Source: a virus. Taken from it: 26,427 bases of DNA. The notes beneath the pieces are model-generated. The model was not told where the DNA came from, searched no databases, and saw only the letters and a list, made by a program, of their open reading frames with translations. The DNA lies in the IMG/VR virus record IMGVR_UViG_3300035666_000965, positions 1 to 26,427 of that record. One strand, 5' to 3'. Shown here one piece after another: positions 1 to 26,427 of the stretch. Every line of letters starts with the position of its first letter. The first letter of the stretch is position 1. Both the position numbers and the translations under genes were made by a program.

Positions 1-521
1 TAGTCCTTATTTAATATATCTAGATTAGATACCGGTTTATATGGCAGCAGATAACTAGGAGTATCTCTCTCCTTTGTTCCTTGTGCTAGTACTATATTGT
101 CAGCAGTAATAATGGCGCCCTGCTTTAAATGTACTTGACCATCTCTTATATCAAGCACATCATCATACAAGAATTGAACTCCTTCTTGCTGCAACTTTTG
201 TTTTACCCAACACAGATAGCCAAACATCTGAGATCTCTTTATGCGGCGTGGATCTGTTTCTATAGCTAATTGATCCGTGGTAAACATGTCCTCTGTGTAC
301 AAATAATTGCTTAGAGAATAATGTCTATTATTAGCACTATACGTTACTAGATCAAAGGAGACTGGGCTGCGCAATTCAAAGTCTGCTACGGTAGAAGTAG
401 CAGACCATGTAGCGCCAGGTTTAGAGTCTACTATGTATATTTGATCAATATAGGGCAGCGCCTCAATAGCTACTGCTAATCCTCTAGGCCCTCCTCCAAC
501 AATTATAATGCTACGCAACAT
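1..521 (-). CDS. FAD/NAD(P)-binding oxidoreductase, partial (3' end beyond window)
   Basis: The reverse strand has an open frame from an ATG at 519-521 to the window edge, giving 173 residues with no stop. The N-terminus starts with a hydrophobic beta strand and the dinucleotide-binding motif GGGPRGLA (residues 9-16, fitting GxGxxG), followed by a second strand ending in an acidic residue (YIVDS, D32), as in FAD-binding Rossmann folds. A second strand-plus-glycine motif, IVLAQGT (143-149), resembles the ATG motif of two-dinucleotide-binding flavoproteins. The segment RRIKRSQMFGYLCWV recalls N-hydroxylating monooxygenases and related FAD-NAD(P)-binding proteins, but the substrate cannot be told. 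Its start overlaps the 3' end of the fibre gene by 11 bases, so it belongs to the same transcript and may be translationally coupled. No clear Shine-Dalgarno is seen. The fold is inferred with good confidence; the reaction is unknown. Such an enzyme is unusual directly behind a fibre gene. Confidence 0.82.
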   Translation of the reverse strand, partial: MLRSIIIVGGGPRGLAVAIEALPYIDQIYIVDSKPGATWSATSTVADFELRSPVSFDLVTYSANNRHYSLSNYLYTEDMFTTDQLAIETDPRRIKRSQMFGYLCWVKQKLQQEGVQFLYDDVLDIRDGQVHLKQGAIITADNIVLAQGTKERDTPSYLLPYKPVSNLDILNKD

Positions 522-2127
522 AAGGCTTAAACCATAAAGTAGTGCTGTTTAATGCTATGCCTGCTACTAATAATCCTGCAGTAGTAGTGATGCTTGTATT
601 GCTGTTATTTATGTAGTACAGAGAGCCTGGAACTAAACTAGTAAAGGCGTTTACTAGACTATTATTTGTATATAAATTACCATCAACATAAATAGCAAAG
701 AAGTTAAGTAAAGGTTGATTATGGCTGACTGTAATAGGAGCCCACGTATTTGCTTGCACTGGAATAAATACCTGTCCATTTACTGGTATTACTTGACCAA
801 AGCCTTGTGCTGTTAAGAATCTAGGTACAAGGTTATTAGGAGTGCCAGGTACATAGTCAGTTCCTCTATAGACTAAAGTAGACTCTTGATCAGGAACTTG
901 TGAGTCAATCGTAATAGGTATTCCATTTAATCTATTGGCATTCCAAAAGTTAGCGTCGTTTAAGATAGTTAAGGTTAGATTGTTAGTGTTATTTTGAATA
1001 GTTGCTACGTTAGTATTTGCTACGTTAATTACTTTTAGAGTAGTAACGTTATTAGCTTGAGAAGCTATAAGACTATTAGTAGTACCCGTAGAAGCAATTA
1101 CTGTACTGCTATTGCCTCTAATAAGTACCTCAGTATCATTAGATTCAACCGTAATACCATCTAATCCTCTAAGTGTTCTAAGCTCGTACTTGTCCGTAAC
1201 AGCATTAAAAGATTTGTATATTGGGCGGCCTGCTCCTATATTGCTAAGCTGATTAGTTGAAGTAGAAGCAATAGTAAGACTTGTTTCACTGTCTGTAATA
1301 GTTACGCCACTACCCGCACTAATTCTCTTAATTTGACCTAAGCCATTATATAAAGTACTGCCTACATCATTAGCGTTAGTTAGTCCAACTCCATTGCCTG
1401 TACCTACCGCACTAATAGTTATCTCAGAAGCAGAGTCTGATATAAGAATGTTGGTACCCGCCTTAATACTCTTAAAACGTAAAGTAGAAGCTACATTGTT
1501 AACGTATATGCGCCCAGTACCTACCCCTACGTTTTGACCAACTACAGTATTAATTCCGGCACTAGCATTAATTACTATTTGATTGCTGTTAGTCGTGTCT
1601 AAGGTAATATTGTTACCTGCTACTAGAGACTTAAAGCGTAAGTCTGCTCCTACTTTCTCCTTGTATATAGCAATACCCGTGCCTACACTAGAAGCAGTAT
1701 TAGCTTCTCCAGGTGCAGTATTAGATATGGTTATAGTGTTTACATCAGAGGAGATGCCAATATTAGTGCCTGCAACTATGGTCTTTAAGTTGTAAGTACC
1801 TCCACTGTAGTTTTTGTATAGAGATGCACCAGACCCCACATTAGTAATAGTTAAAGGATTGGGTATTGTGCTGGATATTAACAGCGTTCTGTATACACCA
1901 CTATCAGTAGTACTTACATTAATATTATTACCTGCTACAACATTTATAGCGCCGTAAGTTCCGTCTAATACTCCATTTAAATAGAGCTTAGTACGAGGTG
2001 GTACATTTGCTAGAAGCGTAGTAAAAGAGACTGCCTTAGTCTCATTGTTGTTAGTGTCCTCTACAGGGAAATAAGTAGTGCCGCTTAATGAGGTAAGTAT
2101 TGGTAGATCTGTTATGTTTGTCTGCAT
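511..2127 (-). CDS. Repeat-containing tail fibre protein
   Basis: This 538-residue protein is rich in Asn, Thr, Ser, Val and Ile and looks like a trimeric beta-structured fibre. A short N-terminal segment (1-47) probably anchors it to the baseplate. Residues 48-338 hold about six degenerate repeats of 48-54 residues, each centred on a motif of the type AGxNIxI (near residues 65, 119, 170, 223, 271 and 321) and usually preceded by an IYK or LYK box and a LRFKS-like strand. The C-terminus (about 440-538) has the pattern common at the ends of phage fibres, with a YYINNSNTSITT turn and a final strand LWFKPYVA. It follows the baseplate genes, as expected for a receptor-contact protein, and its last 11 bases overlap the oxidoreductase start. 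No Shine-Dalgarno sequence stands before the ATG. The role in host binding is inferred from composition and position. Confidence 0.8.
   Translation of the reverse strand: MQTNITDLPILTSLSGTTYFPVEDTNNNETKAVSFTTLLANVPPRTKLYLNGVLDGTYGAINVVAGNNINVSTTDSGVYRTLLISSTIPNPLTITNVGSGASLYKNYSGGTYNLKTIVAGTNIGISSDVNTITISNTAPGEANTASSVGTGIAIYKEKVGADLRFKSLVAGNNITLDTTNSNQIVINASAGINTVVGQNVGVGTGRIYVNNVASTLRFKSIKAGTNILISDSASEITISAVGTGNGVGLTNANDVGSTLYNGLGQIKRISAGSGVTITDSETSLTIASTSTNQLSNIGAGRPIYKSFNAVTDKYELRTLRGLDGITVESNDTEVLIRGNSSTVIASTGTTNSLIASQANNVTTLKVINVANTNVATIQNNTNNLTLTILNDANFWNANRLNGIPITIDSQVPDQESTLVYRGTDYVPGTPNNLVPRFLTAQGFGQVIPVNGQVFIPVQANTWAPITVSHNQPLLNFFAIYVDGNLYTNNSLVNAFTSLVPGSLYYINNSNTSITTTAGLLVAGIALNSTTLWFKPYVA
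1114..1986 (-). repeat. About six tandem protein repeats in the fibre gene
   Basis: Codons 48-338 encode about six imperfect repeats. The core AGxNI motifs recur at spacings of 54, 51, 53, 48 and about 50 residues. Conservation is at protein level (boxes IYK, LRFKS, AGxNI and a short ITIS-type strand) rather than at DNA level. The units probably stack as a triple-stranded beta shaft, so the copy number would set the fibre length. Confidence 0.7.
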
Positions 2128-2194
2128 ATAATATAAACCGTTTATTCAATAAGTAGAGAGTCTAATAAGTCTGTCTCCTGTGTAATAGGATCTC

Positions 2195-4276
2195 CTACTG
2201 AAGTAGTTCTTTCTTTACAACAAGAGCTAAGGCACATTGCCCATCAGTTCTAAGTATTAACTGACCATTTACGTCTACCTGGCATCTATAGTCTTCTAAT
2301 TTAACTATGTCAAAACAGATGTCAAAATCATTGTACAAAGGCATTTCTATGCCGCTAACTACATTTACAGGAATACCAACAACTTCAATAGTCTTTAGCT
2401 GCTGTTTAATGTAGTCATCTATATAGCCTAAGATCTCAATATCTACTGTGTTGCTGTAGGCTCCAGACCAGTAAGTAGATCTAATCTCTTGGCTGTCTAC
2501 AGACAAAGCAGTAGTTAAAAGCTCCTTTCTGTTTAATAGATAGTTACTGTTAAATAACTGCGTATGTGTTGTCTTGGTACTAATAATGTCTTTCTGTCTT
2601 CTAGCGTGTACGTACAAGTCTATAAGAGGCTTAGTAAATCCTCGTATTACAAGATCCTGTATAGGAGTCTCTTCACTTAGCCACGTATAGTTAACTGGAA
2701 TAGTTGCTTTAAAGGTAGTGAATACCTGTTGTTCATACATTTCTAAACATTCATAGAATGTATGCGTAAGCCTAGAAGAAGAGATAGGTATGCTCTGTAC
2801 ATCTACAATAAGACTATTAGTGCGCAGGTAACTAGGCAATACTACATTAATAAGCCTAAACAATAGAAGCTCCTGCGTACTTAGTTCTGTATCCGCATTT
2901 ATATAATAAGGTGTTGTAAAGGATAAGTAGTTAAATAGCTGACCTAAATACTTTTTAGTGTCAACATCTATGTTATATACGTACTTAGTAAATAGGTCCC
3001 CATATACAGTAGATTCTGTAGTTACTACAGGATTGTTAAGGCTTTCAAGAAATACACCGTCATGATAAAAACAGTACTTTATGTATTTGATTAGTGTTGT
3101 AGCAAGAGATAAGTACGTAACATCATTAGTATTTACATATAGCTCCGTATACGCAATTAACTTAATAAAGCTGTTCTTTAGACTTCTAGTAGTAATAGCG
3201 TTAATCGTATCTATTACTGCGTTTACTTCTTGCTTAGCAAGTATAAGAGCTAAGAAGGATAACAACTGAATAGTTATGTCAGGTAATTCTTCTGTTGTGT
3301 AGTTAGTCGTGCCTAATACATTAGGAGAAGTTACTAAGTTGCTTATCCAGTTGCTCTTATCGTCCACAAGCTGCGTATATTCAATAGGAGCTGTAGCCGT
3401 CTTAACATAGCTATGACGTATGGTATTGTATGCCGCTATATCATTTATAGTTAGTAGCAGTATGTCTGCTAATCTATTTCTATCCTTATACAGTACTAAC
3501 TGCTGCGGCAAAGATATATCTACATCCGTAAGCAGAAGATAAATAATAGACCATAAAATATTCTCCGTATCATAAAGACGTACTGTCCAAGGAATGTTTG
3601 TCTCCCAGTTACTTCTTAGGTATAAAGGGCGCTCAACAAATCTATACGTACTAACTATCTCTACTAAATTAAACTTAGTAATAGTAATAACTGCAGAAAA
3701 GCTTTCTGGTAAGTCAAGATCTACAGTAACTGTATTGTCTATTAAACCCTGCTCTTTACTAATAAAGATCTCTTCTCCTGTCTCTATATGTATTGCGGAG
3801 ACTTGATACAGATAAGAGTAGCCATAATCATCTGCATTAGCCTGTATAAAGTAGTAAGGTATATCATCTATTAGATAATACACATTACTGCTAATAGCAG
3901 TAGTCCATGCTCCGTATTTATCCATACACTCATTATTAATACAGTCATCAGTTATTACTGACGGTTGAGGATTTAGACGCAGATTATTAAGAGTAATAGT
4001 TAATACGTTATTACTTCTATTAAACGTAGGATATATAAGCTTCTGCGGCGTATTTACATACTCATACTTCTTATCATCATTTTCTATAATCTGATCGCAG
4101 ATAGGAATACAGCTATCCTCTATACAGTCGGTAGATAGACCAAGCTTAGTCTGTACAAGAGAGACTTTACTAGTAGTATTGCCAGACTTATACGCATTCC
4201 ACCATATATTATTACCTCCCTGATCTAGGTAAGTTAATACCTTGTTAAAAGCGTAGGAATTATCTTGACTTAACAC
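2195..4276 (-). CDS. Large baseplate-associated protein of unknown fold (GTG start)
   Basis: The 693-residue product is not recognised by motif. It lies directly after the baseplate J-like gene and before the fibre, a position usually held by baseplate wedge or fibre-attachment proteins (the region of T4 gp6 to gp10 or of P2 gpI), so a wedge or fibre-connector role is inferred. The N-terminal part carries two similar Cys motifs of the form C-I-x3-C, at residues 51-56 (with another Cys at 60) and 112-117. The middle (about 250-600) appears mainly helical and the C-terminus returns to beta strands. The start is GTG at 4274-4276, 17 bases inside the upstream gene, with GAGG at 4286-4289 nine bases before it, which supports this start. 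No alternative function is suggested by the sequence. Confidence 0.75.
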   Translation of the reverse strand: MLSQDNSYAFNKVLTYLDQGGNNIWWNAYKSGNTTSKVSLVQTKLGLSTDCIEDSCIPICDQIIENDDKKYEYVNTPQKLIYPTFNRSNNVLTITLNNLRLNPQPSVITDDCINNECMDKYGAWTTAISSNVYYLIDDIPYYFIQANADDYGYSYLYQVSAIHIETGEEIFISKEQGLIDNTVTVDLDLPESFSAVITITKFNLVEIVSTYRFVERPLYLRSNWETNIPWTVRLYDTENILWSIIYLLLTDVDISLPQQLVLYKDRNRLADILLLTINDIAAYNTIRHSYVKTATAPIEYTQLVDDKSNWISNLVTSPNVLGTTNYTTEELPDITIQLLSFLALILAKQEVNAVIDTINAITTRSLKNSFIKLIAYTELYVNTNDVTYLSLATTLIKYIKYCFYHDGVFLESLNNPVVTTESTVYGDLFTKYVYNIDVDTKKYLGQLFNYLSFTTPYYINADTELSTQELLLFRLINVVLPSYLRTNSLIVDVQSIPISSSRLTHTFYECLEMYEQQVFTTFKATIPVNYTWLSEETPIQDLVIRGFTKPLIDLYVHARRQKDIISTKTTHTQLFNSNYLLNRKELLTTALSVDSQEIRSTYWSGAYSNTVDIEILGYIDDYIKQQLKTIEVVGIPVNVVSGIEMPLYNDFDICFDIVKLEDYRCQVDVNGQLILRTDGQCALALVVKKELLQ

Positions 4277-5318
4277 TAACTACTACCTCGCTAGGAATTA
4301 ATAGATACTCATTAATTATTGGAGTAATAGTAGTTGCAGGCTTATTAACGCTTACCGTATACCCCGTCTTACTAGTAACATAACTAGTAAGCTGTCCTAC
4401 TACTACACTATCTCCTACAGTTAAATAAGAGAAGTATTCTTCAACTGCCGCTTTTATATTGTCTACAACAGTAGATACAGAGTCACTAGTGATTCCAGTT
4501 AAATACGCGGTTAGATCTAAATCTACTGGTTGATACTGTAAAGACTTAACTATAAATAGTACTCCTACTGCTTTAATGTTATTGACAGTGCTAATTACTT
4601 TGTCTATGACTAACTGATTAGCAGTGTCTATGTATATAGTAGTGTATCCAGGAGCAGGCCTTCTTTCTACTATATGAATAGTATTTACATAACTCTGTAG
4701 TTGACTAATAATAGCGTCTTTATTAACTAGGCCCTTATTAAATATAAACGTATTAAGTCTTGTTCTTAATGCATCGTCTGATTCAGATGAAGAGCCACCT
4801 ATCAGATTTCCTACTAGCTGTTTTGTATTGTCTCTATAACTCCCAACAACAGCAGAAACATCACTGTTAATAAAATAGAGAGGAGTACCTGCTACTAAGT
4901 TAGCGTTGCTAGACTGAGTTATAGATGTAACGGGCACTAATGCTTCTCTATCCGCACTTACTACTACTTCCTTTGTAGTCTCTAAAGTAATAGTGCCAGT
5001 TACGTTTTGTAGTTGAGCTCCTACTAATAACTTAGTAGTATTAGTTGCTTTAGCTAATACAGTACCAAAAGAGCTAGTACCTGGTCTTCTTGATAGTCCG
5101 TAGGTATTAGCAAGCACATCTAGATCATTGCCCTGACTACTAGATACTAGACCCGCATTAACAATACCGGTAATCTCCTGTTCTTGTGCGTAACAGGTAG
5201 CCGCCATTCCTCTAATAAGAGTATAGAGGACTCCATAACTAGAGGCTGCCTTTTCAAGGCTAGTATTGTTAAATTGCTGTCTTATATCTTCAACTATTTG
5301 CTCAAATGTTCTAGACAT
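4260..5318 (-). CDS. Baseplate J-like wedge protein
   Basis: At 352 residues this matches the usual size of the Baseplate_J family (Mu gp47, P2 gpJ, related to T4 gp6), which forms the wedge ring that triggers sheath contraction. Family-like features are the N-terminal helical segment (SRTFEQIVEDIRQQ), the region SSQGNDLDVLANTYGLSRRPGT at about residues 58-80 in which a long helix leads into the first beta domain, and a mid-protein GSSSESDDALRTRL segment at about 173-187, corresponding to the family pattern EsdeelR.R. The gene overlaps the gp25-like gene by 8 bases upstream and the 693-residue gene by 17 bases downstream, the classical W-J-I order of P2-like baseplates. An AGGAG lies ten bases before the ATG, slightly farther than ideal. 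Confidence 0.88.
   Translation of the reverse strand: MSRTFEQIVEDIRQQFNNTSLEKAASSYGVLYTLIRGMAATCYAQEQEITGIVNAGLVSSSQGNDLDVLANTYGLSRRPGTSSFGTVLAKATNTTKLLVGAQLQNVTGTITLETTKEVVVSADREALVPVTSITQSSNANLVAGTPLYFINSDVSAVVGSYRDNTKQLVGNLIGGSSSESDDALRTRLNTFIFNKGLVNKDAIISQLQSYVNTIHIVERRPAPGYTTIYIDTANQLVIDKVISTVNNIKAVGVLFIVKSLQYQPVDLDLTAYLTGITSDSVSTVVDNIKAAVEEYFSYLTVGDSVVVGQLTSYVTSKTGYTVSVNKPATTITPIINEYLLIPSEVVVSVKSR
4286..4289 (-). promoter_or_regulatory. Ribosome binding site deciding a GTG start
   Basis: On the minus strand GAGG lies nine bases before the GTG at 4274-4276. It supports translation of the 693-residue gene from GTG inside the end of the baseplate J-like gene. Confidence 0.55.
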
Positions 5319-5673
5319 TAATTAATATCTCCTGTGTTTGATTGTTTGCATAGGTAATGATATAAGTGACTTGATTAAGTGAATCCACAACTGTCTGTAT
5401 CTCTTTTACTACTACATCTACAAACTTAAGCGCATTATCTACGTCAGAGTTCATATCAGCTAATAAAGAAGAATTAACGTTCTCACCAATCTTAGTATAT
5501 ATGCTGTTACCGTAAGCCTGATCTACGTACTTGTTAGCATCGTACTCCCACGTTAAATAGCCCAGAGGAGTTATTACTGCTCTTCTAACAAGGTTGTTAG
5601 GAGTGTCTTCAATTACTAAGTCTTCCGTAGTAGCATCAATAATGAGATCTTTGTCTGCCGCAATATCATACAT
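5311..5673 (-). CDS. gp25-like baseplate wedge protein
   Basis: The product has 120 residues, typical for the gp25/gpW family of sheath-proximal wedge components that nucleate sheath polymerisation. Recognisable features are an acidic N-terminal strand region (DKDLIIDATTEDLVIED), then a segment RRAVITPLGYLTWEYDANKY at about residues 30-49 in the place of the family's rL.T.pGe.....dfG signature, followed by helices with a conserved-looking acidic pattern and a C-terminal strand pair. Its place immediately before the baseplate J-like gene, with an 8-base overlap, is the standard arrangement. No Shine-Dalgarno is evident before the ATG. Confidence 0.8.
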   Translation of the reverse strand: MYDIAADKDLIIDATTEDLVIEDTPNNLVRRAVITPLGYLTWEYDANKYVDQAYGNSIYTKIGENVNSSLLADMNSDVDNALKFVDVVVKEIQTVVDSLNQVTYIITYANNQTQEILINV

Positions 5674-5682
5674 AAGTATTTA

Positions 5683-6030
5683 CTAAATAAGTTTGTAGGC
5701 GGACTGAGGAAAGTTAATATGAAAGTTAGTCTCTCCTTTAGCTCTGCCAATAGTAATTGTCTGATTATCCATAATATTTACTCCTGTTTTGTATGAAATA
5801 TCTAGAATGTAGAAGCCATTAACAAGATCTACAGGAACAAGTATTATTTGATTATTATTAATAGATTCTTTTTCATAGACTAGTTTTCTGTTGGCACATT
5901 GAAGCCAATCAAGATCTGGATTTATATCAGAGTAGTATAGTCTTACAAGAATACTGGTTATCTGTTTTCTTAAATAGGGCAGGTACACCGCAAAACCATT
6001 AACTATATATTGAGTTGGACGTATAAACAT
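5683..6030 (-). CDS. Small baseplate-region protein of unknown function
   Basis: This 115-residue protein is not recognised. It begins MFIRPTQYIVNGFAVYLPYL and consists mainly of predicted beta strands with an aromatic-rich N-terminus. No signal peptide or membrane helix is apparent. It sits between the large 1041-residue baseplate protein and the gp25-like gene, with gaps of 15 and 9 bases, so it is almost certainly a minor baseplate component or assembly factor; this is inferred from position only. No Shine-Dalgarno is seen. Confidence 0.7.
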   Translation of the reverse strand: MFIRPTQYIVNGFAVYLPYLRKQITSILVRLYYSDINPDLDWLQCANRKLVYEKESINNNQIILVPVDLVNGFYILDISYKTGVNIMDNQTITIGRAKGETNFHINFPQSAYKLI

Positions 6031-6045
6031 AGGTAGTAATACTTG

Positions 6046-9000
6046 TTATAAAAGTACATAAGCATCTAAAGGATAAGGAACTAATCTATTACCCAGATCT
6101 AAGGCAGTATATTGATATAGAGCTCCTGTAGCTATCGTTTCAAGCACAAGAACTGTATTAGGATTATTAATACGGGCAATATATAATCCATCATCCTGTC
6201 TAACTACTACCCTATATTCCAATACATTACTAGTAAATTGACTGTACAGTTTATAAGGACTTAATACCTGATTAGTATTTCTATCTAAAAACAATTCACA
6301 GTAAATATTAACTGGAGTGTTTGTATCGGGAGTAGGCTTATAGTTATTCTTAATTAGGTCTGCATTAGCTAATCTAAATGTCACATACTGCGGCCCTATC
6401 TCCTCAATATTTATTGACGCCTCATCCGCATTTAACTCTGATATGATGCCGCAGTTATCTGGTGTTATATTTAATACGTTCTTATTAGGTACAGTCTGTA
6501 TAACTCTAGGCAAATAGTCAATTATGTCCTGTAATACGGGATTAGATATGTTTTGTAGAGAGGGTGCAGAGCTCTTTATTGAATCAATGCATCCTAATAG
6601 CTTTGCTAGCTCATCTAGTAAAGGAATACCTATTCCGGTAAGTGCAGTAAATATGCTGCCAGCAATGTCATATATGTCTCTATCTTGTACCTTTTTACCT
6701 ATTAGACTTAAGACCTTCTTAGCAATAGGAGTTACAGTAGGACCTAACAATTCAGATACGTAGGGAAGAGATAATAGAGAGCTGTAATTACTATTCTTAA
6801 CTACGTCTGTATATACACTGTATACTTGAGATGCATAATCTACATACATAGAAGCATCTCCACCCACTATCTGAGCAATTCTATTGGCATAGTCTCCAAC
6901 GTCTTTAATGTTGCCTTCAATAATACCTCTAGTAAGAGATAACACTCTTTCTACTGTTGCATCTGGAAAGTAAGCAGTTATAATGCCGTCTATATGCTTA
7001 TTTAATAGCTGCGTAAATCCATTTATATTTACTTGGTCTGCAGCACCAAATTCATCTCCAAACGTAAAACTGTGTTCATTGACATTTACATCTGTTCCTT
7101 GCAGCCAGTTTTCTGTAGTATGACCTGCAACCATAGGATTTTGAGCCTGTAGAGCAATTTGAGTGCTTACATCTATAATTCCCTGTCCAATAGTTGGAGG
7201 TGTTTTAGGTGCGGGAAAGACGGTATAGGGAATACTGTTTAACACTGCTCCAATACCAGTAGGTCTCTTAGTATTAAGAAAGGTGCGCATCTCTTTTACT
7301 AAAGCAGCATTTGCTAGGAACGTATTAACTTGAGCAGAATTGTTAGTAGTTACGTCAACATTACTTATATCTACTAGGGCTAATGCTGTAATAAAGTCTG
7401 AGTAGTTAGCATCAATATTCTTTCTGTACGGCTTACTAAAGAAGTTAATGACCTCAAATCTCTGCAGACTGCTAAGACTCTTAATTGAGCTTTGTAGGTT
7501 ATTCTTAGCTTCAATAGAGGGCACAACTTCATTGGATACAGTAGGTCTACTCTTGTTTGTATAGAAGTCTTCTGGTCTATCTATATACACTTTATGCAGT
7601 AAACCTAATTGAGCAGCGCCTTCTACAGCATTTGCAGCCGTAAACGTATGTTCCTTGTTATTACTAGGTATCTTATCTACTGCTCTTGGTACTGGCTGCG
7701 GCTTAATACTTGTTTTGGGAGTAGGCTTATTAGGTCCTTTTGATGCTGTAGGTATTGAGTTAGATGCAGATATAGGCATATCTGTCTTTAAGTCCTTGGG
7801 TACAGGAACTAAGGGATCTTCTAGAGAAATAAGAAGTCTGTCTTGCGCTTCTAATGCGTGTTCATCTTGCTTCTGTACTTCTGTCTTTGCTGAAGTATCA
7901 GACTGACGTATTGTGTCTACTACCTGATTAATAGTGTCTACTGCAGATACATTAGGTAAACACTTGCTTAAAAAGTCAGCTAGACTGCCAAAAGGAAATT
8001 CAGGAAGACTGGGTACATTTATCTTGATAGGAGGCAGCAATTCTGTTAATAGAGGTACAAGAGGAGCTACTCCAGTACCCGCTAATATACCAAAAGGATT
8101 GACGCTAATACCTACAGTTCTATTACCCGTATAGGTAATAGAGTCTCCTATTAGAGCAGACTGTCCCTTACTAACAATGGTTGTATTTACCGCATTAGAA
8201 GCAAAGTCAATAGATGCAAAACCTATCTTGTTAGAGTTTGCTCCATAAGAATCACTAATATGCGCTATAGTGCCGTCTGCCTGTGTAGTAACAGAACCAG
8301 TAGACTGTAGCAACAACTTACCAATAGCAGGAGTTACTTGACTGTTTATATCTCCTACTGCTTGACTAGTTCCTTCTACTAGAGATGATTGTCCAGCAGC
8401 AATAACTATGTCCTGTTGAGCTAATACACTTGTAGTGCCTTTACTGCCCAACAGCATAGAGTTACTAGCAACATTAATAGCGTTGTTGGAATAGTGATTC
8501 ACGTCACTACTGACTACCTGATAGTCAGTAACAGCAGTAGTTCTACTGCTGGTAGATACTTCAGATATAGTATTTGTAGCTACTGTATGCTTATTCTCTG
8601 CAGAAAGTATCTTCTGCTTAGTTACTGTTATTTCTGTATCATTAGTACGGTAATTAGTATCAGCAATACTAATAGAGGTACTCGTCTTATTTACTACTAC
8701 GTTGCTGTTATTAGTTATGGAGGGCCCCGTATTAATCATGCCTACATCACTTACATTGACAATTGCCCCAGATATAGTAGTAACAGCAGCACTAGTAATA
8801 GTATTAATAGAGCCGGTAAAGTCTTGCGCAGTAATAATATCTATGCTGCTGCGCATTAAGTCCTGTAGTCCTGTGCCTACACTATCCGCAAGACCTTGAA
8901 ATACATCACTGTTTGGTGCCGCTTTTGCTACAGCACTTAATTCCTTTGCATCTCCCTTTAATTTGTCTGCAGTTGACTTAGCCTCTTTAACCGTTGTACT

Positions 9001-9171
9001 GCCTACTGCTTGAACAGTAGATAACCACTCTTTAGATGAATGAACTAGAAAGTTGTCATAAGTAGTGTTAGCTAAGGACTGAGTCAGTTTAGAAGAATTA
9101 CTAGTTGCCTGTGCTAACCCTTCTTTTACCGCATTACCTAACTGCAAATTAGCGTTAAAATTTATAGCCAT
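6046..9171 (-). CDS. Large multidomain tail/baseplate protein with beta-rich middle
   Basis: The 1041-residue protein appears to have several parts. Residues 1-120 look helical and Ala/Ser/Lys rich. Residues about 150-355 are made of short alternating Val/Ile/Thr/Ser strands with Asn/Gly turns, including SMLLGSKGTTSVLAQQDIVIAAGQSS, which resemble the intertwined beta helix of phage puncturing spikes. Residues about 440-510 form a Pro/Lys/Ser/Thr linker. The remainder is helical, followed by a C-terminal beta domain (about 925-1041). It lies between the lysozyme/hub genes and the wedge genes, so a spike, central-needle or wedge role is likely. The family is not recognised. A tape measure function was considered, but the beta-rich middle argues against it. 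The start overlaps the 343-residue gene by 10 bases, and AGGA lies four bases before ATG. Confidence 0.7.
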   Translation of the reverse strand: MAINFNANLQLGNAVKEGLAQATSNSSKLTQSLANTTYDNFLVHSSKEWLSTVQAVGSTTVKEAKSTADKLKGDAKELSAVAKAAPNSDVFQGLADSVGTGLQDLMRSSIDIITAQDFTGSINTITSAAVTTISGAIVNVSDVGMINTGPSITNNSNVVVNKTSTSISIADTNYRTNDTEITVTKQKILSAENKHTVATNTISEVSTSSRTTAVTDYQVVSSDVNHYSNNAINVASNSMLLGSKGTTSVLAQQDIVIAAGQSSLVEGTSQAVGDINSQVTPAIGKLLLQSTGSVTTQADGTIAHISDSYGANSNKIGFASIDFASNAVNTTIVSKGQSALIGDSITYTGNRTVGISVNPFGILAGTGVAPLVPLLTELLPPIKINVPSLPEFPFGSLADFLSKCLPNVSAVDTINQVVDTIRQSDTSAKTEVQKQDEHALEAQDRLLISLEDPLVPVPKDLKTDMPISASNSIPTASKGPNKPTPKTSIKPQPVPRAVDKIPSNNKEHTFTAANAVEGAAQLGLLHKVYIDRPEDFYTNKSRPTVSNEVVPSIEAKNNLQSSIKSLSSLQRFEVINFFSKPYRKNIDANYSDFITALALVDISNVDVTTNNSAQVNTFLANAALVKEMRTFLNTKRPTGIGAVLNSIPYTVFPAPKTPPTIGQGIIDVSTQIALQAQNPMVAGHTTENWLQGTDVNVNEHSFTFGDEFGAADQVNINGFTQLLNKHIDGIITAYFPDATVERVLSLTRGIIEGNIKDVGDYANRIAQIVGGDASMYVDYASQVYSVYTDVVKNSNYSSLLSLPYVSELLGPTVTPIAKKVLSLIGKKVQDRDIYDIAGSIFTALTGIGIPLLDELAKLLGCIDSIKSSAPSLQNISNPVLQDIIDYLPRVIQTVPNKNVLNITPDNCGIISELNADEASINIEEIGPQYVTFRLANADLIKNNYKPTPDTNTPVNIYCELFLDRNTNQVLSPYKLYSQFTSNVLEYRVVVRQDDGLYIARINNPNTVLVLETIATGALYQYTALDLGNRLVPYPLDAYVLL

Positions 9172-10193
9172 TTATTCCTATACTGCAAAACAGTAGTACT
9201 AGTTAATTTATTTACTTCTTCTGCTAAGCTACTGTACTTATTATCAAAGTACAGCAAAGAGCAGGCCTTACTTATTAGATCATCTATACGCTTCTCATAC
9301 AATATAAAGTCTATGTGACATAAGTAGTGAGCTCTTCTAATTAAACTAGATGCAAGGACTAGTATTAGTGTATGTAGTCCTCCAGGCCCTATTAAAGAGT
9401 CATTATATGTATACATTGCACGTAGAGGATTTATTACTGTCTCCTCTAGTGGTATCTCTGGTATTACTAATTCCTCTGCCTGTATTGCTAAATAGATGTC
9501 CTGTATGTAGTAGCAGTAATTAATAGATAACGTCTGAAATAAGAACTGTATAGGTGCTTCTACGGGTATCTCATCTAAGAAGTAATTAGCTCCATACTTA
9601 CTAAGTTTGTATTTATTAAATATCTTTAAATGTCTTAGTAAAGTAGCTACTTCGGGTAATTGATTGACTAAATAGCTAATGTAGTCATATATAAAGTCAT
9701 CTTCTACTTGTTCCTCTTTAGTTAAAGCAAGAGATAAAGGCTTATATAAAGAGTCATACAGTTTAAGGAGACATATGCAGCCATAATAACTCTGCTCAGA
9801 AGGAGTTAAGTAGCTTGCATTACGTGCAGTAATAAATGACAAGTAATAACCTAAAGTGCCATAACTAGTTATCCACGTAGCTTCATTATTAAACATGCGA
9901 ATAGAGTGCTGTTCTATAGACAACATCTCTTTAGTACCTATTGACTGAAGTCTTAAGTCTAATAAGTCAGGTTCTATAGTATTAGTAGTGTTCAGCGCTA
10001 TTAGTATCTGTTCTAAATTATACACAAGAGAATAAATACCTATATCTGCTTCTGCTTCACTAAATACGTCAAACAAGTAGGCAATATTGTTGTATGTCTG
10101 ATTAATAGATAGAGCTAAATCAACTATTATCTTTTGTTGTTCTTCAGTTAAGTTCTTTACAGAAATAGGAATGACGTTTATTGATTCATACAT
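9162..10193 (-). CDS. Baseplate-region protein of unknown function
   Basis: The product has 343 residues, looks almost wholly helical and is rich in Leu, Tyr and acidic residues, with many aliphatic heptad-like stretches but no clear transmembrane segment. No catalytic motif was found. It starts two bases after the stop of the 168-residue gene and ends 10 bases inside the 1041-residue gene, so all three probably act together. Its position between the hub/lysozyme genes and the wedge genes suggests a structural baseplate or chaperone role, which is inference from context. The ATG has no Shine-Dalgarno. Confidence 0.68.
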   Translation of the reverse strand: MYESINVIPISVKNLTEEQQKIIVDLALSINQTYNNIAYLFDVFSEAEADIGIYSLVYNLEQILIALNTTNTIEPDLLDLRLQSIGTKEMLSIEQHSIRMFNNEATWITSYGTLGYYLSFITARNASYLTPSEQSYYGCICLLKLYDSLYKPLSLALTKEEQVEDDFIYDYISYLVNQLPEVATLLRHLKIFNKYKLSKYGANYFLDEIPVEAPIQFLFQTLSINYCYYIQDIYLAIQAEELVIPEIPLEETVINPLRAMYTYNDSLIGPGGLHTLILVLASSLIRRAHYLCHIDFILYEKRIDDLISKACSLLYFDNKYSSLAEEVNKLTSTTVLQYRNKWL

Positions 10194-10195
10194 GA

Positions 10196-10702
10196 TTATT
10201 TAAATACGTGTGAGCGTTGATATATAGCAAATACTTCTTCTGCTATGTCACAGCCTAAATACGTGTCAAGTTGCTGCAATGCATTGTAAGTATTAAAGAT
10301 TAAAGTAGTAGGCGGGTATTGTGTCTTCTCTATAGCAAGTAGCTGTGGATTACTTATAGACCAATTGTTTAGTTTAGCTACTAACAGTACTAGCTCGTAA
10401 ACACTATAATCATTCTTACTACAATAATCAGCGTGAGGTAATAGATCCTCTTCTTCTTTAAGTAGTAATGCTTGTGCTACTGCCTTCTTATACGAGCGTA
10501 TATTGCTGCTTATTAGTAGGCATAGAATAGATGCTCTATGATCAAAGTAGACAGTATTGTTTTGATAGTAAGTAGGAGTTAATAAAAAGTTGTATAGCAA
10601 TACCTTATTTAAACTTAGTCCGCATTTACCATAAGCCGTTACTAAGTAGAAGTACTCTTCACTAGTAGACAGACTATATATATCCTTATCTGTATAGTTC
10701 AT
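10196..10702 (-). CDS. Small helical protein of unknown function
   Basis: This 168-residue protein is not recognised. It is Leu, Tyr and Ser rich and mostly predicted helical, with hydrophobic segments (such as ASILCLLISSN) too short and interrupted for confident membrane spans. Like the next gene's product it lacks visible motifs. The gene starts five bases after the lysozyme/M23 gene and ends two bases before the 343-residue gene. It may be a baseplate component or a chaperone of its neighbours. The leader is AT-rich without a Shine-Dalgarno. Confidence 0.65.
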   Translation of the reverse strand: MNYTDKDIYSLSTSEEYFYLVTAYGKCGLSLNKVLLYNFLLTPTYYQNNTVYFDHRASILCLLISSNIRSYKKAVAQALLLKEEEDLLPHADYCSKNDYSVYELVLLVAKLNNWSISNPQLLAIEKTQYPPTTLIFNTYNALQQLDTYLGCDIAEEVFAIYQRSHVFK

Positions 10703-10707
10703 GTTAT

Positions 10708-11856
10708 TTATCTAAATCTCAAACACTGTTCAGGATCAATAAAGTCTCCATTAATCTTTATTTCAAAGTGCAAATGAGGGCCCGTACTATATCCCGTATT
10801 GCCCATATCTCCAATACGCTGACCTACTACTACCTGTTGGCCTACTGAGCAGAATATAGCTTCTAGATGATTATAGGTAGTAAGAATACCTTCTGGACTA
10901 GTTATTACCACTCTATTACCATAGCCTCCATCATTCCAACCCGCCTCATTGACTACTCCATTACTACTAGCAAATATGGGAGTTCCTACATTATTAGCTA
11001 TGTCTACACCATTATGCATACGCTCATTTCTCCAACCAAAGCCACTAGTAAACGTTCCTTGAGTAGGCAGTCTTAAACTAGAACACATAGCAAATCCCTG
11101 TGCCAGCATTGCAAACTTGGCACCTTTAGCTACTAAGGTACTGTTAGCTACTCCTGCTCCATTAGTACTACTTCCTGTCACTGGTCTAACTATGTTAGAT
11201 ATTTTGCAACCTGGATTAGTTATCTGATAATTAGCTCTATACAGATCAACCGCACTAATAGCGGCACAGGTAATATCTGCCTGTAATGCTAGATCTAAAT
11301 CCAATGCAGTAGCAGGAGCAGTACGTAATCCTTGACCTAGTCCACTAAGAGCACTAAGAGAGACGGCAGGTCCTTCAGGTAAAGGAACGCCCTTTAGTGA
11401 GTCAACTAACTTACAAAAGCTTTCTGCGGTATACTTACTGCCCTGATTCTTATATCTAAAACCAGAAGAACTATTAGGCATTGCTGCCCACTCCAGAGAA
11501 TTACTATCTAACGTTGCTAGACAGTTACCTGCTATAACGTCATTTAGTGTACCTCTAAGAGTATCCATTCTATATAAAGCAGCAATATCCTGATCTCTAG
11601 GATTGCGTATATCTAAAGGACCTAAGCCTTGCTGTATCTCTTTCCATGTACTTGGCATAAACTGATAACGACCAAACGCAGCACTAGTTCCTCCTTGAAA
11701 AATAGTATTAGGATGAGCAGCGCTTGTAGGCACATGCACGTAGCCCCCATTAGCCGTATAGTAAGTGGGAGCCTCTATCTGACTAATTGCATTTAAATAG
11801 GCAACAACATTAGTATTACTTAATAACTGTAAATAGTAATTCTTGTCTTTAGCCAT
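10708..11856 (-). CDS. Tail-associated bifunctional lysozyme and M23 endopeptidase
   Basis: The 382-residue enzyme carries two peptidoglycan-cutting domains. Residues about 12-155 resemble lambda-type phage muramidases or transglycosylases (COG4678-like): ISQIEA with the likely catalytic Glu28, an NGGY loop, and FGRYQFMPSTW at 61-71. A linker (about 156-260) follows. Residues about 265-378 form a lysostaphin-like M23 metallopeptidase with zinc ligands H281 and D285 (in MHNGVDIA) and H363 (in HLHFE), plus the catalytic His residues H330 and H361, so the site looks intact. Known family chemistry is cleavage of the glycan strand and of peptide cross-bridges. Between the spike/amidase genes and baseplate genes, it most likely acts at the tail tip during DNA entry; no holin is nearby and no signal peptide is seen. 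A partial GAG element precedes the ATG. Confidence 0.9.
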   Translation of the reverse strand: MAKDKNYYLQLLSNTNVVAYLNAISQIEAPTYYTANGGYVHVPTSAAHPNTIFQGGTSAAFGRYQFMPSTWKEIQQGLGPLDIRNPRDQDIAALYRMDTLRGTLNDVIAGNCLATLDSNSLEWAAMPNSSSGFRYKNQGSKYTAESFCKLVDSLKGVPLPEGPAVSLSALSGLGQGLRTAPATALDLDLALQADITCAAISAVDLYRANYQITNPGCKISNIVRPVTGSSTNGAGVANSTLVAKGAKFAMLAQGFAMCSSLRLPTQGTFTSGFGWRNERMHNGVDIANNVGTPIFASSNGVVNEAGWNDGGYGNRVVITSPEGILTTYNHLEAIFCSVGQQVVVGQRIGDMGNTGYSTGPHLHFEIKINGDFIDPEQCLRFR

Positions 11857-11858
11857 AA

Positions 11859-12272
11859 CTACTCTAATCCTGTATATATAGTTTTGTTGGGTAGGAACTT
11901 GTTATATGCTCTAAATAACTCAACTCTGTCTAGCTTCTTTAAATCACTAGAACTAGATAGATCTGCGTGCGTATAAACCTTATCCAGGGCTATATCTAAT
12001 TGAGATAACAGATATGCAAGCGTCATGTATTGAGCAGAATTAAGGGATCCATCAATAGACTCTAGGCATATTTGATAGGAGCTGGCATCTACATTAGATA
12101 TACCTTTTAATTCGCAGTTACCACAGGCTACCGCAGCTCTATTAGCAGGAACTAAGTATGTAAGAGCGCCATTGGTACTAATGAATGCGTGATAGCTATA
12201 GCTAGCAGTCTGTATAGTACTGAGAAATACGTCAGAGCTTTCTTCTGTCTGATGTAATACAACAATAAACAT
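11859..12272 (-). CDS. N-acetylmuramoyl-L-alanine amidase (Amidase_2-like)
   Basis: The 137-residue protein matches the compact Amidase_2/PGRP fold, which cuts the bond between MurNAc and L-alanine using zinc. The likely ligands are H7 in the first strand (VVLHQTEES), H102 (YTHADL) and D115 (KKLDR), in the order seen in AmpD-like enzymes, with K112/K113 at the place of the conserved Lys. The strand YHAFISTNGALTYLVP (27-42) corresponds to the usual HY.i..dG.iyqlv region and CLESID (69-74) to the siGIElv strand. It is slightly shorter than typical, with no cell-wall-binding domain. It follows the OB-fold gene directly, without any gap, and precedes the lysozyme/M23 gene by two bases, so a virion-associated role in envelope penetration is more likely than final host lysis. 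That last point is inference. Confidence 0.83.
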   Translation of the reverse strand: MFIVVLHQTEESSDVFLSTIQTASYSYHAFISTNGALTYLVPANRAAVACGNCELKGISNVDASSYQICLESIDGSLNSAQYMTLAYLLSQLDIALDKVYTHADLSSSSDLKKLDRVELFRAYNKFLPNKTIYTGLE

Positions 12273-13448
12273 TTACTTATTAATACTCCTCTTATAGTCT
12301 ACGTATCTACTGTCTCCCAATATCTTATCAACTAACGACTGATTAACTTGCGTTGCTTCTGGTAAGTCATAATAGATATACATTAGTCTAATTGCCGTAT
12401 CCTCTTGTTGCTTTGGCAGTCTATTATTCCACTGCAAATAACTAATGAAGGCAAGTACCTCTTCTCTAGTTAGAGTAAGTCTTGGCTTAGAGTTAGTAAC
12501 AGGGAGCCGCAACTCTTTAGGTTTATATGCAGATGAAGTAGGCGCTGCTTCTTTTTTAGTATCTAGAGACTTTACTGCCTGCTTCTGTGCAAAAGAAGTC
12601 TTATTACACTGCTTAGCCGTCTTTAATGCTAATTCATGTATCTTCCTATGCTGCGCAGCTCTGTATTGTGCGTCAATAAGACTATTACTATTACGTGGAT
12701 AACTAGTAATCTTTGACAGTTTATTTACAGCATCTAGTGCAACTGCAGCAACTCTAGTAGCCTTAGTACACTTATCCTCTTTATCTGCTAATGCGATTTG
12801 ATAGTAGCTGCCATTTACATAGTCATACTTTATTCCTCTGTAATAACTGCCCTTATCACCTAAGCCCGTATCTATATCAATACCTGTAGGAAGTGCCTGT
12901 TCTCTTACTAGATCAGCTCTATTTGTACTAGAAGTTAATAAGTCTGTAAGTCTATACGCATCCGTATCCAGTTGAGTAGAAGTAACAGTTACTCTATTAG
13001 CAGAAGGATTCTGTACTCTATCAGGAGATAGTATTGGCTGAGGCGCATAAGTATTGTCTTCCTGTAACTGTCTAAATTTAGTTCTCTCAGTATTGGCGCC
13101 CATCAACTTATCCATATTACCTGGAAGAGATACTGCGCCTAGAATAACTATATGATCTAAGTGATTGTATAGACAACTAACAATCACCGCATCTCCTACC
13201 TTATAAGTGGCGTATTCTCCTACTCCATTACCAGTAAAAGAAGAAGTAATAGGTATACAGCCCGTAGCAATATGACCATTTGTATTATGTATTAGTACGT
13301 CATATCGTTGTATTAGATGACTTTGGTATTCTCCATCTGAAGTTAAATTAACAATTTCTCCTAAAGATAGCCATGTATTGTCTAATGCCTGCATACCTCT
13401 AGCATTAGTAAAGAAGCCATTAGGATTGTAGAGTGGATTGTCTAGCAT
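12273..13448 (-). CDS. OB-fold baseplate spike-base protein (gp5/gpV-like N-terminal domain)
   Basis: Of 391 residues, about 30-108 form a five-strand pattern with a loop KVGDAVIVSCL (83-93) and end in VILGAVSL (101-108). This matches the OB-fold domain of T4 gp5, P2 gpV and VgrG-like spikes, in which the p.vGd.V.V.f segment and final ..ilG.l strand are diagnostic. The remainder is different: no beta-helix repeats, but a basic helical segment (about 235-310) and a C-terminal helical part. Gene order after the hub gene fits a hub-spike complex. An AGGAG at 13454-13458, five bases before the ATG and overlapping the hub stop codon, gives this gene one of the best ribosome sites in the window. 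The spike needle may be supplied by another protein. Confidence 0.72.
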   Translation of the reverse strand: MLDNPLYNPNGFFTNARGMQALDNTWLSLGEIVNLTSDGEYQSHLIQRYDVLIHNTNGHIATGCIPITSSFTGNGVGEYATYKVGDAVIVSCLYNHLDHIVILGAVSLPGNMDKLMGANTERTKFRQLQEDNTYAPQPILSPDRVQNPSANRVTVTSTQLDTDAYRLTDLLTSSTNRADLVREQALPTGIDIDTGLGDKGSYYRGIKYDYVNGSYYQIALADKEDKCTKATRVAAVALDAVNKLSKITSYPRNSNSLIDAQYRAAQHRKIHELALKTAKQCNKTSFAQKQAVKSLDTKKEAAPTSSAYKPKELRLPVTNSKPRLTLTREEVLAFISYLQWNNRLPKQQEDTAIRLMYIYYDLPEATQVNQSLVDKILGDSRYVDYKRSINK

Positions 13449-13453
13449 ATATG

Positions 13454-13458
13454 CTCCT
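13454..13458 (-). promoter_or_regulatory. Ribosome binding site of the OB-fold spike gene
   Basis: AGGAG on the minus strand lies five bases before the ATG at 13446-13448 and overlaps the first two bases of the hub stop codon. Ribosomes terminating on the hub gene would be placed to restart here, suggesting coupled translation of hub and spike. Confidence 0.6.
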
Positions 13459-15901
13459 ATAGTATGTCTGCAATAGCAACTATCTTTGTGGTGTAACCTG
13501 CGTCAGCTCCTGTAGCCTTTAAAGAGTGAGTAATATTTCTTACCTTGTACATAGGAAATATCTTCTGCGTATCATCAGAATACACGCCCGTTGCAGTTCT
13601 AATCTTATTAATGACGGCACTGAGATCTGCAATCTTAGCCTTACTGCCCTCTTGAGATCTCTTATTCTTCTTTATACCATCTACCTCTTGATATAAGGTA
13701 CCTAACACTGATTGAGAGGTTGCGTCTTTGCTGTAGGTAAACACATCCTTACTATGCAGAACCGTGTTATAGATTCTTATAGCTTCTCCTGGGCACATAC
13801 TAGCGTCTCCCAATATTCTCAACATAACAGTTAAGTTGTCCTTAGCCATAATAGAGGCGCTAGTAAGAGCTAATGCTTGTGCTGCTCCCTCCTTATTATC
13901 CAAGTTGTACTTAGGATCTTTAATCTTAGGATCACTAATGATGTGCTGCTTTACTGGTACGTTTTTATATTGATGAGCGTAAGAAGTAATATCTACAATA
14001 GATACAAGATCAGTAAGAGAAGCGTTAGTGGGATTATTAAAATCTGCACTAGCAATAGTAAATCTATTAAAGGAGCCAATAGTGCTCTCTTGTACACGTA
14101 TATCCTTAATAAGATTTCTATATGCTACAGGAATACCGTCTATACAGTTAAAGAAGAAGTAAGTCCTGTTACCTCTTTCTGGATCTTCTAGTCCCGTAAC
14201 ATCTAGTACTCTAGGACCAAATATAAAGTGTCCATTGACGTGAGAGCAGTAAAAGTCAATAGGCATTACCTCAGTTACCTGTAAATATGTAAGTATTTCA
14301 AATGGACTCTTATTAATAATCTGCATAGTTGTCTGTCCAGTGCCAGATACTAATGGAGGCTGTAGCGTCCATATGTGGAACAGGGGATCATATTTAGACT
14401 TGGCAGGATTAATAACGTCTGTTGGTAAGAATGCATTTGCTTGTATCCATGCATTAGGATCTTCTATAGCATTGCTAAACTTAATACGCTCTTTAGCTAA
14501 AGCACTTAGATTCTCATCTATTCTCTTTACCTGATCAGTAATTCTATTACACCTGTCAATTAGAGTATTGTTATCTCCCTTAAACTTAATAGCCTTACCA
14601 TCTGCTCCTACCGTTGTACTGCCTGGGGTACATACAGTGTCGTATAGAGACACTATATTACCTACATCTAATCCATAGCGCCACATCATACCTGCAGCAC
14701 TATTAAGGCTATTGTCCAGATATATGCCACCATTAGCCGCTTTATATACCGCCTCAATAGTCTTATGTCTTAATCCTTCAAATGCTCCTCTTTCTTTACT
14801 GTCTTGATTAATAAAAGGCAAAGTAATAAGCTTTGTATCTGCCAATATTCTACTTCTATCACGCAGATTATAGATTATCTGTACAGAGTTAGCACTTCCT
14901 ATAAATTCTATAGTGTCTATAAAGCCCCAAAAGATAGGGGCTAGTGGTTTGTTTGCTGTTATCTCTTTTACCTTAGTAGTAGTATTAGATAACTCATCAC
15001 GTAGCTTCTTTATGTCTGCATTATAAGTATTTATTTCTTGATAAAATCTAGTAATGTCCTTCTCCTTTTTTTGTTTGCTTTCAGAGGAGCCCTGAGCGTC
15101 TCTAATATACTTTCTTCTATCTTCTATGCACTTTTCAAGCTGTTTTATACGATTAGCCTTAGTATCCTGCTCTGCTTTAGATAAGGTACTAGCGTCTACA
15201 AAGTCTCTATATTTAAATGAGTAAGGGTAATTATCCAAATCTTCTAAGGCCACAGTACTGTCTGTCTTATAGCCCGCATATATACGCACTTCATCATCAG
15301 TAGCTAAAGGTCTAGTTATTACTTTATTAGAACTATCAACAGTATTCTGTACTATTGGCAGAGGAGGTATATTACCCTTACTATCCAATTGACAGGTAAT
15401 AATAAGCTTAGCTTTGCACACGGGCCAATCTCTAGATATTTCTACTTCTGCTTCTCTAAGGAACCACACCTGTGGATTAGATGTAGGACATATCTGTACA
15501 TTAGAATAAAGCAGTATTTCTTTATCTACTGCAGCAGGAACAGTAATAGTATTAGCTAAGCTAGCTCTTGCTAAAGCTCTGAGGTCTGCAAGCTCTTTTC
15601 TATATTCATTAATCTCTGTCTGTACGTCTTCAGCTCTATCCCTAGAACTTGTTAAAGCTAATAAATTAACTTTAATAGTTTTTACTAATCTGGTTTCTTC
15701 CTGTTGTTGATTGTACTGATCTGCTGTAGTATAAACGCCCGCATACACTAATGGTTTATCTTCTTCATTAATAGCTTTACTGGCTGTTTTATTAGGAGCT
15801 TCCTGTATTAATCTCTGTGTTTTATTGTTAGTTACGTACGTAACTGCAAAGCAGGGAATAGATTCTTGTTCTGTATAATATTTAGCCATAAGGTATTGCA
15901 T
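13457..15901 (-). CDS. Baseplate hub protein with coiled-coil insertions (gp27/gpD-like)
   Basis: This 814-residue protein has hub-like strands DEVRIYAGYKTD (203-214) and IFWGFIDTIEF (323-333), matching the consecutive d.v.iy.G and .v..G.id.i patterns of tail hub proteins (T4 gp27, P2 gpD and Mu gp44 types), followed by IIYNLRDRSRIL (342-353). Between these two strands lies an inserted Lys/Glu/Arg-rich segment (about 238-316) that looks like a coiled coil. A second lies at 62-116 and weaker ones near 450-486 and 735-770. The start may be ATG at 15899-15901 or the in-frame ATG four codons later (MAKYY); neither has a Shine-Dalgarno. The gene is preceded immediately by a terminator-like hairpin and followed by the OB-fold spike gene, the usual hub-spike order. 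Confidence 0.75.
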   Translation of the reverse strand: MQYLMAKYYTEQESIPCFAVTYVTNNKTQRLIQEAPNKTASKAINEEDKPLVYAGVYTTADQYNQQQEETRLVKTIKVNLLALTSSRDRAEDVQTEINEYRKELADLRALARASLANTITVPAAVDKEILLYSNVQICPTSNPQVWFLREAEVEISRDWPVCKAKLIITCQLDSKGNIPPLPIVQNTVDSSNKVITRPLATDDEVRIYAGYKTDSTVALEDLDNYPYSFKYRDFVDASTLSKAEQDTKANRIKQLEKCIEDRRKYIRDAQGSSESKQKKEKDITRFYQEINTYNADIKKLRDELSNTTTKVKEITANKPLAPIFWGFIDTIEFIGSANSVQIIYNLRDRSRILADTKLITLPFINQDSKERGAFEGLRHKTIEAVYKAANGGIYLDNSLNSAAGMMWRYGLDVGNIVSLYDTVCTPGSTTVGADGKAIKFKGDNNTLIDRCNRITDQVKRIDENLSALAKERIKFSNAIEDPNAWIQANAFLPTDVINPAKSKYDPLFHIWTLQPPLVSGTGQTTMQIINKSPFEILTYLQVTEVMPIDFYCSHVNGHFIFGPRVLDVTGLEDPERGNRTYFFFNCIDGIPVAYRNLIKDIRVQESTIGSFNRFTIASADFNNPTNASLTDLVSIVDITSYAHQYKNVPVKQHIISDPKIKDPKYNLDNKEGAAQALALTSASIMAKDNLTVMLRILGDASMCPGEAIRIYNTVLHSKDVFTYSKDATSQSVLGTLYQEVDGIKKNKRSQEGSKAKIADLSAVINKIRTATGVYSDDTQKIFPMYKVRNITHSLKATGADAGYTTKIVAIADIL

Positions 15902-15905
15902 TAGT

Positions 15906-15939
15906 AAAAAGCAGGTCGTATATAAGTACTACCTGCTTT
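15906..15939 (-). terminator. Hairpin with U-tract abutting the hub start codon
   Basis: Between the tail tube and hub genes the minus strand carries AAAGCAGGT and its exact complement ACCTGCTTT, a 9-bp stem, with three further inner pairs after a mismatch. The right arm runs directly into TTTTT, as in an intrinsic terminator. The T-run ends only four bases before the hub ATG. It could therefore end most transcripts after the abundant tube gene, attenuate hub expression, or fold over the hub translation start. The hairpin is seen; the function is inferred. Confidence 0.65.
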
Positions 15940-15963
15940 AATGTTTATTTATGTGAGTATTTA

Positions 15964-16740
15964 TTAAGTATAAGGAAAGTCGATATTAGGAGTCTGAGCA
16001 CCACCCGCCTTAAATGGTCCTGTTGGCTTTCTATTGTAAGAAGAGCCATTAAAGTTAGTTCTAAAGTTCTGTAGACTCTCAGGAATAAATCTTAGACCTT
16101 CAGCTACTCCTTCCCAGCGTTGAGCTACTACTCTTCTACCCGGCATAATACCAATAGAGAGAGAGTCAATCTTACAGCGCTGTAACTCATATCTGCCTTG
16201 AACAATTGGTACGGCTTTTTGTTGACCATATGCAACACTGCCTCCATTAAGTCCTTTTAGTTGATTCTTAACAAAGCTTTGATTGTCGCCACCAACTAAC
16301 TGATTAAATACGGTACCACCAGTTCTGTAGATAATCTGCTCATTGCTTTTACCACCCCCATCACTAATACCTCTATAAGTCTCTGCTAATTCATTAGCAT
16401 TAGCATCAAAGGTAAGCTGAAATCTAGGAGATCTAGTAACAAGCTGTTCTCTTGTCATTTGCTGTACACCAAACGTTCTTTGTAAGAAGTTGAGATCTAC
16501 TAGACCCTGTTCAACTACAAATGCAATCTGGACTTCACCATCTAGATATACGGGGAATCTAGTCCCTAAAGGCAAATAAGTCTCAGTACTATTTCTAATA
16601 GTTAGAGTAATAGATTGAAAGTCTCCAAAGAGAGCTAATTGACCCGTAACACTATCTTGCATCCATGCAGCAATATCAAAACCGGCAATTGGATCAAGAA
16701 TAGTATTATTTACTGGCGCTTTATAAATGTCTAAAGGCAT
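15964..16740 (-). CDS. Tail tube protein
   Basis: The 258-residue protein directly follows the sheath gene, the standard place of the tail tube gene in contractile phages. It begins MPLDIYKAPVNN and has the Gly- and beta-rich, charge-balanced composition of tube monomers, with strands GDFQSITLTIRNSTETYLPLG, the region TRFPVYLDGEVQIAFVVEQGLVDL, and LSIGIMPGRRVVAQRWEGVAEGL near residues 195-217. The pattern GRRVVAQRWEGVAEG is typical of the T4 gp19-type tube family where the protomer strand packs around the lumen. The last 30 residues are an extended Pro/Gly/Asn tail. After its stop come 62 bases with a terminator-like hairpin, consistent with high expression of head and tail shaft genes. No Shine-Dalgarno; the leader is AT-rich. 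Confidence 0.8.
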   Translation of the reverse strand: MPLDIYKAPVNNTILDPIAGFDIAAWMQDSVTGQLALFGDFQSITLTIRNSTETYLPLGTRFPVYLDGEVQIAFVVEQGLVDLNFLQRTFGVQQMTREQLVTRSPRFQLTFDANANELAETYRGISDGGGKSNEQIIYRTGGTVFNQLVGGDNQSFVKNQLKGLNGGSVAYGQQKAVPIVQGRYELQRCKIDSLSIGIMPGRRVVAQRWEGVAEGLRFIPESLQNFRTNFNGSSYNRKPTGPFKAGGAQTPNIDFPYT

Positions 16741-16763
16741 ATTATTTGTATTATGTATTTGTA

Positions 16764-19511
16764 CTAAGCTAAGGTGACTGTACCACTAACATCTCTTGTC
16801 AAAGTGATCTCAATTCTATCAATAGGATATAAAGGAGTATATGACAAATTGATGTTTAGATTGCCGTTGTAGTAGTCAGTAGTAGAGTTATTACTCTCAT
16901 CAATTACAGGTTGACTATAGCTCACAATGTAGCCACTTCTTGCCATAGAACTCATATAAGCAGATATAGAAGAAGCAATCATATTTCTTACCTTTCTACT
17001 ATTATTTTCTCCTTTGTATGCCTGCAGATTAAAGTACAGATCCTTTCTAATAGTGTCATTAACTCTAACAATATTGATTCTATCCTTTCCAGCAGTATTA
17101 GTAAGCGTTCTGCCCTGTACTACGTAGTAACCAGAAAGCGCAGTATCTAAACTAATCATATCTACTTTTGCATCAATAAATTGCTGCTTAGTAGCTAATG
17201 ATTTGTACTGATCTAGGTCAGTAGAAATAATTCCCTGTATAGAGCCCGCAGAAGTTCTTGCATGAGGACTTATATTCTCCGGTAAAGAGGCTAGTTTACC
17301 TGCATAGAATGCAGACAGTGGAACGCCAAATCTATTATTAATATCTCCACCATAAGTAGCCCAACCTGCAACATACACAGCTCTTTCAGTGTTAATAGCT
17401 GCCGTTTCTATTCTAGCTAAAGCAGGAGTTAGATTTCTCTTAGAAGTTAGAATAGCAATCTTTCTACCTTCTAACTCTTTACTGTTATTTGCTACTGTAA
17501 TTTGTGCCTGTTTAATAGCATCAGATGCACCCGCTAATTCACTAGCTACTACAATAAAGTTAACTAGCTGTTCTGACAAAGAGTTAATAGTTTTAATGTA
17601 GTCCCTTTCTACGGGAACAGGACCGTCATAGCCCTTTATTAAAAAGATGTTCTTTAGTCTAGCATTACCTACATAGTTAATATGTCTAATATCATTTATA
17701 TCAGTAATGTAGACGTTAGCTGGTGCTAGTCTTTGTGGAGTTCTATTTAATAGAGTAAGCGCATTTGGCTGATTTAATGTCACAGGCAAATAGTCTGCCT
17801 TTAGATAAGTAGAAGTAATAGAATTAATATTACCACTGCCATCTACGTCAGTTAATAGGTCTACATCAAACGACTCAATCTGTGTATCTAACGTATTAGT
17901 ATTCTTATCTTCAATTACTACGTTAAAGCGACTAGCTCCCGTACTATTAACTGTTAATGCAATGTTGTTTCCCCATTGTCCTGGACTAATAGCAGTAAAT
18001 CTAACAAGAGGCTGACCATCAGAGCTGTATAAAGTTCTAAACGCATTTCTCGCACTATTAGTTGTGCTAGAGAAGCCCGTCTTATTAGTTACGCCGTAAT
18101 TACTAAAACTAATACCATCTATGTTAGAGAAGGTAATTGATTGATTAGTAATAGCGCTAGTAGTTGCTTGACTAAGAGTAAGTACGTTGCCTGATTTACT
18201 CTGTACAACTGCGCCTTGAGGAATACTAGCATGACTGACAATACTGTTAATAGATATATTACTTGCATCTGCTACTGTAAGAGTAGTGCTGTTATTAGCC
18301 GCAGTTCCTGTAGTTACTACTTGTCCATCTGGTGTCTCTAGATCTATCCAGAAGCTATAACCACTTGCAATAGTAATTCTATCTGGATCATTTAGATCAA
18401 AGAACTCAATAGGCTGATTAAAGATGCTTTCTGCTAGAAATAGTCCGGCTCCCTGTTCATTAGTTAATCGTGTTACTTGACCAATAGGATTAACTCCACT
18501 GACTAGATCCTGTATATTATTAATAACGTCAGAGGGAGTAGCAGATTCTGCAATAGGGACATTGTATTGTGTAGAAGATACTCTAACAGTAAATTGATCT
18601 CCGGGATACAACTCAATAGGTACACCAGTAGTACTAAATTTAAGAGATACGCCTTCTGCAGTTATCTTGTAAATACCCGCATCAGTAGTTAAGTCTAGTG
18701 CAGTAGATAATAAGCCGCCAGTAACAGTAGTATTAGTAGTATCTACATAACTAGGCACATCAGTCTGAGTAGTGCCCCAATTAATACTTGGAAGAACATT
18801 TCTATTTGGGTACTGATCAACACCAAGAGTAACCCACTTAAGAATTGCCTTATTAGACGTAGTAAAGACGTTGTATCCCGCTGCACCTGTTAATAGAGAT
18901 GCAGATAGAGTAACCACTCCAGTAGTAGTATTAACGTTAGTTACCGTAGTGTTTGCAGGCAGAACTCCAGCAGTATTACTAATAATAGTAGAGCCAACAA
19001 CAATCTTCTTTGCGTCTGCCGGATTAAAAGTAATAGTAGTGGCAGAACTAGACTGATTATATACGGCTAGAGCAGACACAGGACCATGTGTTACGTTATA
19101 AACATAGCGCTTGTCTGCAGTACCTGTATAACTACCAGTAGATGCAATAGGCGTTTCAATATAGGTAGAGCTAATTGGCTGCCCAATAAACTTTAAATTA
19201 AGAGTAAGTATATTGCTCTTAGTAGCAGTACCACCAATAAGTAGATTTACCTTAGCAGGCTCACTAGAACCAATTACTCTAGTAACGCCAAATTCTCTAG
19301 CCCCCTGATCATACGCAGCTTGAAAGGCTAGGTTTGCAATACCATTGTCATATCCATAAATTCTAGCAAAGTCTTTAAAATCTGACAGTAGTACCGTATT
19401 AATAGGACCTCTGGTAAACTCACCAACAATTGCAATTCTATTAGATGCTGTTAGATTAATAGGAGCACCTAATGCTGGTTGTTCATTAAAAATTACGTCA
19501 GGTATTCTCAT
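16764..19511 (-). CDS. Contractile tail sheath protein, enlarged
   Basis: The 915-residue protein is clearly longer than T4 gp18 (659). The N-terminal region has the sheath signature IAIVGEFTRGPINTVLLSDFKDFARIYG (26-53). A segment SPGQWGNNIALTVNS (about 509-523) is a standard sheath motif, and the C-terminal third contains the conserved helical core ending in DRIEITLTRDVSGTVTLA, which matches the interlocking C-terminal strand of sheath subunits. The extra length lies in residues about 130-470, where two copies of a beta-rich module occur (about 154-217 and 400-462); these probably form outward-facing domains. Sheath subunits polymerise around the tube and contract on infection. The gene lies between a tail completion candidate and the tube. 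No Shine-Dalgarno precedes the ATG. Confidence 0.92.
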   Translation of the reverse strand: MRIPDVIFNEQPALGAPINLTASNRIAIVGEFTRGPINTVLLSDFKDFARIYGYDNGIANLAFQAAYDQGAREFGVTRVIGSSEPAKVNLLIGGTATKSNILTLNLKFIGQPISSTYIETPIASTGSYTGTADKRYVYNVTHGPVSALAVYNQSSSATTITFNPADAKKIVVGSTIISNTAGVLPANTTVTNVNTTTGVVTLSASLLTGAAGYNVFTTSNKAILKWVTLGVDQYPNRNVLPSINWGTTQTDVPSYVDTTNTTVTGGLLSTALDLTTDAGIYKITAEGVSLKFSTTGVPIELYPGDQFTVRVSSTQYNVPIAESATPSDVINNIQDLVSGVNPIGQVTRLTNEQGAGLFLAESIFNQPIEFFDLNDPDRITIASGYSFWIDLETPDGQVVTTGTAANNSTTLTVADASNISINSIVSHASIPQGAVVQSKSGNVLTLSQATTSAITNQSITFSNIDGISFSNYGVTNKTGFSSTTNSARNAFRTLYSSDGQPLVRFTAISPGQWGNNIALTVNSTGASRFNVVIEDKNTNTLDTQIESFDVDLLTDVDGSGNINSITSTYLKADYLPVTLNQPNALTLLNRTPQRLAPANVYITDINDIRHINYVGNARLKNIFLIKGYDGPVPVERDYIKTINSLSEQLVNFIVVASELAGASDAIKQAQITVANNSKELEGRKIAILTSKRNLTPALARIETAAINTERAVYVAGWATYGGDINNRFGVPLSAFYAGKLASLPENISPHARTSAGSIQGIISTDLDQYKSLATKQQFIDAKVDMISLDTALSGYYVVQGRTLTNTAGKDRINIVRVNDTIRKDLYFNLQAYKGENNSRKVRNMIASSISAYMSSMARSGYIVSYSQPVIDESNNSTTDYYNGNLNINLSYTPLYPIDRIEITLTRDVSGTVTLA

Positions 19512-19524
19512 TTAGTTAAATTAG

Positions 19525-20184
19525 TTAGACTTGTAAATTTATAGTGTTAATGGACAACTGTTTAGTGGAGTACTTAGGCAAATAACAGGTAACTAAACAG
19601 CTAGTCAAGACTTCTTTAAAGTAGGGATCTTTTTCCCACTGACCTCCTATAAAGGCAGAACTTAATAAGGTTAACTTAGTATTTAAATCATCTATTCTAA
19701 TGTCATATATGATTAGCCTTAATAGCTCAATACACTGACTTAAGATATGCATTGAAGCGTCTGTATATACCAAGAGGTCTTGATTTTTATCTAATACAAT
19801 TTCAGCATCGTTACTAGGTAATTGAGTGGGCATATTTTGTATAACTATAGGCGTTGATTTAGATCCTGAAGTAACTACGTTGTAGTAGAAGCTAATATGA
19901 ATTAAGTAGTTTACCTGAGTATAGTCAGTACCTAATGAATAGGGTTCATATATAACTGCAGCAGATTGACTACCTGGAGACTTTGCATTTAATGATTGAG
20001 ATGGCGCTGGATATACTGCCATCGTCAATGCATTGCTGGTAGTCTCTATTCCCCCATACAGTCTGTAATTAGTAATAGGAATTACTCTATTAGTAAGAAC
20101 GTCTGTAATTGGATTACTAAGTACTAGCGGGTGAGATGCAAATGCCTTAATAAAACTAGTACAGATTTGATCTACTCCAAACAC
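19525..20184 (-). CDS. Probable tail completion or terminator protein (GTG start)
   Basis: The 219-residue product lies immediately upstream of the sheath gene, where many myophages encode the tail terminator or neck protein. It has an N-terminal helix (VDQICTSFIKAFASH), a central beta region and a long helical segment (about 135-180) with a final strand, compatible with the alpha/beta fold of tail terminators, but no diagnostic motif was found. The start is GTG at 20182-20184, within the end of the 644-residue gene (29-base overlap). A strong AGGAG at 20191-20195, six bases upstream, supports this start, and expression is probably tied to the upstream gene. The function rests mainly on position. 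Confidence 0.6.
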   Translation of the reverse strand: MFGVDQICTSFIKAFASHPLVLSNPITDVLTNRVIPITNYRLYGGIETTSNALTMAVYPAPSQSLNAKSPGSQSAAVIYEPYSLGTDYTQVNYLIHISFYYNVVTSGSKSTPIVIQNMPTQLPSNDAEIVLDKNQDLLVYTDASMHILSQCIELLRLIIYDIRIDDLNTKLTLLSSAFIGGQWEKDPYFKEVLTSCLVTCYLPKYSTKQLSINTINLQV

Positions 20185-22090
20185 TTTGAACTCCTGTTAA
20201 ATCTCTGAGCATACTCATCTTGTCTTTTACACTGCTTAGCTTTGTATTTGCTTTACTTCCTAGTTCAGCACTACTAACTCCCTTCTTTATTGTTGTGTCT
20301 GTATTATTTGTAGCTACATTAATACGCAGTACAGTAGTAACTGCCACTGAACGTGGAGAAGTATTATATTGAGTTAATGCTGGAGCCTGCAGATGATAAT
20401 AGCTTGCTACTGTAATGCCCTGTATATCCTCAAACTTCAAGTCAACTATTACCTTTACTTCTGGATTAGTTACTTTATACGCATTAATGTAGACAGCGTT
20501 ATTGTATATTTGAGCGCCTACAACGTGCGTGTCTTCTGCGACTCTATACTCTAATATGCCTTGAACCAGTTTAAAGGCAATATCTTCTACTTTGTCTCCC
20601 ACGGACACAGCAATGGGTACCCAAGGAACAGCAGTAGATATAGTAGATATTCTAAAGTACATAGTGCCCCCTACTGTACAGTAGGGATTAGCAGTATCTG
20701 CATAAGCAAAGTAGAAAGTATCTATCTCTATCTTATGATCTAACTTACTAGAAGCAGAAGTAGCGGTAGCAGTAGTTGATTTAGATACTCCCTTAGTTAC
20801 GTCTATGATGCTAGATAGGGGCCCCTTATCCTGTAATGCTGAATAGTTTAAATAGTTAGTAGAGAATTTGCCTAGAACTAGACCATTTATATAGTCATAT
20901 AAATAATTGTTCTTCTTATTGACTAAATCTAACTTAGTATATGCAATGGAGCTAAGAGGAACTACCTGCCAACTATTGGTATTTGTAAGAGGGGCAGTAT
21001 TGTTATTTATCAGTGATCTGTATAGCGTGCCTGTAGACTCTACTACCTCATTAATCATATAACTAGAGTTATTATCATATGCGCCTTTATACAGAGGCAA
21101 GAGAGATGCTCTAAGAATAGTAATAGGTCTAATAACAATTGCTTCTGTTGCTACTATAGTAGATAGTCTTCTAGCACTAAACTCTAGATAAACAGAGTAT
21201 AGTTCTGTAGTAAAATTTGCCGTCTTATTCTTAAACGTAGTAGTTGCAGGATACAGTTCTTTCTTCTTTACACTTAAGCTAATATCACTATTTGTTGTTC
21301 TAGTTGGAGTAGCTATTAGATTGGAATAAGGATATTCTGCAGTGCCAATAGTATACACATTTGCACATAAATCATTAATGTCAGAGCTAAGTCTAAATAT
21401 TAGAGACTCTACTGTTTCTCCACTATTAACGACAGTTACTCCTTCATTAAGTAGAGGAGGCGCTCCTGGTTCAGACTTAAGTACGTTAAAGTATATAAAG
21501 GCAATTTGATTGTCGGGTACACTAAGACTAGTCTGTGCCAATACATCCGTAAGTTTTACTGGCTCCGTCTCTAGACCCACATCAAAGCTATTAGCTGGAA
21601 TAGTAGACTTATCTAGGGCAGGGGCAAAGAAGAAGTAGTCAGTAGTACTAATCTTAGTCTGAGTAGTACTACTAACTGTTTGACTAGATGTATATAGAAA
21701 GATAATTCTATCTAAGTTGGCATATGCTCTAGTCTCTAATTCTTTTCCTCTGTCAATAAGCTTTAGATCAGCATTCAGAGGTAAAGATCTAATAATGTTT
21801 GCCGCTGTTAATTCCGCAGCTACATTTAATAGGCCACTACTATACTCACTGTCTATCATAAGAGATAAGACTGCTTGATAGGTAGTAGGCAGCTTAAATA
21901 GTCTTGTGTTATCCTTATCCTTAGCAGCAGACAGAACAAGACCTATAGTATTAAATTGATTTAGACCTTGAAAGATAATGTCATCGTCTGTTATAAAAGA
22001 AGACCCTTGTGTCAATACACACAAGGGTCTTACAAGTTTAACAAAGTTAGCACTATCAATACTTGCCTGTATATCTTGTGCAAAATTCAT
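20156..22090 (-). CDS. Neck/tail-region virion protein of unknown function
   Basis: This 644-residue protein is not recognised as a whole. Residues about 65-125 look helical; much of the remainder is beta-rich with Thr/Ser/Asn. Two related segments, VVNSGETVESLIFRLSSDIN (220-239) and a VSVGDKVEDIAFKLVQGI segment near residue 497, suggest a duplicated domain. Residues 334-377 (start YKGAYDNNSSY, end NSWQVV) match the aromatic and Gly spacing of carbohydrate-binding modules of the CBM5/12 type: Y-x-Gly, a Y-x-x-x-V strand, a second Tyr, then Trp near the end. The protein may be exposed on the virion. The gene lies between the HeH-motif gene and the tail completion candidate. A perfect 13-bp hairpin lies in codons about 20-30. 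No Shine-Dalgarno precedes the ATG. Confidence 0.7.
   Translation of the reverse strand: MNFAQDIQASIDSANFVKLVRPLCVLTQGSSFITDDDIIFQGLNQFNTIGLVLSAAKDKDNTRLFKLPTTYQAVLSLMIDSEYSSGLLNVAAELTAANIIRSLPLNADLKLIDRGKELETRAYANLDRIIFLYTSSQTVSSTTQTKISTTDYFFFAPALDKSTIPANSFDVGLETEPVKLTDVLAQTSLSVPDNQIAFIYFNVLKSEPGAPPLLNEGVTVVNSGETVESLIFRLSSDINDLCANVYTIGTAEYPYSNLIATPTRTTNSDISLSVKKKELYPATTTFKNKTANFTTELYSVYLEFSARRLSTIVATEAIVIRPITILRASLLPLYKGAYDNNSSYMINEVVESTGTLYRSLINNNTAPLTNTNSWQVVPLSSIAYTKLDLVNKKNNYLYDYINGLVLGKFSTNYLNYSALQDKGPLSSIIDVTKGVSKSTTATATSASSKLDHKIEIDTFYFAYADTANPYCTVGGTMYFRISTISTAVPWVPIAVSVGDKVEDIAFKLVQGILEYRVAEDTHVVGAQIYNNAVYINAYKVTNPEVKVIVDLKFEDIQGITVASYYHLQAPALTQYNTSPRSVAVTTVLRINVATNNTDTTIKKGVSSAELGSKANTKLSSVKDKMSMLRDLTGVQSVWSRSNLY
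20191..20195 (-). promoter_or_regulatory. Strong ribosome binding site for a GTG start
   Basis: AGGAG on the minus strand lies six bases before GTG at 20182-20184 and inside the 3' end of the preceding gene. It decides the start of the tail completion candidate and contrasts with neighbouring ATG genes, most of which have no such element. Confidence 0.65.
22000..22031 (-). promoter_or_regulatory. Perfect 13-bp inverted repeat inside the 644-residue gene
   Basis: Positions 22000-22012 and 22019-22031 are exact reverse complements (AAGACCCTTGTGT and ACACAAGGGTCTT) separated by six bases. In the transcript the hairpin begins 60 bases into the coding sequence and is followed by CTTTTAT, a weak U-rich run. 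A perfect stem of this length with a short loop is unlikely by chance in a window of this size. It could be an attenuator, an RNase III site or a protein-binding element. Function is unknown. Confidence 0.6.
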
Positions 22091-22098
22091 TGTGATTA

Positions 22099-22713
22099 CT
22101 ACTTATATGTCATTAGATGTTCAATAGCAGCTTGTTTATTTGTATAGACATAGTTAGGATTTACTTCAGCTAGTGCCTTCTTTAAAGAAGCAGCAGTATG
22201 AGAACTTAACTGTTCCTCTGATAGAGCAAGTAATTCTTGTGTTGTCTGAGAATACTTTACATACTGTACATCTACCTGCTCCTGTACTGACTGCTCTTCA
22301 ATAAAGACGGGCTCTTGAACATTCATCTCTAGAGGACGAGATTGAGGTGCCTGTAAAGACTGTAGATAGTCTTCTTTTTCAGCAGGAGATGGTGCAAAAG
22401 GAGCATAGATGTCTTCATTAATACCATAAGGTAGTGTCTCTAGAGGAGGCAGACTATCTGATGCTTCTGCTATGCGCAGTTCAGTGCCAAACACATCATC
22501 ATAGCGCTCCTTTACATGTAAGGGAAAATTAGCAGGATTAGGCAGTTCAATGTATTCCTTATACTCATAATTAGGTGAGTACAGATCTAACAATTGCGTT
22601 ACTTCATAGCTGTCATAGATGTCAAAGGAGAGGTAAGTGCCTGCTATAGCATATACGCCCTCCTTGTACAAGAAGTCAGCAATAACCTTTACTTTGATTT
22701 GTGGGTCTTGCAT
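22099..22713 (-). CDS. Head/neck protein with C-terminal HeH/LEM-like motif
   Basis: The 204-residue protein has a beta-rich N-terminal part (1-60), an acidic Pro-rich middle (about 85-150) and a C-terminal helix-extended loop-helix (about 161-203) with the pattern LSEEQL...SLKKAL...YTNKQAAIEHLM. This resembles HeH/LEM or SAP-like motifs, which occur at the ends of some phage head-tail joining and capsid-assembly proteins. It sits after the 384-residue capsid-region gene and before the large neck-region gene, so a head-completion or connector role is plausible but not proven. The stop-to-start gaps are small (23 and 8 bases), and there is no Shine-Dalgarno before the ATG. Confidence 0.62.
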   Translation of the reverse strand: MQDPQIKVKVIADFLYKEGVYAIAGTYLSFDIYDSYEVTQLLDLYSPNYEYKEYIELPNPANFPLHVKERYDDVFGTELRIAEASDSLPPLETLPYGINEDIYAPFAPSPAEKEDYLQSLQAPQSRPLEMNVQEPVFIEEQSVQEQVDVQYVKYSQTTQELLALSEEQLSSHTAASLKKALAEVNPNYVYTNKQAAIEHLMTYK

Positions 22714-22736
22714 ATTTAGTCAATATTTAATAGGAA

Positions 22737-23891
22737 CTAAATAAGTGTATCATATGCAGGTACAAGAGAGGTAAGAGTTACTGGACCAGTTCCACTTACT
22801 GTGACCTTTACTAAATCTGCAGGCGCATTATATAGAGTCAATGCTGGTCTAGCTTTAGCCTGCATCAATGCAGAGCGCTGAATAGCAAAAGGATTATCAA
22901 GATAAATAGGATTAATTCTGCCTAAACTAGAAGCCTCCTTATTAGTCAACACTTGAAGAACTTTATCTTCAGTACCCGTATTACCCAATTCCATATAAGA
23001 GGGGAAGTAATACTCATACACTACAAAATGAGTTAATCCTGCTACGGCAGCACCAGTACTAATATTAGTAGGATTAGTAAAGGGAGTTAAGAGCAGTGCT
23101 CCAGTAGTACTGTTATATGTTGCAATCTCAACGCCATCTACATTGTTATTAGCATTGCTAAGAGAAGTATAACCAAAGATACGCTTTAACAAGAACGTCT
23201 TAGCAGTAGTCTCATAAGCAGCTACAGCAGCAGCAGTAGTTAACGTCTTAAGCTCTGCAGGAATATCACCCTGCGTATTTCTAAATCTAGCAAACTCATT
23301 TGCAGAGTAGGTAGCCAAAGCATTAGATTTACTAGCATTGTTCTGTGCGCTTACTTTAGTTAAGACAAACTTAACACCACTAATAGGTAAAGGCTGACCT
23401 GTATATCTTGGATCTGCTAACTTGTCTCTTTCACTAGAGAACAAGTTAAAGGCAGTGTAATCTGCTGGAGTAGCAGTACCTGACCCTACTCTTTCTCTTA
23501 CTGCCTCTTCACCACCTAAAGCATTAATAGCACTAATTGCATTGGGATTCATAAAGTAGTTAAGTACAGATTCTCCTAGAGAAGTCTGACTAACTACATA
23601 ATTAACGCCAGCAGCAATAGCGGCAGTTTGATCAGCAGGCTCTAGATAAGAAGCAACAGCACTTAATACGTATTGACTACCTGCAGTCAACAAAGAACTA
23701 TAAGGAGCAAAATCAAAACTAGCAGGAAAGGCATAGCTTTTGCCCTCAACTTCAAGAGTACCATTAGTAAAGGTAACAGTAGTTCCTGAGATAGCGGCGG
23801 TAGGTTTATCAATAACGCTGATTTGATTATAGGTCTTTAGACCTCCAGCGTTTCTACCGCCTTTAAAAACTTGATGTACTTGATACAGCAT
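22737..23891 (-). CDS. Capsid-region protein, possible decoration protein
   Basis: The gene follows the major capsid gene after 49 bases. Its 384-residue product is rich in Ala, Thr, Ser, Asn and Gly. No family was recognised. The N-terminal part has short beta strands (TTVTFTNGTLEVEGKSYAF at about 38-56), the middle is helical (about 80-240), and the C-terminus returns to beta structure with a VSGTGPVTLTSLVPAYDTLI end. This composition and position fit a capsid decoration or accessory head protein, but that is inference. No signal peptide, membrane span or catalytic motif is apparent. The leader before the ATG is AT-rich without a Shine-Dalgarno. Confidence 0.62.
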   Translation of the reverse strand: MLYQVHQVFKGGRNAGGLKTYNQISVIDKPTAAISGTTVTFTNGTLEVEGKSYAFPASFDFAPYSSLLTAGSQYVLSAVASYLEPADQTAAIAAGVNYVVSQTSLGESVLNYFMNPNAISAINALGGEEAVRERVGSGTATPADYTAFNLFSSERDKLADPRYTGQPLPISGVKFVLTKVSAQNNASKSNALATYSANEFARFRNTQGDIPAELKTLTTAAAVAAYETTAKTFLLKRIFGYTSLSNANNNVDGVEIATYNSTTGALLLTPFTNPTNISTGAAVAGLTHFVVYEYYFPSYMELGNTGTEDKVLQVLTNKEASSLGRINPIYLDNPFAIQRSALMQAKARPALTLYNAPADLVKVTVSGTGPVTLTSLVPAYDTLI

Positions 23892-23940
23892 TTGTTATTT
23901 GTGTAATTGAAGAGAACTTATTAATCTAACAACAGAAGGC

Positions 23941-25260
23941 TTATAGGTTACCATAACCCAAATCACCAACTACACCCAAACGGACGTTGATGTCTGCGAT
24001 GTTAGCCACAGTCATGTGAGCTACGCGATGTGGATACAACAAGTAAGGAAGACCAGAATTACCCATTTGAATAGTAATACCAGGAGCAGCAGGAATAACT
24101 GTCTGTCTTTGTTCACGCATCCACAGCCCAGGTTCACCGCCCATTTCCTCAGATACGCAGAACTGAGTTCTACCTGGAGCTTCATAGTTGCCCTGAGTAT
24201 CAGTCTCTGATACAAAGATAACCTTATTGCGCGGCATCAAGAACTTCTTAACACCATCTTGAGGATCTCTATAATGCGTTTCAATGGTTTTGATAGGTAT
24301 GCCAGCAATAGCCATAAGACCTTCAGGCCCAATACCAATAGAGTTAAGAGAAGCCTGATTAATCAAATCAGATTCAATATTTAAGCCGCCACCAGAACCC
24401 CCAGTAAAGATAGTTCTGTCTCCCGTTCTAGCGCCCATTCTAGGAATAATGCCGCCAGTCTTTAGCTTGATCTCATTGTTTTCACTAATAATCTGCTTTA
24501 GATCTGGATGCATATACATAGCAGTAACCTTAGTCTTGTTGGTAGTAAGGAACCAATACACAAACTTTTGAATACAGCTAATAATTGCAGCATCTGGTTC
24601 AGTCCAAGGCACACCAGAAGTACTAGCTTGAGGAGTGTTATAGTCAATTAAGCTTCTAAATAGATTAGCTTCATTTCTACCTCTATAACCATTTACATTG
24701 TTAAAGTGCCAATAGTTATGAGCAGGAATCTGACTACTTACAGATACACTCTGACCGCTTCTAGGGTCTGTATACTGAATACCACCTAGTAACGTTAATC
24801 CTCTGTACACGTCCCAAGTTAAGTTATGAGCAGTTACAAGCTTTTTAATCTGCTCAGATACATACTGTTCTGGATCTTCAAAGTCATTTAGAGTGCCATC
24901 TTTAATTCTAATGTTTGCGTCACCCCAACTAATATACTGAGAACCTCTTAAGAAGACAGGTTGAATGTATCTACGTTGCGTAGTATAATTGCCCATCCCT
25001 AAGAACTGGTCAGGCTGACCAAACTTAACAGGAGTAAACATTGTGCCAGTAGTCTCAAATCTCTGTTCAATAGCAACTATTGGCTGTTTAATGTACTGCT
25101 CAGGAAATAGTTCTGTCAGTGGCGTAATGCCTACAATAGGAAGAAAACTCTTAGCTAGTTCAAGATAAGTAGGTACTCCTGGCTTTTCGCTAGTACTTAC
25201 AGTCTCCCAAGGAGAAGCGTAAGCATCCATATTAAAAGGAGGAATCTGTTGTAAAGTCAT
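23941..25260 (-). CDS. Major capsid protein
   Basis: The 439-residue protein lies directly after the protease-scaffold gene, as is standard for HK97-fold major capsid genes. Features consistent with this family are an N-terminal segment (1-45) before the fold proper, an E-loop-like strand region (about 75-115) with GSQYISWGDANIRIKDG, a long spine-helix region with EDPEQYVSEQIKKLVTAHN (about 127-145), and a C-terminal domain with MYMHPDLKQII and IPIKTIETHY strands. The pattern resembles lambda gpE-type capsid proteins. It would form the icosahedral shell after scaffold and protease action. The 37-base gap upstream is AT-rich (AATAAATAAATG before the start) and could hold a late promoter, but I cannot confirm one. 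The ATG has no Shine-Dalgarno despite expected high expression. Confidence 0.85.
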   Translation of the reverse strand: MTLQQIPPFNMDAYASPWETVSTSEKPGVPTYLELAKSFLPIVGITPLTELFPEQYIKQPIVAIEQRFETTGTMFTPVKFGQPDQFLGMGNYTTQRRYIQPVFLRGSQYISWGDANIRIKDGTLNDFEDPEQYVSEQIKKLVTAHNLTWDVYRGLTLLGGIQYTDPRSGQSVSVSSQIPAHNYWHFNNVNGYRGRNEANLFRSLIDYNTPQASTSGVPWTEPDAAIISCIQKFVYWFLTTNKTKVTAMYMHPDLKQIISENNEIKLKTGGIIPRMGARTGDRTIFTGGSGGGLNIESDLINQASLNSIGIGPEGLMAIAGIPIKTIETHYRDPQDGVKKFLMPRNKVIFVSETDTQGNYEAPGRTQFCVSEEMGGEPGLWMREQRQTVIPAAPGITIQMGNSGLPYLLYPHRVAHMTVANIADINVRLGVVGDLGYGNL

Positions 25261-25297
25261 TTATTTATTGTAAATAGAAAGTGAATATATGTATGTA

Positions 25298-26427
25298 TTA
25301 CTTGCCAGCTTTCTTAGTAGCAGCTTCTCGGTTCTTAGCAATTAGATTCTTCATATAGCCCTGCTGCTCACCTGGCGTAGGAGTACCCAATTGACTGGAA
25401 GAAGGAACAGCATTAGCACTAAGCTTGATAAGCTCTACAATTCTATCTTCTAAAGAAGCCACAGTTTCTTGGCCATTTACAGACAGTTTAATAACTTCAT
25501 CCGGAGCGCCTTGAATTAGATCTTTTGCATATTTAAGAGCGCTAGGAGCTACACCGTAATCAGTAAATAAAGTATTTAGCTTTTGGTTTAATCGTGCTGC
25601 CTTTTCACTTGAAGATAATAGAGTTACATATTGGCTAGTAGCTTCAATCTGTTCAGCTTTGTCTTTAATCTCTTTAGTAACATTCTCTAGACGCTTAGCA
25701 AATGTTGCTTCAATGCCATCAGTCTTAGCCTTTAAAGCCTCTAATTCAGTAGTAAAGGTAGTCTTTAGCGCATTTACAGATTCACTAAGAGTAGCTGCTT
25801 GTCTTTCCAGTAGACTCTCTAAAGCAGACAAATCAAAAGAGGGAGCCCCAGTCTTTGGACTTTCTACACTAGTATTATTTTCAGAGGGAGTAGTAGTCAT
25901 TGGTTGTTGAGATACCTGCTCAATATTAGTAGATAATTTAATATAAAAAGAGGGTGCAGGATCAGAATCATTGGCGTCTGCACTTTGAGATAAAAGTGTA
26001 ATTTTATTGTCAGAGAACGGCATAAAAGGAGAATTAGTTAAAGCTGTTCTTAGTAATACAGGTCCTTTTAATTCACCTGTTGCTTTGTCTCTAAAGTTTT
26101 GCCTGATCTCAGGAGAACTGTATTCATAGTCTCCATTAACAATAAGATTGTACGTCTCATCTTTTAATTTATATATACCATATACAACGTCATTTTCTAG
26201 GACTATTTCTTCTAGGTCTCCTCGTTTTCTTTCTCCATCTATACTGTTCTCTTCTAAAGAGTCAGTTAAATGACCAAAGGTTACATACGGATTGTGTCCT
26301 AAAACATTCTGCTTGTAGTTAGTACATAGTTTGTCTATATAGTCATCGTCTACTTTAAGTAGACCAGAACCAGGTACATGCCAAGTACCCTTTAATAACA
26401 GTGGTATCTTTGCTTTGTTATTGGTAA
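25298..26427 (-). CDS. Prohead protease-scaffold fusion (Mu gpI-like), partial at 5' end
   Basis: The frame stays open from the window edge to the stop at 25298, giving at least 375 residues; the ATG at 26021-26023 is internal. The upstream part contains GHNPYVTFGH and later YEYSSPEIR...GPVLLRTALTNSPFM, which match Mu gpI-type serine proteases (the strand pattern yRyfSPef...l.g.aLTN.P is characteristic). Downstream of this come a Pro/Thr linker and a long coiled coil (roughly the segment encoded by 25640-25840, with regularly spaced Leu, Glu and Lys), ending in a Lys-rich tail. This is the usual protease-scaffold layout: the scaffold directs capsid assembly and is then self-cleaved. The major capsid gene follows after 37 bases. 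The first residues and catalytic start are outside the window. Confidence 0.85.
   Translation of the reverse strand, partial: TNNKAKIPLLLKGTWHVPGSGLLKVDDDYIDKLCTNYKQNVLGHNPYVTFGHLTDSLEENSIDGERKRGDLEEIVLENDVVYGIYKLKDETYNLIVNGDYEYSSPEIRQNFRDKATGELKGPVLLRTALTNSPFMPFSDNKITLLSQSADANDSDPAPSFYIKLSTNIEQVSQQPMTTTPSENNTSVESPKTGAPSFDLSALESLLERQAATLSESVNALKTTFTTELEALKAKTDGIEATFAKRLENVTKEIKDKAEQIEATSQYVTLLSSSEKAARLNQKLNTLFTDYGVAPSALKYAKDLIQGAPDEVIKLSVNGQETVASLEDRIVELIKLSANAVPSSSQLGTPTPGEQQGYMKNLIAKNREAATKKAGK

Follow-up and report, generated by a model that had tools for sequence, protein, structure and literature searches.

A flavoenzyme of predicted N-hydroxylating monooxygenase fold at a fixed place in the baseplate module of a group of cyanophages

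The window analysed here is a whole viral contig of 26,427 bases, and the flavoenzyme gene with which it begins is therefore cut at its edge: only the 5′ part (1..521, minus strand) is present, encoding 173 of 351 codons before truncation by the contig end. The open reading frame itself (3..521, minus strand) has an ATG start and is open to the end of the contig. Upstream of it on the same strand lies a repetitive tail-fibre-like protein of 538 amino acids (511..2127), which occurs there in some lineages only and has no match in Pfam or PHROG. This is preceded by a homologue of baseplate wedge 3 (BW3; 2195..4276, minus strand), whose family profile also finds SscM-1 gp118 and SPO1 gp15.1, and by a Baseplate J-like wedge protein in the BW2 position (4260..5318, minus strand; Pfam PF04865, 1.7e-13; PHROG 6). 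A small conserved baseplate protein (5311..5673, minus strand) occupies a gp25-like position and is identified by that position only, its profile match to SPO1 14.1 being weak (E 0.03). The tail operon also carries two adjacent peptidoglycan hydrolases (10708-12272, minus strand), one of 382 aa, made up of two parts with peptidase M23 at the end, the other an Amidase_2 protein of 137 aa. At locus L122, also from the window's virus, a protein of 880+ aa with a DNA/RNA non-specific endonuclease domain (L122:2-2641, minus strand; PF01223, 5.6e-24) is encoded further downstream within the structural operon, which puts a nuclease among or close to the virion genes, and the large terminase subunit of 920 aa (L122:3466-6225, minus strand) likely contains an intein with a LAGLIDADG-like domain.

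The sequence-only reading had recognised a flavoprotein-like frame that starts 11 bases inside the fibre gene, and closer analysis upholds both points. The frame is genuine, with GGGPRGLA at residues 9-16, VDS at 31-33 and IVLAQGT at 143-149, and it overlaps the fibre stop region by 11 bases (511..521, minus strand), an arrangement likely to reflect translational coupling. Even the 173-codon fragment alone matches Lys_Orn_oxgnase (3e-8) and Pyr_redox_2 (4e-6) in Pfam, which excludes a chance frame. Beyond the window there is neither a stop nor a frameshift to undo the reading: the contig IMGVR_UViG_3300010354_000218, which is 99.8% identical to the window across 8.5 kb, carries the frame on to a complete protein of 351 aa with a stop codon. 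The complete gene lies at L002:5001-6056. The second dinucleotide-binding (Rossmann) motif that the same reading proposed to look for is present in the full-length protein as GSGQGA (residues 181-186).

What kind of protein is this? The best Pfam match of the full-length sequence is Lys_Orn_oxgnase (4.5e-11, residues 5-199), a match found in all 15 aligned members, while no NCBIfam model reached its cut-off. Over residues 6-351 the protein matches the full-length profile of PHROG 29209, a family of unknown function (9.1e-39). A 15-member profile run against PDB sequences places solved N-hydroxylating monooxygenases (NMOs) at the top, namely DfoA (1.4e-13), SsDesB (1.8e-13) and putrescine N-hydroxylase (3.4e-12), followed by MbtG, KtzI, SidA and PvdA, with all of these matches confined to the N-terminal 200 positions. 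The AlphaFold2 model (pLDDT 88, pTM 0.88) extends the likeness over the whole chain, where Foldseek aligns it to NMOs in the PDB with TMq 0.68-0.75, as against 0.48-0.55 and an rmsd of ~12 for disulphide reductases. Among predicted viral structures, the only close match is the MaMV-DC homologue. The FAD/NAD(P) fold first suspected from the fragment is thus borne out by the predicted structure of the full-length protein, and so is the suggested relation to siderophore and amine N-hydroxylases. The flavoenzyme is accordingly modelled as an NMO fold with two dinucleotide-binding domains; its motifs and model indicate that it should bind FAD and NADPH and that it is kin to bacterial amine-hydroxylating enzymes.

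The sequence family itself is already known and labelled. PHROG 29209 includes gp106 of Microcystis phage Ma-LMM01 (Fukuivirus), annotated as a "putative lysine/ornithine N-monooxygenase", and WOL31317 of Microcoleus phage My-WqHQDG is another orthologue of this type. Both are 30-35% identical to the window enzyme over their full length, with the same motifs and the same position before BW3TFN and DUF4815. The window's virus nonetheless belongs to a separate clade, ~53% identical within itself, which differs from Ma-LMM01 and My-WqHQDG in having a fibre gene of its own directly upstream of the enzyme.

Residue conservation was scored over 24 diverse members, which are only ~30% identical to one another. 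In the FAD motif, G9, G11, P12, R13 and D32 are invariant in 24/24 and position 14 is G in nearly all; in the NADPH motif GxGQ(S/G)A, G181, G183 and Q184 are likewise invariant throughout. The invariant or near-invariant set as a whole comprises GxGPR, Asp32, RSPxxFDL, GxGQ, YPxPxYxxW, WxPSIT and DGPR. No conserved Cys column occurs among the 24 members, nor does the redox-active Cys pair by which thioredoxin or disulphide reductases are recognised. Both cofactor sites have thus been kept. A disulphide-reductase role can be excluded, and the thioredoxin/disulphide-reductase annotation that the Microcoleus phage protein carries was rejected on the missing Cys and the lower TM-scores.

With class B NMOs (DfoA, SsDesB, putrescine N-hydroxylase, KtzI, PvdA and SidA), the phage enzyme shares the fold, the FAD and NADPH motifs and, in its N-terminal half, the W and P-x-x-x-DLV signatures. 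It differs from them in being ~80 aa shorter, in its diverged C-terminal substrate region and in its phage-only distribution. The Lys in SFLKDLV of PvdA binds the carboxylate of the substrate ornithine; the phage family has Phe at this position in every member (Phe56, in SFDL), and diamine-type NMOs have Ala. The "lysine/ornithine" part of the Ma-LMM01 label is therefore unsupported. Mapping of the substrate-binding Asn by profile alignment is unreliable past about residue 200, as the C-terminal half is too diverged, and for the same reason NMO-type catalysis is best called putative.

Could the fold have been retained purely for structure? The protein might conceivably serve as a virion adaptor joining BW3 to the network of BW3TFN and fibre, with a structural flavin and with catalysis lost or irrelevant. 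Its shortened length, its own C-terminal motifs (YPxPxYxxW and WxPSIT) and the fixation of its gene among structural genes would all suit such an exaptation. A pure scaffold, however, should have lost the NADPH motif somewhere, and at ~30% identity both cofactor motifs remain invariant, so that we regard this as a rather unlikely, if serious, explanation. The kept FAD and NADPH sites instead argue for catalysis.

The place of the gene is as constant as its motifs. In all 29 contigs found through the enzyme (22 viral contigs first found and 7 further loci), a BW3TFN-type protein and then a DUF4815 tail protein follow directly, and the same order holds in the three isolate genomes inspected, Ma-LMM01, MaMV-DC and Microcoleus phage My-WqHQDG. 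The redox enzyme that had seemed an unexpected oddity in a tail operon is, on this survey of related genomes, the rule in these phages. PF25691 matches the BW3TFN-type protein in eight representatives other than the window's virus, and seven of these matches exceed the cut-off. In phage A511, BW3TFN joins receptor-binding proteins to the baseplate (PMC10811340). In 21 of the 24 members the enzyme's frame overlaps that of BW3TFN, while upstream of the enzyme lies BW3, with or without an intervening fibre gene and, in several lineages, directly adjacent. The coupling to a tail-fibre gene that was first proposed thus stands as regards the overlap and the tail operon, but it is clade-specific, and the constant partner is BW3TFN downstream. 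In several loci (L014, L025, L066, L068, L076 and others), a second, shorter DUF4815-like paralogue of ~750-980 aa follows DUF4815 in tandem, with profile E-values of 1e-9 to 1e-92.

Loci gathered through the enzyme would naturally contain it, and as an ascertainment check 36 loci were therefore collected from DUF4815 while ignoring the enzyme. It was at its usual place in 23 of these and absent from 11 with a short, Herelleviridae-type DUF4815 as well as from L077; the one remaining locus, L079, is cut before the enzyme site. In L077 (3967-9915), BW3TFN adjoins Baseplate J: BW3, the fibre and the flavoenzyme are all missing from their place, and neither BW3 nor the enzyme was found anywhere in the 67-kb record. 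Such a module shows that the enzyme is not indispensable everywhere. Homologues of Baseplate J, BW3, BW3TFN and DUF4815 also occur in Herelleviridae (SPO1, Twort-like phages and A511) in an order shared with the cyanophages, but in the Herelleviridae genomes examined BW3 and BW3TFN have no enzyme gene between them. The homologous enzyme-free order is seen in SPO1 14.2-16.2 and in vB_SscM-1 gp117-gp120, and the BW3 profile matches Herelleviridae proteins at 2e-12 and 3e-13. The cyanophage module runs BW2, BW3, an optional fibre gene, flavoenzyme, BW3TFN and DUF4815, a Herelleviridae-like order, and modules with and without the enzyme, set side by side, mark it as either gained by or lost from a baseplate plan common to both.

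Within that plan the enzyme has evolved in step with its neighbours. In Ma-LMM01-type genomes, the enzyme has a dN/dS of 0.18, close to those of BW3TFN (0.19) and DUF4815 (0.17), which places the flavoenzyme gene under purifying selection, and the distance matrices of enzyme and DUF4815 are closely correlated (Mantel r 0.95, 24 taxa). Synteny and co-divergence of this kind are evidence, at the level of sequence, of shared vertical inheritance and not of physical contact.

Outside phages the enzyme is hardly to be found. Across 386 cyanobacterial genomes there were only partial matches to the full-length protein, save for one phage-like contig of Elainella saxicola with the same tail module, and this contig was also the sole match in a pattern scan of ~85,000 species genomes, which used short conserved peptides and may miss diverged relatives. 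That contig has DUF4815 broken into two overlapping frames of 858 and 614 aa (L028:9682-14072), through a frameshift, a sequencing error or the decay of a prophage. A plasmid search gave one weak partial match only. A recent gain from the host is unsupported, given that these scans found no full-length cellular homologue beyond the phage-like contig. As to the hosts themselves, nblA exceeded the cut-off in three related contigs, which supports cyanobacterial hosts for those three, while psbA was found in none of the relatives. The window clade has neither marker, and a cyanobacterial host is inferred for it from relatedness only.

This distribution bears on whether the gene is auxiliary to host metabolism: its product would N-hydroxylate one of the host's free diamines or amino acids in a siderophore or polyamine pathway, and its location in the late operon would serve only its expression. 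The Ma-LMM01 annotation would favour such a role, as would the fact that the closest solved relatives N-hydroxylate diamines or lysine/ornithine in siderophore pathways. The enzyme was never found outside the tail module, however; no host orthologue turned up in the 386 cyanobacterial genomes; no partner siderophore gene was seen adjoining it; and its divergence tracks that of baseplate genes. We consider this role improbable. Of the earlier suggestion of a hydroxylation step in host metabolism, the kinship to amine hydroxylases survives, but the constant synteny and the missing cellular or non-tail context make the metabolic setting less credible. Rather than being a borrowed metabolic gene, the gene probably encodes a participant in tail construction or a virion component: its constant position, close coupling and co-divergence, together with the lack of any other context, argue for a function in the tail module.

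What might that function be? A dedicated oxygenase of NMO fold, acting at the junction of BW3, BW3TFN and fibre during assembly or carried there, is the reading that we favour, at roughly even chances. The enzyme would be made late, in step with BW3TFN, and would bind FAD and NADPH inside the infected cell, where it could oxygenate a substrate at this junction during tail assembly. The likeliest substrate would be an amine, for instance the side chain of a lysine or a small bound amine, and it is possible that the enzyme modifies the fibre or a ligand. It may also stay on as a stoichiometric virion component; free virions should lack NADPH, so any activity would be confined to the cell. A different use of the same chemistry would be as a redox switch or oxidant source, whereby NADPH oxidation yields peroxide and thus disulphide or other cross-links that lock the baseplate. 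The tail of phage Milano is indeed locked by disulphides, whose reduction is required for contraction (PMC10811340), and the partner proteins have Cys columns, one in BW3TFN and two in DUF4815, that are occupied in 15-16 of the 24 sequences. The partner Cys are not invariant, however, and the enzyme has no conserved Cys of its own, which makes such a switch very improbable.

In the open-access literature searched, there is no description of the enzyme's fixed baseplate position, phage-only range or full-length fold, and nothing came to light there on gp106, on virion proteomes of these phages or on an enzyme assay. We know of no flavin monooxygenase that forms part of a contractile tail. The nearest likeness is to the dihydrofolate reductase and thymidylate synthase of T4, which have been reported, though contested, in the T4 baseplate. 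They resemble the present case as redox or metabolic enzymes serving as baseplate components, but their fold is unrelated and their genes lie outside the tail operon.

The fixed, co-diverging position speaks against counting the gene as an auxiliary metabolic gene on the strength of its "lysine/ornithine N-monooxygenase" label, and it ties the cyanophages that carry it to the baseplate plan of Herelleviridae. We suggest, tentatively, that these phages have an NADPH-dependent flavin oxygenase of their own, fixed across the cyanophage group, which either is contained in the tail or completes it chemically. If true, this would mean that an enzymatic oxidation step is built into the assembly of the baseplate and fibre network.
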